64,000 nucleotides of DNA from Aeromicrobium sp. PE09-221 (lineage in GTDB: Bacteria > Actinomycetota > Actinomycetes > Propionibacteriales > Nocardioidaceae): the NCBI RefSeq assembly GCF_002174305.1, contig NZ_MIJB01000025.1, positions 1 to 64,000 on the forward strand, written 5' to 3'. The notes beneath the pieces were generated by a model. It had not been told where the DNA came from, searched no databases, and saw only the letters and a program-made list of their open reading frames with translations. Every line of letters starts with the position of its first letter. The first letter of the stretch is position 1. Shown here in pieces: positions 1 through 64,000 of this stretch. The position numbers and the translations under genes were made by a program.

Positions 1-77
1 CTTCCATCGTGGAACGCCTCGACCCTATCCGGCCGACGGCGCGCTAACCCCGACTACACCCTCAACTGCGAAGAGCC

Positions 78-122
78 GGATAACTCACCGCCCACGGGAC
101 GGGTGCGGGATAACTCACCGCC
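78..122. repeat. Two 15-bp direct repeats
   Basis: The 15-mer GGATAACTCACCGCC occurs at 78-92 and again at 108-122, exactly 30 bases apart, just beyond the end of the DUF5703 gene. The remainder of 1-135 shows no supportable gene. A 30-bp period puts both copies on the same face of the helix, so tandem protein-binding sites are possible, but no function is proven. Confidence 0.4.
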
Positions 123-135
123 GGGCGCGGGGAGG

Positions 136-321
136 TCAGAAGGTGGGGCGCATGCGGATGATCTTGCGGCGCAGGCGCACGGTGCGATCGCCGCTACGGT
201 CGCGGCGCAGGCGGTCGAGCTCCCACCCTTGGAACTCGGCGGCATCGGTCAGCATCCGGCAGACCGACTGACGCGACTGCGTGCGCGAGATCGACATATT
301 CCAGAACTCGTACTCGACCAT
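136..321 (-). CDS. DUF5703 family small protein
   Basis: A 61-residue basic protein beginning MVEYEFWNMSISR and ending KIIRMRPTF. It resembles the small actinobacterial DUF5703 proteins usually found beside an aldo/keto reductase and uppP, as here; no biochemical role is known to me. The ATG at 321 is preferred because GAGGAG lies six bases upstream. An in-frame ATG at 333 would overlap the reductase stop as ATGA and add four residues. It is very probably co-transcribed with the reductase. Confidence 0.72.
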   Translation of the reverse strand: MVEYEFWNMSISRTQSRQSVCRMLTDAAEFQGWELDRLRRDRSGDRTVRLRRKIIRMRPTF

Positions 322-329
322 GCTGCTCC

Positions 330-1271
330 TCATGAGACATCGGACAGGGCGTCGGCGATCTGGGTCGGCAACGTGAGATCCTCCGACCCCAGCGCTTCCT
401 CCAACTGGGCCACCGTACGCGCCCCCACCAGAAGCGACCCGACACCGGGACGATCCCGCGTCCATGCCAGCGCGGTGTGCGCCATCGGCACGCCGAGGCC
501 CTCGGAGGCCTTGGCGACGGCGTCGACGATACGCGTCTTCTGCGCGGACAGGTACGCCGACACGAAGGGCTCCCAGTGCGCATCGGCAGCCCGCGAATCT
601 CCCGGGATACCGCCGCGGTACTTCCCGGTGAGCACGCCACGGCCCAGCGGCGACCAGGCCAGGACGCTCATGCCCAGGTAGTCCGCCGCGGCGATCACAT
701 CGGGCTCGGCACTGCGATTCAGCAGGGAGTACTCCACCTGCGCGCTGACGAGCGGCACACCGCCACCGAGACGCTCGAACCGCGAATGAGCCAGCGATGT
801 CTGCCAGCCGCTGTAGTTGCTGACACCGGCGTAGCGGACGCGCCCGGACCGCACGGCGTCGTCGAGCGTGGCCATCGCCTCGTCGATCGGCGTGGTCTCG
901 TCGAAGCGATGGATCTGCCACAGATCGAGGTGATCGGCGCCGAGATCGCGCAACGACTGGTCGAGCTGGGCGAGCAGCGTGCGGCGAGACGAGTCGCGCA
1001 CCACCGTGCCGTCACGATGGGACAGCCCGGCCTTTCCGGCGAGCACCAGCCGGTCGCGTGCGCCGGACTTGGCCAGCAGGCGCCCTAGCAGCTCCTCGGT
1101 GCGTCCCTCGCCGTAGATCGGAGCGGTGTCGACAAGGGTCCCGCCCGCGTCCAGGAAGGCGGCGAGGAGGTCCTCGGCGACGTAATCGTCGACGATCGTG
1201 CCCCAGGTCATCGTGCCCAGACCCAGGCGCGAGACCTCCAGTCCGGAGCCACCGAGCCGCCGCATCAACAT
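330..1271 (-). CDS. Aldo/keto reductase
   Basis: A 313-residue NAD(P)H-dependent aldo/keto reductase of the (beta/alpha)8 barrel superfamily, the usual family length. It starts MLMRRLGGSGLEVSRLGLGT, carries the DTAPIYGEG segment with the catalytic Tyr around residue 53, a Lys in VLAGKAG, and QIHRFDE near residue 125 in the position of the conserved His. The C-terminal cofactor region includes SLLVGARTVAQLEEAL. The substrate cannot be told. The ATG at 1271 fits a leaderless start, with TACCCT six bases upstream. It is divergent from uppP and upstream of the DUF5703 gene. Confidence 0.9.
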   Translation of the reverse strand: MLMRRLGGSGLEVSRLGLGTMTWGTIVDDYVAEDLLAAFLDAGGTLVDTAPIYGEGRTEELLGRLLAKSGARDRLVLAGKAGLSHRDGTVVRDSSRRTLLAQLDQSLRDLGADHLDLWQIHRFDETTPIDEAMATLDDAVRSGRVRYAGVSNYSGWQTSLAHSRFERLGGGVPLVSAQVEYSLLNRSAEPDVIAAADYLGMSVLAWSPLGRGVLTGKYRGGIPGDSRAADAHWEPFVSAYLSAQKTRIVDAVAKASEGLGVPMAHTALAWTRDRPGVGSLLVGARTVAQLEEALGSEDLTLPTQIADALSDVS

Positions 1272-1277
1272 GCCAGC

Positions 1278-1283
1278 AGGGTA
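1278..1283 (-). promoter_or_regulatory. Leaderless -10 box, aldo/keto reductase
   Basis: TACCCT on the minus strand lies six bases before the ATG at 1271, so transcription should begin at the start codon. No convincing -35 box is visible. Confidence 0.5.
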
Positions 1284-1307
1284 GCCAGTCGAGCCTGGAG
1301 CCGCGTG

Positions 1308-1313
1308 TAGGCT
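1308..1313 (+). promoter_or_regulatory. Leaderless -10 box, uppP
   Basis: TAGGCT lies six bases before the GTG at 1320. The divergent reductase -10 box is only about 25 bases away, so the two upstream promoter regions overlap and the genes may share control. Confidence 0.5.
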
Positions 1314-1319
1314 CGCACG

Positions 1320-2150
1320 GTGGATTTGCTGCGATCAGTCGTCCTGGGTCTCATCCAGGGGCTCACCGAGTTCCTTCCGATCTCCAGTAGCGCCCATCTG
1401 GCGATCTTCCCGCAGCTCTTCGGATGGGGCGACCCGGGTGCCGCCTACACGGCCGTCGTCCAGATCGGCACCGAGCTGGCGGTGGTGCTCTACTTCTGGC
1501 GCGATATCTGGACGATCGGATCGGGTTGGGTCCGCGGCGTGTTCTCCCGGGAGGCTCGAGAGGCGCCAGAGTGGCGCATGGGCTGGTTCATCATCATCGG
1601 CTCCCTCCCGATCGTCATCCTCGGCCTCCTGCTCGAGGATCTGATCGACCGCGAGTTCCGGAGCCTCTGGGTGATCGCCACGACGCTCGTGGTGCTCGGC
1701 ATCGTGCTCGGGATCTCCGAGAAGGTCGGTCGCAAGAACCGGGCCATCGACCAGCTGAACCTGAGACATGCCGTGATGCTCGGCGCCGCGCAGGCCGCCG
1801 CGATCGTCCCGGGCGTCTCCCGCTCGGGGGCCACCATCTCGATGGGACTCTTCCTCGGATACGAGCGCCAGGCCGCCACCCGGTACGCCTTCCTGTTGGC
1901 GATCCCCGCGGTCGTCGGCGCGGGCGTCTACAAGCTGAAGGACATTCCGGGAGCCGAGAACGCCTACGGCACCGGCCCGACGATCGTCGGTACCGTCGTC
2001 TCCTTCGTGGTCGGTCTCGCGGTCATCCACTGGCTGCTGCGCTATGTCAGCACGCGCTCGTACGCGCCCTTCGTCGTCTATCGGATCGTGCTGGGTCTCG
2101 CGGTCATGGGCCTGCTCGCGGCGGGCGTCCTGTCGGCCTCGTACGTATGA
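1320..2150 (+). CDS. uppP: Undecaprenyl-diphosphatase
   Basis: A 276-residue integral membrane phosphatase of the UppP/BacA family, which recycles undecaprenyl pyrophosphate to the monophosphate carrier for peptidoglycan and other wall polymers. Family signatures are visible: QGLTEFLPISSSAH near residues 14-27, with the Glu and Ser-rich loop, and PGVSRSGAT around residues 163-171. The rest is about eight hydrophobic spans, as usual. The start is a GTG with a leaderless -10. Its TGA overlaps the first ATG of bluB. Confidence 0.95.
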   Translation: MDLLRSVVLGLIQGLTEFLPISSSAHLAIFPQLFGWGDPGAAYTAVVQIGTELAVVLYFWRDIWTIGSGWVRGVFSREAREAPEWRMGWFIIIGSLPIVILGLLLEDLIDREFRSLWVIATTLVVLGIVLGISEKVGRKNRAIDQLNLRHAVMLGAAQAAAIVPGVSRSGATISMGLFLGYERQAATRYAFLLAIPAVVGAGVYKLKDIPGAENAYGTGPTIVGTVVSFVVGLAVIHWLLRYVSTRSYAPFVVYRIVLGLAVMGLLAAGVLSASYV

Positions 2151-2845
2151 GCGAGCGCAGCGAGCGAACGATGAGCACGCATCGTTACCCCGCATCGGAT
2201 CGTGAGGCGATCTACCGGGTGATCGCGGAACGGCGGGACATGCGGCACTTCGCCGGGGGAGAGGTGGACCCCGAGACCTTGCAGCGGCTGCTCGCGGCGG
2301 CGCACCGGGCGCCGAGTGTTGGGATGATGCAGCCCTGGCGCTTCTGCCGCATCACCGATGTCCGGCTGCGCTCGTCCATCGGCGAGCTCGTCCGTGAGGA
2401 GACCGAGCGGACCGCCGAGGCCCTGGGCGAGCGGGGTGCGGAGTTCTCCCGCTTGAAGGTCGAGGGCATCGCCGACTGCGCCGAGCTGCTGGTAGTCGCG
2501 CTGACCGAGGATCGTGAGCGGCACATCTTCGGTCGCCGCACGATGCCGCAGATGGATCTGGCCTCGGCATCCTGCGCGATCCAGAACCTGTGGCTCGCCG
2601 CCCGCGCCGAAGGTCTCGGGATGGGCTGGGTCTCCTTGTTCGACCCGGAGCGCCTGGCCGAGCTGCTCGGCTTCCCCGTGGGAGCGGAGCCCATCGCGGT
2701 CCTCTGTCTGGGCCCGGTGGACGAGTTCTACGCTCGCCCGATGCTCGAGGAGACCGGATGGACCACGGCCCTGCCGTTGGATGAGCTGCTCGCCGAGAAC
2801 GGCTGGCCCGCCGACGGAGTCCCTACAACCACCCCGAGCGCTTGA
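2147..2845 (+). CDS. bluB: 5,6-dimethylbenzimidazole synthase (BluB-like)
   Basis: A flavin-dependent nitroreductase-fold protein of 232 residues. BluB breaks down reduced FMN with oxygen to make dimethylbenzimidazole, the lower ligand of vitamin B12. RRDMRHF near the N-terminus, AAHRAPSVGMMQPWRF, and the NLWLAARAEGLGMGWVS block match BluB better than generic nitroreductases. The first ATG (2147) overlaps the uppP stop and encodes MSERSERT; the ATG at 2171 (MSTHRYP) is an equally possible start, because MSERSER-type ends often come from low-complexity DNA. The B12-dependent metH lies downstream in this window. Confidence 0.82.
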   Translation: MSERSERTMSTHRYPASDREAIYRVIAERRDMRHFAGGEVDPETLQRLLAAAHRAPSVGMMQPWRFCRITDVRLRSSIGELVREETERTAEALGERGAEFSRLKVEGIADCAELLVVALTEDRERHIFGRRTMPQMDLASASCAIQNLWLAARAEGLGMGWVSLFDPERLAELLGFPVGAEPIAVLCLGPVDEFYARPMLEETGWTTALPLDELLAENGWPADGVPTTTPSA

Positions 2846-3791
2846 ACCGCACATAGGCATAGCCGCAGGCGAGGGCCATGAGCCCGAGGACCAGCGGATA
2901 CCCGAAGGGCCATCGCAGCTCGGGCATGTCGTGGAAGTTCATCCCGTAGATCCCCGCGATCGAGGTGGGTATCGCGAAGAGGGCCGCACCGGCGGCGAGC
3001 TTGCGCATGTCATCGTTCTGCTGGATCGAGAGCTGTGCGAGATGGGCTGACAGGGCATTGTCCAGCAGACTGTCGACCGCCTCGATGGCATCGACGGCAC
3101 GTTGCAGATGGCCCGACACGTCGCGGAAGTACGGCCCGGCCTCGCGCGGGGTGACCGCGTCGACGAGACGGGCGAGCGGCTCCCGCAAGGGCAGCACCGC
3201 GCGTCGGAACTCCAGGGACTCGCGCTTGAGCCGGTAGATGCGATTGGAGTCGCGCGTGCGGCCCTCGGAGAACACCGAGACCTCGACCTCCTCCACATCG
3301 GTCTCGAGCTCGGCGGCGACGCTGTCGTAGTCGTCCACCATCCGATCGAGCACGGCGTGCAGCACCGATACCGGACCATGGCGCAGCCGGTCCGGATCGT
3401 TCTCGAGGTCGGTGCGCGCGTGCTTGAAGGACGGGCCACCGTGCCGGACCGTGAGCGCGAAGCGCGCGCTGACACAGACATCGACCTCGTGGGTCTCCAC
3501 CTCGTCGTCCGCGTAGCTGACGCCGCGCAGCGACACGAGCAGATAGTCGTGATAGCGGTCGATCTTGGGTCGCTGGTGCGGTTCGAGGATGTCCTCGACG
3601 ACCAGCGGATGGAGGTTCAGCGCCCGACTGATGTCCTCGATCTCGTCGGGGCCCGGATCGTCGACGCCGATCCACAGGAACTCGTCATCGTCGAGGGATT
3701 CGACGGCGGAGGCCAGCCCCTCGGGGCCCACCCCCCGTTCCACAGTGCGCACCCGCGCACCGTCGTGGTAGATCGCGCAGTCGATGATCAC
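2823..3791 (-). CDS. corA: CorA-type magnesium/cobalt transporter
   Basis: A 322-residue divalent metal channel of the CorA (MIT) family. A long cytosolic N-terminal domain with acidic helices is followed by two C-terminal membrane helices. The signature YGMNF, whose GMN triplet forms the selectivity filter, falls near residue 282 at the end of the first helix, and the protein ends with basic KRSGWL. The GTG at 3791 is chosen because the protein then begins at the conserved domain and a CACAAT box lies six bases upstream. Its 3' end overlaps the convergent bluB by 23 bases; it is divergent from mshC. Confidence 0.93.
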
Positions 3792-3809
3792 CCGCTCATT
3801 GTGCCCGGA

Positions 3810-3815
3810 TACGCT
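3810..3815 (+). promoter_or_regulatory. Leaderless -10 box, mshC
   Basis: TACGCT lies six bases before the ATG at 3822, in the short corA-mshC divergent gap. Confidence 0.5.
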
Positions 3816-3821
3816 CGACCC

Positions 3822-5051
3822 ATGCAGAGTTGGCCGTCTCCCGCTGTCCCGTCGCTCGCCGAACGTGGTTATGGGTACGGGCCCGCGGTCCACGTGTACG
3901 ATTCGGCGACCCGGGAGCCCCAGCAGATCGACCCTCCGGAGCAGGCCCGGCTCTACGTCTGCGGCATCACACCCTATGACGCCACGCACCTCGGCCACGC
4001 GAACACCTATCTCGCCTTCGACCTGCTGCAGCGGGCGTGGCGTGATCGTGGCCTGGAGGTGGCCTACACCCAGAATGTGACCGATGTCGACGATCCGCTG
4101 CTGGAGCGCGCCACCGCGACGGGTGTGGACTGGCAGGAGCTGGCCGAGCGCGAGACCCAGCTGTTCCGGGAGGACATGGAGGCGCTGCGGGTGCTCGCAC
4201 CGGACCACTATGTGGGTGCCGTCGAGGCGATCCCCTCGGTCATCGAGATGGTGGAGTCGCTGCGTGAGGCCGGTGCGGTCTACGAGGTCGATGGCGACCT
4301 GTACTTCGATGTCCACGCCGACGAGACCTTCGGGACCGTGAGCAATCTCGACGAGGCGACCATGCGCCGTCTGTTCGGCGAGCGCGGAGGCGACCCCAAT
4401 CGCCCCGGCAAGCGCGACCCCCTGGACTGCCTGGTCTGGCAGGCGGCACGCCCGGGCGAGCCGTCCTGGCCGAGCCCTTTCGGAGACGGGCGCCCCGGCT
4501 GGCACATCGAATGCGCGGCGATCGCCTTGGAACACCTCGGACGTACCTTCGACGTCCAGGGCGGCGGCTCCGATCTGGTCTTCCCGCACCACGAGATGAG
4601 CGCCGCGGAGGCCGCTGTCGCCACGGGGGCACCGTTCGCCCGCTACTACGTGCACGGCGGCATGGTGGGCTTCGAGGGCGAGAAGATGTCGAAGTCCAAG
4701 GGCAATCTGGTGCTCGTCTCACGACTGCGTGCGGACGGGCACGAGCCCGCCGCAATCCGCCTGGCGTTGCTGGCGCACCATTATCGCGGCGACTGGGAGT
4801 GGACCGGCGAGCAGATCGATGCCGCGATCGGGCGACTCAAGACCTGGCGGGCCGCCACCGAGCGTGCCACCGCCCCTGCCGCCGCGCCCGTGATCGGCGA
4901 GCTGCGCGCAGCATTGGCCGATGACCTCGACGCGCCCCGTGCCCTCGCCGCCGTCGACGCCTGGGCCGCGGATGACGGCGACGATCCTGAGGCGACCGCC
5001 GATGTCGCGCTGGCGATCGACGCGTTGCTGGGCGTGGATCTGGGCCGATGA
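3822..5051 (+). CDS. mshC: Mycothiol ligase MshC
   Basis: A 409-residue class I aminoacyl-tRNA-synthetase-fold enzyme. MshC joins cysteine to the glucosaminyl-inositol intermediate in an ATP-dependent step of mycothiol synthesis; it is a cysteinyl-tRNA synthetase relative but shorter. Visible features are the Cys in YVCGITPYD, the HIGH-like THLGHANTY near residue 52, [10 protein letters not shown] and [11 protein letters not shown] with metal ligands, and the KMSKSKGN loop near residue 287. An ATG start is preceded by a leaderless -10. The stop overlaps the mgtE start by four bases, so the two are likely translationally coupled. Confidence 0.95.
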
Positions 5052-6382
5052 CGCCGACGCCGGAGTATCTCTCCGCGCTCGTCGATGACGGAGACCTCGC
5101 GGCGATCTCCCACGCCCTCGACGGCGTCGGCATCGCGCAGTCGCTGTCGATCGTGGAACGGCTGCCGGCCGGCTACCGGGCCGTCGTGTTCCGGTTGCTG
5201 GACAAGGACGCCGCGATGGCGGTCTTCGAGGCCCTCGACGCGGAGCTGCAGGCGGAGCTCATCGGAGAGCTCCGCGACGACGAGGTGCGCGGGCTGTTCG
5301 AGGAGCTGGACCCCGAGGAGCGCGTGGAAGTGCTGGACGAGGTGCCGGCGGCCGTCGCCTCGCGGCTGATGCGTGGACTGTCCGGTCCCGAGCGGCAGCT
5401 CACCGGTGTCGTCCTCGGCTATCCGCCTCGGTCGCTGGGGCGCCGCATGTCGCCCGAGCTGGTGCTCTTGCATCCCGCGGACTCGGTTCGCGAGTCACTG
5501 CGCCGGATCCGGGCCAAGCCGATCCCCACCGACTCCCTCGCTGAGCTTCCACTGTGCACCCCGCAGCGCATCCTGCTCGGCATGGTCGATCTCGGGGCTC
5601 TGCTGCGCTCGGACCTCGATCTGCCCGTCGCGGACTTGCAACGGCGTGCGGTGGCGCTCCACGTGCACGACGATGCCGAGCACGCGGCCGTGCAGGTGGT
5701 CGACTCCGGTGCGGCGGTCACCGCGGTCGTCGACGAGGAGGATCGCGTCGTCGGCGTGTTGACCCTCGAAGCCGCCCGCGAGATCCTCGCCGAAGAGGCC
5801 GACACGGATGCCGCCCGCAGCGGCGCGACCGAGCCGCTCGCCCGGCCCTATCTGGCGACATCGGTCGTCCGGCTCGCACGGTCGCGTGTCGTCTGGCTGC
5901 TGGTGCTCGCCGTCTCGGCCATCCTGACGGTCCAGGTGCTGGAGCTCTTCGAGGGACAGCTCGAGCAGGTGGTCACGCTCGCGCTCTTCATCCCTCTGCT
6001 GACGGGCACCGCCGGTAATACCGGGGCGCAGGCGGCGACGACCGTCACCCGTGCGCTCGCGCTCGGAGATGTGCGAACCCGGGACGTCCGGCGCATCTTC
6101 CTGCGCGAGTCCGCCGTGGGCCTCCTGATGGGCACCCTGCTGGGCTCCTTGGGCTTCGTGCTGGCGGGTGCGGTCTACGGATTCGATCTCGGCCTGGTCA
6201 TCGGGCTGACGCTGGTGTCGGTGTGCACGATCGCGGCGGCGGTCGGCGGCTGCATGCCGCTCGTCGCCCGGACCCTGCACGCCGACCCGGCGGTGTTCTC
6301 GACGCCCTTCATCTCGACCTTCTGCGATGCCTCGGGACTCGTGGTCTACTTCCTCATCGCCTCAGCCGTGCTCGGCCTCTGA
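5048..6382 (+). CDS. mgtE: MgtE-type magnesium transporter
   Basis: A 444-residue protein of the MgtE/SLC41 family. An N-terminal helical superhelix domain (about residues 1-120, with acidic [15 protein letters not shown]) and a CBS-pair region (about 130-250) precede about five membrane helices. The pore segment [20 protein letters not shown] matches the family. In characterised MgtE the cytosolic domains close the pore when Mg2+ is plentiful. It follows mshC by ATGA overlap, with corA on the other side of mshC, so two unrelated Mg2+ carriers bracket an ATP-using ligase. Confidence 0.93.
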
Positions 6383-6403
6383 CCGCCGCGCCCGCCGCGG
6401 TCA
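6380..6403. terminator. Hairpin over both convergent stop codons
   Basis: TGACCGC and GCGGTCA pair as a perfect 7-bp stem with a 10-base GC-rich loop. The stem ends are the TGA stop of mgtE and, on the other strand, the TGA stop of the PAC2 gene. It could act as a compact bidirectional terminator; no U tract follows. Confidence 0.4.
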
Positions 6404-7243
6404 GGAGCCGAGATCGCGGCGGCGCAGGTAGCGCTCGAACTCGCGCGCGATCGCATCGCCGGAGGACTCGGGTGCGTTGCCGGCATCGTGCTCCTCCTCG
6501 AGGGACCGCACGTACTCGGCGATCTCGAGATCCTGCTGGGCGATCTCATCGGCGCCACGCTGCCATGCCGCAGCCAGCTCGCCGAGCTCACCGGCGGGCA
6601 GAGCGGTGCCGAGGGTGTCCTCCAGCGCGCCGAGCAGGGCGAAGGTGGCCTTGGGGCACGGGGGCTCGGCCAGATAGTGCGGCACGGCCGCCCAGAGCGA
6701 TGTCGACTCGAAGCCGGCAGCGGCCGCCTCGTGGGCGACGACCCCGGTGATGCCGACCGGACCGCTGTACGCCGATGACGCGACGGCGAGCTTGTCCGCG
6801 ATGGCGGGCGAGGTCGAGGAACCGGTCAGCGGGACGGTCCTGGTGTGCGGGGTGTCGGCGAGCAGCGCTCCGAGACACACGACATCGCGGACCCCGGACA
6901 TCGTGGCCAACTCCAAAATCGCGCGGGTGAACGCGCGCCACCGCAGATGCGGCTCGGGCGCGCGCAGCAGGAGCACGTCACGGTCTCCGTGCGGCGGCCG
7001 GGCCAGGTACACGGTCGGTGTCGGCCAGTCGATACGGCGGTCGACGTCGCCGCCCCGGATGATCGGCCGAGTCTCCTGGAAGTCGTAGTAGTCGTCGCCG
7101 TCGAACTCGGCGTAGACCTCGGCATCCCACTCGTCGACGAGATGGGAGATGACATCGCTCGACGCATCCGCGGCATCGTTCCAGCCCTCGAAGGCAGCCA
7201 CGAGCCAGGGATTGCGCAAGGTCTCGCTCGGATTCGCAGTCAC
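6401..7243 (-). CDS. PAC2 family protein
   Basis: A 280-residue PAC2-domain protein, named after eukaryotic proteasome assembly chaperone 2; actinobacterial members are common and largely uncharacterised. It opens NPWLVAAFEGWNDAADASSD, has the family-typical VCLGALLADTPHTR, and GITGVVAHEAAAAGFESTSLWAAVPHY-like central blocks. The C-terminal 70 residues are charged and helical. The GTG at 7243 follows TAGGCT by six bases. The proteasome genes lie several kilobases away, so a functional link would only be inference. Confidence 0.88.
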   Translation of the reverse strand: MTANPSETLRNPWLVAAFEGWNDAADASSDVISHLVDEWDAEVYAEFDGDDYYDFQETRPIIRGGDVDRRIDWPTPTVYLARPPHGDRDVLLLRAPEPHLRWRAFTRAILELATMSGVRDVVCLGALLADTPHTRTVPLTGSSTSPAIADKLAVASSAYSGPVGITGVVAHEAAAAGFESTSLWAAVPHYLAEPPCPKATFALLGALEDTLGTALPAGELGELAAAWQRGADEIAQQDLEIAEYVRSLEEEHDAGNAPESSGDAIAREFERYLRRRDLGS

Positions 7244-7249
7244 GACATC

Positions 7250-7255
7250 AGCCTA
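7250..7255 (-). promoter_or_regulatory. Leaderless -10 box, PAC2 gene
   Basis: TAGGCT on the minus strand, six bases before the GTG at 7243. Confidence 0.5.
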
Positions 7256-7287
7256 GGCCGTGGGGCTCGCAGACTCACGTACGACGC

Positions 7288-10200
7288 TCAGTCCTCGGGC
7301 TGGTAGCCCAGGTTCGGTGAGAGCCAGCGCTCTGCCTCCGCCAGAGTCCACCCCTTGCGGCGCGCGTAGTCCTCCACCTGGTCGCGGCCGATGCGTCCGA
7401 GCACGAAGTACTGCGACTGTGGATGCGAGAAGTACCAGCCGCTGACCGAGGCACCCGGCCACATGGCCATGCTCTCGGTGAGCTCGATTCCCGTTGCCTT
7501 CTCCACATCGAGCAGCTCCCACAAGGTCTGCTTCTCGGTGTGCTCGGGACATGCCGGATAACCCGGGGCGGGACGGATGCCGTCGTACTGCTCCTTGATG
7601 AGCTCCGTATTGGTGAGCTTCTCATCGGGCGAGTAGCCCCAGAACTCGGTGCGGACGCGTTCGTGCAAGCGCTCGGCGAAGGCCTCCGCGAGACGGTCGG
7701 CGAGCGATTCGAGCAAGATCGCGCTGTAGTCGTCGAGTTCTGCCTTGAACTGTGCCACCTTCTCCGCGCTGCCCAGCCCCGCCGTGACGGCGAATGCGCC
7801 GATGTGATCGGCGAGACCGGAGTCCGCCGGCGCGATGAAGTCCGCGAGCGAGCGGTGCGGCACCCCGGCCCGGTGCTCGGTCTGCTGGCGGAGGTGGTGA
7901 AGTGTCGCGACGACCTCGGTGCGGGACTCGTCGGCATACACCTGCGTGGAGTCATCGACGCGTGCGGCCGGGAAGAGCCCGAATACCGCGTTGGCGGTCA
8001 GCCACCGCTCCTCGATCACCTGGTCGAGCATGCGCTGAGCGTCATCCCACAGCCTGCGCGCGGCCTCACCGCTGGCGGGGTTGTTGAGGATGTCGGGGAA
8101 GGACCCCTTCATCTCCCAGGCGTTGAAGAAGGGCTGCCAGTCGATGTACTCGCGCAGCTCGTCCAGCGGGTACTCCGAGAGCACGTGGATGCCCGGGGCG
8201 GCGGGCACCGGCGGGGTGTAGTCGCTCCAGTCGAGGGGGCTGGCATCGGCGCGGGCATCGGCCAACGACAGCATGGGCCTGCCGTCACGCTTGGCGGCGT
8301 GGCGCTCGCGCAGCGACGCGTAGTCGGCCTCGATCTCCGCCAGCAGGGTCCCGCGTCGCTCGTCGGACAGCAGGTTCGCCACGACGGGTACCGAGCGCGA
8401 CGCGTCCTTGACCCACACGACGGGGCCGTCGTACTTCTGCGACACCTTGACGGCCGTGTGCGCCCGCGACGTCGTGGCACCACCGATCAGCAAGGGGATG
8501 TCCAGGCCCTGGCGCTGCATCTCGCCGGCGAAGCTCTCCATCTCGTCGAGCGAGGGCGTGATGAGGCCGGAGAGCCCGATGATGTCGGCATTGTGCTCCT
8601 TGGCCGCGTCGAGGATCTTCTGCGCGGGCACCATGACGCCGAGATCGATCACGTCGTAGTTGTTGCACTGCAGGACGACGCCGACGATGTTCTTGCCGAT
8701 ATCGTGCACATCACCCTTGACGGTCGCCATGACGACGGTGCCGTTGCTGCGTCCAGCGTCCTCCGCGCTCTGGCCGGCCTCGATGAACGGGATTAGATAG
8801 GCGACGGCCTTCTTCATGACGCGAGCCGACTTCACCACCTGAGGCAGGAACATCTTGCCCGAGCCGAAGAGATCGCCGACCACATTCATGCCGCCCATGA
8901 GGGGACCCTCGATGACCTCGATCGGCTGGCCTCCGCGGTCGGCGATGAGCTGGCGCAGCTCCTCGGTGTCGGCCTCGACGTGGGCGTCGATGCCCTTGAC
9001 GAGTGCGTGGGTGATGCGTTCGTCGACGGGCAGCTCGCGCCACTCCTCGGTCGCCGCCTCAGCCTTCTCGCCGGTGCCCGCGTAGTCGCCGGCGATCTCC
9101 AGCAGGCGTTCCGTGGCGTCGTCGCGGCGGTTGAGGATGACATCCTCGATGCGCTCGCGGAGCTTCTCGTCCACCGTGTCGTAGGGGACGAGGGCTCCGG
9201 CGTTGACGATGCCCATGTCGAGTCCGGCCGCGATCGCGTGATACAGGAAGACCGCGTGGATCGCCTCGCGGACGGCGTTGTTGCCGCGGAACGAGAACGA
9301 GACATTGGAGATGCCGCCCGACACGAGGGCGCCCGGGAGGTTCTGCTTGATCCAGCGGGTCGCCTCGATGAAGTCGACGCCGTACTCGGCGTGCTCCTCG
9401 ATGCCGGTGGCCACCGCGAAGACATTCGGGTCGAAGATGATGTCCTCGGCCGGGAAGCCGACCTCCTCGGTGAGGAGGCGGTACGCACGTCCGCAGATCT
9501 CCTTGCGGCGCTCCAGGTTATCGGCCTGACCGTCCTCGTCGAAGGCCATGACCACGACGGCGGCGCCGTAGCGCCGGCACAGCCGGGCCTCGTGGATGAA
9601 CTTCTCCTCACCCTCCTTCATGGAGATCGAGTTGACGATCGGTTTGCCCTGGATCGTCTTGAGGCCGGTCTCGATGACCTCCCACTTCGACGAGTCCACC
9701 ATCACGGGCACCCGGCTGATGTCCGGCTCGGAGGCGATGAGCTTGCCGAAGCGGTCCATCGCGGCGACGCCGTCGATCATGCCTTCGTCCATGTTGATGT
9801 CGATGACCTGCGCACCGTTCTCGACCTGTTGACGCGCGACCTCCAGCGCGGTGGGGTAGTCGTCGTCCTTGATCAGGCGCCGGAACCGGGCTGAGCCGGT
9901 GATATTGGTGCGCTCACCGATGTTGACGAATAGCGAGTCCTCGGTGACGACGAAGGGCTCCAGCCCGGACAACCGGAGAGCCGGGTGCGGCGTCGCGGGG
10001 ACACGCGGCGCGAGCCCGGTCACCTGCCGGGCGATCTCGGCGATGTGTCCGGGCGTGGTACCGCAGCAGCCACCGACGACGTTGACGAAGCCGCTGTCGG
10101 CGAACTCGCGCACGACGGCGGCGGTCTGCTCGGGGAGCTCGTCGTACTCGCCGAAGGCATTCGGCAGTCCCGCATTGGGGTAGCAGGAGACGTAACAGTC

Positions 10201-11022
10201 GGCGATCCGCGACAGCTCGGCGACGTAGGGCCGCATCTCGCTGGCGCCGAGCGCGCAGTTGAGGCCCACCAGCAACGGCTGCACGTGGCGGATCGAGTTC
10301 CAGAAGGCCTCGACGGTCTGACCCGACAACGTGCGTCCCGAAGCATCGGTGATGGTGCCCGAGATCACCACCGGCCAGCGGCGTCCGTAGTCCTCGAAGA
10401 CCGACTCGATCGCGAAGATCGCGGCCTTGGCGTTGAGGGTGTCGAAGATGGTCTCGACGAAGAGCAGATCGGCGCCGCCGTCCACCAGGCCGCGGACGGA
10501 GGTGGAGTAGGCCTCGACGAGTTCGTCATAGCTGACATTGCGCGCACCGGGGTCGTTGACATCGGGGGAGATGGACGCGGTGCGCGTCGTGGGGCCGAGG
10601 GCGCCGGCGACGAAGCGAGGGCGATCGGTGTCCGCGGCGACCGCGTCGGCGGCACCGCGGGCGAGCCTGGCCGACTCGTAGTTGAGCTCATAGGCGAGGT
10701 CGACCATGTCGTAGTCGCGCAGCGAGACGGCATTGGCGCTGAACGTGTTGGTCTCGATGATGTCGGCGCCGGCCTCGAGGTACTCGCGATGGATCCCGGC
10801 GATGAGCTCCGGCTGCGTCAGCGTGAGCAGATCGTTATTGCCCCCGACATCGCAGCTCCACGATGCGAAACGCTCGCCGCGATAACCGGCCTCATCGGGC
10901 CGATCGCGTTGGATCGCGGTACCCATGGCGCCGTCGAGGACCAGGATGCGCTCGGCCATGAGCGCACGGAGGGTCTCGGTCGCGTCGGGGCGGTGCAACG
11001 AGGGGACGGAGATGACAGGCAC
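7288..11022 (-). CDS. metH: Cobalamin-dependent methionine synthase
   Basis: A 1244-residue MetH, the normal full length. It transfers the methyl group of methyltetrahydrofolate to homocysteine through cobalamin. All four modules are present: an N-terminal homocysteine-binding barrel with zinc cysteines in [13 protein letters not shown] and [11 protein letters not shown], a pterin-binding domain ([16 protein letters not shown] and onward), a B12 domain with [12 protein letters not shown] supplying the cobalt-ligating His near residue 772, and a C-terminal AdoMet reactivation domain. The GTG start lies nine bases after TAAGGT. I see no cobalamin riboswitch between this start and the HAD gene. 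Confidence 0.97.
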
Positions 11023-11110
11023 AGCGGCAGAACCTTAGGTGGAGTACGGGTACGTCCAGCCTACGGCGGGCTCGCCTCGGCCACGATGATCGTTCGTTCT
11101 ATGGACATCA

Positions 11111-11116
11111 TACGGT
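11111..11116 (+). promoter_or_regulatory. Leaderless -10 box, HAD gene
   Basis: TACGGT lies six bases before the GTG at 11123. Confidence 0.5.
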
Positions 11117-11122
11117 GGACCC

Positions 11123-11770
11123 GTGACACTTCCTGACGCAGTCCTCTGGGACATGGACGGCACCCTCATCGACACCGAGCCCTTCTGGATCGCGAGCGAG
11201 CACGAGCTCGCCGCCGAGCACGACCGGCCCTGGACAGAGGAGGACAGCCTCGCCCTGGTCGGCAGCGGACTGCTCGAGGCGGGCGCCTATATCCGGCGGC
11301 GCCTGGATTCCTCCATGACGGCCGAGCAGATCGTCGATTACATGATCGGCCGTGTCACGGCGCGTCTCGACGAAGGACTCCCGTGGCGACCCGGCGCCGT
11401 GGACCTCGTACGAGGATTCGCCGATGCGGGGGTTCCCCAGGCCCTGGTGACGATGTCCTATGCGAGCCTCGCCGCCCCCGTCATGGATGCCCTGGACTTC
11501 GACGTGTTGGTCAGCGGGGATGCCGTGGGTCGTCCCAAGCCGCATCCAGAGCCCTATCTGCTGGCGGCGCGCCGCCTCGGCGTCGAGCCCCAACGCTGCC
11601 TCGCCATCGAGGATTCCAAGACGGGTGCGACATCGGCGAATGCGGCGGGATGCGTGGTGGTGGCCGTGCCACATGCCGTCACCGTCCCGGAAGCCGCGCG
11701 CCGGACCATTCTGCGCTCGCTGGAGGATCAGACGCCGGGCGCGCTGTGGGCCCTCGCGTCCACCAACTGA
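11123..11770 (+). CDS. HAD-superfamily phosphatase
   Basis: A 215-residue haloacid-dehalogenase phosphatase of the beta-phosphoglucomutase-like subfamily. Motif I is WDMDGTLIDTEP with nucleophile and acid/base Asp, motif II is VTMSYAS, motif III Lys lies in GRPKPHPEPYLLAARRLG, and motif IV is AIEDSKTGATSANAAG. A helical cap is inserted after motif I. The phosphorylated substrate cannot be predicted. Its 3' end overlaps the convergent RecB-like gene by 43 bases. Confidence 0.92.
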   Translation: MTLPDAVLWDMDGTLIDTEPFWIASEHELAAEHDRPWTEEDSLALVGSGLLEAGAYIRRRLDSSMTAEQIVDYMIGRVTARLDEGLPWRPGAVDLVRGFADAGVPQALVTMSYASLAAPVMDALDFDVLVSGDAVGRPKPHPEPYLLAARRLGVEPQRCLAIEDSKTGATSANAAGCVVVAVPHAVTVPEAARRTILRSLEDQTPGALWALASTN

Positions 11771-12597
11771 AGTTCAGGGAACTCCGGCGGTGTGCCGCCG
11801 AACTCCGGACACAGGGACTGGTGCGCGCAGAAGCGGCACAACGGCCCGGCCGAGGGTCGGAAGTCCTGCCTCTCGATGGAGTCGGCGATGGCCTGCCAGA
11901 GGGCGGTGAGCCGGCGCTCGGTCACCAGCAGGTCCTGCTCCGTGGGCGTATACGACAGCACGGACCGGTCGGCCAGATAGTAGAGCTGCAGGAGCGTGGG
12001 CAGCACTCCGCGCGTGCGCCACACGACGAGGGCGTAGAACTTGAGCTGGGACATCGCCCGGTCCTCGAACATCGGCCCGGGGGAGCGTCCGGTCTTGTAG
12101 TCGACGACGCGGATCAGGCCCTCGGGGGAGATATCGAGGCGGTCGACGATGCCCTGCAGCGTGAGACCGGAGTCGAGGGTGTGGGCGACCCGTTCCTCGC
12201 GCGCCGCGGGCTCGAGCCAGCGCGGGTCCTCGACACTGAAGTAGGACCCGAGGAGGTCCGCCGCGGACGTGAGCCAGTCGGCCTCGGCGGCGGCATCGGC
12301 CCCGCTGTCGAAGAGATCGACGAGCCGAGGGTCCTCCTGGCGGATCGACTGCCATTGAGCGGGCAGGAGCTCGCGGGCCCGCTCGAGCGTGCGCTCAGGG
12401 GCAGGGACGTCGAACAGCGCCTCGAGAACGGCGTGCACGAGCGTGCCGCGTGCCGCCACGGGATCGGCCGGCTCGGGGAGGCGGTCGATGGTGCGGAAGC
12501 GGTACAGCAGCGGGCAGGTGGTGAAGTCGCCCGCACGGCTCGGCGACAAGGACCGCTTGACGGCCCGTGGGGTGGCGGACGACTCCAGCTCGGACAT
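11728..12597 (-). CDS. RecB-like PD-(D/E)XK nuclease with Fe-S motif
   Basis: A 289-residue nuclease of the PD-(D/E)XK superfamily resembling the RecB/AddB C-terminal domain. The nuclease core is GIVDRLDISPEGLIRVVDYKTG, written here in two parts: IVDRLDIS, then VVDYKTG with the catalytic Asp and Lys. One Cys in TTCPLLYRF near the N-terminus plus CRFC and CAHQSLC near the C-terminus form the spaced four-cysteine pattern of a 4Fe-4S cluster, as in AddB and Cas4 relatives. The ATG at 12597 follows TACCGT by seven bases. It stands beside the proteasome genes in many actinobacteria, role unclear. Confidence 0.85.
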   Translation of the reverse strand: MSELESSATPRAVKRSLSPSRAGDFTTCPLLYRFRTIDRLPEPADPVAARGTLVHAVLEALFDVPAPERTLERARELLPAQWQSIRQEDPRLVDLFDSGADAAAEADWLTSAADLLGSYFSVEDPRWLEPAAREERVAHTLDSGLTLQGIVDRLDISPEGLIRVVDYKTGRSPGPMFEDRAMSQLKFYALVVWRTRGVLPTLLQLYYLADRSVLSYTPTEQDLLVTERRLTALWQAIADSIERQDFRPSAGPLCRFCAHQSLCPEFGGTPPEFPELQLVDARAHSAPGV

Positions 12598-12604
12598 GAC
12601 GTCC

Positions 12605-12610
12605 ACGGTA
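12605..12610 (-). promoter_or_regulatory. Leaderless -10 box, RecB-like nuclease
   Basis: TACCGT on the minus strand, seven bases before the ATG at 12597; this decides the start against a GTG nine bases upstream. Confidence 0.5.
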
Positions 12611-12654
12611 CGGCGGAGCACCGACAGTTCCGCGATGCCGCGCGGGGAGGTCTG

Positions 12655-12660
12655 TACCGT
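12655..12660 (+). promoter_or_regulatory. Leaderless -10 box, site-2 protease
   Basis: TACCGT lies seven bases before the GTG at 12668, in the divergent gap with the RecB-like nuclease gene. Confidence 0.5.
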
Positions 12661-12667
12661 AGGGCGC

Positions 12668-13600
12668 GTGAGCGAGCGACGTCCCCGGGGTGCCTGGCGG
12701 ATCGGTCGCATCGCCGGCGCTGACATCCTCATCCGTCCGTCGCTGCTCGTCATGGGCGTACTGCTGGTCATCGTGTTCGCGCCGCAGTTCGAACGTCTCG
12801 GCGGTAACCCCTATGCGGTGGCCGGGGTCTTCGTCGCCGCTCTCTATGCCTCGATCCTGTTGCACGAGATCGCCCACGTGGTCGCGGCGCGCGCCTTCGG
12901 TATGCGCGTTCCATCGGTGACACTGCACCTCCTGGGCGGGGAGACGCATCTGGAGGGCGAGTCCCGATCGCCGACGCAGGAGTTCGTCACCGCGATCGTC
13001 GGACCGCTCGCTTCCCTGGCGGTCGGCGTCGCCGCCTGGTGGTCCGCCCTCCAGCTTCCGGCCGGACTCGTCTATGCCGTGCTCTGGTCAGTGGGATTCA
13101 TCAACATCCTCGTGGCGGGCTTCAACATGCTGCCCGGACTCCCACTGGACGGTGGCAGGGTGTTCCGGGCCCTGATCTGGGGCGCGACCGGCTCGGAGTC
13201 CCGCGGAGTACTGGCAGCGGGATGGCTCGGACGACTCGCTGCCATCGGCCTGGTGGTCTGGGCGGTGCTGACCGTCGATCGGCTCGAACCCTTCCACCTG
13301 ACCCGGGCCCTGCTGTTCGGCGTCGTGGCGATCTTCCTCTGGCAGGGGGCCTCGGGCGCGCTGGCACACGGTCGGCGGCTCACGCGCGTCGACCGGATCG
13401 TGGCCCGGGACCTCGCGGTCGACGCCGAGCCGCCTCCGGATGCCGCGGTCCTCCCGGCGGGGCTCTCGGGCCGCCGGCTGCTGATCGCCATGGTCGAGCA
13501 CCCGGCCCGCGTGTACGCGCTCGTGGAGCCGGACGGTACCGTCGTCGGTCGGCTCGACGCCGCCAGCGTCGACCGTGCCTATCGAGAGGAGATGCGGTGA
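12668..13600 (+). CDS. Site-2 protease family (M50) membrane metalloprotease
   Basis: A 310-residue intramembrane zinc protease. Zinc ligands are in LLHEIAHVVAA (HEXXH, near residues 66-70) and in NMLPGLPLDGGRVF, the M50 NPxPxxPLDGGR-type motif. About six membrane helices are seen. After them the C-terminal ~90 residues look like a partial CBS-like cytosolic domain (RVYALVEPDGTVVGRLD). Related proteins cut membrane-bound regulators. The stop overlaps the trmI start as GTGA. Confidence 0.9.
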   Translation: MSERRPRGAWRIGRIAGADILIRPSLLVMGVLLVIVFAPQFERLGGNPYAVAGVFVAALYASILLHEIAHVVAARAFGMRVPSVTLHLLGGETHLEGESRSPTQEFVTAIVGPLASLAVGVAAWWSALQLPAGLVYAVLWSVGFINILVAGFNMLPGLPLDGGRVFRALIWGATGSESRGVLAAGWLGRLAAIGLVVWAVLTVDRLEPFHLTRALLFGVVAIFLWQGASGALAHGRRLTRVDRIVARDLAVDAEPPPDAAVLPAGLSGRRLLIAMVEHPARVYALVEPDGTVVGRLDAASVDRAYREEMR

Positions 13601-14484
13601 CCAGCCCGCGACGGAGCGGTCCCTTCGGAGAAGGGGACTGGGTGCGCCTGACCGATCCCAAAGGTCGACGTCACAACATCCAGCTCGTCCCCGGACGCGA
13701 GTTCTCCACCAAGAAGGGGCAGATCCGCCACGACGATATCCTCGGTCAGCCTGAGGGCATCGTCGTGGAGACGGCGCTAGGACATCCGTACCAGGCCTTC
13801 CGGCCGCTGCTCTTCGAGTACGTCGTGTCGATGCCACGCGGGGCGGCCATCATCTATCCCAAGGATGCCGCGCAGATCGTGGCGATGGCCGATATCTTCC
13901 CGGGCGCCCGTGTCGTCGAGGCGGGAGCGGGATCCGGGAGCCTCTCCACCTACCTGCTCCGCGCCGTCGGAGCCGAGGGCCATGTCGGCTCCTATGAGCT
14001 GCGGGAGGACTTCGCGGAGACGGCACGGCGCAATGTCGAGCAGATCATGGGCGAGGCGCCCGCCAACTGGTCGCTCACCATCGGCGACGTCCGGGAGACG
14101 ATGACCGAGACCGAGGTCGACCGGCTGATCCTGGACATGGTCGACCCGTGGAGCTGTGTCGAGCTGGCCGTCGAGCGCCTCGTGCCCGGCGGCATCGTGT
14201 GCGCCTATGTGGCCACCACGACCCAGCTGTCCCGATTCGTCGAGACGCTGCGGGCCGATGGCGGCTTCACCGAGCCCCACGCCTGGGAGACCCTCGTCCG
14301 GGACTGGCATCTGGAAGGTCTCGCCGTCCGGCCGGACCACAAGATGAACGGTCATACCGCCTTCCTGGTGACCGCGCGGCGGATGGCCCCCGGACATCGT
14401 TCGATCGGCAAGTCGCGGCGCCCGGCACCGGGCGCCTATGGACCGGACTACCTCGGACCCCGTCCCGTCGACCTCGACGACTGA
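13597..14484 (+). CDS. trmI: tRNA (adenine58-N1)-methyltransferase TrmI
   Basis: A 295-residue AdoMet-dependent methyltransferase that makes m1A58 in the T loop of tRNA, as a homotetramer in characterised bacterial enzymes. An N-terminal small beta domain (GDWVRLTDPKGRRH) leads into the Rossmann domain with RVVEAGAGSGSLSTYL (motif I), YELREDF, and DRLILDMVDPW (motif IV). It starts with GTG overlapping the protease stop. It lies just upstream of mpa, its conserved place in actinobacteria. Confidence 0.94.
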   Translation: MTSPRRSGPFGEGDWVRLTDPKGRRHNIQLVPGREFSTKKGQIRHDDILGQPEGIVVETALGHPYQAFRPLLFEYVVSMPRGAAIIYPKDAAQIVAMADIFPGARVVEAGAGSGSLSTYLLRAVGAEGHVGSYELREDFAETARRNVEQIMGEAPANWSLTIGDVRETMTETEVDRLILDMVDPWSCVELAVERLVPGGIVCAYVATTTQLSRFVETLRADGGFTEPHAWETLVRDWHLEGLAVRPDHKMNGHTAFLVTARRMAPGHRSIGKSRRPAPGAYGPDYLGPRPVDLDD

Positions 14485-14568
14485 CCGGTCGCGGACTGAA
14501 CGTATCCGGTGACGACGTGTGAGGAACGAGCGGCGCGTCGAAGGGGGCGACGACCACCGCGATACGGG

Positions 14569-14574
14569 TAATGT
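14569..14574 (+). promoter_or_regulatory. Probable -10 box of mpa
   Basis: TAATGT at 14569-14574 would give a start near 14581 and a short leader carrying AGGAGGTG at 14589-14596, a strong ribosome site before the ATG at 14602. Unlike its neighbours mpa is therefore probably leadered. Confidence 0.4.
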
Positions 14575-14601
14575 CGGGTACACCGAACAGGAGGTGACCC
14601 C

Positions 14602-16320
14602 ATGAACACCGATCAGTTCAATTCCGGCGAGTCCGACGAGGTGGCCTTCTTGCGCGCCGAGCTCGAGCAGCTGCGCCGACGACTCGCCTCCTCCGGGGCG
14701 AGCGACCGCCGAGTCTCCGAGCTCGAGGCCAAGCTCGCCTCGTCCGATGCGCAGAACCAGCGCCTGAGCTCGACACTGCGCGAGGCTCGCGATCAGATCA
14801 TCTCCCTCAAGGAGGAGGTCGACCGGCTGGCCCAGCCGCCGACAGGGTTCGGCACCTTCCTGCAGCACAATGACGACGAGACGGTCGATGTCTTCACCGG
14901 CGGCCGCAAACTGCGCGTCAACGTCAGCCCCGCGGTCGATCGCGATGACCTGCGCAAGGGCCAGGAGGTCATCCTCAACGAGGCCATGAACGTCGTCGCC
15001 GCACTGGACTTCGAGTCCGTCGGCGAGGTGGTCATGCTCAAGGAGCTCCTCGAGGACGGCGAGCGCGCCCTCGTGATCGGCCATGCCGATGAGGAGCGCG
15101 TCGTCCGACTCGCCGAGAGCCTCGTGGGCACCCGGCTGCGCGCCGGCGACACCCTGCTGGTCGACAACCGGTCCAACTATGTCTTCGAGCGGATCCCCAA
15201 GAGCGAGGTCGAGGAGCTCGTCCTCGAAGAGGTCCCCGATATCGATTACACGAGTATCGGCGGGCTCGCCGGCCAGATCGAGAACATCCGCGACGCCGTG
15301 GAACTGCCGTATCTGTATCCGGAGGTCTTCGTCGAGCACGAGCTGAAGCCGCCGAAGGGTGTCCTGCTCTACGGCCCGCCGGGATGCGGCAAGACGATGA
15401 TCGCCAAGGCCGTGGCGTCGAGCCTGGCCAAGAAGGTCACCGAGAAGACGGGGGAGGAGGGCCGCTCCTACTTCCTCAACATCAAGGGGCCCGAGCTGCT
15501 CAACAAGTACGTCGGCGAGACCGAACGCCACATCCGCCTGGTGTTCCAGCGAGCCCGTGAGAAGGCCAGCGAGGGCACGCCGGTCATCGTGTTCTTCGAT
15601 GAGATGGACTCTCTGTTCCGCACGCGCGGATCGGGTGTGTCGTCCGATGTCGAGAACACCATCGTTCCTCAGCTGCTCAGCGAGATCGACGGGGTCGAGG
15701 GACTCGAGAACGTGCTGGTCATCGGTGCCTCGAATCGCGAGGACATGATCGACCCGGCGATCCTGCGTCCCGGGCGGCTCGACGTCAAGATCAAGATCGA
15801 GCGTCCCGATGCCGAGGCGGCGCGCGATATCTTCAGCAAGTACCTGACCGCCCGGCTTCCGCTGCATGCCGACGATGTCGCCGAGTGGGGCGGCGATCGC
15901 GCGGCGTGCGTCCAGGGCATGATCCAGCGCACGGTCGAGCGCATGTACACCGAGAGCGAGGACAACCAGTTCCTCGAGGTGACCTACGCCGGTGGTGACA
16001 AGGAGATCCTGTACTTCAAGGACTTCAACTCCGGTGCGATGATCCAGAACATCGTCGATCGTGCCAAGAAGATGGCGATCAAGGACCTGCTCGAACACGA
16101 TCAGCGGGGCCTGCGCGTCCAGCATCTGATGCAGGCCTGCGTCGATGAGTTCAAGGAGAACGAGGACCTCCCGAACACCACCAATCCCGATGACTGGGCT
16201 CGCATCTCGGGCAAGAAGGGTGAGCGGATCGTGTTCATCCGCACGCTCATCACCGGCAAGGGCGGTAACGAACCGGGGCGGTCGATCGACACGGTCGCGA
16301 ACACGGGACAGTACCTCTGA
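14602..16320 (+). CDS. mpa: Proteasomal ATPase Mpa/ARC
   Basis: A 572-residue AAA+ ring ATPase that recognises pupylated proteins and feeds them to the 20S proteasome. An N-terminal coiled coil (about residues 10-75, which binds Pup in homologues) is followed by tandem OB folds and an AAA domain with Walker [10 protein letters not shown] near residue 257, Walker [12 protein letters not shown] near 330 and [12 protein letters not shown]. The protein ends GQYL, keeping the penultimate Tyr needed for docking on the proteasome alpha ring. A strong ribosome site precedes the ATG. Confidence 0.97.
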
Positions 16321-16367
16321 GCCTCACCCTGCGCGTCGCGGCCTATGACGCGCCCGATGTCGTCCTG

Positions 16368-16805
16368 ATGACCGAGGAGGTCCAGGAGGAGTACCGCCGA
16401 CGCTACGGAGGCCCGGACGGTGACGCCTTGCCGATCGACGCCGATGAGTTCCTGCCCCCACGCGGTTACTTCCTCGCGGGGTACGAGGACGGTGTCGTCG
16501 CCGCGATGGGCGGATGGCGCCGGGGCGGTCCCGCGGGAGACGACGACGCGGAGATCAAGCGCATGTACGTGCGCCCGGCGTTCCGCGGGCGGGGGTACTC
16601 GCGCCTCATCCTGTCCGAGCTCGAGCGCAGTGCCGCACGCGCAGGGATCGTCCGCCTGGTCCTGGAGACCGGCCTCGAACAGCCCGAGGCCATCGCGCTG
16701 TACCGCTCGACCGGCTATGAGGACGTGGAACCCTTCGGCTTCTACGCCGGAAATGATGACAGCGTCCATCTGGCCAAGGCGCTCGATGTGATGTCCGCGC
16801 CGTAG
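16368..16805 (+). CDS. GNAT family N-acetyltransferase (true start probably upstream)
   Basis: A GNAT-fold acetyltransferase with the acetyl-CoA loop in FRGRGYSRLILSELE and the C-terminal LVLETGLEQPEAIALYRSTG. The first ATG (16368) gives 145 residues. The frame stays open upstream and encodes LTLRVAAYDAPDVV, which looks like the first strand and helix of the fold. The only upstream initiators in frame are CTG codons, at 16317 (overlapping the mpa stop) and 16329, so a CTG start is plausible. The substrate is unknown. It lies between mpa and dop, outside the usual core set. Confidence 0.8.
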   Translation: MTEEVQEEYRRRYGGPDGDALPIDADEFLPPRGYFLAGYEDGVVAAMGGWRRGGPAGDDDAEIKRMYVRPAFRGRGYSRLILSELERSAARAGIVRLVLETGLEQPEAIALYRSTGYEDVEPFGFYAGNDDSVHLAKALDVMSAP

Positions 16806-16808
16806 GCT
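16803..16808 (+). promoter_or_regulatory. Leaderless -10 box, dop
   Basis: TAGGCT overlaps the GNAT stop codon and lies six bases before the GTG at 16815. Confidence 0.5.
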
Positions 16809-16814
16809 GGCGAT

Positions 16815-18332
16815 GTGACGGTGCGACGTATCCAGGGCAGCGAGGTCGAGTACGGCATCGCTGTGCAGGGCCAACCGCAGGCCAACCCGATGATCGCGGC
16901 CACCCATGTCGTGAACGCCTATGCGGCGGCGCACGGCCTGACCCGTCGCGCGCAGTGGGACTATGAGGAGGAGAGCCCGCTCCGCGATGCCCGCGGCTTC
17001 GATCTCTCCCGCGAGGCGGCCGATCCCTCGCAGCTGACCGATGAGGATCTCGGTCTGGCCAATATCATCCTCACCAACGGCGCCCGGCTCTATGTGGATC
17101 ACGCGCATCCGGAGTACTCGAGCCCCGAGGTCACCACGCCCCTCGATGTCGTCCGGTGGGAACGCGCCGGAGAGCACGTGATGCGCCGCGGCGCAGAGCT
17201 GGCGGCACAGATCTCCGGGGTCGCGCCGATCATGCTCTATAAGAACAATGTCGACAACAAGGGCGCCTCCTACGGCTCGCACGAGAACTACCTCATGCGC
17301 CGCGATGTGCCCTTCGTCCAGATCATCCGGCACCTCACCCCGTTCTTCGCCTCGCGGGCGATCATCTGCGGCGCGGGCCGGGTCGGGCAGCAGCAGGACG
17401 GCTCGGTCCATGCCTTCCAGCTCAGCCAGCGGGCCGACTACCTCGAGGAGCAGGTCGGGCTGGAGACGACCTTGAAGCGCCCGATCATCAACACCCGCGA
17501 CGAACCCCACGCCGATCCCAAGAAGTACCGCCGACTCCACGTGATCGTGGGCGATGCCAACCTGGCGGATGTCTCGATCTTCCTCAAGCACGGCACCACC
17601 TCGCTCGTGCTGGCGATGATCGAGGACGAGTTCCTGGTCGACGAGGAGGTGGAGCTGGCCGATCCGGTGGCCGCGGTGCACACCATCTCGCACGATCCGA
17701 CGCTGCGGGCCACGGTCGAGCTCGCGGACGGCCGCCGGCTGACGGCCCTGGACCTGCAGTGGTTCTATCTGGAGAAGGCTCGTGCCTATGTCGACAAGCT
17801 GGGCGATGATGATCCCGAGCCCGAGCAGACGACGGCCGTGCTGGATCGCTGGGAGAGTGTCTTGACGCGTCTCGGGCGCGATCCCTTCGCGTGCTCGCGG
17901 GAGATCGACTGGGTCGCCAAGCTCTCGCTGCTGGAGCAGTACCGCGAGCGTGACGGCCTGGAGTGGGACCACGCCAAATTGCACCTCGTCGACCTGCAGT
18001 ATCACGACATCCGCCGCGACAAGGGACTGTTCTATCGTCTCGAGCGGGCAGGGCGCATCGAACGGCTGGTCGACGATGCGGCGATCGAGTCGGCCGTCAC
18101 CGCTCCGCCTCGGGACACGCGCGCCTACTTCCGCGGACGCTGCCTCGAGAGATTCAGCTCGTCGGTGGCGGCGGCGTCGTGGGATTCGGTGATCTTCGAC
18201 CTTCCGGGTCACGACTCGCTGCAACGTGTCCCGATGATGGAGCCCCTGCGGGGAACAGCGGAGCACGTCGAGACGTTATTCGAGAACAGCCGGGACGCCG
18301 GTGAGCTGTTCCGGGCGATCACCGGCGGCTGA
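16815..18332 (+). CDS. dop: Depupylase/deamidase Dop
   Basis: A 505-residue glutamine-synthetase-fold enzyme paralogous to PafA. Dop removes Pup from substrates and, where Pup ends in Gln, deamidates it. Signatures are the N-terminal [35 protein letters not shown] and [14 protein letters not shown]. The 'Dop loop' lies in the segment [16 protein letters not shown], about residues 53-70, absent from PafA. The GTG start is leaderless. Because Pup here ends in Glu, only depupylase activity should be needed. Confidence 0.97.
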
Positions 18333-18376
18333 GACCGGAGCAGACGCGGTTCCAGCGGGTTCGGGGGAGATTGGAC

Positions 18377-18382
18377 TAAGGT
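18377..18382 (+). promoter_or_regulatory. Leaderless -10 box, pup
   Basis: TAAGGT lies seven bases before the ATG at 18390. It contains the GTG at 18381, which argues against that upstream start. Confidence 0.5.
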
Positions 18383-18389
18383 GACGAAC

Positions 18390-18584
18390 ATGGCCGAGCA
18401 TCAGCACAAGAGCACGCGCAAGAGCGCCGAGGAGACCGACGAGGTCGCCGAGACGACGGTCGATGCCGAGCGCAAGGAGAAGCTCGACGACGATGTCGAC
18501 TCGATCCTCGACGAGATCGACGACGTGCTGGAGGAGAATGCCGAGGAGTTCGTGCGCAGCTTCGTCCAGAAGGGTGGCGAATGA
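18390..18584 (+). CDS. pup: Prokaryotic ubiquitin-like protein Pup
   Basis: A 64-residue, highly charged, intrinsically disordered modifier starting [12 protein letters not shown]. The helical Mpa-binding part ([19 protein letters not shown]) is followed by the end [11 protein letters not shown]. The C-terminal residue is an encoded Glu, so Pup is made ligation-ready. PafA joins this Glu to substrate lysines. The ATG at 18390 gives the standard 64-residue length; a GTG at 18381 would add three residues but falls inside the -10 box. The stop overlaps prcB. Confidence 0.96.
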
Positions 18585-19429
18585 GCGAGCGAGGCGGCCG
18601 ATTGGACAAGGCCTTCGGCGCGGTCGGCAGTTCCTCCTTCACCGAGTTCCTGGCGAGCCACTCGCCGCAGCTCCTGCCCGGAGCGCAGGGGGTCACGGCC
18701 GGACAGCTCGAGGCTGCTCACGGCACGACGATCGTCGCGGCGACCTTCGAGGGAGGCGTCGTCATGGGCGGTGACCGCCGGGCCACCGTGGGCAATGTCA
18801 TCGCCCAGCGCGATATCCAGAAGGTCTTCGCCACCGACGAGTACTCCTGTGTCGGTATCGCCGGTACCGCCGGGATCGCGGTGGAGATGACCCGCCTCTT
18901 CCAGGTCGAGCTCGAGCACTACGAGAAGATCGAGGGCACCACGCTGTCGACCGACGGCAAGGCCAACCGCCTCGCGGCACTCATCCGCGGCAATCTAGGC
19001 ATGGCGATGCAAGGACTGGCCGTCGTGCCGCTCTTCGCCGCCTTCGATCTGGAGCGCGAGGCCGGTCGGATCTTCGCCTTCGACGTGACGGGCAACAAGA
19101 ACGAGGAGCGCACCTTCCACTCGGTGGGCTCGGGCTCCACCTTCGCGCGCGGATCGCTGAAGAAGCTGTACCGGCAAGGGATGTCGGAGTCCGAGGCCGT
19201 CACGGCGGTGATCCAGGCGCTCTACGACGCGGCCGATGACGACACCGCCACCGGCGGTCCCGATCTGACGCGCCGGATCTTTCCGCTGATCTCGGTGATC
19301 ACCGCTGACGGTTACCGTGCCTGGGACGAAGCCGCCACCGCACAGATCGCCGACGAGGTGATCGGCGGACGGATGCACCGTCCCGACGGCCCGGTCGCTC
19401 CGCTGACCGAGGGAGGGGAGTCGCGATGA
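18581..19429 (+). CDS. prcB: Proteasome beta subunit
   Basis: A 282-residue catalytic subunit of the 20S core. A propeptide of 48 residues ends ..LEAAHG and autocleavage should expose Thr49 of [11 protein letters not shown] as nucleophile. The Asp in GGDRRAT and the Lys in QRDIQKVFA match the catalytic Asp17 and Lys33. [14 protein letters not shown] is the conserved late motif. Overlaps on both sides (pup stop, prcA start) indicate one transcription unit. Confidence 0.97.
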
Positions 19430-20118
19430 CCGCGCCGTTCTATGTCTCGCCCGAGCAGCTGATGAAGGACCGGGCGGATTTCGCCCGCAAGGGGATCGCC
19501 CGCGGACGATCCGTCGTGGTCATCCGCTATGTCGACGGGATCGTGCTCGTCGCGGAGAACCCGTCGCGTGCGCTGCACAAGGTCAGCGAGATCTACGACC
19601 GCATCGGGTTCGCCGCGGTCGGGCGCTACAACGAGTTCGAGAATCTGCGCATCGCCGGCGTCCGCCTGGCCGATATCCGCGGTTACTCCTACGATCGCCG
19701 CGATGTCACCGGCCGCAGCCTCGCGAATGCCTATGCGCAGACGCTCGGCACGATCTTCTCCTCCGGGGCGGAGAAGCCCTATGAGGTCGAGATCTTCGTC
19801 GCCGAGGTGGGCGACGATGCCACCGAGGACCAGATCTACCGGCTCACCTACGACGGCTCCGTGGCCGATGTCCAGGGGTTCGGCGTCATGGGCGGCCAGA
19901 GCGAGAATGTCGAGGCCTATCTGCGCGACCACTACACCGCCGACCAGGACCTCACCACAGCGCTGCGGTTGGCCGCGACCGCGCTGGGACAGGACGGCAA
20001 CGGCGGCCGAACGATCCCCGCACAGGACCTCGAGGTGGCGGTTCTGGACCGCACCCGCACCCAGCCGCGCAAGTTCAAGCGACTCGCCGACCGGCAGGTG
20101 GCCGAAGCGCTGAGCTGA
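19426..20118 (+). CDS. prcA: Proteasome alpha subunit
   Basis: A 230-residue non-catalytic ring subunit of the 20S core. The N-terminal [20 protein letters not shown] segment forms the gate, and [18 protein letters not shown] through [20 protein letters not shown] carry the alpha-type fold, including the pocket where ATPase C-termini dock. It starts four bases inside prcB. The acidic-basic tail is shorter than in mycobacteria. Confidence 0.97.
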
Positions 20119-20134
20119 TCGCACGACTGACCAC

Positions 20135-20140
20135 TAGAAT
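20135..20140 (+). promoter_or_regulatory. Leaderless -10 box, membrane glycosidase-like gene
   Basis: TAGAAT lies six bases before the GTG at 20147, giving this gene its own promoter after prcA. Confidence 0.5.
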
Positions 20141-20146
20141 GCCGGA

Positions 20147-23116
20147 GTGATCTGGCGGTCGGCGGCATGTCTCGTGCTCTCGGCCCTCGTCGGTTGGCTC
20201 GTGGCCGGTCAGGTGTCCACCGTGCTGGATCTGCGTGTCGAGGAGGGCTCGACGATCCCTGAGGATCCCGTCGTCGCGGAGCCGGTGGATCCCGTCGAGG
20301 CTCCCGCGATCGTCTCCATCTCGGTCGATGACGACCCCGCGGTCGTCGAGGCCGCCGAGGTGCTCGGAGACGCGCTGCGCGCGCGTCAGCGTCCAGCCCC
20401 GCGCTGGGTGTCGGTCGCCGACGATCCGATGCTGACGGTCGAGGTCGACCAGGACGTCGAGCGCGAGAGCGAGGAGAGCTCGCGGCTCGTCGCGGTGGAT
20501 GACGACCGCTGGATCCTGCGCGCCTCGTCCGCACGGGGGGCCGCCCAGGGACTGGTGGCCCTCGCCGACCGGATCCGTTCCGGGCGTGAGCCCTGGGTCA
20601 CCGAGACGATCACCCCGGATCTGCCCACGCGCATGGTCGACTTCGGCGCGGTGGGTGTCCGGCCCCGCGAGTCGCAGTGGCGGGGCGGCGAGGACTACGG
20701 CCACGCCAGTCGCGCCTTCGAGGACGTCATCCTCGCGGAGCCTCCATATGTCGACACCGAGGCCCTGGAACGCCATCGCCCGGCCTTCGAGCGCTTCGTG
20801 CGCCAGTCGGTGGCCAACGGCTACAACGCCATGGCCGTTCCCGGATTCCTGGAGTATGTGCGCTTCGACGAGACCGCGGACGCCTCGGACCGCACGCACC
20901 GGGCGCGGGCGACCGCGATGCGCGATGCCTTCGGCCCGTGGTGGACGTATGCGAGCGATCGGGGCCTGGACGTCTACCTCCGTACGGACATGCTCGCGCT
21001 CCATGATCCTCTCGAACGCTATCTGCGCGCCCGTTTCGGCGGTCTGGAGACGAGCCTGCCCGCCTTCTGGGACACCTACGGGTCGGCCTTCGAGGAGATC
21101 TACGCGGCCATGCCCCAGCTGGCTGGAACTGTCATACGGATCGGCGAGGCCGGCGATGTCTACGATGTCGCCGGTCGCGACGAGCGGTCGGAGCTCGCCG
21201 TCACCTCCGTGGCGCAGACGCGCGCGATGCTGTCCGGGCTGCTCGCCGCCCACGAGCGTGCCGGACGCGATCTGGTGTTCCGGACCTGGAGCGTCGGTGT
21301 GGGGGAGGTGGGTGCGCTGCACACCGATCCCGAGGTCTACCGCCGGGTCTTCGACGGGATCGACAGCGACCGGCTGATCGTGTCGACCAAGTACAGCGAA
21401 GACGACTTCTACAGTCATCTCCCGCTCAACGCCACGCTGGGCGAGACCGGCCAGCGCCGCATCGTGGAGTTCCAGAGCCGCCGGGAGTACGAGGGCATGG
21501 GCGTGCTCGCCAATGACCTCACCGCTCTCCACGGCACGGCCCTCCAAGAGGCCGTCGCGGCCAACGACGGTATCGAAGGGGTCTGGACGTGGACGCAGGA
21601 CGGCGGTCCGTGGCGCGCCGGACCGATGGCGCTGTACCTCGAGCGCGGCTGGTGGCCGCTGTACGACCTCAACACCTACGGCATCGGACGCTGGGCGCGC
21701 GACCTGGACGCGGAGCCCGGCGACATCAGCGGCGACTGGATCCGCTCGGCCGTCTCCCGAGTCCCGTCGACCCAGGAGGCGGTCGCCGAGGCCCTCGGGG
21801 CGTCGCGGAGCGCGATCCTCGACGGCCTGTATATCAGTGCCTTCGCGGAGAAACGTGTCCACGCCCTCGGCCTGCTGCCACCGCCGATGATGTGGATCTT
21901 CGAGTGGGACGTCCTGGCCGGCGACACCGCCACCTGGTCGGTGATCGGCACGGTGGTCGGCGACGATGTCAGGGAGGCCGTACAGGAGGGTCGCGATGCC
22001 GTGGCCACCGCGCGGACGATGCTTCGCCAGGTGCGCAGCACGCCGGCGAACAGCTGGAACGATGAGGCGAGTCACGCGAGCGCGACGCAGATCCTCGAAT
22101 ACGAGCTCTCGCTCCTGGAGATGCTGAGCTGGTTCCGTTCGACCGCCTTGCACCATGCGGCCTGGGTCCGCACCGGGGACGATGCCCATGCCGTCGCGGC
22201 GGATCGATCGCGAGAGCGGTACCGCGAGGCCCGCGACGCGCATCGCGAGACCTATGGCGACCGCGTCGACCTCCCGGCGTACAACACGGTCGCCGCCGAT
22301 GCGGCGATGATCCGGCAGGAACGCGATCAGCTCATCGCGACCATCGCCTCGGTGCTGCTCGGCCTGGTGATCGGATGGCTCCTGTTGGGGGCCGTCGCCG
22401 CCCTCACTGGTCTGCGCGCCGGAGTCTTCGCGCTCGCTCGCTGGCATTGGAGCGGTCTCGTGCGGCCGTGGGCCGTTCGGCCAGATCACTCGGCATTCGC
22501 CCTCGGCGTCCTGCCGGGCATCGTGGTGATCGCGACGGAGGTGATGTGGGGATGGGGCCAGGCACCCGTGCACGCGGCCACGGTCGCGGCGTGCTGGCTG
22601 CTCGGGCTGACGACGCTTTCCCTCGTGACATCTCGGCGGTCGCGGCGCCGTTGGGCGGCGGCACTCGGCGGAGTCTCACTCGTGCACAGCGCGCTCGTGC
22701 TGTACGCCCTCAGCGGTCATGGACCCTCGGGCTATTGGGCCGTCGCCTGGACCGATGAACGCTCCCGGACGGCCTATGTGATCGCGACGATCGTGGTCGC
22801 CGGGTGGGCGCTGGCAGCCGTCGCGATGGCAGCACGACGGCGGGGCGCAGTGCTCGTCAGCCTCGGCGTGGTCGTCCTCGGCCTCGGCATCGCGTTGATC
22901 ACGGTGGGCCTGGACCCGGCCTTGCGCACGTGGAGCGACGAACTCGGCATACTGCCGTGGACCCTCGCCCGGACTCTGGGCATCTCGACCCATCTGGGCA
23001 TCCCCGCGTGGATCGTGTGGGTACCCCTCGCGGCCGGCGGACTGATCGGCATCGCCGGTATCGTCCGCCTCCGTGGCACCCGGCGCTCGGCGACCCGGGC
23101 ACCGGCCGGTGGCTGA
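20147..23116 (+). CDS. Membrane-anchored glycoside-hydrolase-like protein
   Basis: A 989-residue protein I cannot name firmly. A signal anchor (about residues 4-25) is followed by an exported domain of about 600 residues, then a helical stretch and about seven membrane helices from residue 725 to the end. The exported part has barrel-like strands (ANGYNAMAVPGF, DVYLRTDMLAL, RIGEAGDVYD) and REYEGMG after KYSEDDFYSHLPLN, a pattern recalling GH67 alpha-glucuronidase-type enzymes; that match is by memory and weak. ARGAAQGLVALADRIRSG near residue 130 suits an accessory domain ahead of such barrels. It sits between prcA and pafA, where no homologue is needed for pupylation. Confidence 0.6.
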   Translation: MIWRSAACLVLSALVGWLVAGQVSTVLDLRVEEGSTIPEDPVVAEPVDPVEAPAIVSISVDDDPAVVEAAEVLGDALRARQRPAPRWVSVADDPMLTVEVDQDVERESEESSRLVAVDDDRWILRASSARGAAQGLVALADRIRSGREPWVTETITPDLPTRMVDFGAVGVRPRESQWRGGEDYGHASRAFEDVILAEPPYVDTEALERHRPAFERFVRQSVANGYNAMAVPGFLEYVRFDETADASDRTHRARATAMRDAFGPWWTYASDRGLDVYLRTDMLALHDPLERYLRARFGGLETSLPAFWDTYGSAFEEIYAAMPQLAGTVIRIGEAGDVYDVAGRDERSELAVTSVAQTRAMLSGLLAAHERAGRDLVFRTWSVGVGEVGALHTDPEVYRRVFDGIDSDRLIVSTKYSEDDFYSHLPLNATLGETGQRRIVEFQSRREYEGMGVLANDLTALHGTALQEAVAANDGIEGVWTWTQDGGPWRAGPMALYLERGWWPLYDLNTYGIGRWARDLDAEPGDISGDWIRSAVSRVPSTQEAVAEALGASRSAILDGLYISAFAEKRVHALGLLPPPMMWIFEWDVLAGDTATWSVIGTVVGDDVREAVQEGRDAVATARTMLRQVRSTPANSWNDEASHASATQILEYELSLLEMLSWFRSTALHHAAWVRTGDDAHAVAADRSRERYREARDAHRETYGDRVDLPAYNTVAADAAMIRQERDQLIATIASVLLGLVIGWLLLGAVAALTGLRAGVFALARWHWSGLVRPWAVRPDHSAFALGVLPGIVVIATEVMWGWGQAPVHAATVAACWLLGLTTLSLVTSRRSRRRWAAALGGVSLVHSALVLYALSGHGPSGYWAVAWTDERSRTAYVIATIVVAGWALAAVAMAARRRGAVLVSLGVVVLGLGIALITVGLDPALRTWSDELGILPWTLARTLGISTHLGIPAWIVWVPLAAGGLIGIAGIVRLRGTRRSATRAPAGG

Positions 23117-23164
23117 CCCCGCGGACGGGGGGGCGTTATCCCGGCTCGCCTGGGCGGCGCGCAC

Positions 23165-23170
23165 TAGGGT
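23165..23170 (+). promoter_or_regulatory. Leaderless -10 box, pafA
   Basis: TAGGGT lies six bases before the ATG at 23177. Confidence 0.5.
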
Positions 23171-23176
23171 GAGTCC

Positions 23177-24538
23177 ATGGAGCGGCGAATCTTCGGTATC
23201 GAGAACGAGTACGGCGTGACGTGCTCGTTCCACGGCCAGCGTCGGCTGTCTCCCGACGAGGTCGCGCGCTATCTGTTCCGGCGGGTGGTCTCCTGGGGCC
23301 GCAGCAGCAATGTCTTCCTGCGGAACGGGGCCCGGCTGTATCTCGACGTCGGATCACATCCGGAGTACGCGACGCCCGAGTGCGATGACGTCACCGAGCT
23401 GGTCACGCATGATCGCGCCGGCGAGCGCATCCTCGAAGGGCTGATGCTCGACGCCCAGGAACGTCTCCGCGAGGACGGCGTCGAGGGTGATATCTACCTC
23501 TTCAAGAACAACACCGATTCGGCGGGCAACTCCTATGGGTGCCACGAGAACTACCTCGTGGGGCGTGGCGGAGAGTTCACCCGGCTGGCCGATGTCCTCA
23601 TCCCCTTCCTGGTCTCGCGTCAGATCATCTGCGGCGCCGGGAAGGTCCAGCAGACACCGCGCGGCACGGTCTTCTCCGTCAGCCAACGGGCCGAGCACAT
23701 CTGGGAGGGCGTCTCCAGCGCCACCACCCGTTCGCGCCCGATCATCAACACCCGCGACGAGCCCCATGCGGATGCGGAGCGCTTCCGTCGCCTGCACGTG
23801 ATCGTGGGGGACTCCAATATGAGCGAGACCACCACCTTGCTCAAGGTGGGCACGACCGACCTCGTCTTGCGGATGATCGAGGCCGGGGTCGTCATGCGCG
23901 ATCTCACCTTGGAGAACCCGATCCGGGCGATCCGCGAGATCTCGCATGACATGACCGGTCGCCGCACCGTCCAGCTGGCCAATGGTCGCGAGCTGTCGGC
24001 TCTCGAACTGCAGAACGAGTACTTCTCCAAGGCGGCCGACTTCATCGACCGCGAGGGCATGCGCACGCCCACCACGGACCGGATCCTCGATCTGTGGGAG
24101 CGCACGCTCAAGGCGGTCGAGTCGGGTGACCTGTCGCTCGTCGATCGTGAGATCGACTGGGTCATCAAGTACCGGCTGTTGGAGCGTTATCGCGAGCAGC
24201 GGGGCCTGGCCTGGAGCGATCCGCGGGTCGCCCAGCTCGACCTCGCCTATCACGACATCCGCCGCGATCGAGGGATCTTCTCGCTGCTGGAGCGACGCGG
24301 GGCGGTCGCGCGCGTCAGTGACGATCTGTCGGTATTCCGTGCCAAGAGCATCCCGCCGCAGACCACCCGGGCTCGGCTACGCGGCGAGTTCATCACGCGC
24401 GCGCAGGAGAGACGTCGGGATTTCACCGTCGACTGGGTGCATCTGAAGCTCAATGACCAGGCGCAGCGCACGGTGCTCTGCAAGGACCCGTTCCGTGCCG
24501 CGGACGATCGCGTGCAGCGCCTCATCGACAGCATGTGA
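23177..24538 (+). CDS. pafA: Pup ligase PafA
   Basis: A 453-residue glutamine-synthetase-fold ligase that phosphorylates the C-terminal Glu of Pup and joins it to substrate lysines. The start [17 protein letters not shown] holds the catalytic Glu of the IENEYG motif. [26 protein letters not shown] and [13 protein letters not shown] match PafA, and the Dop loop is absent. It has its own leaderless start, unlike the tight pup-prcB-prcA run. Confidence 0.97.
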
Positions 24539-24577
24539 AGGGGCTCGGGTGCCACCTGCCGGTTGGGCGGTGCGGGC

Positions 24578-24583
24578 TAGGGT
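24578..24583 (+). promoter_or_regulatory. Possible -10 box, FKBP gene
   Basis: TAGGGT would start RNA near 24590 and leave a leader of about 36 bases with GAAGGA at 24613-24618, seven bases before the GTG at 24626. Confidence 0.35.
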
Positions 24584-24625
24584 AGTGCTCGGCCCGCAGC
24601 TGTCCCCGAAGCGAAGGATCCCCAC

Positions 24626-25540
24626 GTGCGCAAGTCTCTCGGTGTTCTCACGACGCTGATCGCCCTGCTGGCTGTATCGGCGTGCGGGGGAGGGTCCGGC
24701 TCCTCGCTGGACGATGTCGAGGTCTCCGGGGACGACACCCCGTCCATCGAGGTCCCCGAGGACTTCTCTGTCACCGAGACCACGAGCGAGGTGGTCGACG
24801 AAGGAGACGGCGAGGATATCGCCGAGGGAGACACCGTCAAGGTCAACTACATCGCGGTCAACGGCCGCACCGGCTCGGAGTTCGACAACTCCTTCGCCAA
24901 CGAGCGTCCGATGATCCTGACCCTCAACGAGACGGCGCTGCCCGGTTTCACCAAGGGCCTGGAAGACCAGAAGGTCGGCTCCCGCGTGCTGATCGCCGTC
25001 ACCGGCGAGGACGGAGCCTCGTTGCTCCAGGATCCCACCAATATCGGCCTGGAGAAGACCGACACGATGGTCTTCCTCTTCGACGTGCTCAGCAAGGTGC
25101 CCGAGTCGGCCGAGGGAGCGGAGCAGGAGCTCGCACCCCAGAGCCCCACGGTGGAGCACGACGATGACGGCAATCCCTCCGGTGTGGTGCAGGGCGACGG
25201 CCCGGCAGCCTTCGACGGCAAGGCGACATCCGAGGTGCTCATCGAGGGCGAGGGAGACGAGGTCGCCTCGGGCCAGACCATCGTCGTCCACTATGTCGGC
25301 TCCAAGTACCCGAGCGGCGAGGTCTTCGACGGTTCCTGGGAGCGCGGTGCGCCGAGCAACTTCCCGATCGGCCAGGGCCAGGTGATCCCCTGCTGGGACG
25401 AGACCCTCGTCGGTGCGAAGGTCGGCAGCCGCCTGCTGTTGGAGTGCCCGGTCGACACGGCCTACGGTGAGGACGCCGCCGCGCAGGGACGTCCCGAGGG
25501 TGATCTGGCCTTCGTGGTCGACGTCCTCGACGCCTTCTGA
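24626..25540 (+). CDS. FKBP-type peptidyl-prolyl isomerase lipoprotein
   Basis: A 304-residue exported lipoprotein. A signal peptide ends in the lipobox AVSAC, so Cys20 should be lipidated and the protein held on the outer face of the membrane. Two FKBP domains follow: about residues 65-160 (DTVKVNYIAVNGRTG, ending VFLFDVL) and about 205-304 (QTIVVHYVGSKYPSGEVFDGSW, LAFVVDVLDAF). The second keeps more of the classical pocket. It probably helps fold exported proteins. The pafA-FKBP-pafB order is conserved in actinobacteria. The start codon is GTG. Confidence 0.92.
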   Translation: MRKSLGVLTTLIALLAVSACGGGSGSSLDDVEVSGDDTPSIEVPEDFSVTETTSEVVDEGDGEDIAEGDTVKVNYIAVNGRTGSEFDNSFANERPMILTLNETALPGFTKGLEDQKVGSRVLIAVTGEDGASLLQDPTNIGLEKTDTMVFLFDVLSKVPESAEGAEQELAPQSPTVEHDDDGNPSGVVQGDGPAAFDGKATSEVLIEGEGDEVASGQTIVVHYVGSKYPSGEVFDGSWERGAPSNFPIGQGQVIPCWDETLVGAKVGSRLLLECPVDTAYGEDAAAQGRPEGDLAFVVDVLDAF

Positions 25541-25553
25541 GATCCTCGGGTCC

Positions 25554-26510
25554 ATGGCGCAGCGTAAGACCGAGAGGCTGATGAACCTCTTCTTCCTGCT
25601 GCTCGCGTCCAATCAGTACCTCACCAAGGATCAGATCCGGGGCGCCATCTCCGAATACCGCGATGCGAGCCCCGGCGCCTTCGAGCGCAAATTCGAACGC
25701 GATAAAGAGGAGCTGCGCGAGCTGGGCATCGTGATCGAGACCGGCAATCGCGATGCCTACTTCGACGACGAGCCCGGCTACCGGATCCGCCGCGACGACG
25801 CCGAACTGCCCGATATCTCCTTCACGCGCGAGGAGGCGGCGGTGGTCGGCCTCGCCGCCCAGGTATGGGACCGCGCCAGTCTCGCGAGCGAGTCGGCCAC
25901 CGCGATCACCAAGCTCCGCTCGATCGGTGTCGACGTCGCCACCGACCAGCTGCGGATGGTCGAGCCGCGGCTGTCGACCCATGAGCCGGCCTTCGACACC
26001 GTCCTGGAGGCGGCGACCCGGCGTCAGCCGATCGCCTTCGACTATCGCAAGCCCGATGGTGAGGAGGCCCGCCGTGAGGTCGAACCCTGGGGCATGATCT
26101 CGGTGCGCGATCGCTGGTACGTGCTCGGCTTCGATCGCGATCGCGATGCCCCACGGGTCTTCCGACTGTCACGGATCCACGGGGAGGTCGCGACGCTGGG
26201 CGAGCCCGGCACGGTCGAGGTCCCGGCGGGCATCGACCTACGGGAGCTGGCGGGTGCGTTGCTGCCCCCGGAGCCCACGGAGGCGGCTGTGCTCCGGATC
26301 CGCCGTGGCCGTGCCAACAGCCTGCGACGTGAAGCTCGGGAGATCACCGGTGCCGAGGGGGAGTGGGACGTGGTGCGGGTTCCCTACGCCTCCACGCGAG
26401 TGCTGGCGAGCGAGGTCGCCTCGTTCGGACCCGATGTCGTCGTCCTCGAACCGGCCGAGCTGCGCGATGCCGTCATCGACCTCCTCCGAGCGGCGGTGAG
26501 CGGAGCATGA
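25554..26510 (+). CDS. pafB: WYL-domain regulator PafB
   Basis: A 318-residue protein with an N-terminal winged helix (KTERLMNLFFLLLASNQYLT) and a central WYL domain (WGMISVRDRWYVLGFDRDRD) plus a C-terminal WCX extension. With PafC it activates the mycobacterial DNA-damage response independently of LexA/RecA; despite the name it is not required for pupylation. The ATG at 25554 lies 13 bases after the FKBP stop. The stop overlaps the pafC start by ATGA. Confidence 0.93.
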   Translation: MAQRKTERLMNLFFLLLASNQYLTKDQIRGAISEYRDASPGAFERKFERDKEELRELGIVIETGNRDAYFDDEPGYRIRRDDAELPDISFTREEAAVVGLAAQVWDRASLASESATAITKLRSIGVDVATDQLRMVEPRLSTHEPAFDTVLEAATRRQPIAFDYRKPDGEEARREVEPWGMISVRDRWYVLGFDRDRDAPRVFRLSRIHGEVATLGEPGTVEVPAGIDLRELAGALLPPEPTEAAVLRIRRGRANSLRREAREITGAEGEWDVVRVPYASTRVLASEVASFGPDVVVLEPAELRDAVIDLLRAAVSGA

Positions 26511-27466
26511 CCACGTCGGTCCAGCGAGTACAGCGCATGCTCGCGATGGTGCCCTATCTGCAGAGCAATGCGGGTATCCCGGTCACCGAGGTGGCGGAGG
26601 CCTTCGGTGTGAGCGTCGCCCAGGTGACCAAGGACCTGTCTCTGCTCATGATGACCGGGGTGGGGGAGTACCACGGCGATCTGATCGATATCGATGTCGG
26701 TGCTCTGGAAGAGGACGGCGTCGTGTTCCTCCGCGATGCCGACTTCATGACCCGCCCACTCGCCTTCAGCGCCCGCGAGGCGTCGGCGCTCATCGTCGCG
26801 CTTCGGACGCTGCGGGACACGGCGACCGGCGACCAGCTGCCGGCCGTCGACGGTGCCCTCGCCAAGCTCGAGGGCGAGGTCGGCGCGCTCGCTCCCGTGG
26901 ACGTCCGCCTCCCGCCGGTTGACTCCCGGATCAAGGACACCGTCCTGTCTGCCCATGCACACGGACATCGCCTCCACATCGTGTACGCCACCGAGTCGCG
27001 CGATCGGACCACCTCGCGCGATGTCGATCCGCACAAGGTGTTCACCGCTCGCGGCCAGCTCTATGTCAGCGGATGGTGCCATCTGGCCGAGGACACCCGG
27101 ACCTTCCGGCTGGACCGCATCACCGAGGCGACCGAACTCGACACCCCCGTGGCGGTGCGGCCGAACGAGACGTCCGCCACGGTCGAAGCCGTCTTCGTGC
27201 CGGGCCCGGAGACACCTCACGCCGTGCTGGAACTCGCCCCCGAGGCCCGCTGGCTCATCGACGAGTACGATGCCGAGATCATCGACGAGGGCGCGGACGG
27301 CCGCGTGTCAGTGCGGTTGTACGGCACGGACGCGGCATGGCTCCGCCGCCTGGTGTTACGCCATGCCACGACGGTGCGCGTCCTCGAGCCCGCGGTCCTG
27401 CGAGCGGATGTGTCCGCCCACGCTCGGGCCGCGCTCGAGGCGTACACTGATGAGGTCACCGACTGA
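26507..27466 (+). CDS. pafC: WYL-domain regulator PafC
   Basis: A 319-residue partner of PafB: winged helix (RMLAMVPYLQSNAGIPVTEV), WYL domain (DPHKVFTARGQLYVSGWCH, FRLDRI), and a C-terminal WCX part. The two genes are joined by a four-base overlap, fitting obligate co-production. In mycobacteria the heterodimer senses single-stranded DNA and redirects RNA polymerase to damage-response promoters; that role here is by family inference. Confidence 0.93.
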   Translation: MTTSVQRVQRMLAMVPYLQSNAGIPVTEVAEAFGVSVAQVTKDLSLLMMTGVGEYHGDLIDIDVGALEEDGVVFLRDADFMTRPLAFSAREASALIVALRTLRDTATGDQLPAVDGALAKLEGEVGALAPVDVRLPPVDSRIKDTVLSAHAHGHRLHIVYATESRDRTTSRDVDPHKVFTARGQLYVSGWCHLAEDTRTFRLDRITEATELDTPVAVRPNETSATVEAVFVPGPETPHAVLELAPEARWLIDEYDAEIIDEGADGRVSVRLYGTDAAWLRRLVLRHATTVRVLEPAVLRADVSAHARAALEAYTDEVTD

Positions 27467-27474
27467 GGAGCATC

Positions 27475-27741
27475 ATGTTCAGGCAAATCGGACCTACTGA
27501 GATCCTGGTGATCTTGGGCATCGTGGTCCTGCTGTTCGGCGGGCGCAAGTTGCCCGAGTTGGCCCGTGGATCGGGCCGTGCGCTGCGGATCTTCAAGTCT
27601 GAGATCAAGGCGGGCCAGGATGAGGACGACAAGCGCCTCGAGGCTCAGGCAGACGATGGCCGTCCCAAGGCCGAGGAGCAGCGCCCGCAGACCGTCGATC
27701 CGGCTGAGGTGACGCGCGACCATCGCACCGATCCGCGCTGA
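27475..27741 (+). CDS. tatA: Sec-independent translocase TatA
   Basis: An 88-residue TatA/E protein: one N-terminal membrane helix (ILVILGIVVLLFGGRKLPEL), an amphipathic helix (ARGSGRALRIFKSEI), and a charged tail. The FG hinge before the amphipathic helix is present. A GAGGAG ribosome site precedes the ATG, only nine bases after pafC. TatC follows immediately, so the pair forms the twin-arginine export pore; no TatB is in the window. Confidence 0.95.
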   Translation: MFRQIGPTEILVILGIVVLLFGGRKLPELARGSGRALRIFKSEIKAGQDEDDKRLEAQADDGRPKAEEQRPQTVDPAEVTRDHRTDPR

Positions 27742-27743
27742 CG

Positions 27744-28616
27744 GTGCTGAGACGCCGTGACCGCCGACCCCGTGCCGGTGCGGCGGCGGGTGCAGGTGGG
27801 CAGATGCCCCTCATGGAGCATCTGCGGGAGTTGCGCACCCGGCTGACCCGTGCACTGCTGTGCATCGTCCTCGGGGTGGTCGTCGCCTGGTTCCTCTACA
27901 GCCCCATCCTCGACCTGCTCACCCAGCCCATCGAGCGCGCACGTCCGGCGCTCGAGGAGCAGGGCATCTCGACCATCCTCAACATGGGTGGCGTCGGCGG
28001 GGCCTTCCAGTTCCAGCTCAAGACCTCGCTGATCGTGGGCCTCATCATCTCCAGTCCGCTGTGGATGTGGCAGATCTGGGGCTTCGTGCTGCCGGCATTG
28101 CACCGCCACGAGAAGATCTGGGCGATCGTCCTGACCGGCCTCGGTGCACCCCTGTTCATCGGAGGTGCGGTGGCGGCCTATTGGGTGCTGCCGACGGCGG
28201 TGGAGTTGCTGATCGGCTTCGTGCCCGAGGGCTGGGAGAATATCATCTCCGGGGCCGACTATCTGAGCTTCATCCTACGGATCATGCTGGTCTTCGGGGT
28301 CGCCGCGCAGATCCCTCTGATCGTGGTCCTGCTCAACCGCATCGGGGCGGTGTCGGCACGTCAGCTGGCGCGGGCACGCCCGTGGACCATCGTCGGCATC
28401 TTCATCTTCTCGGCGGTCGCCACGCCGACGGTCGATCCGCTGACGATGCTCTTCCTGGCGATCCCGATGACGCTGCTCTACCTGATCTCGGAGGTCATCG
28501 CCTGGCTCACGGATCGCCGTCGGGCGCGGCAACGGGACGAGGAGGCTGACGATGAGCAGGCCTCCAGGATCGATCCCGTGTCCGATGTCGACGAGCCCGA
28601 TCGGCTCGATCCGTAG
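27744..28616 (+). CDS. tatC: Sec-independent translocase TatC
   Basis: A 290-residue receptor of the Tat system that binds twin-arginine signal peptides. Six membrane helices are visible. MPLMEHLRELRTRL holds the conserved N-terminal Glu and Leu-Arg-Glu-Leu-Arg motif. The start is a GTG two bases after tatA; an in-frame ATG before PLMEHL would remove the basic N-terminal 20 residues. The C-terminal tail is acidic, as usual. Confidence 0.95.
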   Translation: MLRRRDRRPRAGAAAGAGGQMPLMEHLRELRTRLTRALLCIVLGVVVAWFLYSPILDLLTQPIERARPALEEQGISTILNMGGVGGAFQFQLKTSLIVGLIISSPLWMWQIWGFVLPALHRHEKIWAIVLTGLGAPLFIGGAVAAYWVLPTAVELLIGFVPEGWENIISGADYLSFILRIMLVFGVAAQIPLIVVLLNRIGAVSARQLARARPWTIVGIFIFSAVATPTVDPLTMLFLAIPMTLLYLISEVIAWLTDRRRARQRDEEADDEQASRIDPVSDVDEPDRLDP

Positions 28617-28635
28617 CGCCGATCGCCTCGCCCCG

Positions 28636-28641
28636 TAGGCT
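28636..28641 (+). promoter_or_regulatory. Leaderless -10 box, helY
   Basis: TAGGCT lies six bases before the ATG at 28648. Confidence 0.5.
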
Positions 28642-28647
28642 GGAGCC

Positions 28648-31368
28648 ATGACGTCGTCCCCGGCCGAGCGATTCGCCCAGGCGAGGGCGGATCGCCGCTA
28701 TCCCGAGCTGGCCCGCTTCCGCGATCTTTACAGCTTCGGGCTCGACGGGTTCCAGGTGGAGGCCTGTCAGCAGGTCGAGGACGGGCACGGCGTGCTCGTG
28801 GCCGCCCCCACCGGATCGGGCAAGACCATCGTGGGGGAGTTCGCGGTGCATCTGGCACTGGCCACGGGGCGCAAGTGCTTCTACACCACACCGATCAAGG
28901 CGCTGTCGAACCAGAAGTTCCACGACCTGCAGGACCGTTACGGTGCCGACAGCGTGGGGTTGCTGACCGGCGACAACACCGTCAACGGTGAGGCGCCGAT
29001 CGTCGTGATGACCACCGAGGTCCTGCGCAATATGATCTACGCCGGCTCACGCACCCTCGACGGGCTCGGCTTCGTGGTCATGGACGAGGTCCACTATCTG
29101 GCGGATCGTTTCCGCGGCGCGGTCTGGGAGGAGGTCATCATCGGCCTCGCGGACTCGGTCGCGGTGATCTCACTGTCCGCGACGGTCTCGAATGCCGAGG
29201 AGTTCGGCGCCTGGCTGACCGAGGTGCGCGGCAATACCGTGACCATCGTGGAGGAGCGCCGTCCCGTCCCGTTGTACCAGCACGTCATGGCCGGCCGGCG
29301 GCTCCACCCGCTCTTCGAGCAGGACGGTCAGAAGGTCAACCACGTGCTCGAGCGGATGGCCCGCGAGGACTGGCAGCTTTCACGAGCACGCAAGGGCGGA
29401 CGGCCCGGCAAGGGCCAGCGTCGTCCCCGTACCCGCTATCGCACCCCCGATCGCGTCGATATCGTGGAGAAGCTCGAGGCCGAAGGCCTATTGCCGGCCA
29501 TCTGTTTCATCTTCAGCCGAGCCGGGTGCGCGGCAGCCGTGGAGCAGTGCCTTCATGCCCGGCTGATTCTCACCACCGACGAGGAGCGCGCGGAGATCTA
29601 TCGCACGGTGGACGCAGCCACTACGCATCTGCCCGATGAGGACCTACAGGTTCTGGGATTCCATGACTTCCGAGAAGCACTCGGCCGTGGGATCGCGGCG
29701 CACCACGCGGGCATGCTCCCGACCTTCAAGGAGATCGTGGAGGATCTCTTCAGCAGGGGCCTCATCCGGATCGTGTTCGCCACCGAGACCCTCGCCCTCG
29801 GCATCAACATGCCCGCGCGCTCGGTCGTCATCGAACGACTCAGCAAGTGGAACGGTGAGACCCACGTGGACCTCACGCCGGGGGAGTACACCCAGCTGAC
29901 GGGGCGTGCCGGACGCCGGGGCATCGATATTGAGGGGCACGGCGTGGTGCTGTGGCAACCTGGATTCGATCCGCGCCATGTCGCGGGTCTCGCCTCGACC
30001 CGTACCTATCCCTTGGTCTCGTCCTTCCATCCGTCGTACAACATGGCGGTCAACCTCGTGCATCAGGTCGGCCGCGCGCACGCGCGCTCGCTGTTGGAGC
30101 AGTCCTTCGCGCAGTTCCAGGCCGACCGGGCGGTCGTTGGTCTCAGCCGCCAGGTGCAGAAGGCCGATGAGGCCATCGAGGGATATCGCGAGGCGGCCAG
30201 TTGCGATCGCGGCGACTTCGGCGAATACATGGAACTGCGCCGTCGGCTCAAGGAGGTCGAGCAGCAGGGCTCGAAGGCCCGCAAGTCGCAGCGGCGTGCA
30301 GAGGTGGTGGAGTCGCTGCGCGGGCTGAAGGTCGGCGACATCATCGATGTTCCGGCGGGTCGCTGGGCGGGTGTGGCGGTCGTGCTGGATCCGGGCGCAG
30401 GGGGCGGTGAGGACGGCCCCCGACCGTATGTGCTGACCGCCGACCGTCACGCTCGACGGCTCGCGCTCGTCGACTTCCCGACTCCGGTCCAGGCGCGCGG
30501 CACCATGCGCATCCCCAAGTCCTTCAATGCTCGGCAGGCGCAGGCACGCCGTGATCTGGCGTCGACGTTACGCCAGCGGGCCGAAAAGACGGAGCATCTG
30601 CGTTCGGCATCCCCGGCTCGTGGGGGAGCGTCCGGTGAGGATCCCCGGATCACCGAGTTGCGCGCCAAGCTGCGTGCGCATCCCTGCCATGACTGCCCAG
30701 ATCGGGAATCCCATGCGCGGTGGGCTGAGCGCTATCTCAAGCTCGAGCGGGACACTGCCTCGCAACGGCGTCGCGTGGAACGGCAGACCAACTCGGTGGC
30801 CCGGCAGTTCGACCGGGTGTGCGAGGTGCTCGACGACCTCGGCTATCTCGCCGGCGACGAGGTCACCCCGGCGGGGCAGCGGCTGCAGCGCATCTACAGC
30901 GATGTCGACCTCGTAGTCGCCGAGGGCATCCGGGCCGGTGCCTTCGACGGGCTCGACAGCGCCGAACTGGGCGCGGTGGTCAGCACACTGACCTTCGAGT
31001 CGCGTGTCGACGATGCGCCCGCGCCAGTGCTCCCCACGGGAGCGACCGTGGACGCGGTGCAACGGCTGCAAGGACTGACCGATGAGCTGATGCAGCTGGA
31101 GCGGGAGCACCGCGTACAGTTCCTCCGTCCCCTGGACGCGGGCTTCGCCCAGGCGGTGTGGTCGTGGTCGAAGGGATCGTCGCTGGATCTGGTCCTGCGC
31201 GACACGCAGATGGCAGCCGGCGACTTCGTCCGGGCGATGAAGCAGCTGCTCGATCTGATGGGCCAGATCGCCGACGCCGCCGGCCCCGGAGCCTTGCGCG
31301 ACACGGCCCGCACCGCGCTCGACGACCTGCGTCGAGGGGTCGTCGCCTACAGCAGCCTCATGACCTGA
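28648..31368 (+). CDS. helY: DEAD/DEAH helicase HelY (Mtr4-like)
   Basis: A 906-residue Ski2/Mtr4-type RNA helicase. Motif I is APTGSGKT near residue 52, motif II is MDEVHYL near residue 144, motif III SLSATVSN, and motif VI is TGRAGRRGID. A C-terminal DSHCT-like domain follows from about residue 700. Related enzymes unwind structured RNA. Position after tatAC is conserved in actinobacteria. It is convergent with the DUF222 gene. Confidence 0.94.
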   Translation: MTSSPAERFAQARADRRYPELARFRDLYSFGLDGFQVEACQQVEDGHGVLVAAPTGSGKTIVGEFAVHLALATGRKCFYTTPIKALSNQKFHDLQDRYGADSVGLLTGDNTVNGEAPIVVMTTEVLRNMIYAGSRTLDGLGFVVMDEVHYLADRFRGAVWEEVIIGLADSVAVISLSATVSNAEEFGAWLTEVRGNTVTIVEERRPVPLYQHVMAGRRLHPLFEQDGQKVNHVLERMAREDWQLSRARKGGRPGKGQRRPRTRYRTPDRVDIVEKLEAEGLLPAICFIFSRAGCAAAVEQCLHARLILTTDEERAEIYRTVDAATTHLPDEDLQVLGFHDFREALGRGIAAHHAGMLPTFKEIVEDLFSRGLIRIVFATETLALGINMPARSVVIERLSKWNGETHVDLTPGEYTQLTGRAGRRGIDIEGHGVVLWQPGFDPRHVAGLASTRTYPLVSSFHPSYNMAVNLVHQVGRAHARSLLEQSFAQFQADRAVVGLSRQVQKADEAIEGYREAASCDRGDFGEYMELRRRLKEVEQQGSKARKSQRRAEVVESLRGLKVGDIIDVPAGRWAGVAVVLDPGAGGGEDGPRPYVLTADRHARRLALVDFPTPVQARGTMRIPKSFNARQAQARRDLASTLRQRAEKTEHLRSASPARGGASGEDPRITELRAKLRAHPCHDCPDRESHARWAERYLKLERDTASQRRRVERQTNSVARQFDRVCEVLDDLGYLAGDEVTPAGQRLQRIYSDVDLVVAEGIRAGAFDGLDSAELGAVVSTLTFESRVDDAPAPVLPTGATVDAVQRLQGLTDELMQLEREHRVQFLRPLDAGFAQAVWSWSKGSSLDLVLRDTQMAAGDFVRAMKQLLDLMGQIADAAGPGALRDTARTALDDLRRGVVAYSSLMT

Positions 31369-31392
31369 GAACCTGACCTTCGACCTGCTCGG

Positions 31393-32616
31393 TCAGCTGG
31401 CGTGGGGGTAGGTCTGGTGGTGGAGGGCGCGTTGGTGGGCGAGGTTGCGTCGTCGTCGGTGGTGTGGGTGGCTGCCGGGTAGGGTCCGGTGGTGTCGGTC
31501 GGTGAATTCGTGGGTCTCGGGGTCGATGACCAGACTTCCGGCATGCACGTGTCGGTGGCATCGGGGACATAAGCCGATCAGATTCGCGAGGTCGGTCTTC
31601 CCGCCGTGTGACCACCAGATCACGTGATGGATGTGGATGACGGGTGCCCGACATCCCGGGGAGGCGCATTGGTGTCCTTGTCGGGCCAGGATGGCGGTGC
31701 GTTGTCGCGGGGTTGCGAGTCGGTGACTGCGCCCGACGTCGAGGATGCCGGTCTTGCCTGCGGTGGCGATGGGGGTGAGGTCGGCTTCGCAGAGCATCTC
31801 CTGCAACTGGCGGACACCGATGTTCCCGAATCCGATGAGTTCACCGGTCCCGGCATCATCCATCAGAGTGGTGGCGTCGACGGTGAGGGTCAGGTGCGGG
31901 CGGACGCCCTTGTCCCCGGGCAGGCCATTGCTCAGCACCGAATCCAGCAGTGTTTCGAGGCCGTCGACCCGCCGCTGCGCGCCCGTACGCGGATCCTGCG
32001 CACCGGCAGGCGCAGAGAGAGACTGCAAGAGCGTGTTGAGTTTGGCGCCGGTGGTCGAGTTCACGAACCCGTTGATGTGCCAGCCGTCGAGGACGGGGTT
32101 GACCTGAATATCCTCACGCGCCATCCCATCGATCCACGCCTGATCCAACTCATCGGGATACACCGCATCACGAAGAGTCCGGACCACCTGCCGCAGAGCC
32201 GAGGGTTCATTCGTGACGGCCACGTCCAAGAGTTGAGGCAGCAGGTCGCGTGTGTGCGACGCCCCCACATGGGTGACCGAGTAACTGAGGTGTTTGATGT
32301 GTTCGAGCGAGACCTTGCCAGCCGAGGCGAGCTCGGCGGCCTCGGGGATCTGTTTCAGGGTCACACCGGCTCTGACCAGCTCATTCGCCCGCCGCGTGCC
32401 GACCCGCAGCTGATCGCGCAGCCAGGCTTTCACCGAGCTATACCCCTCGGCCTCGTGGTCGAGGGTCTCGGACATCTCGGTCACGAGCTGGGCCTTGGCG
32501 GCATCGATCGCATTGCTCGCCTCTTCGAGCGCCCGCAGAGCATTCGTACTCGGAGGGAATGCATCCAGCAGTGCTGCGGTGTCCCGTAGCCGCTGCGCCA
32601 GATCCCCCGAACTCAC
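31393..32616 (-). CDS. DUF222 / HNH endonuclease protein
   Basis: A 407-residue protein of the abundant actinobacterial DUF222 (13E12-repeat) family. The N-terminal DUF222 domain spans about residues 20-290. The C-terminal HNH domain has CASPGCRAPVIHIHHVIWWS and NLIGLCPRCHRHVHAG, with four zinc cysteines and the catalytic His residues intact. These genes occur in many copies and behave like semi-mobile elements; the biological role is unsettled. The GTG at 32616 follows TAGGGT by six bases. A palindromic repeat lies just upstream, and a second possible member starts at 63848. Confidence 0.92.
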   Translation of the reverse strand: MSSGDLAQRLRDTAALLDAFPPSTNALRALEEASNAIDAAKAQLVTEMSETLDHEAEGYSSVKAWLRDQLRVGTRRANELVRAGVTLKQIPEAAELASAGKVSLEHIKHLSYSVTHVGASHTRDLLPQLLDVAVTNEPSALRQVVRTLRDAVYPDELDQAWIDGMAREDIQVNPVLDGWHINGFVNSTTGAKLNTLLQSLSAPAGAQDPRTGAQRRVDGLETLLDSVLSNGLPGDKGVRPHLTLTVDATTLMDDAGTGELIGFGNIGVRQLQEMLCEADLTPIATAGKTGILDVGRSHRLATPRQRTAILARQGHQCASPGCRAPVIHIHHVIWWSHGGKTDLANLIGLCPRCHRHVHAGSLVIDPETHEFTDRHHRTLPGSHPHHRRRRNLAHQRALHHQTYPHAS

Positions 32617-32622
32617 ACCCCC

Positions 32623-32628
32623 ACCCTA
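32623..32628 (-). promoter_or_regulatory. Leaderless -10 box, DUF222-HNH gene
   Basis: TAGGGT on the minus strand, six bases before the GTG at 32616. Confidence 0.45.
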
Positions 32629-32690
32629 TCGAGCACATGTTCGAGCATCAAGGGAGGGTGGCGGCCTTTTCGCTGGTTCTCCGGGGAGAA

Positions 32691-32744
32691 ACGCAGGATG
32701 TGACTCTGTGGTTGCCCTGGCTGCCACAGAGTCACATCCTGCGT
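32691..32744. repeat. Perfect 21-bp palindromic element, copy 1
   Basis: Arms 32691-32711 and 32724-32744 are perfect inverted complements around a 12-base loop TTGCCCTGGCTG. The arm core GGATGTGACTCTGTGG recurs with changes at 33910 and 62594. The element fills the middle of the 266-base gap between the DUF222 gene and the exonuclease; the rest of that gap shows no gene. RNA from either strand would form a very stable hairpin, so it may terminate transcription, but the copy number suggests a repeat family. Confidence 0.75.
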
Positions 32745-32882
32745 CCAACCCCGGAAGAGAGCGGTGAGACGCGCACCCCTCATTACGATCGAGACGTGCC
32801 TACCCCACCGCCACCGCGAGGCCGCCAGCGCAACGGCGCATCTCAGGTGCCGTGCGGCTGCCTCGCCTCGCGATGTCTCAGT

Positions 32883-33797
32883 TCACGTGCGGACCGCGAG
32901 GACCCGGTCGGCCGAGCCGCCGAGACCCCAGGTCTGGGCGAAGTCGGTGAACTCGGCGATCTGCTCGCTCGTCAGCTCCGGGAGGGCCGACGGGGGAGTG
33001 AGGTCGAGGTCATCGCGAACGCGTACCACACGGACGGCATTGGCGATGTACGCGGACGAGTCCAGCAGCGACCGTCGCGGGCGGGGCTTGATGGAGCTCG
33101 TGTCATCGGCCGCAGCGGCCGCGATCGATTCGAGATCACCGAACTCGCCGAGCAGGGCCGCCGCGGTCTTGTCTCCGATGCCCGCCACCCCGGGCAGACC
33201 ATCGGAGGCGTCCCCGCGCATCACCGCGAAGTCGACGTACTGGTGCGGCTCGATGCCGTACCTGTCCCGCACCCATGCGGCATCCACCACATCGTGCTTG
33301 CCGACCCCGCGGGCCGTGTAGAGCACCCGGATCCCGCGGGAGTCGTCGACGACCTGGAACAGATCGCGGTCGCCCGTGACCACGTCGACCGGTCCGTCCC
33401 AGCGATGCACGAGCGTGCCGATGACGTCATCGGCCTCCGCTTCAGCGGCTCCGACCACCGGGATGCCGAGCAGCCCGAGGGCCTCGGCGATGAGCGGGAC
33501 CTGCGGCGCGAGCCCATCGGGGGTCTCCTCCACGTCCACGCCGCTCGTCTCCTCCTCGACCCGGTGCGCCTTGTACGAAGGGAGGAGGTCGACACGCCAC
33601 TGCGGCCGCCAGTCGTCGTCCCAGCACGCCACCATCGCCGCTGGCTCATACTGCGTCGCCAAGGTGGCGACGAAATCGAGAAGGCCCCGGACGGCGTTGA
33701 CCGGAGTGCCGTCCGGGGCCTTCAGCGAGTCGGGTATGCCGTAGAAGGCACGGAAGTAGAGACTCGCGGTGTCCAGCAGGATCAATCGACCGGTCAT
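32883..33797 (-). CDS. 5'-3' exonuclease (Pol I N-terminal-domain-like)
   Basis: A 304-residue stand-alone FEN/PIN-type nuclease like the 5' nuclease domain of DNA polymerase I. The first acidic site is LILLDTASLYFRAFYG; the metal cluster includes EAEADDVIGTL and VTGDRDLFQVV; the helix-hairpin-helix is GDASDGLPGVAGIGDKTAA. It removes flaps or primers in characterised relatives. The ATG at 33797 follows TAGGAT by eight bases; the ORF could extend to 33851 but without family similarity. The order helY...exonuclease...dipeptidase is shared with mycobacteria. Confidence 0.92.
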   Translation of the reverse strand: MTGRLILLDTASLYFRAFYGIPDSLKAPDGTPVNAVRGLLDFVATLATQYEPAAMVACWDDDWRPQWRVDLLPSYKAHRVEEETSGVDVEETPDGLAPQVPLIAEALGLLGIPVVGAAEAEADDVIGTLVHRWDGPVDVVTGDRDLFQVVDDSRGIRVLYTARGVGKHDVVDAAWVRDRYGIEPHQYVDFAVMRGDASDGLPGVAGIGDKTAAALLGEFGDLESIAAAAADDTSSIKPRPRRSLLDSSAYIANAVRVVRVRDDLDLTPPSALPELTSEQIAEFTDFAQTWGLGGSADRVLAVRT

Positions 33798-33805
33798 GGT
33801 CGTCG

Positions 33806-33811
33806 ATCCTA
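33806..33811 (-). promoter_or_regulatory. -10 box, 5'-3' exonuclease
   Basis: TAGGAT on the minus strand, eight bases before the ATG at 33797. It overlaps the TAG stop of the 48-codon ORF upstream. Confidence 0.4.
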
Positions 33812-33955
33812 GTTGGTTGATGTATGACCCGACCGGAGGTACCGGGCCCACTCGGTGAGGATGGTGCCGTCGAGCCAGTACGTGCCGTCATAGGTCGACG
33901 TGCCTCTCACGCAGGATGTGTCTCCGTGGTCGTCATAGCAGCCGCCACGGCACAT
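33809..33955 (-). CDS. Possible 48-residue Cys-rich small protein
   Basis: A short ORF ending 11 bases before the exonuclease. It reads MCRGGCYDDHGDTSCVRG at the start, then aromatic/acidic TYDGTYWLDGTILTEWARY, then LRSGHTSTN. Codon third positions are strongly G/C in the second half, as in real genes here. Three cysteines near the N-terminus could bind metal or form a disulfide. The AAGG before ATG is too close for normal ribosome binding, and its 5' half overlaps repeat copy 2. It could be a genuine small protein or the tail of a lost gene. Confidence 0.4.
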   Translation of the reverse strand: MCRGGCYDDHGDTSCVRGTSTYDGTYWLDGTILTEWARYLRSGHTSTN

Positions 33956-33962
33956 CCTTCGT
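33910..33962. repeat. Palindromic element, copy 2 (degenerate)
   Basis: The left arm 33910-33929 matches 18 of 20 bases of the copy-1 arm. The right part 33945-33961 still pairs through CCACGG and CACATCCT, but with bulges. It lies in the exonuclease-dipeptidase divergent gap and overlaps the start of the 48-codon ORF. Confidence 0.6.
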
Positions 33963-34020
33963 GTAGTCCGCGACGCTGAGATTGGCGACGGCAGTGGTCA
34001 GAGAACCACCGTCGAGTCGA

Positions 34021-34026
34021 TAGGCT
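34021..34026 (+). promoter_or_regulatory. Leaderless -10 box, dipeptidase
   Basis: TAGGCT lies seven bases before the GTG at 34034. Confidence 0.5.
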
Positions 34027-34033
34027 CGGGGAC

Positions 34034-35119
34034 GTGACCGATCGTCTCGCCCGTGCTCAAGCCCTCCTGTCCGATCGCGGCGTCGATGCGCTCCTGGTGA
34101 CCCCGGGTGCCGATCTTCGCTATCTCACCGGATACCACGCGCTGCCGCTCGAGCGGCTCACCTGCCTGGTGCTTCCGGCGCGCGGCGAGGCGAGCCTGGT
34201 GGTTCCCCATCTGGAGCGTCCCGCGGCCGTGGCGGCGGGTGTCACGCTGCCGATCGCCACGTGGCAGGAGACCGAGGATCCCTTCGCGCTCGTGGCACGC
34301 CTCGTCGGTGACGCCGAGGTCGTCGCGCTCGACGATCACATGTGGGCCGCCAGGGTCTTCGCGCTCGGTGCGGCGATCCCGGGTGCCGACCAGGTGCTCG
34401 GAGGCGAGATCGTCGCGGAGCTGCGCATGCGCAAGGAGCCCGCCGAGGTCGAGGCCCTGCGCGCGGCCGGGGCCGCGATCGACCGCGTCCACCGCCGTAT
34501 GGGCGAGTGGTTGCGTGCCGGGCGCACGGAGCGCGAGGTCGGCGAGGACATCGCCCGCGCCATCCTCGCCGAGGGACACGTGTCGGTCGACTTCGTGATC
34601 GTCGGCTCGGGGCCCAACGGCGCCTCACCACATCACGAGCTCTCCGATCGCGTCATCGAGGCGGGGGACCCGGTCGTGATCGACATCGGCGGCACCACGG
34701 CCGAGGGCTACTGCTCGGACTGCACCCGCACGTATGTGGTGGGTGGCGAACCCGATGAGGAGTTCGTGGCGCTCTATGACGTCCTGCAGCGCGCCCAGAC
34801 GGCGCAGCGGGAGCACGCGCGTCCTGGGGTGACGGCCGAGTCGGTCGACCGGATCGGTCGCGAGATCATCGCCGGTGCCGGCTACGGCGAGCTCTTCGTG
34901 CATCGCACGGGACACGGCATCGGCCAGGAGACGCACGAGGAGCCGTACATCGTCGAGGGCAACGCCCGTCTCCTCGAGCCCGGCATGGCCTTCTCGATCG
35001 AGCCGGGCATCTACCTCGATGGACGCTACGGCGCACGCATCGAGGACATCGCGATCTGCACCGATGACGGTGTGGAGGTCGTCAACACGACATCGCGGGA
35101 TCTCGTGCGTCTGCCGTGA
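34034..35119 (+). CDS. M24 Xaa-Pro dipeptidase (PepE/PepQ-like)
   Basis: A 361-residue metallopeptidase. The creatinase-like N-terminal domain (RYLTGYHALPLERL) is followed by a pita-bread catalytic domain. Metal ligands are the two Asp in VVIDIGGTT and YCSDCTRTY, the His in VHRTGHGIGQETHEEPY, and the Glu residues in FSIEPGIYLDG and ARIEDIAIC. It probably cleaves dipeptides ending in proline. The GTG start is leaderless; the stop overlaps lnt by GTGA. Confidence 0.93.
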   Translation: MTDRLARAQALLSDRGVDALLVTPGADLRYLTGYHALPLERLTCLVLPARGEASLVVPHLERPAAVAAGVTLPIATWQETEDPFALVARLVGDAEVVALDDHMWAARVFALGAAIPGADQVLGGEIVAELRMRKEPAEVEALRAAGAAIDRVHRRMGEWLRAGRTEREVGEDIARAILAEGHVSVDFVIVGSGPNGASPHHELSDRVIEAGDPVVIDIGGTTAEGYCSDCTRTYVVGGEPDEEFVALYDVLQRAQTAQREHARPGVTAESVDRIGREIIAGAGYGELFVHRTGHGIGQETHEEPYIVEGNARLLEPGMAFSIEPGIYLDGRYGARIEDIAICTDDGVEVVNTTSRDLVRLP

Positions 35120-36573
35120 ACGCGCTGCTCGCGATCGCCGGCTCCGGGCTGGCCGGCATCATCGCGTCGACCGCTTTCGCGCCCTGGGACATCCCGTGGA
35201 TCATGGTGCCAGCGGTCGCCGCGTGGCTGTGGTTGCTGCGCCGGATGGCGTCATCGCGACGTGTCACCGTCCTGCTGGCCGGCTTCGCCTTCGGCTGGGG
35301 GTACATGGGGCCGCTCATCTGGTGGATGAACGCCGTCGACCCGGCCGCATGGGTCGCGCTCGTCATGGCGCAGGCCCTGTTCTATGTGCTGATCGCCTGG
35401 GCCTTGCGCGCCGTGCTGCGCCTGCCCGGCTGGCCGTTGTGGGCTGCGGCCGTCTGGATGGCCGGTGAGAGCCTACGCGGGGCGATCCCGCTGTCGGGCT
35501 TTCCGTGGGGCCGTCTTGCCCACACGACGATCGACACGCCGATGGAATCGTGGGTGCGCCTCGTCGGCATGCCCGCCACCACCTTCGTCCTCGTGGTCAT
35601 GGCGTCGCTGCTCGTGCTCGTCGCCGAACGACCCCGTCGCGTGCTCCCGGCCGCGGTCGCCGGCGGCGCCCTCATCCTCTGGGGCGCCCTGCTCCCGGTG
35701 GGCCTGGCCGGGGCGGGAGACACGCATCGCGTGGCTGTGGTGCAGGGCGGAACCCCCGGTCCCTTCCTGCAATGGCCCCGTGGCGAGATCTTCGAACTCC
35801 ATGTGGAGGCGACCGCCGAGATCGACGAGCCGGTCGACATGGTCCTCTGGCCCGAGAACGCGATGGACATCGATCCGCTGACCGAGGCATGGGCCGGCGA
35901 TCGTCTCAGCGAGGCCTCGCGGGAGGTGGGCGCACCTATCCTCGCCGGGGGCATCCTCAACGGCCCCACGTCCACCACGGCCTACAATGCCGGCTTCGTC
36001 TGGACCCCGCGGGGACACCAGGAGACCTACGTCAAGCGCAAGCTCGTACCCTACGGAGAGTACGTGCCGTTGCGCCAACAGCTGGGTGACCTGGTGCCGA
36101 GGATCGACCGCGACATCCCCCGGGACATGCTTCCCGGGGACGAGCCCGGCGACCTGAGGATCGGCGGGGCGGTCATCGGTGACACGATCTGCTGGGACAT
36201 CGCCTATGACGGCATCGTGCGCGAGGCGATCGGGGGAGGTGCTGAGTTCCTGGTGGTCCAGACCAGCAATGCGAGTTTCGAGGGGACCTCGCAGCTGCGT
36301 CAGCAGTGGAATATCTCGCGGCTGCGGGCTATCGAGACCGGCCGTTACGTCGTCGTGCCGTCAACCAATGGCATCAGCGGAGTCGTGACACCCGACGGCG
36401 AGGTCGTCGCCGAGGCGCCCCTGCTGGAGTCCTCGGTCATGATCGAGGACATCACCGGAGCCACCGGAACGACACCAGCCCAGCGACTCGCCGCTCCACT
36501 GGAGGGGCTCATCGCCGGGCTGGCATTGGTCGGCGTGGTGGTGGCCTGGCAGGCCGGCCGGCGACGGGGTTAA
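35116..36573 (+). CDS. lnt: Apolipoprotein N-acyltransferase
   Basis: A 485-residue membrane enzyme that adds a third acyl chain to the N-terminal cysteine of lipoproteins. About seven N-terminal helices precede a nitrilase-like periplasmic domain with the catalytic triad: Glu in LWPENAMDID, Lys in YVKRKLVPYGEYVP, and Cys in GDTICWDIAYDG. A last membrane helix lies near the C-terminus. The FKBP lipoprotein in this window is a likely substrate. The C-terminal stop overlaps the convergent rbpA end by four bases. Confidence 0.95.
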   Translation: MNALLAIAGSGLAGIIASTAFAPWDIPWIMVPAVAAWLWLLRRMASSRRVTVLLAGFAFGWGYMGPLIWWMNAVDPAAWVALVMAQALFYVLIAWALRAVLRLPGWPLWAAAVWMAGESLRGAIPLSGFPWGRLAHTTIDTPMESWVRLVGMPATTFVLVVMASLLVLVAERPRRVLPAAVAGGALILWGALLPVGLAGAGDTHRVAVVQGGTPGPFLQWPRGEIFELHVEATAEIDEPVDMVLWPENAMDIDPLTEAWAGDRLSEASREVGAPILAGGILNGPTSTTAYNAGFVWTPRGHQETYVKRKLVPYGEYVPLRQQLGDLVPRIDRDIPRDMLPGDEPGDLRIGGAVIGDTICWDIAYDGIVREAIGGGAEFLVVQTSNASFEGTSQLRQQWNISRLRAIETGRYVVVPSTNGISGVVTPDGEVVAEAPLLESSVMIEDITGATGTTPAQRLAAPLEGLIAGLALVGVVVAWQAGRRRG

Positions 36574-36956
36574 GCGGTCTTCTTCTTGCTCCCCGAGCGC
36601 CGGTGCAGGTGCGGGGGACCGATTTCGCCACCGCGCAGAAGCTCCAAGCGCTCGCTCAGGAGGTCCTCGAGCTCGTCGACCGAGCGACGCTCGAGCAGCA
36701 TGTCCCAGTGGGTACGGATTGGCTTCTCGTCCTTGTCCTCGCCCGAGGTATCGGCACCGACCAGGCGGCCCATCTGCCCGGACTTGGGATCCTCCCATTC
36801 ACCGGGGATCTCCGCTTCCTCCGACATCGTCACGGTGAAGGTGCGGCCATCGGCGAGGGCGTACTCGACCTCCTGGCGCGGAGCCATCTCCACGCCGCGC
36901 TCGTCTTCGAAGCTCTGGGCACCGAGTCGGGCGCCTCGCAGTGCTCGTTCAGCCAT
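36570..36956 (-). CDS. rbpA: RNA polymerase-binding protein RbpA
   Basis: A 128-residue actinobacterial transcription factor that binds RNA polymerase and the main sigma factor and stabilises open complexes. It begins MAERALRGARLGAQSFEDER, has the RbpA core (FTVTMSEEAEIPGEWEDPKSG, with no zinc cysteines), and the sigma-interaction helix RTHWDMLLERRSVDELEDLL. An AAAGGGG ribosome site precedes the ATG, so this gene has a leader. Lnt and RbpA are also neighbours in other actinobacteria. Confidence 0.96.
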   Translation of the reverse strand: MAERALRGARLGAQSFEDERGVEMAPRQEVEYALADGRTFTVTMSEEAEIPGEWEDPKSGQMGRLVGADTSGEDKDEKPIRTHWDMLLERRSVDELEDLLSERLELLRGGEIGPPHLHRRSGSKKKTA

Positions 36957-36990
36957 GCTCGCGTTCCCCTTTCGTGGTCGTCTCTACCTA

Positions 36991-38301
36991 TCAACGTACG
37001 CCATCGCCGTGAGATTCCCCTGAGAAGCGATCTTCCTCCGCGCTCCTCAGCTCGGGGATTCGCGAGAGGAGGACGAGACCGACGCCGAGGACGACCATGA
37101 TTCCCAGGATTCCCCAGCGATCCGCCCCGCCGATCAGCACGAACAGCCCGAAGAGGCTAGGCGCCATGAAGGAGGCCGCCCGCCCGGTCATCGCGTAGAG
37201 CCCGAAGTTCTGACCCTCCTTGCCGATTCTGGTTGCCCGGGCCAGATAGGTGCGCGACGCCGCCTGCGCGGGGCCGACGAACAAGCAGAGGGCGAGGCCG
37301 AAGATCCAGAACATCAGCGGACCGCTCACGAACAGCAGGACGACCGCGACGACGAGCATCGACACGAGGGACGTCACGACGACTCGCCGCGACCCCCAGC
37401 TGTCGTCGAGATAGCCGGCGACCCAGGCTCCTGCGGCGCTCACGACATTGGCGGCGATGGCGAAGAGGATGACATCGGCGGCGTCGATGCCGTAGACACT
37501 GACCGCGAGGATCCCGCCGAAGGTGAACACCCCGGAGAGGCCGTCTCGGTAGAACGCACTCGCGATGAGGAACTTCAGCACATCGCGATCGCCGGCCCAC
37601 ATCGCCTTGAGCTCACTCCAGAGCACGCGATAAGACTCGATGAAGCCCACATCGGCGCGGTCGGGAGTGGCGCTGGCCGGCAACTCGGGGACGGCGAAGA
37701 ACAAGGGGATCGCGAAGACGAGGAACCACCCCGCCGCGACCAGCGCTACGAGCCGGATATTCCACCCGTTGTCGGTGGAGAGACCGAGCACGCCGCCGTC
37801 GCCGGCGATGAAGCCGAAGTAACAGATCAACAGTAGGACGATGCCGCCCAGATAGCCGAAGGCCCACCCGATACCGGAGATACGGCCGATATTGTCCGGT
37901 GTGGAGACCTGGCGCAACATCGCGAAGTACGGAACCTGCGCCAGTTCGAAGGCAATCGACGCCAGGGCCACGAGCAATAGGCCGAGCCACAGGTAGTGGT
38001 AGTCGTCCTCGACGAAGAAGAGCGCCGCGGTGAGCACGACCACGCTACCGGTCAGCAGCGCGAGGGTGTGTTTGCGCCGGCCCCGGGCATCGGCGCGCTG
38101 ACCGAGAGCGGGCGCGGAGATCGCGATCACGAGGGCGCCGGCGCCGATCGCCCAGCCGTACCAGGTGCTCGCGGCGATCGGCCCGGGGAGATCGTCGCCC
38201 ACGCCCTCGACGAGATACACCGAGAAGACGAAGGTGAGGATGACGGCGTTGAAGGCCGCCGATCCCCAGTCCCAAAGGCTCCAGGCGATGACCTTCTTCA
38301 T
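36991..38301 (-). CDS. MFS transporter, UMF1/Atg22-like
   Basis: A 436-residue protein with about twelve membrane helices. The opening VIAWSLWDWGSAAFNAVILT and GRISGIGWAFGYLGGIVLL are typical of the Atg22/UMF1 branch of the major facilitator superfamily. The cargo is unknown; relatives export amino acids from the yeast vacuole. The ATG at 38301 follows GAGGGG and overlaps the phosphodiesterase stop by ATGA, so both are one operon and the cargo may be related to glycerophosphodiester breakdown. Confidence 0.85.
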   Translation of the reverse strand: MKKVIAWSLWDWGSAAFNAVILTFVFSVYLVEGVGDDLPGPIAASTWYGWAIGAGALVIAISAPALGQRADARGRRKHTLALLTGSVVVLTAALFFVEDDYHYLWLGLLLVALASIAFELAQVPYFAMLRQVSTPDNIGRISGIGWAFGYLGGIVLLLICYFGFIAGDGGVLGLSTDNGWNIRLVALVAAGWFLVFAIPLFFAVPELPASATPDRADVGFIESYRVLWSELKAMWAGDRDVLKFLIASAFYRDGLSGVFTFGGILAVSVYGIDAADVILFAIAANVVSAAGAWVAGYLDDSWGSRRVVVTSLVSMLVVAVVLLFVSGPLMFWIFGLALCLFVGPAQAASRTYLARATRIGKEGQNFGLYAMTGRAASFMAPSLFGLFVLIGGADRWGILGIMVVLGVGLVLLSRIPELRSAEEDRFSGESHGDGVR

Positions 38302-39062
38302 GGCCCCTCGTTCCATTCACCGCGCTCGATGAGCACGTCCTTGAGCAGATCCGTCCGATCGCTCATGATCCCGTCCACCCCGAGATCCAGCAGTCGATGC
38401 ATCTCCACGGGATCGTCGATGGTCCAGACATGGACCTGGATACCCGCCGCATGTGCCCTCCGGAGGAACCGTCGGGTGACGATGGGCACCGAACCCCTCG
38501 CGACGGGTACCTGCAGACAGTCCACCCCCGACGGGATGCCGAGGCCGATCACCATCCGCGCGACCTGACGCGATGAGGCGCTGAAAGTTGCGCCAGGGAG
38601 CCGTGATCGCAGGGCGTTGAGACGCTGGTGCGAGAACGAGGCGAGACAGACCCTGTCTGTCGCGTCGAGCCGCTCGATCACCTGGCAGGTGGGCTCGATC
38701 GCATCGCCGGACTTCACATCGATATTGAAACGGGCCTCCGGCAGGGCCGTCATCAGGGCGTCGAGACGCACGATCGGCTCCCGGTCACCGAGCAGCATGG
38801 CATCGAGCTCGGCCGAGGTGAGATCGCCGATGGCCCGCTCATCGCCCGTCAGACGGGTGAGACGGGCGTCGTGACAGGCGTAGGCGACCCCGTCGCGAGT
38901 AGCGCGCGTGTCGGTCTCGAGATAGCGGTACCCGAGCTCCACGGCGTGACGGAAGGCCGCGAGTGAGTTCTCGATACCCGCATTGCCGGCCGTGTGGGCC
39001 CCTCCGCGATGAGCGAAGGCCAGGGGAGTGGGGGCGTCAAGGTAGGGTGACCGTCGGTTCAC
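38298..39062 (-). CDS. Glycerophosphodiester phosphodiesterase
   Basis: A 254-residue GDPD-family barrel enzyme that splits glycerophosphodiesters into glycerol phosphate and an alcohol. Catalytic signatures are FAHRGGAH with His-Arg, GIENSLAAF, RYLETDTRATRDG and YACHDARL. No signal peptide is visible, so it acts in the cytosol. The GTG at 39062 is chosen because TAGCGT lies seven bases upstream; a GTG at 39071 would overlap that box and add three residues. Confidence 0.92.
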   Translation of the reverse strand: MNRRSPYLDAPTPLAFAHRGGAHTAGNAGIENSLAAFRHAVELGYRYLETDTRATRDGVAYACHDARLTRLTGDERAIGDLTSAELDAMLLGDREPIVRLDALMTALPEARFNIDVKSGDAIEPTCQVIERLDATDRVCLASFSHQRLNALRSRLPGATFSASSRQVARMVIGLGIPSGVDCLQVPVARGSVPIVTRRFLRRAHAAGIQVHVWTIDDPVEMHRLLDLGVDGIMSDRTDLLKDVLIERGEWNEGP

Positions 39063-39069
39063 GACTCCC

Positions 39070-39075
39070 ACGCTA
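39070..39075 (-). promoter_or_regulatory. Leaderless -10 box, phosphodiesterase operon
   Basis: TAGCGT on the minus strand, seven bases before the GTG at 39062. Confidence 0.5.
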
Positions 39076-39139
39076 GGGGAGTTTCGCTACGCAGGGACGA
39101 CGCCTCGCCGTCACTTCCTCGGGTCCGGGAGGTAGACCG

Positions 39140-39169
39140 TCAACCTCATCGGGCGGGCGATGGGGTTGA
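39140..39169 (-). terminator. Hairpin downstream of HTH-murA
   Basis: TCAACCTCATC and GATGGGGTTGA form an 11-bp stem with one wobble pair and the loop GGGCGGGC. It starts about 60 bases past the stop of HTH-murA and precedes the next minus-strand gene. No U run follows, typical of actinobacterial terminators. Confidence 0.5.
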
Positions 39170-39227
39170 GGGACTACCGCGTTTACGCGGGAAAGGTCGA
39201 CAGACTACCGCCCGGCATACCGGACGA

Positions 39228-40763
39228 TCAGATATCGCGGAAGGTCTCGATCTCCGCGCCGAGCGCGTTGAGCCTCGTCGCCAAGTCCTCATAGCCGCGA
39301 TTGATCACATAGACACTGCGCAGCACCGAGGTGCCCTTGGCGGCCAGCATCGCGAGCAGGATGACCACCGCCGGACGCAAGGCGGGAGGGCACACCAACT
39401 CGGCGCCGCTCCAGTGCGTCGGACCCTCGATGAGGACGCGGTGGGGATCCATGAGCTTGACTCGGGCACCGAGCTTGTTGAGCTCCGTCAGATAGATCGC
39501 GCGGTTCTCGTAGACCCAGTCGTGCAACATCGTCTGTCCGTCCGCCGTCGCCGCGATGACGGCGAAAAAGGGCAGATTGTCGATATTGAGGCCCGGGAAC
39601 GGCATCGGGTGGATCTTGTCGATCGGTGCCCTGAGCTGCGAGGGATGCGTCGTGATGTCGACCAGGCGGGTCTGCCCGTTCTCGGCCATGTACTCGGCGG
39701 ACCGTTCGTAGACGAAGCCCATCTCCTCGAGCACCGCGAGCTCGATCTCCATGAACTCGATCGGCACCCGGCACACCGTGATGCTCGACTTGGTGACGAT
39801 CGCGGCCGCGATGAGGCTCATCGCCTCGATCGGATCCTCGCTCGGGGCGTAGTCGACATCGGTGCGGATGTCCGGCTCACCGTGCACGCGCAGGGTGGTG
39901 GTGCCGATGCCCTCAATGCGCACGCCGAGCTTCTCGAGGAAGAAGCAGAGGTCCTGGACCATGTAATTCGAGCTGGCATTGCGGATGACGGTGACGCCAT
40001 CGTAGCGCGCGGCCGCGAGCAGCGCGTTCTCCGTCACGGTGTCGCCGCGTTCGGTGAGGACGATCGGACGCTCCGGACCGGTGCCCTGGGCGGCGGAGGC
40101 GTGGTAGCTGCCGTCGGTGGCGACGACCTTGAGACCGAAGGGACGCAGCGCCGTCATATGCGGCTCCACCGTGCGGGTGCCGAGATCACAGCCTCCCGCG
40201 TAAGGCAGCTCGAACTCGGGAACCCGGTGCATCAGCGGGCCGAGGAACATGATGATGCTGCGCGTGCGGCGCGCTGCGGCGGCATCCATCCCCGCGAGGT
40301 CGAGCTTCTCGGGCACCACGAGCTCGAGGTCGTTGTGCTCGTTCAGCCAGCGGGTCTTGACGCCGATGGAGTCCAGCACCTCGAGCAGGCGGTTGACCTC
40401 CTCGATGCGCGCCACCTTGCGCAGCACCGTGGTGCCGGTGTTGAGCAGCGATGCGCACAGCAGCGCGACACCGGCGTTCTTGCTGGACTTGACGTCGATA
40501 GCACCCTTGAGCGTGGTGCCGCCCTTGACCCGAAGGTGGCTCGGGCCCGACGTGCCGACACTGACGATCTCGGAGTCCAGGGCCGAGCCGATCCGGGCGA
40601 GCATGTCCAAGGTCAGGTTCTGCTGGCCCTTCTCGATGCGGTTGACGGCACTCTGGCTCGTGCGGAGCTCGGCGGCGAGCTGCGCCTGGGTGAGACCGGA
40701 GTGCTGGCGCGCATCGCGGATCAGGGTCCCAATGCGTCCGAGGTAGTCGTCTCGTTCCGTCAT
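39228..40763 (-). CDS. MurA with fused N-terminal XRE-type HTH domain
   Basis: A 511-residue fusion. Residues 8-65 are an XRE-type helix-turn-helix (IRDARQHSGLTQAQLAAELR, then TSQSAVNRIEKGQQ). The rest is a full UDP-GlcNAc enolpyruvyl transferase. Catalytic residues appear intact: Lys-Asn in SSKNAGVALL, the fosfomycin-target Cys in GGCDLGTRTVEPH, Asp in FPGLNIDNLPF, Arg in ALRPAVVIL. MurA makes the first committed peptidoglycan precursor. The fusion suggests a transferase that also binds DNA, perhaps sensing UDP-GlcNAc or PEP. A housekeeping murA is not in this window, so this could be the only copy or a paralogue. A palindrome overlaps its promoter. Confidence 0.9.
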   Translation of the reverse strand: MTERDDYLGRIGTLIRDARQHSGLTQAQLAAELRTSQSAVNRIEKGQQNLTLDMLARIGSALDSEIVSVGTSGPSHLRVKGGTTLKGAIDVKSSKNAGVALLCASLLNTGTTVLRKVARIEEVNRLLEVLDSIGVKTRWLNEHNDLELVVPEKLDLAGMDAAAARRTRSIIMFLGPLMHRVPEFELPYAGGCDLGTRTVEPHMTALRPFGLKVVATDGSYHASAAQGTGPERPIVLTERGDTVTENALLAAARYDGVTVIRNASSNYMVQDLCFFLEKLGVRIEGIGTTTLRVHGEPDIRTDVDYAPSEDPIEAMSLIAAAIVTKSSITVCRVPIEFMEIELAVLEEMGFVYERSAEYMAENGQTRLVDITTHPSQLRAPIDKIHPMPFPGLNIDNLPFFAVIAATADGQTMLHDWVYENRAIYLTELNKLGARVKLMDPHRVLIEGPTHWSGAELVCPPALRPAVVILLAMLAAKGTSVLRSVYVINRGYEDLATRLNALGAEIETFRDI

Positions 40764-40770
40764 AGCTTCG

Positions 40771-40776
40771 AGGCTA
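40771..40776 (-). promoter_or_regulatory. Leaderless -10 box, HTH-murA
   Basis: TAGCCT on the minus strand, seven bases before the ATG at 40763. Its first three bases are the end of the 20-base palindrome. Confidence 0.5.
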
Positions 40777-40793
40777 TCTCATGTGTGAGATAG
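40774..40793. promoter_or_regulatory. Palindromic operator candidate at HTH-murA
   Basis: CTATCTCA and TGAGATAG are perfect 8-bp arms around TGTG. The site overlaps the -10 box and lies 11 bases before the start codon of the HTH-MurA gene. Size and spacing suit an XRE-family dimer, so autorepression is the simplest reading. As RNA it would also form a hairpin after the upstream MBL gene, an alternative explanation. Confidence 0.6.
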
Positions 40794-40820
40794 AGTCGCG
40801 TCGAAGGAGTGCGTCGATCA

Positions 40821-41471
40821 TCACACCTCGAGCTGGCCGTCCTGGGGAAGGTTCCGAGCGTCCGCTACGCCGCCGAAACGGCTCACATGCTGCCAGTAGA
40901 CACCGTGTCCGGCCTCGGAGACGGTGCAGTCGTGGATCGGGAACATCACGGTCGGGCCGACACGAGCCACGAAGTCGATGGTCTCGGCGACCTTGGTCCA
41001 GGGTGCTGAGAGCGGGACGGCGAGCACGTCGATGTCCGGGGGAGCGACCGCATAACTGTCGCCGGGATGGAACAGGGTCGGCTCGCCCGATGCGGTGATG
41101 AGCACGCCCACATTGGCGACCCTGGGCAGTGGTTCGGCGATGACCGCGTGCCACTGGCCGACTCCCGTCAGCTCCAGGTCGCCGATCAGGGTGATCTCAC
41201 CATCGCGATGGGCGCGCCAGGGAGAACCGAGTCGTTCGGCCGTCTCGGGATCGGCGAGGAGCGTGGCAGCGGGATTGGCATCCACCAGGCCTCCGATGCG
41301 GTCCGGGTCCACATGATCCGGGTGCTGGTGCGTCACGACGATGGCGTCGAGTCCCGTCAGACCGAAGACGACCTCCCGGCTGAGCGTGCCGGGATCGATG
41401 AGGACGCGTGTCGCACCTGATTCCACGAGAAGGGCAGCATGTCCGTAACGGGTGACCAACATGTCGTCCAT
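40821..41471 (-). CDS. MBL-fold metal-dependent hydrolase
   Basis: A 216-residue metallo-beta-lactamase-fold protein of the UlaG/YtnP-like branch. The metal site is VTHQHPDHVDP, with a further Asp in LFHPGDSYAV and His in MFPIHDCTVS. Short length and absence of inserted domains suggest a small-molecule hydrolase. It precedes HTH-murA on the same strand with 57 bases between them. An alternative ATG lies nine bases inside. No clear promoter or ribosome site is seen. Confidence 0.88.
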   Translation of the reverse strand: MDDMLVTRYGHAALLVESGATRVLIDPGTLSREVVFGLTGLDAIVVTHQHPDHVDPDRIGGLVDANPAATLLADPETAERLGSPWRAHRDGEITLIGDLELTGVGQWHAVIAEPLPRVANVGVLITASGEPTLFHPGDSYAVAPPDIDVLAVPLSAPWTKVAETIDFVARVGPTVMFPIHDCTVSEAGHGVYWQHVSRFGGVADARNLPQDGQLEV

Positions 41472-41601
41472 CGTGGCACGATGCGCGCATGACGCAGCGG
41501 GAGATCCTCACCCGTAGCGCGCAGGCGAGGCGCAGAGCGACTTCCCGTGGTCGAGCGAACCGGTCGCCACACCGTGCACGGGCATCGCCGATGCGGGGGT
41601 C

Positions 41602-42669
41602 TCAGCGGCTGAAGGTGACGTGAGCGAAGTCCTCGATCGCGTCGCACACGGCGTAGAAACGCAGGGATGCGAAGCGGTCGAAGCCGTGTTGAGCGCCTGG
41701 GAGTGCGGCGAGAGCGACGGGTACCTGGGACAGCAGACGACGGTGCTCCACATAGCGGCGCGCCCCCGCGATGTCGACGACGGAATCTGCATCGCCGTGG
41801 ACGATGAGCGTCGGCGGCGCGTCATCGACGCGGTAACGGGCAGGGTCGGAAAGGACCTGCGAGCGGGTCCGCTGGGAACCGTAGTAGCCGTAGAGTCCGA
41901 CGAGGGCGGCGACGCGCGCACCGCGCAGCGTGGCCAGTACGGCGAGATGGGCACCGGCGGAGCTGCCGGCCAGCACGACCCGGTCGGGATCGACGTGCAG
42001 TTCGTCTGCGTGAGTCCGGAGCCAGGCGATGACCGCGACGATGTCATCGGCATTGGCCGGGAACTCACCGTCGGGCAGCAGCCGGTAGTCCGGAGAGACC
42101 GTCACCCAACCGCGGCGCGCGAGCCGGTAGAGGAGGAGTCGCGCGTCCTGGGAGCGTCGTCCACGACGAAAGCTGCCGCCGTGGACATGGACGAGCACCG
42201 GTGCGAGGCCCGGTGGCTGATGCCGACGACGGTAGAGATCGAGCGAGTTCGCATCGCCGTACGGCCCATAGGTGAGCGCATCGACCCGCTCGACCGAACG
42301 CGGCAACCTGGGCCAGGGGCGCAGCAGGAGAGTCGCCCACGGACGGGGTCGACGTGCGGCGCTGACGCCCATCTCTCGCAGCGTCCGCTCCAACACGTCG
42401 CGCGCAAGCGCCGCTCGACGCAGCAGCAGGCTCGCACCGATCGCGGATCCTCCAAGGAGCACGACCGCGAGGACGGTGGCCTCGCCGACGGCGACGGTGG
42501 CGACGGTCAGGAGTGCGACGAGGGTCAAGACCTGCAACGGAAGCTCGGATGTCACCACACCCGCGTAGAAGCTGACATTCGCCACGAGCGGATTGCCCTT
42601 GACCGGCCGGACCGCGAGCAGCACGCTGAATGCCAGCACGGCGGTCAACGCGGTCACGAACAACGGCAT
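41602..42669 (-). CDS. Membrane-anchored alpha/beta-hydrolase (HSL-type esterase)
   Basis: A 355-residue protein. Two or three N-terminal hydrophobic spans (about residues 3-90) anchor a lipase/esterase domain with the oxyanion motif VHVHGGSFRRG, the nucleophile elbow LAGSSAGAHL, Asp in IVHGDADSVV and His in PGAQHGFDRF. This set is typical of hormone-sensitive-lipase-type carboxylesterases. The substrate is unknown. The ATG at 42669 gives the membrane segment first; the longer ORF upstream has no family likeness. Confidence 0.82.
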   Translation of the reverse strand: MPLFVTALTAVLAFSVLLAVRPVKGNPLVANVSFYAGVVTSELPLQVLTLVALLTVATVAVGEATVLAVVLLGGSAIGASLLLRRAALARDVLERTLREMGVSAARRPRPWATLLLRPWPRLPRSVERVDALTYGPYGDANSLDLYRRRHQPPGLAPVLVHVHGGSFRRGRRSQDARLLLYRLARRGWVTVSPDYRLLPDGEFPANADDIVAVIAWLRTHADELHVDPDRVVLAGSSAGAHLAVLATLRGARVAALVGLYGYYGSQRTRSQVLSDPARYRVDDAPPTLIVHGDADSVVDIAGARRYVEHRRLLSQVPVALAALPGAQHGFDRFASLRFYAVCDAIEDFAHVTFSR

Positions 42670-42883
42670 GGGAGAGCTCAGCGCACCGGCGACGCGGCAG
42701 GAGAGAGCGGGCTGGCCATGTCTGGCATTGTGCCAGAGACGAGGGTCAGAGACGTGGCGCAGGTCACAGTCTGCGGTGGCCCCGGTGGTCGAGTGGGCCC
42801 GTCCGCTCTGCAGGCGGCGATGGAGCCAGACCACGTCGAAGCATCGCCTCACTTCGAAGCTGCTTTCCGTCAGTCCTCGCGGC

Positions 42884-42889
42884 TACCGT
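42884..42889 (+). promoter_or_regulatory. Leaderless -10 box, DinB gene
   Basis: TACCGT lies seven bases before the ATG at 42897. Confidence 0.5.
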
Positions 42890-42896
42890 GAGGACT

Positions 42897-43478
42897 ATGG
42901 ATGAGACGACCTGGAAAGACGTGCTGGAGCACTATCTGCGCAGGGCGCACCGCTCGGTGCACCGAACGATCGACGGGGTGGGGGAGTACGACCTGCGACG
43001 CCCATTGACCCCCAGCGGCACCAATCTGCTCGGTGTCGTCAAACACCTGGCGACGGTGGAGCACGAGTATCTGGTGACCTTGCCAGGACGCGCGAGCCCT
43101 GCCTCCGACGTCATCACCTGGAGTGACGAGGAGAGTATGACCAGCAATGCCGACCTCTGGGTCGAGCGGGAGATGTCCAGCGAGTCGGTCGTCGCCCTGT
43201 ACAACCAGGTCGAGGAGGCCTCTCTCGCCTCGCTGCGCGAACTGCCGCTCGACACGCCGGTCACTGTCCCGTGGTGGCGTCCCGATGCCCGGGACACCAC
43301 GTTAGGTCTTCTCGCCGTGCACGTGATCGCGGAGACCGCCCAGCACGCAGGACAGCTCGACATCCTCCGCGAGCAGATCGATGGGGCGACGGGCGAGTCG
43401 GGCGAGGACGGCCGCGATGAGACCTGGTGGCGGGCCTATGTCGACAAGATCAGCGCGGAGGCCGAGCACTTCGCCTGA
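42897..43478 (+). CDS. DinB family protein
   Basis: A 193-residue four-helix DinB/DUF664 protein. Candidate metal-binding His residues are seen in VVKHLATVEHEYL and HVIAETAQHAGQLDILRE. Members include mycothiol- or bacillithiol-dependent transferases; mycothiol is made here, so such a role is possible but unproven. The ATG is leaderless. Confidence 0.85.
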   Translation: MDETTWKDVLEHYLRRAHRSVHRTIDGVGEYDLRRPLTPSGTNLLGVVKHLATVEHEYLVTLPGRASPASDVITWSDEESMTSNADLWVEREMSSESVVALYNQVEEASLASLRELPLDTPVTVPWWRPDARDTTLGLLAVHVIAETAQHAGQLDILREQIDGATGESGEDGRDETWWRAYVDKISAEAEHFA

Positions 43479-43491
43479 TCGGTGGAACCTC

Positions 43492-43497
43492 TAAGCT
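43492..43497 (+). promoter_or_regulatory. Leaderless -10 box, alpha/beta hydrolase
   Basis: TAAGCT lies seven bases before the GTG at 43505. Confidence 0.5.
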
Positions 43498-43504
43498 GGA
43501 GCCC

Positions 43505-44293
43505 GTGACCGAGCCGACGCTGCACACCCGTCTCATCGGTGACTCCGGGAGCCCTGTGGTGTTCCTGCACGGATTGTTCGGTCAGGGACGCAACTTCACC
43601 CAGATCGCCAAGGGGCTCGAACCGGAGTTCCGCTCCCTCCTCGTCGACCTGCCCGACCATGGTCGCTCCCCGTGGACAGAACGTGTGGACTACATGACGA
43701 TGGCCGATACGGTCGCTGAGACGATCAGCCAGGCCTTCCCCGGTCAGCGCGTCCATCTCGTCGGGCACTCGATGGGCGGCAAGGTCGCGATGGTGACCGC
43801 CCTACGTCACCCCGGGCTCATCGACCGGCTGGTCATCGTCGACATCGCCCCGGCCATCAGCGAAGGTTCCGACGAGTTCGAGCATCTGCTCGGCAGTCTC
43901 GCGGCTATAGATCTCGACTCCCTCGAACGGCGCACGGATGCCGATGCCGCCCTTGTCGGACGTATCGACGACGAGCGGGTACGAGGATTCCTCCTGCAGA
44001 ATCTGCGACCAGCCGATGGGGGTTTCGCCTGGCAGGCCAATCTGTCGGTGCTCCGTCGTGATCTGGACCGCATCGGTGGTTTCCCGGAGATCGATGCCGT
44101 GTTCGACAGGCCCACACTCTGGGTGGCAGGGGAGAGGTCCCACTACATCCGCCCCGAGCACACCGACCGGATGCGCGAGCTCTTCCCCCGCACCACCCAG
44201 GTCACGGTCAAGGGTGCCGGCCATTGGGTGCACTCCGAGCAGCCCGACTCGTTCATCGCAACGCTGCGTGCCTTCCTCGGCTCCGATCGCTGA
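43505..44293 (+). CDS. Alpha/beta fold hydrolase
   Basis: A 262-residue hydrolase similar to the YbfF/ABHD11 esterase group. VVFLHGLFGQGRNF forms the oxyanion hole, HLVGHSMGGKVAM holds the Ser nucleophile, and GAGHWVHSEQP the catalytic His. DLPDHGRSPW is a family block. It acts in the cytosol on an unknown ester or amide. The GTG start is leaderless. Confidence 0.9.
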   Translation: MTEPTLHTRLIGDSGSPVVFLHGLFGQGRNFTQIAKGLEPEFRSLLVDLPDHGRSPWTERVDYMTMADTVAETISQAFPGQRVHLVGHSMGGKVAMVTALRHPGLIDRLVIVDIAPAISEGSDEFEHLLGSLAAIDLDSLERRTDADAALVGRIDDERVRGFLLQNLRPADGGFAWQANLSVLRRDLDRIGGFPEIDAVFDRPTLWVAGERSHYIRPEHTDRMRELFPRTTQVTVKGAGHWVHSEQPDSFIATLRAFLGSDR

Positions 44294-44318
44294 CGCGCCG
44301 CCAATATCCGAGCCGCGC

Positions 44319-44330
44319 GTGCCGTGGCAC
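44319..44330. promoter_or_regulatory. Small palindrome before the AraC-type gene
   Basis: GTGCC and GGCAC are perfect arms around GT, ending ten bases before the ATG of the AraC-type regulator. It may be the regulator's own binding site. Confidence 0.35.
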
Positions 44331-44339
44331 GATACAGAC

Positions 44340-44786
44340 ATGGCCGATGACGCCGTCGAACAGCGGCTGCGCGATCTCGCATTGCTGCGGCGCGTTCGCG
44401 ACCGGATCGACCGCGACTACGCCCAGCCGCTGGACGTTCCCTCCCTTGCTCGCGAGGTGCACATGTCGGCGGGTCATCTGAGTCGACAGTTCCGGCTGGC
44501 CTACGGCGAGAGCCCCTACAGCTACCTCATGACCCGGCGGATCGAACGCGCGATGACCCTCCTACGAAGAGGTGATCTCAGCGTCACGGAGGTGTGCTTC
44601 GCGGTCGGTTGCTCCTCGCTCGGCACCTTCAGCACCCGATTCAGCGAACTCATCGGCGAGCCGCCGAGTGTCTATCAGCGTCGGTCGGGTGCCGGACTTC
44701 CCGGGGTTCCCTCCCTGGTCACCAAACGGGTCACCCGACCGATCAGGAATCGAGAAGCGGCCACCGGGCCCACGGCTCTACTGTGA
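44340..44786 (+). CDS. AraC family transcriptional regulator
   Basis: A 148-residue regulator made almost wholly of the two helix-turn-helix DNA-binding unit: VPSLAREVHMSAGHLSRQF and VTEVCFAVGCSSLGTFSTRF. There is no ligand-binding domain, so it resembles the short MarA/SoxS type. The next genes are a VOC protein and a UvrA-like ABC protein, a combination seen in actinobacterial defence against toxic compounds. Confidence 0.9.
   Translation: MADDAVEQRLRDLALLRRVRDRIDRDYAQPLDVPSLAREVHMSAGHLSRQFRLAYGESPYSYLMTRRIERAMTLLRRGDLSVTEVCFAVGCSSLGTFSTRFSELIGEPPSVYQRRSGAGLPGVPSLVTKRVTRPIRNREAATGPTALL
44779..44784 (+). promoter_or_regulatory. Leaderless -10 box, VOC gene
   Basis: TACTGT lies seven bases before the ATG at 44792 and overlaps the end of the AraC-type gene. 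Confidence 0.45.
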
Positions 44787-44791
44787 GCCCC

Positions 44792-45202
44792 ATGAACCTG
44801 AGAATCCATGCCACCTTCTTGCCTCACGAGGACGCAGAGACCTCGATGGCGTTCTTCCGCGATGTCCTCGGCTTCGAGGTCCGCAACGATGTCGGGTACG
44901 ACGGCATGCGCTGGATCACTGTCGGACCGCCGAACCAACCCGACACCTCGATCGTCCTGCACCCTCCGGCCGCCGACCCTGGCATCACCCCGGAGGACTT
45001 GACGGTCGTCCGCGAGATGATGGCCAAGGGCACGTTCGCCTCACTCGTCCTGGCGGCGAGCGACCTCGACGAGGTCTTCGAGCGACTCCAGCGGCACGAC
45101 GCCGATATCGTTCAAGAGCCCATCGACCAGGACTACGGTGTACGCGACTGCGCCGTCCGCGACCCGGCCGGCAATATGATCCGCATCCAGGAACGAGATT
45201 GA
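44792..45202 (+). CDS. VOC (glyoxalase-like) family protein
   Basis: A 136-residue vicinal-oxygen-chelate protein: two beta-alpha-beta-beta-beta units, with DAETSMAFFRDVLGFEVRND in the first and VRDPAGNMIRIQ in the second. Such proteins include glyoxalases, dioxygenases and drug-binding resistance proteins. The place between an AraC regulator and a UvrA-like protein suggests detoxification or binding of a drug. The ATG is chosen over a GTG nine bases upstream inside the -10 box. Confidence 0.9.
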   Translation: MNLRIHATFLPHEDAETSMAFFRDVLGFEVRNDVGYDGMRWITVGPPNQPDTSIVLHPPAADPGITPEDLTVVREMMAKGTFASLVLAASDLDEVFERLQRHDADIVQEPIDQDYGVRDCAVRDPAGNMIRIQERD

Positions 45203-45206
45203 ATCG

Positions 45207-47639
45207 ATGACGACCCCCGTCCCCACATCGCCCGCCGATAGCCATGACGTCATCCGCGTCCGCGGGGCACGGGAGAACAATCTCCGCAATGTCGATGTCG
45301 AGCTGCCGAAGCGCCGGCTCACGGTCTTCACCGGCGTCTCGGGATCCGGCAAGAGCTCACTCGTGTTCGGCACCATCGCCGCAGAATCGCAGCGTCTCAT
45401 CAATGAGACCTACAGCGCCTTCGTTCAAGGCTTCATGCCGACGCTGGCGCGCCCCGACGTGGACCTGCTCGAAGGACTGACCACGGCCATCATCGTCGAC
45501 CAAGAGCGGATGGGCGCCAATATCCGCTCGACCGTCGGCACGGTCACCGATGTCAATGCGATGCTGCGCATCCTGTTCAGCAGGCTCGGCGAACCGCACA
45601 TCGGCTCGCCGCAGGCCTTCTCCTTCAATGTCGCCTCGATCAGCGGCGCCGGAGCGGTCAACCTCGAGCGCGGCGGCAAGACCGTCAAGGAACGCCGCGA
45701 TTTCAGCATCACCGGCGGCATGTGCCCGCACTGCGAGGGCACCGGCCGGGTCAGCGACTTCGACCTCGCAGCCCTGTTCGATGCAGGCAAGTCCCTCAAC
45801 GAGGGTGCCGTCACCGTCCCGGGGTACAGCATGGACGGCTGGAACGGGCGCATCTATCGTGGTTGCGGCTTCTTCGATCCCGACAAGCCGATCTCCTCCT
45901 TCACCGACACCGAGCTCCACGACCTGCTCCACAGGGAGCCGACCAAGGTCAAGATCGAGGGCATCAACCTCACGTACACCGGACTGATCCCGCAGATCCA
46001 GAAGTCCTTCCTGTCCAAGGACCGCGAGGCGATGCAACCGCATATCCGGGCCTTCGTCGACCGCGCGATCACCTTCGCCGACTGCCCGGAGTGCCAGGGG
46101 ACCCGGCTGAGCGAGTTGGCGCGATCCTCGAGGATCCGGGGTCGGAACATCGCCGAACTATGCGCGATGCAGATCAGCGACCTCGCGCAGTGGATCGGCG
46201 AGCTCGACGAGCCCTCCGCCAGGCCGCTGTTGAAGGCGCTGCGCGAGACCCTCGACTCCTTCGTGGAGATCGGCCTGGGCTATCTCAGTCTGAACCGGTC
46301 CTCCGGAACACTCTCCGGGGGAGAAGCCCAGCGGACCAAGATGATCCGTCACCTCGGCTCTTCGCTCACGGATGTCACCTATGTCTTCGACGAGCCCACG
46401 ATCGGACTGCACCCGCACGACATCGCCCGGATGAACCGTCTGCTCCTGCAACTGCGGGACAAAGGCAACACGGTCCTCGTCGTCGAACACAAGCCCGAGA
46501 CGATCGCCATCGGCGACCATGTGGTCGACCTCGGGCCGCGCGCGGGTATCGAGGGTGGTCAGGTGGTCTACGAAGGCTCCGTCGGCGGTCTGCGCTCCAG
46601 CGACACGTTGACGGGCCGACACCTCGATGACCGGGCCACCCTGAAGTCGCAGGCTCGTGTGGCGGAGGGGGTCCTGGAGATCCGCGGCGCCGATGCCCAC
46701 AATCTGCGAGATGTGGATGTCGACATTCCTCTCGGGGTCCTGTGTGTCGTCACCGGGGTGGCGGGGTCCGGGAAGAGCTCGCTGGTGCACGGCTCGATGG
46801 CGGGACGAGAGGGGGTTGTGGTCATCGACCAGGGTGTGATCAAGGGCTCGCGGCGCAGCAACCCCGCGACCTACACAGGACTGCTCGATCCGATCCGCAA
46901 GGCCTTCGCCAAGGCCAACGGGGTCAAGCCGGGACTGTTCAGCGCCAATTCCGATGGCGCCTGCCCGCACTGCAAGGGTGCCGGCGTCGTCTATACCGAC
47001 CTGGCGATGATGGCTGGCGTCGCCGTGCCGTGCGAGGTGTGCGACGGCAAGCGATTCCAGGCCGAGGTGCTGGAGTACACCTTCGGCGGCAAGGACATCA
47101 GCGAGGTGCTCGCCATGTCCGTCGCCGAGGCCGAGGAGTTCCTCGGTTCCGGAGAGGTAAGGATCCCCGTGGCCCACAAGATCCTCGTCCGGCTCGCCGA
47201 TGTCGGCCTCGGCTATATCAAGCTCGGTCAGCCGCTCACGACGCTGTCGGGTGGTGAACGCCAGCGACTCAAGCTCGCGGCGCAGATGGGGGAGAAGGCC
47301 GATGTCTACGTCCTCGACGAGCCGACCACGGGTCTGCACCTCGCGGATGTCGCGCAGTTGCTCGGTCTGTTGGACCGGCTCGTGGACACGGGCAAGTCCG
47401 TGGTCGTCATCGAGCACCACCAAGCGGTCATGGCCCACGCCGACTGGATCATCGATCTCGGTCCCGGAGCCGGCCACGACGGTGGCCGCATCGTCTTCGA
47501 GGGGACTCCCAGGGCGCTCGTCACCGACGCCTCGACGCTCACCGGCCGGCATCTGGCGGCGTACTGTGGTCGTCTCGCCGGTGTCGACGCCGATCAAGGG
47601 ACAGCGCCGGATTCGGTGAATCGTGACCAGGAGGGATGA
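45207..47639 (+). CDS. Short UvrA-like ABC ATPase
   Basis: An 810-residue UvrA-family protein with two ABC modules: Walker A GVSGSGKSS and GVAGSGKSS, signatures LSGGEAQRTKM and LSGGERQRLKL, Walker B YVFDEPTIGLHP and YVLDEPTTGLH. Zinc modules are CPHCEGTG, CPECQGT, CPHCKGAG and CEVCDGK. At 810 residues it is well below the roughly 950 of housekeeping UvrA, so parts such as the UvrB-binding region are probably missing. Relatives are linked to resistance to DNA-binding drugs. It starts four bases after the VOC gene. Confidence 0.92.
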   Translation: MTTPVPTSPADSHDVIRVRGARENNLRNVDVELPKRRLTVFTGVSGSGKSSLVFGTIAAESQRLINETYSAFVQGFMPTLARPDVDLLEGLTTAIIVDQERMGANIRSTVGTVTDVNAMLRILFSRLGEPHIGSPQAFSFNVASISGAGAVNLERGGKTVKERRDFSITGGMCPHCEGTGRVSDFDLAALFDAGKSLNEGAVTVPGYSMDGWNGRIYRGCGFFDPDKPISSFTDTELHDLLHREPTKVKIEGINLTYTGLIPQIQKSFLSKDREAMQPHIRAFVDRAITFADCPECQGTRLSELARSSRIRGRNIAELCAMQISDLAQWIGELDEPSARPLLKALRETLDSFVEIGLGYLSLNRSSGTLSGGEAQRTKMIRHLGSSLTDVTYVFDEPTIGLHPHDIARMNRLLLQLRDKGNTVLVVEHKPETIAIGDHVVDLGPRAGIEGGQVVYEGSVGGLRSSDTLTGRHLDDRATLKSQARVAEGVLEIRGADAHNLRDVDVDIPLGVLCVVTGVAGSGKSSLVHGSMAGREGVVVIDQGVIKGSRRSNPATYTGLLDPIRKAFAKANGVKPGLFSANSDGACPHCKGAGVVYTDLAMMAGVAVPCEVCDGKRFQAEVLEYTFGGKDISEVLAMSVAEAEEFLGSGEVRIPVAHKILVRLADVGLGYIKLGQPLTTLSGGERQRLKLAAQMGEKADVYVLDEPTTGLHLADVAQLLGLLDRLVDTGKSVVVIEHHQAVMAHADWIIDLGPGAGHDGGRIVFEGTPRALVTDASTLTGRHLAAYCGRLAGVDADQGTAPDSVNRDQEG

Positions 47640-47698
47640 GCCGATCACGAGATCGGGCACGGCATACTGATGATCATGACCATCGAGCAAGGCATCGC

Positions 47699-48478
47699 AT
47701 GACCGACGGAGCTGGGCATCGACAGGCCCTCGCCGATCGCATCCGCGGGGACCATGCGCGTCGCGCACGGCGCCGGCGTTCGATAGCAACCGTGTCGATC
47801 GTGTCCACCGTTCTCCTCTGCTTGACGGTTTTCGGATGGCTGCAGCTCCGTGGAACTGCAGACGAGCAGGGAGATATCGCGGTCCCGGAGCACGCTACCG
47901 ATGATTACGGCTTCATGCTCACCCCCGACCTCGTGACGGGAACCGACACCGGCGACGTACCGCCGGTGAATGTGCAGGTCTTCGAGGACTTCCTGTGCCC
48001 CTCCTGTAAGGCCTTCCATGAGGAATCGGGAGCATTCCTCGCCGAGCAGGTGGCCTCCGGCACTATCAGCCTCACCTATCAGCCGTTCACCTTCCTTCTG
48101 GAGGCGTCGACTGACGAATACGCCCAGCGAGCGGCGAATGCGGCGGCATGCGTCGCCGATGATGCCGGCGTCGTCGCCTATGCGGCGATGCACGATCTAC
48201 TGCTCCAGCATCAGCCGGCCGAGGGCGGGCCCGGGTTGAGCGATGATCAGCTCCTCGACTTCGCCACACAGGCAGGGGCTGACGATATCGCCGCGTGCAT
48301 CGAAGAACGCACCTTCGCGCCGTGGGTGGAGCGCGCCCTCGAAGCGGGACGTGCCGCTGACGTCACCACGACACCCACGGTGCGGATCGGTGGCATGGAT
48401 GTCGTCAGAAGCACCGACGGTGCCGAGTCGATCCCTGGCCCGGAGGAACTTCAGTTCGCGATCGAGGCGGCACGATGA
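47699..48478 (+). CDS. DsbA-like thiol oxidoreductase
   Basis: A 259-residue membrane-anchored thioredoxin-fold protein. One helix (about residues 28-48) follows a basic N-terminus; the outer domain has the active site EDFLCPSCKAFHEESG (CPSC) and the cis-loop TTTPTVRIGG. It probably makes or reshuffles disulfides in exported proteins. The ATG at 47699 has AAGG before it; an ATG at 47636, overlapping the UvrA-like stop, would add a His/Arg-rich 21-residue extension. Confidence 0.88.
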   Translation: MTDGAGHRQALADRIRGDHARRARRRRSIATVSIVSTVLLCLTVFGWLQLRGTADEQGDIAVPEHATDDYGFMLTPDLVTGTDTGDVPPVNVQVFEDFLCPSCKAFHEESGAFLAEQVASGTISLTYQPFTFLLEASTDEYAQRAANAAACVADDAGVVAYAAMHDLLLQHQPAEGGPGLSDDQLLDFATQAGADDIAACIEERTFAPWVERALEAGRAADVTTTPTVRIGGMDVVRSTDGAESIPGPEELQFAIEAAR

Positions 48479-49137
48479 GCGAACCGGACACCGGGCCCTC
48501 GTGGGACGTCGACCGCCGAGATGCGCCACCTCGACCGTCCGTCGCCACCGATTTCGCACCGGAGCCGCCTATCGAGCGACCCCGGCGCGTCGCCATAGCG
48601 ATGTGGCTCGTATTCGTCGCCGCGGTGATCTTCGTCGGACTGACGGTCCTGGCCGGGCTGCGCCTCGGCGAGGTACGCGAGGCAGTGACCGCGGCCCTTC
48701 CCTCCGATCTCGAGGAGGACTACACCGCATCGGAGATCCGCCGCGCAGTGCGCGTTCTCATCGGGGCGGTCGCCGGACTCGGTCTGCTGCTGACCGTCAT
48801 GCAGGTCCTCGCCATCGTTTCGGTAGCGAAGCGGCGGAACACCACGGCACGCGTGCTCTTCATCACCGTGCTCGTCCTCTACCTGCCCGTCGCCGCGGTG
48901 GGCCCTTCCGTCCGATCGTTCGGAGCCTACGACACAGCGCTGAGCGGTCTGGCCGTCGCCAGCCTCCTCGTCGCGATGATCCTGATCTGCACTCCCGCGG
49001 TCACGCGATGGTGGCGTCAGCCGGACCGTCGCGGCCCTCTTCCCCTCCTTCGGCCCGAGGATGGGCTGGACATCGCCCCCGAAGGCCAGCGACCGGGCGA
49101 GGGCGCGGACACCGATCCGCCCATCAACCGAAGTTGA
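48475..49137 (+). CDS. Four-helix membrane protein of unknown function
   Basis: A 220-residue protein I do not recognise. A Pro-rich cytosolic N-terminus of about 37 residues leads to four hydrophobic spans (WLVFVAAVIFVGLTVLAGL; IGAVAGLGLLLTVMQVLAIV; VLFITVLVLYLPVAAVG; LAVASLLVAMILI) and an acidic Pro/Gly tail. A charged loop lies between the first two. The start overlaps the DsbA-like stop, so the two are made together. Its 3' end overlaps the convergent iniC-like gene by 14 bases. Confidence 0.8.
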   Translation: MSEPDTGPSWDVDRRDAPPRPSVATDFAPEPPIERPRRVAIAMWLVFVAAVIFVGLTVLAGLRLGEVREAVTAALPSDLEEDYTASEIRRAVRVLIGAVAGLGLLLTVMQVLAIVSVAKRRNTTARVLFITVLVLYLPVAAVGPSVRSFGAYDTALSGLAVASLLVAMILICTPAVTRWWRQPDRRGPLPLLRPEDGLDIAPEGQRPGEGADTDPPINRS

Positions 49138-50623
49138 TCGCCGTCCGCTGCTCGCGACCCATCAGCGTCACGACGAGCGACTCGCAGCTACGCTCGGCGA
49201 TCTTGGCTGCTCGATAGGTCTCGTCATCGAGCAGCGGATTGCGAGTCAGTTCTCGCCATCGGCCGAGATGCCGCGCCGCACTCTCCACCAGCTCCTCGGC
49301 GGAGGCTCCGTCACGTTCCACACCCAATCGGTCCTCAGGACTCGCACCGCGCCCACCCACCAACCGCTCCAGCTCACTGAGGAGCGTCGGCGACAGACTC
49401 AACCGCCGGGCGGCGATACGTCCGAGCAAGCGGGTCTCGGCGAAGGTATGTGCTCCGGCCATATGCTCATCGGCCATCACCACGACCTCGTCGGACCCCT
49501 GCACGGGGTGGGCCCGCAAGAGTCGGTGAACCGCGAGGACGATCGAGTGCGCCTTCAATTCGGACTGTCGTTGAACGAAGTGCACGTCGACCACACGCCG
49601 AAGCTCCTCCAACCCGCTTCGCCGGAGCAGTTCCCTCGAGAGCTGTTCGGCATCGTCGATCCCACCCCGCACGGTCGCGAGGGCGAGACGGATGCCATAC
49701 ATCCCGAAGCGGTCCACCAGATCGGCTCGCACGCGCTCGCTGGGAAGATCCTCATCCCTCGTCGCCAGGAAACGCTCCACACTGACCATCAGCTGCCGAG
49801 TCTCCTCCGGGTCGCGTGCAGCCAGATTCCGGAAGACGCTGAAGTCCGCTTGGCGCAGGGTACTGGCACCGGCGCCCAGCAGTCCGGCAACCGGAACTAT
49901 CGTCTCGCACACTCCCTGTAGGGCCGAATGCTGGCGCAGTCTCTCGACCGCCTCATTGATCGAGACCATGGCGGTCAGGCGTCCCCCGCCGAGCTCATCG
50001 GCACGGGACAGCACCGCGATGGCACCGATCGCCGCGTTGCCATGACGCGTCCGTTCGTGCAGCGCGCGCAGGAACTGCACATCGGACTCGTGCAGCGAGC
50101 GGAGCAGGTAGATGACCGCATCAGCACCCGCCGCACCCTCCTCTGGTAGGAGGAAACGATCGGTCTGATCGGACGCCTCCTGGGTCACCGAGATCGTTCC
50201 GGGAGTGTCGACGAAGGTGAGTCCCCGCACGCCGGGTGCCGGCCAGCTCACATCCAGGCGCTCGAACTCCGCGGGCGACAACCCGTGCAGGGCCAGCTCC
50301 AGACGGTCTTCCTGGCGTCGTGCCGGCAGCAGCGCCGGCGTTCCATCGGCGAGTACCGCTCGAACGGAGGGCGTGGCTCCGTAGTGGTAGCGAGTCACGA
50401 TACGCGTACACTCCCGCGCATCGGTGGGCGCGATCCGCTCTCCCAACAGTCCGTTGAGAAGCGTCGACTTGCCGGCTTTGACCGAGCCGACAAGGGCGAT
50501 GCGCAGGGGGCCCTCCAGGCGCCGATCCAGTTCACCGAGCTGGGCTGCAATGGGAGAGTCGAGCGGGTAGAGCCGGCGCGCAGCGCTAACGAGAGCTCGT
50601 GCCGAGTCCAAAGGTCCTCTCAT
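49124..50623 (-). CDS. iniC: Dynamin-like GTPase, IniC-like
   Basis: A 499-residue bacterial dynamin-like protein. G1 is ALVGSVKAGKSTLLNGL near residues 44-60, the G2-like Thr lies in ECTRIVTRYHYG, G3 is TFVDTPGTISV, and G4 is VLSRADELGG. Length and position match IniC, last gene of the mycobacterial iniBAC operon; that operon is induced by cell-wall inhibitors and its dynamins remodel membranes. The start overlaps the iniA-like stop by ATGA, consistent with a heteromeric pair. Confidence 0.85.
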   Translation of the reverse strand: MRGPLDSARALVSAARRLYPLDSPIAAQLGELDRRLEGPLRIALVGSVKAGKSTLLNGLLGERIAPTDARECTRIVTRYHYGATPSVRAVLADGTPALLPARRQEDRLELALHGLSPAEFERLDVSWPAPGVRGLTFVDTPGTISVTQEASDQTDRFLLPEEGAAGADAVIYLLRSLHESDVQFLRALHERTRHGNAAIGAIAVLSRADELGGGRLTAMVSINEAVERLRQHSALQGVCETIVPVAGLLGAGASTLRQADFSVFRNLAARDPEETRQLMVSVERFLATRDEDLPSERVRADLVDRFGMYGIRLALATVRGGIDDAEQLSRELLRRSGLEELRRVVDVHFVQRQSELKAHSIVLAVHRLLRAHPVQGSDEVVVMADEHMAGAHTFAETRLLGRIAARRLSLSPTLLSELERLVGGRGASPEDRLGVERDGASAEELVESAARHLGRWRELTRNPLLDDETYRAAKIAERSCESLVVTLMGREQRTAINFG

Positions 50624-52467
50624 GCTGGCGTCAACTCCCGACCCGTCGGCGGCGTCGTCGTGAAAGCGGAGGCCCGTTCGCAGAGCTGGCGAATCTCCCG
50701 CAGCTCCCGCGACAGGAGAATCGCGCGGCGGGAGCGCTCATCGGTCGGAAGCGCCGTACCGTCCTTCGCTGCACGTACCGATTCGGCGAGGGATCTTTTC
50801 AGGTCCTCAGCGATTGCGGAGAAATGATCACGGAGGACCCGCTTGACTCTTCCCATCCGGTCACGGGACTCCTTGCCCACCTGGAAGATCGATTCGTCGA
50901 TGAGTCGCCGCACCGCGTGCTTCGCTTCATTGCGCCGCTGCTCCAAGCGCTGTTGGGCATCCTGTCGATAGGCGAACCCGCCCATGACGAGTCCGGCCGC
51001 TACCGACAATGGATTCACGAGGGCCATTCCGGCAAGGCTGGTCATCAGGCCGAACATGAGGATTCCCCCGTAGGAGCCCTTCATACCGACCATCACCTTC
51101 TGGCCGAGTGAGAGACGTCCGGAGCGCACCACCTCCAACCCACCGATCGCTCGGAGCGCTTGCTCAGTGCCGTCGAGGGCGAGCTCGGGGACCGCCGCCC
51201 GGCCATCGAGGGAGAAGTGCCGGGCGACCACCTCGGCCAGATGCTCGCTGCGCTGGTGGGCCCAGACGAAGTTGTCCGAAACCGCTTGGGTCACCGACTC
51301 GGCTAGCCACGAGCCGATGTCATCCCAGACCTCACCAGGGTCGCAGTCATCAATGAGCTTCTCGGCCTCGCGCCCGACGGCACGCAGCCGGTCACGCAGA
51401 TCGAACTCGATGTCCGAGACCAGTTCGGCCGCACCATCGGAGAGGGTCTGCTGCCAACGGGCCGATCGGCGTGTGAGCTGATTGGCGAGGTCGCGCACAT
51501 CTTCGAGCTCGCGCACCACCTCCGCGCCTCCCGAGGTTGCTCCGAGCGCGCGCAACTCGGCCTGCAGCACCATCATCAGGTGCTCACAGACCGCCAGGAT
51601 ATCGTCGACTGCCGAGCGACGACGTTCGGCCAATACGTCCTCTCGGACGACCTCACGCAGGTGCGTTCCCAGTGCGGTCACGCGTGCTTCATCGGCGAGC
51701 GCGTCGTCGTGTTCGCGACCGGCGAGATCGTGCAAGAGCGCCGACGTCGCGAGGAGCGGCACATCGATATCGGCAGCGGCCAGGTGCTCGAGATTCGCCT
51801 CGACGATCGCGCGCCACTGGTGCTGGAGATCGATCTTACTGACGACGCAGGTGACACGTGGACACAAGGCCACCGCCTGGCGGAGGAATCCCATCTCGGG
51901 CTGGGTGAGTTCCTGGGTAGCGTCCGAGAGCATGATGGCCGCATCGGCGTGGGGGAGCAGCGTGAGATTGGTTGACACCTGGGCTTGCGCGCGGCCGACG
52001 CCTGGAGTGTCCACCAGGGTGAGGCCATCGGCCAGAAAGGCGCGCGGCAAACGGACCTCGGCGTGGAGCGAACCGGCGAAACCGGTCTCACCCGCCAGCT
52101 CGGTGACGTGCCGGCGCAGCTGTCGAGGGTCGATCGATGTCCGGATGGAGGTCTCCTCCTGTGCGAACTCCGTGACCAGCACCGCACTCGGTTGATCCCC
52201 CCAGCTGACAGCTGTGGGAACTGCGGTCGCCACGACATCATCGACCGGGCACACCGGTGCGTCGACGAGGGCGTTGACCAAGGCGCTCTTGCCCTGTTTG
52301 AACTGCCCGACGACGACCACCTGGACGCTGGTATCGGCCAGCAGCGCTTGGACATCGTCCATTCGGCCAGTGAGCTCTGGACGACCGTGGGACACGGTAA
52401 CCGATCGAAGACGCTCGACGATCTCGTCAAGTCCGACCGAGGTGCTGGTGGAGAGGGACGATGTCAC
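50620..52467 (-). CDS. iniA: Dynamin-like GTPase, IniA-like
   Basis: A 615-residue dynamin-like GTPase. G1 is VVVGQFKQGKSALVNALVD near residue 52, G3 is LVDTPGVGRAQ, G4 is CVVSKIDLQ. Long helices forming neck and trunk bundles follow, with a hydrophobic paddle (GGILMFGLMTSLAGMALVNP, then LSVAAGLVMGGFAY) near residues 475-510 for membrane insertion. The GTG at 52467 follows GAGGAG by five bases; the open frame continues upstream through the repeat gene but is not coding there. IniA-like in size and place. Confidence 0.87.
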   Translation of the reverse strand: MTSSLSTSTSVGLDEIVERLRSVTVSHGRPELTGRMDDVQALLADTSVQVVVVGQFKQGKSALVNALVDAPVCPVDDVVATAVPTAVSWGDQPSAVLVTEFAQEETSIRTSIDPRQLRRHVTELAGETGFAGSLHAEVRLPRAFLADGLTLVDTPGVGRAQAQVSTNLTLLPHADAAIMLSDATQELTQPEMGFLRQAVALCPRVTCVVSKIDLQHQWRAIVEANLEHLAAADIDVPLLATSALLHDLAGREHDDALADEARVTALGTHLREVVREDVLAERRRSAVDDILAVCEHLMMVLQAELRALGATSGGAEVVRELEDVRDLANQLTRRSARWQQTLSDGAAELVSDIEFDLRDRLRAVGREAEKLIDDCDPGEVWDDIGSWLAESVTQAVSDNFVWAHQRSEHLAEVVARHFSLDGRAAVPELALDGTEQALRAIGGLEVVRSGRLSLGQKVMVGMKGSYGGILMFGLMTSLAGMALVNPLSVAAGLVMGGFAYRQDAQQRLEQRRNEAKHAVRRLIDESIFQVGKESRDRMGRVKRVLRDHFSAIAEDLKRSLAESVRAAKDGTALPTDERSRRAILLSRELREIRQLCERASAFTTTPPTGRELTPA

Positions 52468-52500
52468 GATGGCTCCTCTGGAGGCTGGGGGAAGCTGACA

Positions 52501-52559
52501 CCGGGGCCACCCACCGACCGCTGCGAGCAGAACTCGCAGCGGCCGGAGACTGGCCCCGG
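52501..52559 (-). promoter_or_regulatory. Two-stem RNA structure between iniB-like and iniA-like genes
   Basis: An outer 9-bp stem (52501-52509 with 52551-52559, CCGGGGCCA/TGGCCCCGG) encloses an inner 10-bp hairpin (52518-52527 with 52533-52542, loop CAGAA). Both stems are perfect. The structure begins two bases after the iniB-like stop and lies 33 bases before the iniA-like start. It could stop most transcripts, or protect iniB-like mRNA, giving much more of the repeat protein than of the GTPases. Confidence 0.65.
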
Positions 52560-52561
52560 GG

Positions 52562-54553
52562 TCAGCCCGCGTTGTAATCGAAATCGTTGGTGTACGTCGT
52601 TTCGGGGCTGAACTCGGTCGACGGCGAGTACGTATTGCCCGAGCCTTCCTCGTAGTAGTCGCCTCCGTAGGAGCTGCCACCGCCGCTCTCGTAGAAGTCG
52701 CCTCCGACGGACTCGACCGCGCCCTGCTCGTAGTAGTCGCCTCCGTAGGAGCTGCCACCACCCGGCTCATAGACGTTCCCACCGACCGAGTTGTCCTGCG
52801 ACAGGTCGACGCCGCCGACGTCCACCGAGTTATCCTGCGACAGGTCGACGCCGCCGACGTCCACCGAGTTGTCCTGCGACAAGTCGACGCCGCCGACGTC
52901 CACCGAGTTATCCTCGACCGTCGTATTGCCGATGCCGCCGGCGTTAGAGCCGTCTTCCCAGTAGTCGCCACCGACCGAGTTGTCCTCGGACAGGTCGACC
53001 GCGAGGGTACCGACGCTGATGGAGTTGTCGTTATTGAGCGAATCAGAGATCGCGACGGTGTTGCCCGAGTCTGTCGTGTTACCGGAGTTGCGGCTATCGG
53101 TATTGCCGATGCCGCCGACGTTAGAGCCGTCTTCCCAGTAGTCGCCACCGACCGAGTTGTCCTCGGACAGGTCGACCGCGATATCGCCGATGGTGAGCGA
53201 ATTGTCATCGGTGTTACCCGAGTCGGTGACCGTCGTGTTACCCGAATCGTTCACCGTCGTATTACCCGAGTCGTTCACCGTGGTGTTACCCGAGTCGTTG
53301 ACCGAGTTATCGGACAGATCGACCGCGATATCGCCGATAGTGAGCGAATTGTCATCGGTGTTACCCGAGTCGGTGATGTTGCCCGAGTCGTTCACCGAGT
53401 TATCGGACAGATCGACCGCGATATCGCCGATAGTGAGCGAATTGTCATCGGTGTTGCCCGAGTCGGTGATCGAATTATCGGACAGATCGATGTCGCCGAT
53501 GGTGAGCGAGTTATCATCCGTGTTGCCGGAATCGGTGATCGTGGTGTTGCCCGAGTCGTTCACCGAGTTATCGGACAGATCGATGTCGCCGATGGTGAGG
53601 GAGTTGTCATCGGTATTGCCGATGCCGCCGACATTCGAGCCATCCTCCCAGTAGTCGCCACCCACCGAGTTGTCGACCGTGTTGCCCGAGTCGGTGGTGT
53701 TGCCCGAGTCGGTGACCGTCGTGTTCCCCGAATCAGAGACATTACCCGAGTCGTTCACCGAGTTATCGGAGAGATCGATGTCGCCGATGGTGAGGGAGTT
53801 GTCGGAGTTGTCGGAGTTGTCGTTGCCGATGCCACCGACATTCGAGCCATCCTCCCAGTAGTCGCCACCCACCGAGTTGTCCACGCTGTTGCCGGAGTCG
53901 GTGATCGTGGTGTTGCCCGAGTCGTTCACCGAGTGATCCGAGTTGTCGTTACCGGTGTTCTCGGCATTGTTCTGGTTGCCACCGACGGTGGTCGAGTTGT
54001 CGTTACCGGTGTTCTCGGCATTGTTCTGATTTCCACCGACGGTGTTGCCGGTGTTCTCAGCCTCGTTATTGATCTGGTCGCCACCCAAGGTCAGCTTGCC
54101 GTCACCGTTCTGGATGATGTCCCGTCCGGCGGCCTGAGCGGTGTCGGAGGCAACGGTATTGCCGTGTCCGATCACTACTGGATCCTCCGGGAGGAACTCT
54201 CCGCCGACGGCCAGACCACCTTCGCTGGCGAAGGCTTGACGCACATCGCCTTCCGCCCAGATGTTCTGGTCGAAGTGGGTGCCACCGTAGCTTCCGATGG
54301 CGACATTCTTGACCAGGTAGTTGATCATCTCACCCGGGGTGCCAGCACCCCCGCCGCCCACGGCGACGGCCATCGCACCCGGCACGGCATTGGCGATCAG
54401 GGGCGTCAGAGCGTCGACGTCTGCGCAGGAGATACCACCGAGACCGGCTGCGGCAAGGGCACCAGACGGGTCATCGGCGAACGCATCTGCCTTGGACGAG
54501 TCTCCCAGCAGATCGAGAATAAAGCTCAGCAGATTGCTGGCGGTCACTTCCAT
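52562..54553 (-). CDS. IniB-domain protein with long acidic Asn/Asp/Ser/Gly repeat region
   Basis: A 663-residue protein. Residues 1-55 (LLSFILDLLGDSSKADAF, then ALAAAGLGGISCADVDAL and IANAVPG) match the IniB N-terminal domain. About 155-600 is a repeat field of NSVNDSGN, TVTDSGN, DDNSLTIGDI and VGGDYWEDGSNVGGIGN units, with almost no Lys or Arg, then three 13-residue VDVGGVDLSQDNS copies and a Tyr-Gly tail (GGGSSYGGDYYE). Regular spacing of small and Asn residues suggests a beta-solenoid or a disordered polymer. No signal peptide is visible. The ATG has AGGAG upstream. It is first gene of the iniBAC-like operon; the repeats differ from the Ala/Gly-rich mycobacterial IniB. Confidence 0.8.
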   Translation of the reverse strand: MEVTASNLLSFILDLLGDSSKADAFADDPSGALAAAGLGGISCADVDALTPLIANAVPGAMAVAVGGGGAGTPGEMINYLVKNVAIGSYGGTHFDQNIWAEGDVRQAFASEGGLAVGGEFLPEDPVVIGHGNTVASDTAQAAGRDIIQNGDGKLTLGGDQINNEAENTGNTVGGNQNNAENTGNDNSTTVGGNQNNAENTGNDNSDHSVNDSGNTTITDSGNSVDNSVGGDYWEDGSNVGGIGNDNSDNSDNSLTIGDIDLSDNSVNDSGNVSDSGNTTVTDSGNTTDSGNTVDNSVGGDYWEDGSNVGGIGNTDDNSLTIGDIDLSDNSVNDSGNTTITDSGNTDDNSLTIGDIDLSDNSITDSGNTDDNSLTIGDIAVDLSDNSVNDSGNITDSGNTDDNSLTIGDIAVDLSDNSVNDSGNTTVNDSGNTTVNDSGNTTVTDSGNTDDNSLTIGDIAVDLSEDNSVGGDYWEDGSNVGGIGNTDSRNSGNTTDSGNTVAISDSLNNDNSISVGTLAVDLSEDNSVGGDYWEDGSNAGGIGNTTVEDNSVDVGGVDLSQDNSVDVGGVDLSQDNSVDVGGVDLSQDNSVGGNVYEPGGGSSYGGDYYEQGAVESVGGDFYESGGGSSYGGDYYEEGSGNTYSPSTEFSPETTYTNDFDYNAG
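52785..52901. repeat. Three 39-bp tandem repeats
   Basis: Units at 52785-52823, 52824-52862 and 52863-52901 differ at single bases and encode a 13-residue repeat of the IniB-like protein. Near-identity at DNA level implies recent duplication or slippage. Confidence 0.85.
52902..53960. repeat. Degenerate tandem repeat field
   Basis: Many interleaved units based on GAGTTATCGGACAGATCGA, GTGTTACCCGAGTCGG and TAGTCGCCACCGACCGAG repeat across about one kilobase inside the IniB-like gene. All keep the reading frame. Longer blocks of over 60 bases recur, for example around 53301 and 53397. Confidence 0.8.
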
Positions 54554-54604
54554 CAGAACTCCTCTAAGATCACAGCTCGCCGCGAAATCGACCGAGCCAC
54601 TGTG

Positions 54605-54634
54605 ACGCTATGTCGGACCGTTCACCCGGACCAA
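54605..54634 (-). promoter_or_regulatory. Candidate promoter of iniBAC-like operon
   Basis: On the minus strand TTGGTC (54629-54634) and TAGCGT (54605-54610) are 18 bases apart. Transcription would start near 54598 and leave a 45-base leader with a good AGGAG site before the ATG at 54553. Confidence 0.4.
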
Positions 54635-54772
54635 CGGGGAACAACCCCCTGTTTTCTGCCCTCACCCCTGTGAGCCGGCGGGATTCCAGCGGAGGTGAAT
54701 GAGGGGATGGATTAGGGGATCGGGCATCGTGTACCGGGTGTCGAACCCCTATCGGGGGGCCCGGGGCTCCTT

Positions 54773-54805
54773 TAGAATCGAGGTGATCGGCACCCCAGTG
54801 GTGCC
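54773..54805 (+). promoter_or_regulatory. Candidate promoter and inverted repeat, Hsp70-like/LuxR operon
   Basis: TAGAAT at 54773-54778 is a good -10 box. Just past the expected start, GGCACC (54789-54794) and GGTGCC (54800-54805) form a perfect dyad around five bases, a possible operator. The GC-rich gap 54554-54868 holds these two divergent control regions and no gene; a CCCC/GGGG hairpin lies near 54746. Confidence 0.4.
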
Positions 54806-54868
54806 ATGACGTTCGGAGCACGGGGGTATCGAACGCGACGTTCACGCCAAGCGACCGGGAGCCTTCAC

Positions 54869-56041
54869 ATGATTGGTATCGACGTAGGTGCCACCGAAGC
54901 CACCCACAGTGACTACAGCACTCTTGCTCACGGCGTCCCCGATGCGCCACCGGATCTCCTGGTGAGGGTCGCCAATGATCGTCCCGCCATCCGCCTCGAC
55001 ACGAACGGATGTGAACTCCGACCGGCCCCCGAGATCTTCGCGGATCTGGTCGCCCACGCAGTTCGACAACGACCCATCGGGGACGTGGCACCTACGGCTG
55101 TGGCAGTGCCTGCGTGGTGGACTCCTCGCGTTCTGGATCAGGTCCGAGCCGCGCTCGCGGCACGCGATGTGCGCGTCGCGCTGGTCAACGATGCGGAAGC
55201 AGCGGTGGCAGAGCACCGAGCTATGGGACATGACGTCCCGGAGACGGTCGCCGTCCTCAGCGTGAGAGCGGAGTACAGCAGCGTCGCCATCGTCGAGCAT
55301 TGTCCCGAACAGCCAGTCGCTCGGGCAACGCCCGTATACGTCCACGATGAGGGTGGGACCCGACTCGATGTCGCGATACTGCGGCATCTCGTGGCTGGGC
55401 TGGTCGATCTGGGGGATGAGATCGAGGTGGGAAGTCCGGACACGATCGGCGCGGCGCGTGTGGCCCTGCACCGGTGCCGTGAGCTCCGCGAGGCGCTGTC
55501 GACGAGCGCCGTCGAGTCAGCCCATATCGATCTCCCTGGGGCCGTGCATCGACTCCGGCTCGTGCGCAGCGAGCTCGATGAGCTCGCTGACCCTTGGATT
55601 CGGGCGGTCATCCAGATGACGGACTCGGCGATCACGCAATACGCGGGCCCTGTGGGGGCCGTGATGATCGTCGGTGGTCTCGCGGCGATGCCCATGGTAA
55701 GTCAACGGCTTTCAGCCGGACTCGGGCTCGAGGTGATCGTCACGGAGGAGCCCGAATTCATCGTGGCCCGCGGGGCCCGACGGATCGCCGAGAACAACAT
55801 CACAGCGCGGGGGAGCGAGGGACGGAGATCCTCATTGTGGACCCGGCGTCGCTCTCGTGCCACCGGCAAGCGCCGAAGGGGAGCGCCCACGGCGATAGAG
55901 GCGTCGCCGGTCGCCTCTCGGCGGGCCCTGAGGATACCGCCGGGATCACTGGACGAATCCGCTCCCGAACAGTTGGCCGGCCAGTTCGTTCCTGTCGAAG
56001 CCAGCGTGCAGGCGACCGGAGATCGGCAGTTCACATCATGA
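54869..56041 (+). CDS. Degenerate Hsp70-fold protein
   Basis: A 390-residue protein with the actin-like ATPase fold of Hsp70 but no peptide-binding domain. It opens MIGIDVGATEATHSD, where Hsp70 has a GIDLGTT phosphate loop. The second loop, normally DLGGGT, reads LSVRAEYSSVAIV, so ATP hydrolysis is doubtful. VAVPAWWTPRVLDQVRAAL, ALVNDAEAAVAEH and the adenosine-type IVGGLAAMPMV are kept. A basic Arg/Lys-rich stretch (about 315-345) and a disordered tail end it. The ATG at 54869 gives the domain start. It is joined to the LuxR-type gene by ATGA overlap, and divergent from the IniB-like operon; a sensor or scaffold role is inference. Confidence 0.78.
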   Translation: MIGIDVGATEATHSDYSTLAHGVPDAPPDLLVRVANDRPAIRLDTNGCELRPAPEIFADLVAHAVRQRPIGDVAPTAVAVPAWWTPRVLDQVRAALAARDVRVALVNDAEAAVAEHRAMGHDVPETVAVLSVRAEYSSVAIVEHCPEQPVARATPVYVHDEGGTRLDVAILRHLVAGLVDLGDEIEVGSPDTIGAARVALHRCRELREALSTSAVESAHIDLPGAVHRLRLVRSELDELADPWIRAVIQMTDSAITQYAGPVGAVMIVGGLAAMPMVSQRLSAGLGLEVIVTEEPEFIVARGARRIAENNITARGSEGRRSSLWTRRRSRATGKRRRGAPTAIEASPVASRRALRIPPGSLDESAPEQLAGQFVPVEASVQATGDRQFTS

Positions 56042-57960
56042 CTGTAGACAGCCTTGGCGAGCTCGAGGTCTCTTCGCCCAGCGTCCCGAGCGGTTCGGAT
56101 GCCGATCACAGGAAACTGCTGCTCCACATCGCGGTGAGCTGTCCCGCGAATGCCGGGGAGATCGCCCGCCGGCTCGGCTACCCGGAGACGGTGATTCGTC
56201 GCGCGATCGACGCACTCATCGGCGATGGCATCGTCCATCGGCACGAAGGCACATTGCGGACCACCGCGGCATCCCGCCTGCTCGCCGAGGCCGATCCCGC
56301 CGAAATACAGGAGATCCACGAGCTGGTGCTGGCGGAGCTGGAAACCGAACTCCCGCGGCCGACGACGGTGCTCGCACTCGTGGAATCCGGGTGTCGCGAC
56401 ACGGCATTGCTTCATCACGCGGTCCGGACCGTCAACGAGCATCCGGAGGGAGGGGTGGTTCTCGGCGCGCTGACATCCTTGGCGCATTCCCACGGATACG
56501 ATGACGACGGTGTCTGCTTGCTGCGAGCCTCCGATGCGGCCCGGCGTGGACACACCGACCTCGTTCTGCTGCTCGCCGAGGGCTTGGTCACGGCGAACTC
56601 GGCCGAGACCCGACGAAGCGCCGCGTTGCTGGCCGCCGGGGCCCATGTACAGAGTGCCCGGCTGGAGCGCGCGGCGGCTCTCTACCGCCACGTGAGGGAG
56701 AGTTCCATCAGCCATGAGGGCGCGTGGGGAGTCCTGACTGCGCTGGGCAGAGGCGATCTCGCTGACGCTCGCCGATGGCGCGAGGAGATGGGTGAGGACG
56801 CCCTCACGAGCCACGGCGCGGGTCTCATCGACCTCGCCGACGGGTTGCTCCAGAGCATCGAAGGCGCTGGCGCAGTCGACCGCCTGGCGCGATCACTCTC
56901 GGCATTGAGTCCATTCGCTTCGGATGTGGTTCTCCCCGATACCCCGGCGGCCCTCGCGGCCATCGTGGCGATGAGCCAAGGCGAACCCGCCACGGCAGAG
57001 GTCCTCCTCGATCGTGCACTTCGCGCGCGGCTCGGGGGAGAAGCGGGAAGACAGCGTCATCTGCTGCTCGCTGCATGGGCCCACATGGTGCAAGGCAGAC
57101 TCACGGCCACGGATCGCCGTCTCGATTCCCTCGGTTCGGCGGAGACGCTGGGGGATCGCGAGCAAGTGTTCTACTGGGGCCTGCGGGCCGGGTTGGCACG
57201 GCGTCGCAGCACTCCGCAGGAGATTCGCACGGCCTGGCGTGAGTTCCGTGATCGCACGCTCGGCTTCAACCTGAGCTTGTACGAGCTGCTGCCGCTGGGG
57301 GAGATGATGGTGGTCGCGGCCCCCTTGCACGATGGCGACCGTCTCGATCCTATGGTCACGGAAGCGCTTGCCATCCTCGACGGCCTCGGACACCCCGCTT
57401 CCTGGTCGGTGCCCTTGCACTGGTCTGGGGTTCAGGCGGCGTTCCAGAGCGAAGACCCGGCTGCTCTCCTGCCTCACGCCAATGCGCTCGCGACGGCGGC
57501 TTCGTACAGCTCCTATGCCGCGATCCTCGCTCGAGCCGGCCGCGTCTGGCTGGATGTCCTGCGGCGGGAAGGCGACCTCGACGCTGTGGAGCTGAGCGTC
57601 CGCGAGCTGGCCGCGGCCGGACAGGTGTGGGATGCGTCCCGGCTCGCGAGTCAGGCAGCATTGCAGCATCCTGATCGGGACGGGACACTGGCGATGATGC
57701 AGCTGGCCCGTGAGGTGAGTAAGGGTCATCAACAGACTCGACCCACCGCTCCGGGGGCTACGATGTTGACGGCTCGCGAACTCGAGGTGGCACGTCTGGT
57801 CCTGGAGGGGCACGGGTATCGGGCCATCGGCGAGCAGCTGTTCATCTCACCGAAAACGGTGGAGCATCACGTGGCAAGGATCCGCAACCGACTCGGGGCC
57901 TCCAGTCGCGGCGAACTCCTGGAGATGCTCCATGACATCGTGACATCCGTCGACGGCTGA
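56038..57960 (+). CDS. LuxR-type regulator without visible ATPase motif
   Basis: A 640-residue regulator. Residues 22-75 look like a winged helix (HIAVSCPANAGEIARRLGYP), about 100-560 is a TPR-like helical array, and the C-terminus is a LuxR/GerE helix-turn-helix (LTARELEVARLVLEGHGYRA, then SPKTVEHHVARIRNRLG). I find no Walker A motif, unlike MalT-type proteins. Two DNA-binding ends on one TPR scaffold is uncommon. It is coupled to the Hsp70-fold gene and convergent with the second LuxR regulator. Confidence 0.83.
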   Translation: MTVDSLGELEVSSPSVPSGSDADHRKLLLHIAVSCPANAGEIARRLGYPETVIRRAIDALIGDGIVHRHEGTLRTTAASRLLAEADPAEIQEIHELVLAELETELPRPTTVLALVESGCRDTALLHHAVRTVNEHPEGGVVLGALTSLAHSHGYDDDGVCLLRASDAARRGHTDLVLLLAEGLVTANSAETRRSAALLAAGAHVQSARLERAAALYRHVRESSISHEGAWGVLTALGRGDLADARRWREEMGEDALTSHGAGLIDLADGLLQSIEGAGAVDRLARSLSALSPFASDVVLPDTPAALAAIVAMSQGEPATAEVLLDRALRARLGGEAGRQRHLLLAAWAHMVQGRLTATDRRLDSLGSAETLGDREQVFYWGLRAGLARRRSTPQEIRTAWREFRDRTLGFNLSLYELLPLGEMMVVAAPLHDGDRLDPMVTEALAILDGLGHPASWSVPLHWSGVQAAFQSEDPAALLPHANALATAASYSSYAAILARAGRVWLDVLRREGDLDAVELSVRELAAAGQVWDASRLASQAALQHPDRDGTLAMMQLAREVSKGHQQTRPTAPGATMLTARELEVARLVLEGHGYRAIGEQLFISPKTVEHHVARIRNRLGASSRGELLEMLHDIVTSVDG

Positions 57961-57983
57961 CAACCCGCGGGATTCCGCTCCTG

Positions 57984-60779
57984 TCAATCCGAGGGTTCGG
58001 CTTCACGCAGCAATCGAGCGACCTCGCCACGTGACGTCAGCCGGAGCTTGCGGAGCACATTCGAGACATGTGAGCGCACGGTGGCCACCGAGATCACCAT
58101 CGACTCGGCGATTTGATTGTTCGACCGTCCATCGGCGAGTTGATCGACGATCTGGCGCTCGCGCTCGGTGAGCGATGCGAGCAAGTGGGCTCCCGGATGC
58201 CGCGGGTTATCCTCAGAACTATCGAGTTCGCAACGGATCCTCGCGAGATAGGCCCCCGCACCGATACCTTCAAGCAACGTCACCGCTTGGGTGAGGGCAC
58301 GCCGACCGTCCTCGGTCGCACCCTGCTCGATCAGGAAGCTGCCGAAATCAGCAAGTGTCAGCGCACGCGGTAGTGCCATTCCACCGGCGGCAACCGCTAC
58401 ATCGTATTGGCGCCGAGCGATCGTCGAGTCGCCGCGGGCATGGGCGAGACGGGCGCGGAGCCAGGCGAGCGAGCCCCAGTACTCCTGCCAACGCACCCCG
58501 TGCCACTGGTCCAGGTCTTCGATCAGCGCAGCCGCTTCGTCGAGCTCGCCGAGTTCGATGAGAGCATTGGCACGATAGGTCAGAAAGCCCCGGCGCGTAT
58601 TGTTCAGCCGATCGACGAAGGGCCCTGAGCTCGCCGCAAGCACAGCTTCCGCGTCACCGGCCGCCCGGGCCGCCTCGCACTCGGCGAGCACCGCGAGGTC
58701 CGCCCCGTAGGCCTCCCACGCGATCTGATACTGCAGGCGTGCTTGCTCGAGATGGCGCCCCGGATCACCATTTCCCCGGACCGCCGCGATGAACCCGCGC
58801 AAGGCCGCGAAAGCTGGCCGGGTCTCGACATCCAGTACATCGAAGGCGACCTCCTCGGAGAGGTCGATCAGTGCGCTCGCTTCGGCGTAATCCCCGCGGA
58901 TGACGAGGCAATCGGCGAGGATCAGCCGTGTGGTTCCCGCGGCCCACGGCTCTGCGACTCGGTCCAGTAGCTTGACGCTCCAGCGGGCGAGCCGTAGTCC
59001 GTCCTCGAAATGTCCCAGGGCCAACTCCGCGCCGGCGACGGCGACCAGAGCATCGACTTTCATCGGCCCGTCCGGCAGTGCTTCGATACGCTGATGCAAT
59101 TCGGGCAGGGCCGCGGCCATCTCCTCGAAGGCGAGCATGCGCTGGTCGTGGACCACACGGTAGGCGTCGAGCAGCACGAGGTACTCGCCGGGTGCGACCA
59201 TCCAGCCGAGACGCGCATCGGAGAGCTCGGAGGGATCTGAGGGGCACTGTTCGAAGAGCTTCCGCGCGTGGTCGATCAGGAAGGGCACCACCGACGGATC
59301 CTCCGTGCGCATCGCCATGATGACCACGAAGAAGGAGAGAAACGCGGAGATCACCCGGTCATCGGGATTCTCGGCCGGGCGGGCCAGCAGTTCCATCACA
59401 CGATTCCGAGGGAATTCCTGGCCCACCTGGTGTGCCGCGAGCACGATCAGGATGAACTCCCGCAAGGCGCTATCGGGGAGCGTCTCGTATTCCTCGGCGA
59501 GGTCCAAGATGAGGTAGCCGGTTTTGGCACGGATGTGCACGAGGGCCAGGCTCGTGAGGAGCTCCTGGCGCGCCGGCAGATCGCTGACCAGGCTCAATAC
59601 GGTGCGTAGTACGTCCGATGCGTTGTCGAAACTGCCACGGTCGAGGGCCTCGGCGACGTAGTAGCGCACCTGCTTGTCCAGTTCGTCGGTCCATTCAGCG
59701 GACCCTCCGAGGGCGTGGCGTACTGACCGGTAGCCCGATGTGATCGTGGACAAGGCCCGGGAGACGCTGCGGATGCGATCGGCTTCGATGGTTTCGCGGA
59801 TGGCCTGCGCCACGAGCGCGTGGCGGGGGATCACTGTGGCACCGAAGCCGGACTCGCTGAGCACCCCGGCGGCACTTGGCTCGGCGAGCTCGATCTCCTC
59901 GCCGAGAAGTGCGGCCACTGCGGCGAGGTCAGCCCGCGACATCTCATGGCCGCCCAGACACACGATCTCGGTCGTGGCCCGTGCGGGCGCGCTGAGCGCC
60001 CGAAATGCGTGAAGCAGCGGATTCTCGCCCTCGTGGACGGCACGAATCGGAAGGTCCCAGGTCAGGTGCATACGAGACACTTCATCGGGTGTGAGCTGAT
60101 TGAGGATGGCGTCCAGCCTCAGGAAGGAACCACTCGTGGCCTTGAGGAGCCGCTCACCAGTGCGCACCGACACGCCGGTACCAAGACGATCCGCGGCGAA
60201 GGCCCGGATCTGATCGACCGTCAACGGAGCGAGCAGCTGCACCAGGTCATAGGAGTTATCGGCGACCAGCTCGGTCAAGACCTTGCCGAAGGAGTCCTCC
60301 TCATGAGGGGTCCGCACAGCGCACGCGAGCAGAACGTGTCGCCGGCGTATCCGCGGCACGACATAGCGCAGGACGCGCTGTGATTCCTTGTCTACCCATT
60401 GAGCATCGTCGATGAGCACCACGGCGCCGTCGAGTTCGCTCTCACGAACGCGACGCAGGCATTCGCGAGCCACCGGAATCGGCTGCGTGGTGTGGTCGGG
60501 CTCGAAATCCCAGTCCCCGAAGAGCCCACTCGCGGCGAGGCGCTCGATGAAGCTGTAGGACTCGCCCTGTTCAATCTCGTCGGCGTTGACGAAGGAGGCG
60601 GCCCACGTGCTGGACTCTCGGGCGGCAGCGCCGATCTCGCGCAGGAGAAAGGTCTTGCCCATGCCGGCCAGGCCCTCGATGACCAGAGTCAAGCCGCCTT
60701 GCGCCACCGCCTTCTGCATCACATCAGCGGCGAAACGCCTTCGTTCATGGGCAGGAGAATATGGCGAGTCCCGAAGCAT
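57984..60779 (-). CDS. LuxR/MalT-type STAND regulator (IniR-like)
   Basis: A 931-residue signal-transduction ATPase. Walker A is VIEGLAGMGKTFLL near residue 38, the Walker B-like AVVLIDDAQWV lies near 120, TPR-like repeats fill the middle, and the C-terminus is a LuxR helix-turn-helix (LTERERQIVDQLADGRSNNQ, SVATVRSHVSNVLRKL). Mycobacterial iniBAC is controlled by a similar adjacent regulator, IniR, which senses sugar released from the cell envelope; the same task here is inferred from position. The ATG follows TAGTCT by six bases. Confidence 0.88.
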   Translation of the reverse strand: MLRDSPYSPAHERRRFAADVMQKAVAQGGLTLVIEGLAGMGKTFLLREIGAAARESSTWAASFVNADEIEQGESYSFIERLAASGLFGDWDFEPDHTTQPIPVARECLRRVRESELDGAVVLIDDAQWVDKESQRVLRYVVPRIRRRHVLLACAVRTPHEEDSFGKVLTELVADNSYDLVQLLAPLTVDQIRAFAADRLGTGVSVRTGERLLKATSGSFLRLDAILNQLTPDEVSRMHLTWDLPIRAVHEGENPLLHAFRALSAPARATTEIVCLGGHEMSRADLAAVAALLGEEIELAEPSAAGVLSESGFGATVIPRHALVAQAIRETIEADRIRSVSRALSTITSGYRSVRHALGGSAEWTDELDKQVRYYVAEALDRGSFDNASDVLRTVLSLVSDLPARQELLTSLALVHIRAKTGYLILDLAEEYETLPDSALREFILIVLAAHQVGQEFPRNRVMELLARPAENPDDRVISAFLSFFVVIMAMRTEDPSVVPFLIDHARKLFEQCPSDPSELSDARLGWMVAPGEYLVLLDAYRVVHDQRMLAFEEMAAALPELHQRIEALPDGPMKVDALVAVAGAELALGHFEDGLRLARWSVKLLDRVAEPWAAGTTRLILADCLVIRGDYAEASALIDLSEEVAFDVLDVETRPAFAALRGFIAAVRGNGDPGRHLEQARLQYQIAWEAYGADLAVLAECEAARAAGDAEAVLAASSGPFVDRLNNTRRGFLTYRANALIELGELDEAAALIEDLDQWHGVRWQEYWGSLAWLRARLAHARGDSTIARRQYDVAVAAGGMALPRALTLADFGSFLIEQGATEDGRRALTQAVTLLEGIGAGAYLARIRCELDSSEDNPRHPGAHLLASLTERERQIVDQLADGRSNNQIAESMVISVATVRSHVSNVLRKLRLTSRGEVARLLREAEPSD

Positions 60780-60785
60780 GGCCTT

Positions 60786-60791
60786 AGACTA
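60786..60791 (-). promoter_or_regulatory. Leaderless -10 box, IniR-like regulator
   Basis: TAGTCT on the minus strand, six bases before the ATG at 60779. Confidence 0.5.
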
Positions 60792-60887
60792 ACCGCCACC
60801 TACGGTGTCCTCACCGGGATCACTCATGGCCAAACAGGGCCATTTCAGGTAGTCCTTCCGGCAACTGCCAACGCATATCGTGCGCCG

Positions 60888-60924
60888 ATAATGTATATTA
60901 TGTCAACCCATCTGTCTGTTAGAC
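60888..60924. promoter_or_regulatory. AT-rich patch with two dyads
   Basis: ATAATGTATATTAT (60888-60901) has perfect 5-bp arms, and GTCTGTTAGAC (60914-60924) has 4-bp arms. Such AT content is exceptional in this GC-rich window. The patch lies about 110 bases upstream of the IniR-like gene; the rest of 60792-61051 shows nothing else. Confidence 0.35.
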
Positions 60925-61051
60925 GGCTGCACGGATCGCGACCCTGCGCTGGACGGGCACCAGAGAAGAACTGGTGCACTACCCCATCGGCGGCGGCCCG
61001 GTTCACCAAGGATCGCGGGTGAATGGGCGTGAGCCCGGTCGACGTGGCCAT

Positions 61052-61377
61052 GTGCTTGTGAGACCGCGGCTGCATGAGGCGCTGGAGTTCTGGCCTGACC
61101 ACCGGGCCGGACCACTGTGGTCGGCGGACGGCAGACCGGTGGCGCTCGATGACCTGGAAGCGCCCGACGACCTCCGCGTGAGGTTTCGACGGATGGCAGG
61201 GCCGACGACGGGCTGGCACAAGGACGACAACTGCTCACCGCGTTGCGCGGAGCTCTCGCGTCCGGCATCAGCGTCGTCACCGAGCCCTGGTGGGACGGCG
61301 AGAACGACCGACTGACCGGTGCCTGGGACGTCTGGCGCGCCAGGTGCCGCAGCGTCAACGACCACCACGGTTCGTGA
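61052..61377 (+). pseudogene. Frameshifted small actinobacterial protein
   Basis: One frame encodes VRPRLHEALEFWPDHRAGPLW then SADGRPVALDDLEAPDDLR up to about 61177. The neighbouring frame continues EVSTDGRADDGLAQGRQLL, TALRGALASGISVVTEPWWD and ends in HHGS at a TGA (61375-61377). Together they look like one protein of about 108 residues with a WP..GPLW..DG N-terminal part and a VTEPWW C-terminal part, a pattern I associate with small actinobacterial hypothetical proteins. A one-base shift near 61174-61182 splits it. The 3' end overlaps the convergent DinB gene by 23 bases. A sequencing error would give the same picture. Confidence 0.6.
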
Positions 61378-61870
61378 TGATGCCGCGCACGTACGCCGCC
61401 TGGCCCGCGTGCTGGAGACCATCGGCGATGACGCTGATCAGCCTGACCGCAAGGGAGGCCGGCGGGTCCCAGCGCTCGTCCACGATCCGACCGAGGTCCT
61501 CGTCGCGCAAGGTCGCGATGTAGCGTCGCGTCCGTTCGGTCACTGCCCGGAGGTAGCCCGCCAGAAGATCGGCCGAGGCGACCACGGAGTCGACCTGCTC
61601 GCTGCTGTGACCATAACCGGTGTCCTCGACCGGCACGGGAAGGTCGAAGCGCTCATGCCATCCATCGACGATCCATGCTTGAGCCCCGTCGCACGCATCG
61701 GCGATGTGATCGTCCTGTACCCGCGCCAAGTGCCAGACCAGCCAGGCGATCGAGTTGTTGCCACCCGGACGCTCCGCGAGCTCGTCTCGCGAGAGATTGC
61801 CGAGGGCCTCGGTCGACGTCGACTCGATCCGGTTGAAGGCATCGTCCAGAAGGGCTGCTGTGGTGACCAT
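61355..61870 (-). CDS. DinB family protein (second copy)
   Basis: A 171-residue DinB/DUF664 four-helix protein with a WLVWHLARVQDDHIAD helix, a DGWHERF loop and VIADGLQHAGQAAYVRG, supplying three candidate metal-binding His residues. It differs clearly from the DinB protein at 42897. Members may be thiol-dependent transferases. The ATG follows TAGCGT by six bases. Confidence 0.88.
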   Translation of the reverse strand: MVTTAALLDDAFNRIESTSTEALGNLSRDELAERPGGNNSIAWLVWHLARVQDDHIADACDGAQAWIVDGWHERFDLPVPVEDTGYGHSSEQVDSVVASADLLAGYLRAVTERTRRYIATLRDEDLGRIVDERWDPPASLAVRLISVIADGLQHAGQAAYVRGIITNRGGR

Positions 61871-61876
61871 GTCTCC

Positions 61877-61882
61877 ACGCTA
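61877..61882 (-). promoter_or_regulatory. Leaderless -10 box, second DinB gene
   Basis: TAGCGT on the minus strand, six bases before the ATG at 61870. Confidence 0.5.
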
Positions 61883-61916
61883 CGACCGGCCGCTCCCCCC
61901 TGCCATCGGCCGAGCG

Positions 61917-62528
61917 TCATCGTCGACGTGCGTACGGCGCCGACCATCCTCGCCGCATCGACAGCAGACGTAGGACGAGACAGATCAGTGCGGGTACGAC
62001 GTAGACGATCCCCACAGCCTCGAAGGCCTCGGCTGCGGTCGTCAGTGCGGCCCCGATGATCGCCGGGATCGCATACAGCTCGCCGCTGAAGACGACGGGC
62101 GTACGCCCTGACAGCACATCGCGGACGATGCCGCCGCCCACGGCGGTGAGGACCCCGAGCAACACCGCCGTCGCGGGGGCGATGTCGTGACTCAACGCGG
62201 CAATCGTGCCGGTGACGCAGAAAGTCGCGAGACCGACGGCATCGAGCAACATCACGACGCGCTCACGACGCAGTACCCGGTCGTGCTGCCAGAAGATGAG
62301 CGCGGCCGCGAGGGTCGCCGTCAACAAACGTTCCCAGCTGCCGATATTGACCGGAGGATTGACGCCGAGCAACACATCGCGGAGAACCCCTCCGCCGAGT
62401 CCTGTCATCATCGCAAGAACCACGAGGCCGACGATGTCGAAATCCCGCCGGACCCCGACGAGCGCACCGGTCATGGCGAAGACGAAGATGCCCGAGAACT
62501 CCAGCACCGCAAGCACGGTTGCAGTCAC
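61917..62528 (-). CDS. TRIC-family cation channel (UPF0126)
   Basis: A 203-residue membrane protein with two tandem three-helix repeats plus a last helix, the prokaryotic TRIC (YicG/UPF0126) fold. The paired motifs GLGGGVLRDVLLG and AVGGGIVRDVLSG, one per repeat, mark the kinked pore helices. Prokaryotic TRIC proteins conduct monovalent cations. The GTG at 62528 is preferred because TACGAT lies six bases upstream; a GTG at 62531 would add one residue. Confidence 0.9.
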   Translation of the reverse strand: MTATVLAVLEFSGIFVFAMTGALVGVRRDFDIVGLVVLAMMTGLGGGVLRDVLLGVNPPVNIGSWERLLTATLAAALIFWQHDRVLRRERVVMLLDAVGLATFCVTGTIAALSHDIAPATAVLLGVLTAVGGGIVRDVLSGRTPVVFSGELYAIPAIIGAALTTAAEAFEAVGIVYVVPALICLVLRLLSMRRGWSAPYARRR

Positions 62529-62534
62529 CACGAC

Positions 62535-62540
62535 ATCGTA
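62535..62540 (-). promoter_or_regulatory. Leaderless -10 box, TRIC gene
   Basis: TACGAT on the minus strand, six bases before the GTG at 62528. Confidence 0.45.
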
Positions 62541-62593
62541 GGTGCTCGGCGCTACTCACCTCCCCTCCCCCGGGCCGGATCGGACGCGCATGA

Positions 62594-62642
62594 CGAAAGA
62601 TGTGGTTCTGTGGTTGCCCTGGCCGCCACCGACGCACATGCG
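62594..62642. repeat. Palindromic element, copy 3, abutting the CRISPR array
   Basis: The left arm and loop match copy 1 at 32692 closely (GATGTG..TCTGTGGTTGCCCTGG). The right arm is decayed, keeping CCAC and CACATGCG. It ends two bases before the first CRISPR repeat. Confidence 0.55.
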
Positions 62643-62644
62643 GG

Positions 62645-63652
62645 GGATCATCCCCGCTCGTGCGGGGAGCACGGCGACGATGGCCTTGGCGTTCTCGGTG
62701 ATGGCAGGATCATCCCCGCTCGTGCGGGGAGCACCCGGTCACCCTCGCGGGCGCCGATGACGCCGGTGGGATCATCCCCGCTCGTGCGGGGAGCACAATG
62801 GTTGTTCTACCCAGAATCCTGGGCAACACGGATCATCCCCGCTCGTGCGGGGAGCACCGACGCATCTGCTGGAGATTGGTCTCGATGATGGGATCATCCC
62901 CGCTCGTGCGGGGAGCACTTCATCCTCGACAAGATCCACCCCGACCGAAAGGGATCATCCCCGCTCGTGCGGGGAGCACCACTGGTCGTCACCGCCCACG
63001 ATGCCCGGGAGGGGATCATCCCCGCTCGTGCGGGGAGCACGTGCGCCTTCACCGATCGTCATCGTCGCCATGCGGATCATCCCCGCTCGTGCGGGGAGCA
63101 CGCCGCAGGGCAATATCCACGCCGAAGCGGTCACGGATCATCCCCGCTCGTGCGGGGAGCACCGACCTGTGGGCATTGACCCGGGTGATGTTGTCCGGAT
63201 CATCCCCGCTCGTGCGGGGAGCACGCCATCTCCTCGACGTGCGCGACCTCCTTGCGCGGATCATCCCCGCTCGTGCGGGGAGCACAGGGCCTGGGCCTAG
63301 TTGGCTTCGACGAGGAGGGGATCATCCCCGCTCGTGCGGGGAGCACGAACGGTCGCGTTACTGTGCATGCTCTTTCTCCGGATCATCCCCGCTCGTGCGG
63401 GGAGCACGTAGTCCTGCCACTGCCAGGCCGAGGAGCCCATGGGATCATCCCCGCTCGTGCGGGGAGCACCGCTCGCCCTGCGTTTCGCGACCGGTGAGTG
63501 GGGGATCATCCCCGCTCGTGCGGGGAGCACCGCCCAGAACGCGCCGCCGACGGCGACGATGGGGGATCATCCCCGCTCGTGCGGGGAGCACATTGCGCGG
63601 GTCGCGGACGCCCGTTCGGCGGGCGGATCATCCCCGCTCGTGCGGGGAGCAC
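62645..63652 (-). CRISPR. Type I-E-like CRISPR array, 17 repeats and 16 spacers
   Basis: Seventeen identical 28-bp repeats start at 62645, 62707, 62769, 62830, 62891, 62952, 63013, 63074, 63135, 63197, 63258, 63319, 63380, 63442, 63503, 63564 and 63625. Each begins GGATCATCCCCGC and ends GTGCGGGGAGCAC, with CCCCGC/GCGGGG arms. On the minus strand the repeat is GTGCTCCCCGC...GATCC, the usual orientation of actinobacterial type I-E repeats, so crRNA should be read right to left. Spacers are 33 or 34 bases (periods 61 or 62). No repeat is degenerate. No cas gene lies in the window. Confidence 0.97.
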
Positions 63653-63780
63653 ACTTGCTGACCTGGGCAAACATCCGGCGTTCACCGGTTTCAGCATCAC
63701 TTTTCTACCACGCCCCGATCACTCACGGGACCCGTTTGGGGTGGGTGTGGATGGACGCAGAAAGTGTCAGCAGGTTGCCC
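63653..63780 (-). promoter_or_regulatory. Probable CRISPR leader
   Basis: Read on the minus strand toward the array, this gene-free stretch ends GCCCAGGTCAGCAAGT just before the first repeat; GGTCAG near the leader-repeat junction resembles type I-E leaders. The right end is therefore the likely site of new spacer addition. A promoter for the array RNA must lie here but no convincing box is seen. Confidence 0.5.
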
Positions 63781-63847
63781 TAAAGTGGGAACCAGATCGA
63801 ACACCAGTTCGACACCAAGAGGTTTCACTGTCAGGGGGTGAACAGAG

Positions 63848-64000
63848 ATGGTCGCAGTACTCAACGAACCCACACCACTGGGTGCGGAGCTTGCCGCGTT
63901 GCAGGGGGTGATCGACCGACTCGACCCCCTCGTCCGCGCGGGACTCACTCCCGCCGACGCCCAGCAATTGAGTGCCGCGGTCGGTCGGGTGAAGAACCGG
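63848..64000 (+). CDS. Partial CDS, possible DUF222-HNH protein
   Basis: An open frame of 51 codons running off the right edge, starting MVAVLNEPTPLGAELAAL and reaching LTPADAQQLSAAVGRVKNR. A stop lies nine bases upstream of the ATG. TAAAGT at 63781-63786 could be its -10 box, with a leader containing CAGGGGGTG. The short helical N-terminus resembles the start of actinobacterial DUF222 proteins such as the one at 31393, but the catalytic part is outside the window. Confidence 0.5.
   Translation, partial: MVAVLNEPTPLGAELAALQGVIDRLDPLVRAGLTPADAQQLSAAVGRVKNR

Follow-up and report, generated by a model that had tools for sequence, protein, structure and literature searches.

The window analyzed here is a stretch of 64,000 nucleotides from Aeromicrobium sp. 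PE09-221. On its minus strand, positions 39228–40763 encode a protein of 511 amino acids that begins with ATG and joins a DNA-binding domain to an enzyme of peptidoglycan synthesis; the ORF call, Pfam, NCBIfam and orthologues all agree on the gene, which we call HTH-MurA. The N-terminal domain (residues 11–65; 40569–40733, minus strand) is an XRE-type helix-turn-helix, matched by the Pfam models HTH_3 (residues 15–65, 1.7e-12, 47.6 bits vs. a gathering score of 23 bits) and HTH_31 (residues 11–62, 2.2e-10). A model for a regulator of anaerobic benzoate catabolism, NF006015, also matches the HTH at 5.7e-7. Within this domain, orthologue comparison identifies the recognition helix TSQSAVNRIE (residues 35–44; 40632–40661, minus strand) as the portion that co-varies with the operator described below.

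The remainder of the protein (residues 76–511; 39231–40538, minus strand) is a MurA, or enolpyruvyl transferase, domain, as judged from Pfam, NCBIfam, individual residues and the predicted fold. It matches the Pfam EPSP_synthase domain at residues 79–496 (1e-44) and scores 323.5 bits against NF006873, an NCBIfam MurA subfamily with a cut-off of 297. With the stricter equivalog TIGR01072 it reaches 308 bits, below the cut-off of 392.7, and we therefore describe it as a divergent MurA subfamily and not as a TIGR01072 equivalog. The nearest solved structures by sequence are MurA proteins, and the AlphaFold model (mean pLDDT 85.7) aligns with MurA structures over the entire enzyme part, with a TM-score of about 0.9 on target length. 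The linker between the two domains, residues 65–72, is modelled at low confidence; its region is nevertheless partly conserved across orthologues (D63, V67, G70, G73, P74, H76).

The residues K95-N96, R168, C192, R197, D395, R421, R463 and R489 are invariant in 204 family members. In the numbering of E. coli MurA, sanity-checked by residue positions, these are the equivalents of K22-N23, R91, C115, R120, D305, R331, R371 and R397, respectively. By alignment, the codon for C192 (40188–40190, minus strand) corresponds to that of Cys115, the catalytic-loop residue of E. coli MurA that is the target of fosfomycin. The original prediction had read the protein as a clear XRE helix-turn-helix at residues 8–65 followed by a MurA with its Lys-Asn, Cys, Asp and Arg active-site residues in place, and both halves of that reading are borne out by the domain matches and the invariant residues.

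A search of the Aeromicrobium genome for a second murA, which had been suggested as a check, found none: HTH-MurA is the only MurA, and a second, weak match of 41 bits reads as AroA, with the signature PGSKSLTNR. Because no other MurA is encoded and yet MurB, the next enzyme, is present, HTH-MurA would be expected to convert UDP-GlcNAc and PEP; barring a very unusual pathway, it must be a working MurA. The presumed activity rests on the catalytic residues and on the status of sole candidate, and the case is weakened by two features. Canonical MurA proteins (E. coli, mycobacteria) have the fold and catalytic residues in common with HTH-MurA, but they lack an HTH and an operator, are only about 25–35% identical to it, and carry a conserved aspartate, D369, where every one of the 204 family members has proline (P460). 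In addition, parts of the UDP pocket differ from those of canonical MurA.

Distribution of the fusion

The closest named record is from A. piscarium, with 98% protein identity. The fusion was also detected in Nocardioides, Brachybacterium, Kribbella, Actinopolymorpha, Nonomuraea, Allokutzneria, Streptomyces and others, and it is a gene family found across the class Actinomycetes, not a local oddity. Among 149 Nocardioidaceae genomes, a canonical MurA above the cut-off accompanies the fusion in 24, and nearly all of the others have the fusion only; judged by these matches, HTH-MurA is the sole MurA across most of the family. Streptomyces-type genomes encode both the fusion and a canonical MurA, to which it is about 32–34% identical. 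Their HTH-MurA loci encode proteins with about 75% identity to the Aeromicrobium protein and share its operator and leaderless -10 box. Given that S. coelicolor has two MurA genes, and given the match itself, the Streptomyces fusion is very probably murA2 (SCO5998; sven5810), which would place murA2 in the same gene family.

Two variations in MurA content were also seen. One Streptomycetaceae genome (G671) has three strong MurA-type genes, two of them over the MurA cut-off and one scoring like HTH-MurA. Four genomes of a single genus, g44 (G079, G483, G509 and G526, in the family of G106), are without HTH-MurA and have two canonical MurA-like matches each, at about 30–34% identity, which suggests that one MurA type was replaced by the other.

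Operator and promoter

Immediately upstream of the gene, at 40774–40793, lies a perfect palindrome, CTATCTCA-CACA-TGAGATAG, with the conserved core TATCTCANNNNTGAGATA at 40775–40792. Scans of the window, the genome and orthologues point to it as the operator. Next to it is the hexamer TAGCCT (40771–40776, minus strand), a TAnnnT-type box retained in orthologous promoters, whose opening TA doubles as the end of the operator core and whose last base is 7 nt from the ATG at 40763. A fair reading of this arrangement is that TAGCCT is a leaderless -10 box, with the transcript start predicted at the ATG. The 8-4-8 palindrome had been described from the outset as perfect and as overlapping a leaderless -10; it is indeed perfect, and it ends inside TAGCCT. 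In the window it is the sole site within 3 mismatches (0.05 expected in shuffles), and its 18-bp core is unique in the 4.0 Mb genome at up to 2 mismatches.

Absence of the palindrome from orthologous promoters had been named as grounds for rejecting the proposed model, and a comparison of these promoters showed the opposite. The alignment comprised 194 distinct orthologues with an HTH, of which 189 have an intact TSQSAVNR-type helix or a close variant. Each of these 189 distinct promoters contains TATCTCA-N4-TGAGATA at 10/14 positions or better (14/14 in 60, 13 in 90, 12 in 29, 11 in 8 and 10 in 2), while among the controls the reversed upstream sequences scored at most 9/14 and shuffles reached 11 once. 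In 184 of the 189, the final TA of the palindrome opens a TAnnnT box, and the in-frame start codon most often follows that box by 6–8 nt, as is typical of leaderless promoters in actinobacteria. A conserved -35 was not seen in the alignment of the 189 promoters.

When the operator was used to scan the Aeromicrobium genome, 38 other relatives and 61 Streptomycetaceae, nearly all matches were the HTH-MurA promoter. A wider regulon was considered and rejected, as the matches elsewhere in these genomes are few and look like chance. In one Streptomycetaceae genus, a second match proved to lie in the codons for the HTH (QNLSLE). As a separate observation, one contig (L242, 1501–1516) contains a perfect ATCTCA-TATA-TGAGAT upstream of a pectinase-like ORF and away from any murA; this site is unexplained and might be a chance occurrence, a second target or the site of another regulator.

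Co-variation and co-loss of the recognition helix and the operator

Lineages in which the HTH has changed indicate what binds the palindrome. All are in the family of G106. Four loci of one genus (L199, L200, L201 and L157) have a degenerate recognition helix, e.g., GMTETDIDRIEAGEHD; another locus (L213, in G504) has the decayed helix TTESTVERIEAGKET; and a sixth (L198, in G469) encodes a MurA without any HTH. The operator is gone in all six (best 5–8/14). In a tree built from the enzyme part only, these loci represent three separate loss events placed among intact relatives, and in every genome with a lost helix or HTH the gene is still the only MurA. L198 and L213 are thus natural controls for the regulatory domain. 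One of the six loci has an additional peculiarity: in L157 (from G106), the only MurA of the genome is split by a frameshift near DKIHPLPF (about 1440–1600), with an intact frame in sister genomes of the genus, and this may reflect faulty sequencing or else a frameshift, recent or programmed, in a gene that is essential.

Smaller changes in the helix are also accompanied by changes in the operator. In orthologues with a Ser-to-Gly helix (TSQG), which fall in two separate clades, both arms read AACTCA/TGAGTT in 8/8 cases vs. 1/181 of the others (Fisher 2.6e-13, with related sequences treated as independent). In one Aeromicrobium (L017/L037), the helix is TTQSVV and the operator is TATCGCA-N4-TGCGATA. 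Many of the sequences are close relatives, so that the counts overstate independence, and the independent events number three for loss and about three for changes of the helix. Co-variation of helix and arms together with co-loss is what would be expected if the helix of HTH-MurA itself reads the operator.

A different possibility is that the palindrome belongs to a separate regulator, i.e., a free XRE protein or, in Streptomyces, BldM-WhiI, and that the HTH of MurA serves another role such as oligomerization. There is some precedent for outside control, because sven5810, the murA2 of S. venezuelae, is a footprinted BldM-WhiI target (PMC4125116), and control of SCO5998 has been reported or predicted for SigB (PMC8346170) and DmdR1 (a predicted site; PMC12161575). 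The passages on murA2 control in these publications make no mention of its XRE domain or of the palindrome. The BldM-WhiI motif, TGnnCCGnnCGGGTGA, is unlike the palindrome, and its core occurs in a few Streptomyces, where it precedes the palindrome by about 28 bp; BldM-WhiI was accordingly rejected as the owner of the site. For separate regulators in general, the palindrome alters and vanishes jointly with the recognition helix of MurA, and its essentially single-copy occurrence also argues against such a protein. We consider this alternative distinctly improbable.

It might also be asked whether the palindrome arose by chance or folds into a hairpin in RNA, the HTH simply having been carried along in evolution. 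Taken in a single genome, a 20-bp palindrome is not impossible, and 5 of 100 shuffled windows contained a site within 3 mismatches. The palindrome's sequence, however, is kept over many genera at a near-fixed distance from the start codon, it lies upstream of the predicted transcript start, and homologues without the helix are without the palindrome. Conservation and co-variation in these alignments refute a chance or hairpin origin, to which we attach next to no probability.

The loss lineages also bear on the direction of control. HTH-MurA could in principle activate its own promoter through a MerR-like distortion of the spacer, since the operator extends over the spacer as far as the -10 box, a position that would also suit a distortion-type activator, and the promoter alignment shows no conserved -35. 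Lineages with a degenerate helix, on the other hand, retain a TAnnnT box 6–7 nt ahead of the start codon: the operator was lost, and the sole, essential murA kept its leaderless promoter. This is expected upon loss of a repressor and not upon loss of a required activator. XRE proteins that sit over a -10 normally repress, which further argues against activation, and we regard the activator reading as unlikely.

A proposed model of autoregulation

We propose that an active MurA permanently gained an N-terminal XRE domain, and that the resulting protein would bind, as a dimer and through that domain, to a single palindromic operator in the genome. The operator spans the spacer and the -10 box of the protein's own leaderless promoter, and so the bound protein would block RNA polymerase. 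When there is enough enzyme, or enough of it in a DNA-binding state, transcription of murA would fall. As read from the sequence comparisons, HTH-MurA very probably controls its own production, and there is a high probability that it is a dedicated, essentially single-target autorepressor at its own promoter. The parts of the model differ in strength. Binding of HTH-MurA to its own promoter is very strongly implied by the co-variation and co-loss, and we infer that it binds as a dimer. Two observations make repression likely: the palindrome and the -10 box overlap, and the leaderless -10 persists in degenerate-helix lineages that have no operator. The idea that the enzyme represses its own gene, put forward in the original prediction, is therefore strongly supported in its self-binding and autoregulatory aspects, with repression as the likely outcome.

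What would set the level of repression can be envisaged in two ways. Closing of the MurA domain upon ligand binding (UDP-GlcNAc together with PEP, UDP-MurNAc and PEP in the dormant state, or fosfomycin bound covalently) might govern whether the XRE dimer occupies the operator, a suggestion that extends the ligand-dependent release of the original prediction and that we hold at somewhat less than even. Plain feedback by abundance of the protein is equally open, because the linker is modelled at low confidence. An implication of a ligand switch, if true, is that HTH-MurA would be a class-wide trigger enzyme of the sensor type, in which the first committed enzyme reads the flux of peptidoglycan precursors and feeds back on its own transcription.

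Among known systems, there are several with which HTH-MurA can be compared. The trigger enzymes PutA (proline dehydrogenase; put operon) and BirA (biotin ligase; bio operon) are direct DNA-binding repressors (PMC6978683). Like them, HTH-MurA is predicted to be a metabolic enzyme that has its own DNA-binding module and acts at a pathway gene; unlike them, it would catalyze the committed step of peptidoglycan synthesis, uses an XRE module and has essentially only its own gene as target. In BzdR, an XRE domain is attached to a shikimate kinase-like domain whose enzymatic activity has been lost, and an intermediate that combines the enzyme with DNA binding has been built synthetically (PMC3602430). 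In both proteins a DNA-binding domain precedes a domain of enzyme origin, but BzdR responds to benzoyl-CoA and regulates a catabolic operon, whereas in HTH-MurA the active site is retained and the protein is frequently the sole MurA. Within the family itself, Streptomyces MurA2 coexists with a canonical MurA and is under additional developmental control (BldM-WhiI), while the Aeromicrobium protein is the only MurA. By analogy, HTH-MurA would work like the known bifunctional enzyme-repressors. The open-access literature yielded no description of an XRE-MurA fusion or of its operator, and an earlier description elsewhere is possible.

To our knowledge, control of the flux into peptidoglycan synthesis is poorly understood in actinobacteria outside the mycobacteria, in which CwlM targets the MurA protein itself. 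With HTH-MurA, an antibiotic target would be controlled by a circuit of a single protein, and Streptomyces, known for making antibiotics, is among the bacteria concerned; autoregulation would account for part of the regulation of Streptomyces murA2. HTH-MurA would also be a natural counterpart of the intermediate made synthetically for BzdR, in that a DNA-binding domain was added to an enzyme whose active site was kept, with loss lineages available as natural controls.

Finally, we note an arrangement elsewhere in the window, seen from sequence only: an apolipoprotein N-acyltransferase-like ORF (35116–36573, plus strand) meets an ORF for an RbpA-like RNA polymerase-binding protein (36570–36956, minus strand).

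Follow-up and report, generated by a model that had tools for sequence, protein, structure and literature searches.

An Hsp70-fold protein as candidate signal-input partner of a STAND-less IniR in the ini envelope-stress locus of Aeromicrobium

What does an Hsp70-family gene do beside a dynamin operon and its regulator? The question is raised by positions 49124-60779 of contig NZ_MIJB01000025.1 from Aeromicrobium sp. PE09-221, of which a stretch of 64,000 nt (the window) was analyzed. A first-pass annotation had read these positions as an iniBAC-like locus expanded with an Hsp70-fold protein and two LuxR regulators. All six open reading frames were found where it had placed them (Table 1), and its assignment of the IniB-domain protein, IniA and IniC was borne out by NCBIfam NF038175, PDB entry 6j72 and Dynamin_N, respectively. 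The description of the Hsp70 gene as degenerate, divergent from iniB and coupled to a LuxR-type gene also stood. The locus is an ini envelope-stress locus, and its oddity in Aeromicrobium consists of losses rather than additions: IniR is devoid of its STAND ATPase, and the Hsp70-like protein of its membrane anchor and phosphate motif.

Table 1. Features of the ini locus; positions refer to the window.
Feature	Position	Strand	Evidence or remark
LAL (MalT-type) regulator, 931 aa	57984..60779	-	AAA_16 + GerE
STAND-less IniR, 640 aa	56038..57960	+	start ATG 56038; winged helix, TPR superhelix, LuxR HTH
Hsp70-fold protein, 390 aa	54869..56041	+	likely start ATG 54869
Single box AACCCCTAT, opposite-facing	54744..54752	+	sequence; precedes Hsp70-like/iniR operon
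Candidate IniR operator, tandem ATCCCCTAATC / ATCCCCTCATT	54698..54720	-	about 150 nt before iniB
Candidate iniB promoter, TTGGTC-18-TAGCGT	54605..54634	-	read from the sequence
IniB-like protein, 663 aa	52562..54553	-	NF038175 (IniB_NTERM) 53.5 bits, cut-off 40
Strong hairpin between iniB and iniA	52493..52568	-	-74.3 kcal/mol, z -6.7
IniA orthologue, dynamin-like, about 615 aa	50620..52467	-	GTG 52467 after AGGAG
IniC-like dynamin, 499 aa	49124..50623	-	Dynamin_N 55.6 bits

The first protein of the minus-strand operon displays an IniB-like architecture, in which the IniB N-terminal domain is followed by long Asn/Asp/Ser/Gly repeats. The tandem repeats of the gene have units of 24-162 nt, and Gly, Asp, Asn and Ser predominate in the repeat region while Cys is absent. 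IniA aligned with the solved M. smegmatis IniA structure over residues 36-622 (E 2e-123; 416 bits) and matched PF00350 with 76 bits. Translation of iniA likely starts at the GTG given in Table 1 and not at 53208, since the start of the longer open reading frame is spurious and stems from a high-GC frame. IniC adjoins IniA in all relatives compared, and its comparison with A. piscarium gave a dN of 0.13 and a dS of 1.12. The order of IniB-domain protein, IniA and IniC is shared with the mycobacterial iniR/iniBAC locus (Rv0339c-Rv0343; PMC5760070, PMC6715688), where IniA acts in membrane fission (PMC6715688) and IniR has been described (PMC5760070). An envelope-stress or membrane-repair function would thus be inherited by homology. 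Unlike those of the mycobacterial locus, the IniB repeats of Aeromicrobium are Asn/Asp/Ser-rich.

Which of the two LuxR-type genes encodes IniR? A resemblance to IniR had been attributed to the 931-aa MalT-type protein. This candidate was rejected, as it matched the IniR model with 19.4 bits and at positions 757-822 only, i.e. in the HTH. Judged by its sequence, the true IniR homologue is instead the LuxR-type protein coupled to the Hsp70 gene, which matched NF038181 with 292.6 bits (E 7e-87) over model positions 282-826 of 827. Its score falls below the equivalog cut-off of 750 bits because the N-terminal third is absent. Neither a Walker A motif nor a STAND profile match was detected in IniR, and the 4-nt overlap (ATGA) with the preceding Hsp70-like gene leaves no space for an N-terminal STAND domain. 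The protein was modeled by AF2 with a pLDDT of 92.6; a Foldseek search with this model returned generic TPR proteins only, at low TM-scores, and the absence of MalT among them is no evidence. In the mycobacterial and the Aeromicrobium locus alike, a regulator homologous over TPR and HTH lies beside the operon; in contrast to its mycobacterial counterpart, the Aeromicrobium IniR lacks the STAND ATPase and is preceded by an Hsp70-like gene. The MalT-type gene occurs at the same place elsewhere in A. piscarium only. It is a generic LAL regulator outside the conserved module, and the proposed union of two LuxR regulators in one module had to be abandoned.

The Hsp70-like protein matched Pfam HSP70 with 34 bits. 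Its AF2 model (pLDDT 85) comprises a nucleotide-binding domain up to about residue 331, and superposition on the corresponding domain of DnaK (Z 29.6) predicts an actin-like nucleotide-binding fold. The nucleotide site is degenerate, with phosphate-2 reading SVRAEYSS instead of DLGGGTFD. A substrate-binding domain is absent, the protein ending about 60-80 residues past the nucleotide-binding domain in a basic disordered tail, and no transmembrane segment was found in the Hsp70-like protein of the Aeromicrobium lineage. A TM-like segment is present in 81 of the 99 Hsp70-like proteins compared. The usual relative is predicted to consist of a cytoplasmic nucleotide-binding domain, a linker, a single TM helix and a Pro/Thr-rich outer tail. 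An apparent natural Hsp70-IniR fusion in one open frame (L146, Arthrobacter sp. RIT-PI-e) was treated as a frameshift and left out of the evidence: the Pro-rich tail is scrambled just ahead of a Met in the same frame at which IniR could well start, and a fused IniR would end up outside the membrane.

Several lines of evidence tie the Hsp70-like gene to iniR. The 4.0-Mb genome harbors only two Hsp70-family genes, dnaK and the locus copy, and placement at the locus is therefore not a matter of chance. The gene is no expansion of the locus but a regular member of it in the class, with a copy in every one of the 89 IniR loci of Actinomycetia for which a judgement was possible. Within Aeromicrobium, IniA, IniR and the Hsp70-like protein are patchily distributed and occur in the identical 5 of 49 genomes, in agreement with the earlier proposal that the Hsp70 and LuxR genes are conserved together with the dynamins. 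In 75 of about 101 copies, the Hsp70-like gene immediately precedes iniR on the same strand, often with short gaps. This arrangement was found for 28 of 28 IniRs that lack the ATPase and whose upstream DNA is visible, compared to 47 of 62 STAND-bearing IniRs (Fisher 0.004, without phylogenetic correction; not significant in an independent-pairs test). The IniR ATPase was lost about nine times: two tree models gave nine label changes, of which 8 and 6, respectively, were forced by starred branches. A recent clean in-frame STAND deletion relative to its sisters was detected in L114, which has retained the Hsp70-like gene.

Taken together, we lean towards the Hsp70-fold protein being the signal-input partner of IniR in the ini envelope-stress module. 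A wider proposal is made with some hesitation: the anchored Hsp70-fold may be the ini transmembrane transducer across Actinomycetia, which repeatedly made the STAND ATPase of the activator dispensable and is represented here by a soluble, ATP-free pseudo-Hsp70. Compensation of STAND loss by an Hsp70 ATPase was rejected, the integrity of the phosphate motif being uncorrelated with the STAND state. After removal of dnaK rows, an intact phosphate-2 motif was present in 12 of 28 copies beside STAND-less IniRs and in 24 of 62 others; as it is no commoner beside the former, the Hsp70 ATPase is no simple replacement for STAND. In M. tuberculosis and M. marinum, iniR apparently works without an adjacent Hsp70-like copy (PMC5760070), which counts against the partner model.

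Alternatively, the Hsp70-fold protein might belong to the effector arm, as an adaptor (anchored, here soluble) for the loading, clustering or disassembly of IniA/IniC on the membrane, and would merely share a transcript with iniR. A mirror-tree analysis points in this direction, with partial correlations of 0.39 with IniC and 0.32 with IniA and no surplus of Hsp70-IniR covariation after control for IniA and IniC (partial 0.09), although the latter value is weakened by IniR distances that may be near saturation. Moreover, two loci combine an Hsp70-like gene with iniA/iniC in the absence of IniR (L084 in the run Hsp70-like/ORF/iniA/iniC, L085 in a similar set), and an Hsp70-like copy directly follows iniC in L078, L080 and L097. 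The adaptor role is nevertheless rather unlikely, given that about three quarters of the Hsp70-like copies lie directly upstream of iniR and that IniR lost its ATPase only where this is the case.

Loss of the TM segment and of the phosphate-2 motif could also indicate a decaying relic without any role in the Aeromicrobium lineage. This is very improbable in view of the confidently modeled nucleotide-binding fold, a dN of 0.31 and dS of 1.41 against A. piscarium, and retention of the short form in relatives from Leucobacter, Gulosibacter and Microbacterium (39-46% identity). A dynamin-type anti-phage system similar to LeoABC, for which matches of the PADLOC LeoA model to IniA (E 4e-13) and IniC (E 2e-10), conflict systems with Hsp70 and paired GTPases (PMC7159879) and the patchy presence could be adduced, is hardly credible, because the Leo match is probably generic to dynamins, the 416 bits of IniA to IniA stand against 47 and 33 bits to the LeoA/LeoBC profiles, the module has a dedicated IniR-type regulator and a candidate operator, and the paper on the DO-GTPase systems, which carry GAP1, names neither dynamin nor IniA.

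The intergenic regions contain putative control elements. Tandem ATCCCCTAA boxes upstream of iniB are a candidate IniR operator. In forward orientation, the motif CCCCTA occurs upstream of iniB in 92 of the 113 regions compared, with 172 sites in total versus about 8 expected, and the tandem occurs once in its own genome. Strict operator sites were present in 69 of 92 loci with IniR but in only 2 of 16 without it (p 3e-6), and the operator was retained in 28 of 29 STAND-less loci. The AACCCCTAT box, also retained in A. piscarium, possibly confers autoregulation on the Hsp70-like/iniR operon. TTGGTC-18-TAGCGT is a possible iniB promoter; a consensus scan for promoters and terminators revealed nothing above shuffles and also missed this candidate. 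Stable folding of the iniB-iniA gap is common to most loci, with z < -2 in 77 of 84 loci versus 10 of 110 control stretches. The hairpin is probably an attenuator or processing site which raises IniB output above that of IniA and IniC.

With the Hsp70-fold protein as input partner, the module might operate as follows. As an activator that combines a TPR superhelix and a LuxR-type HTH, IniR would switch on iniB-iniA-iniC via the tandem boxes. The hairpin would presumably hold the repeat protein IniB in excess over the dynamin pair, and IniA/IniC would remodel or sever damaged plasma membrane. Made immediately ahead of IniR from a shared operon, the Hsp70-fold protein would feed a signal to the activator; we infer physical contact between the two and control running from the former to the latter. 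According to Boot et al., trehalose is sensed outside the cytoplasmic membrane (PMC5760070), and a membrane-spanning link is therefore needed. In most relatives, the single-pass Hsp70-like protein could relay the envelope state, the supposed signal, to IniR. In the Aeromicrobium lineage, the pseudo-Hsp70 might hold and then release IniR. As the IniR ATPase and both the anchor and the phosphate motif of the Hsp70 are all lost, this switch is probably nucleotide-independent.

The Hsp70-like member of the locus has largely been overlooked. The published mention that we found is a single sentence giving a dnaK-like gene beside iniR, downstream of it, as a species difference of M. smegmatis (PMC5760070). 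That gene likewise is an Hsp70-family gene adjoining iniR, whereas the one described here is class-wide, mostly membrane-anchored and mostly upstream of iniR. The DO-GTPase/GAP1 conflict systems (PMC7159879) also combine paired GTPases with an HSP70 lacking the peptide-binding domain, but differ by another GTPase family, GAP1 and FNIII proteins and variable effectors. The nucleotide-binding fold is shared with Ssz1 (Z 29.1 for the Hsp70-like model). Ssz1 and other atypical Hsp70s are partners of another protein and not stand-alone chaperones; unlike them, the present protein has no substrate-binding domain, has lost phosphate-2 and is co-encoded with a transcription factor. As a conserved and mostly membrane-spanning protein whose gene accompanies iniR in almost every actinobacterial ini locus, the Hsp70-like protein is a direct candidate for the link that carries the signal across the membrane to IniR, and repeated loss of the IniR ATPase provides natural pairs for asking what the STAND ATPase does. 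The locus suggests that the ini system is not bound to mycolic acids; Aeromicrobium is not known as a mycolate maker. iniBAC is the classic mycobacterial reporter of cell-wall drugs, and the candidate operator would be a ready reporter as well. E. coli MalT (STAND, TPR, LuxR HTH) has the TPR sensor and LuxR HTH in common with the present IniR, which lacks the ATPase domain and would have a partner protein instead. The MalT box includes GGGGAT, and this hexamer is also contained in the boxes described here.

The window derives from a 4.0-Mb Aeromicrobium-type genome and carries an ini operon, an already known kind of operon. Its IniB-domain, IniA-like and IniC-like proteins, recognized as such in the first-pass annotation, were confirmed by database matches.

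Features of the ini locus and its surroundings in the window
Feature	Position	Strand	Remark
ABC ATPase, 810 aa	45207-47639		DnaJ-type CXXCXGXG stretch; UvrA-like make-up
iniC-like	49124-50623	-	second dynamin
iniA	50620-52467	-	match to solved M. smegmatis IniA, 2e-123
iniB-iniA hairpin	52493-52568		-74 kcal/mol
iniB-like	52562-54553	-	NCBIfam IniB N-terminal domain, above cut-off
Boxes ATCCCCTAATC and ATCCCCTCATT	54720-54698		before iniB; once in genome
Opposite-facing box AACCCCTAT	54744-54752		towards Hsp70-like gene
Hsp70-like gene	54869-56041	+	divergent from iniB
LuxR-type gene (iniR)	56038-57960	+	overlaps Hsp70-like gene by ATGA
MalT-type regulator, 931 aa	57984-60779		convergent, after LuxR-type gene

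The proposed co-conservation of the Hsp70-like gene with the dynamins was borne out, as IniA, IniR and the Hsp70-like protein co-occur in exactly the same five of 49 Aeromicrobium genomes. A class-wide IniA search (394 genomes, 45 carriers) and a scan of a genome collection (80 further named loci) extended the comparison. An Hsp70-like gene other than dnaK was located at 89 of 93 near-complete iniR genes; for the other four the contig was too short for a verdict, and none clearly lacked it. Since same-genus genomes contain only one to three Hsp70-family matches per 3-4 Mb, usually dnaK alone, a chance neighbour is expected about once in 100 cases. In two Hoyosella loci with iniA and iniC, IniR and the Hsp70-like gene are both missing. 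Exceptions are two loci (L084 and L085) that keep the Hsp70-like gene, iniA and iniC without IniR; in L084 a 274-aa protein of no known family (7611-8435) is encoded between the Hsp70-like gene and iniA.

In the open-access literature, the only description found of this Hsp70-like partner was one sentence on M. smegmatis, and none of the NCBIfam models reached its cut-off on the members tested. As the dnaK-like gene was described for M. smegmatis alone (PMC5760070), an adjacent copy is apparently missing from M. tuberculosis and M. marinum. Most Mycobacterium genomes encode one to seven family members, so in this genus the family extends beyond the ini locus. Four mycobacterial loci (L078, L095, L097, L098) contain a pair of Hsp70-like genes, of which one lies ahead of iniR and the other behind iniR or iniC. 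IniA proteins from Leucobacter, Gulosibacter and Microbacterium (L101-L104) are 57-65% identical to that of the window and thus closer than other Aeromicrobium IniA proteins (about 50%), which suggests horizontal transfer of the whole locus. The window IniB repeats are Asn/Asp/Ser/Gly-rich, in contrast to IniB of Rhodococcus and Williamsia, which is Gly/Ala/Leu-rich, with some proteins exceeding 1000 aa; IniB is possibly a beta-solenoid or self-assembling protein.

The MalT-type regulator had been thought to resemble IniR and to form part of a set with two LuxR regulators. Neither view held: only its HTH matched the 827-position NCBIfam IniR model (19.4 bits), ruling it out as IniR, and among the loci scanned its sole counterpart was in A. 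piscarium, so that it was left out of the module. Instead, the Hsp70-coupled protein matches model positions 282-826 (7e-87). It is therefore IniR without the N-terminal STAND ATPase: the search for a Walker A motif and the comparison with a profile of STAND domains from relatives were both negative, and the overlapping Hsp70-like gene leaves no room upstream. In its AlphaFold model (pLDDT 92.6), a winged helix, a TPR superhelix and the LuxR HTH are confidently predicted.

The STAND domain is absent from 29 of the 93 IniRs. In these, 49-240 nt separate the Hsp70-like stop codon from the IniR core, compared to mostly 596-756 nt in the others. With either model, LG+G4 or LG+C20, the tree requires nine state changes, eight and six of which, respectively, are forced by well-supported branches. 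As the root was not inferred, their direction as loss rather than gain is our reading. L114, a metagenome-assembled genome, displays a clean in-frame STAND deletion relative to close sisters, and some IniRs retain the domain with Walker A gone. The Hsp70-like gene lies directly upstream of all 28 STAND-less IniRs with visible upstream DNA, compared with 47 of the 62 IniRs that have the domain (Fisher 0.004); with phylogenetically independent pairs this association did not reach significance.

An AlphaFold model built with 52 relatives (pLDDT 85) showed the Hsp70-like protein to be an Hsp70 nucleotide-binding domain (NBD) up to residue ~331 (Z 29.6 against the DnaK NBD, 29.1 against Ssz1) without a substrate-binding domain. 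Its phosphate-2 motif DLGGGTFD reads SVRAEYSS; the relatives span everything between an intact motif (Arthrobacter, Pseudonocardia, Agromyces) and a degenerate one (mycobacteria, Rhodococcus). Of the 99 relatives in which the end of the NBD is complete, 81 have a transmembrane-like segment behind it, several others falling just below threshold; the segment precedes a Pro/Thr/Ser-rich tail, an arrangement suggesting N-in/C-out topology. The window protein belongs to a short, anchor-less group with A. piscarium, Leucobacter, Gulosibacter and Microbacterium relatives. Even so, purifying selection acts on it, with a dN of 0.31 and a dS of 1.41 relative to A. piscarium. Outside ini loci, a Nocardioidaceae protein (L022, 8082-10820) combines an intact Hsp70 NBD as cytoplasmic half of a membrane protein with a transmembrane segment and, on the outer side, a WD40-like (PD40) region.

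The present comparison shows the gene set, its linkage, the ATPase loss and the operator motif. IniR activates iniBAC, with trehalose apparently sensed outside the cytoplasmic membrane (PMC5760070), and IniA is a dynamin with membrane-fission activity (PMC6715688). The Hsp70-like protein may be the signal-input partner of IniR, its ancestral form linking the outside to the regulator; in the window lineage it would act as a pseudo-Hsp70 that does not depend on nucleotide. The leading alternative, in which the Hsp70-like protein works for the dynamins, draws support from distance-matrix correlations controlled for the other genes (IniC 0.39, IniA 0.32 versus IniR 0.09).

Upstream of iniB, forward CCCCTA occurred 172 times in 113 regions (~8 expected). 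It was present in 92 of these regions, frequently as tandem copies, and its sites concentrate 120-180 nt ahead of the start; the consensus is ATCCCCTAAT/C. Among loci with IniR, 69 of 92 had strict sites, compared with two of the 16 loci that lack IniR (p 3e-6; contig ends truncate some of these 16), and CCCCTA was retained at 28 of the 29 loci whose IniR is STAND-less. M. tuberculosis IniR binds just upstream of iniBAC (PMC5760070), and we propose the boxes as candidate IniR operator. The iniB-iniA gap folded better than shuffled sequences (z < -2) in 77 of 84 loci versus 10 of 110 control stretches, and the position of this highly stable hairpin is conserved in most actinobacterial ini loci.
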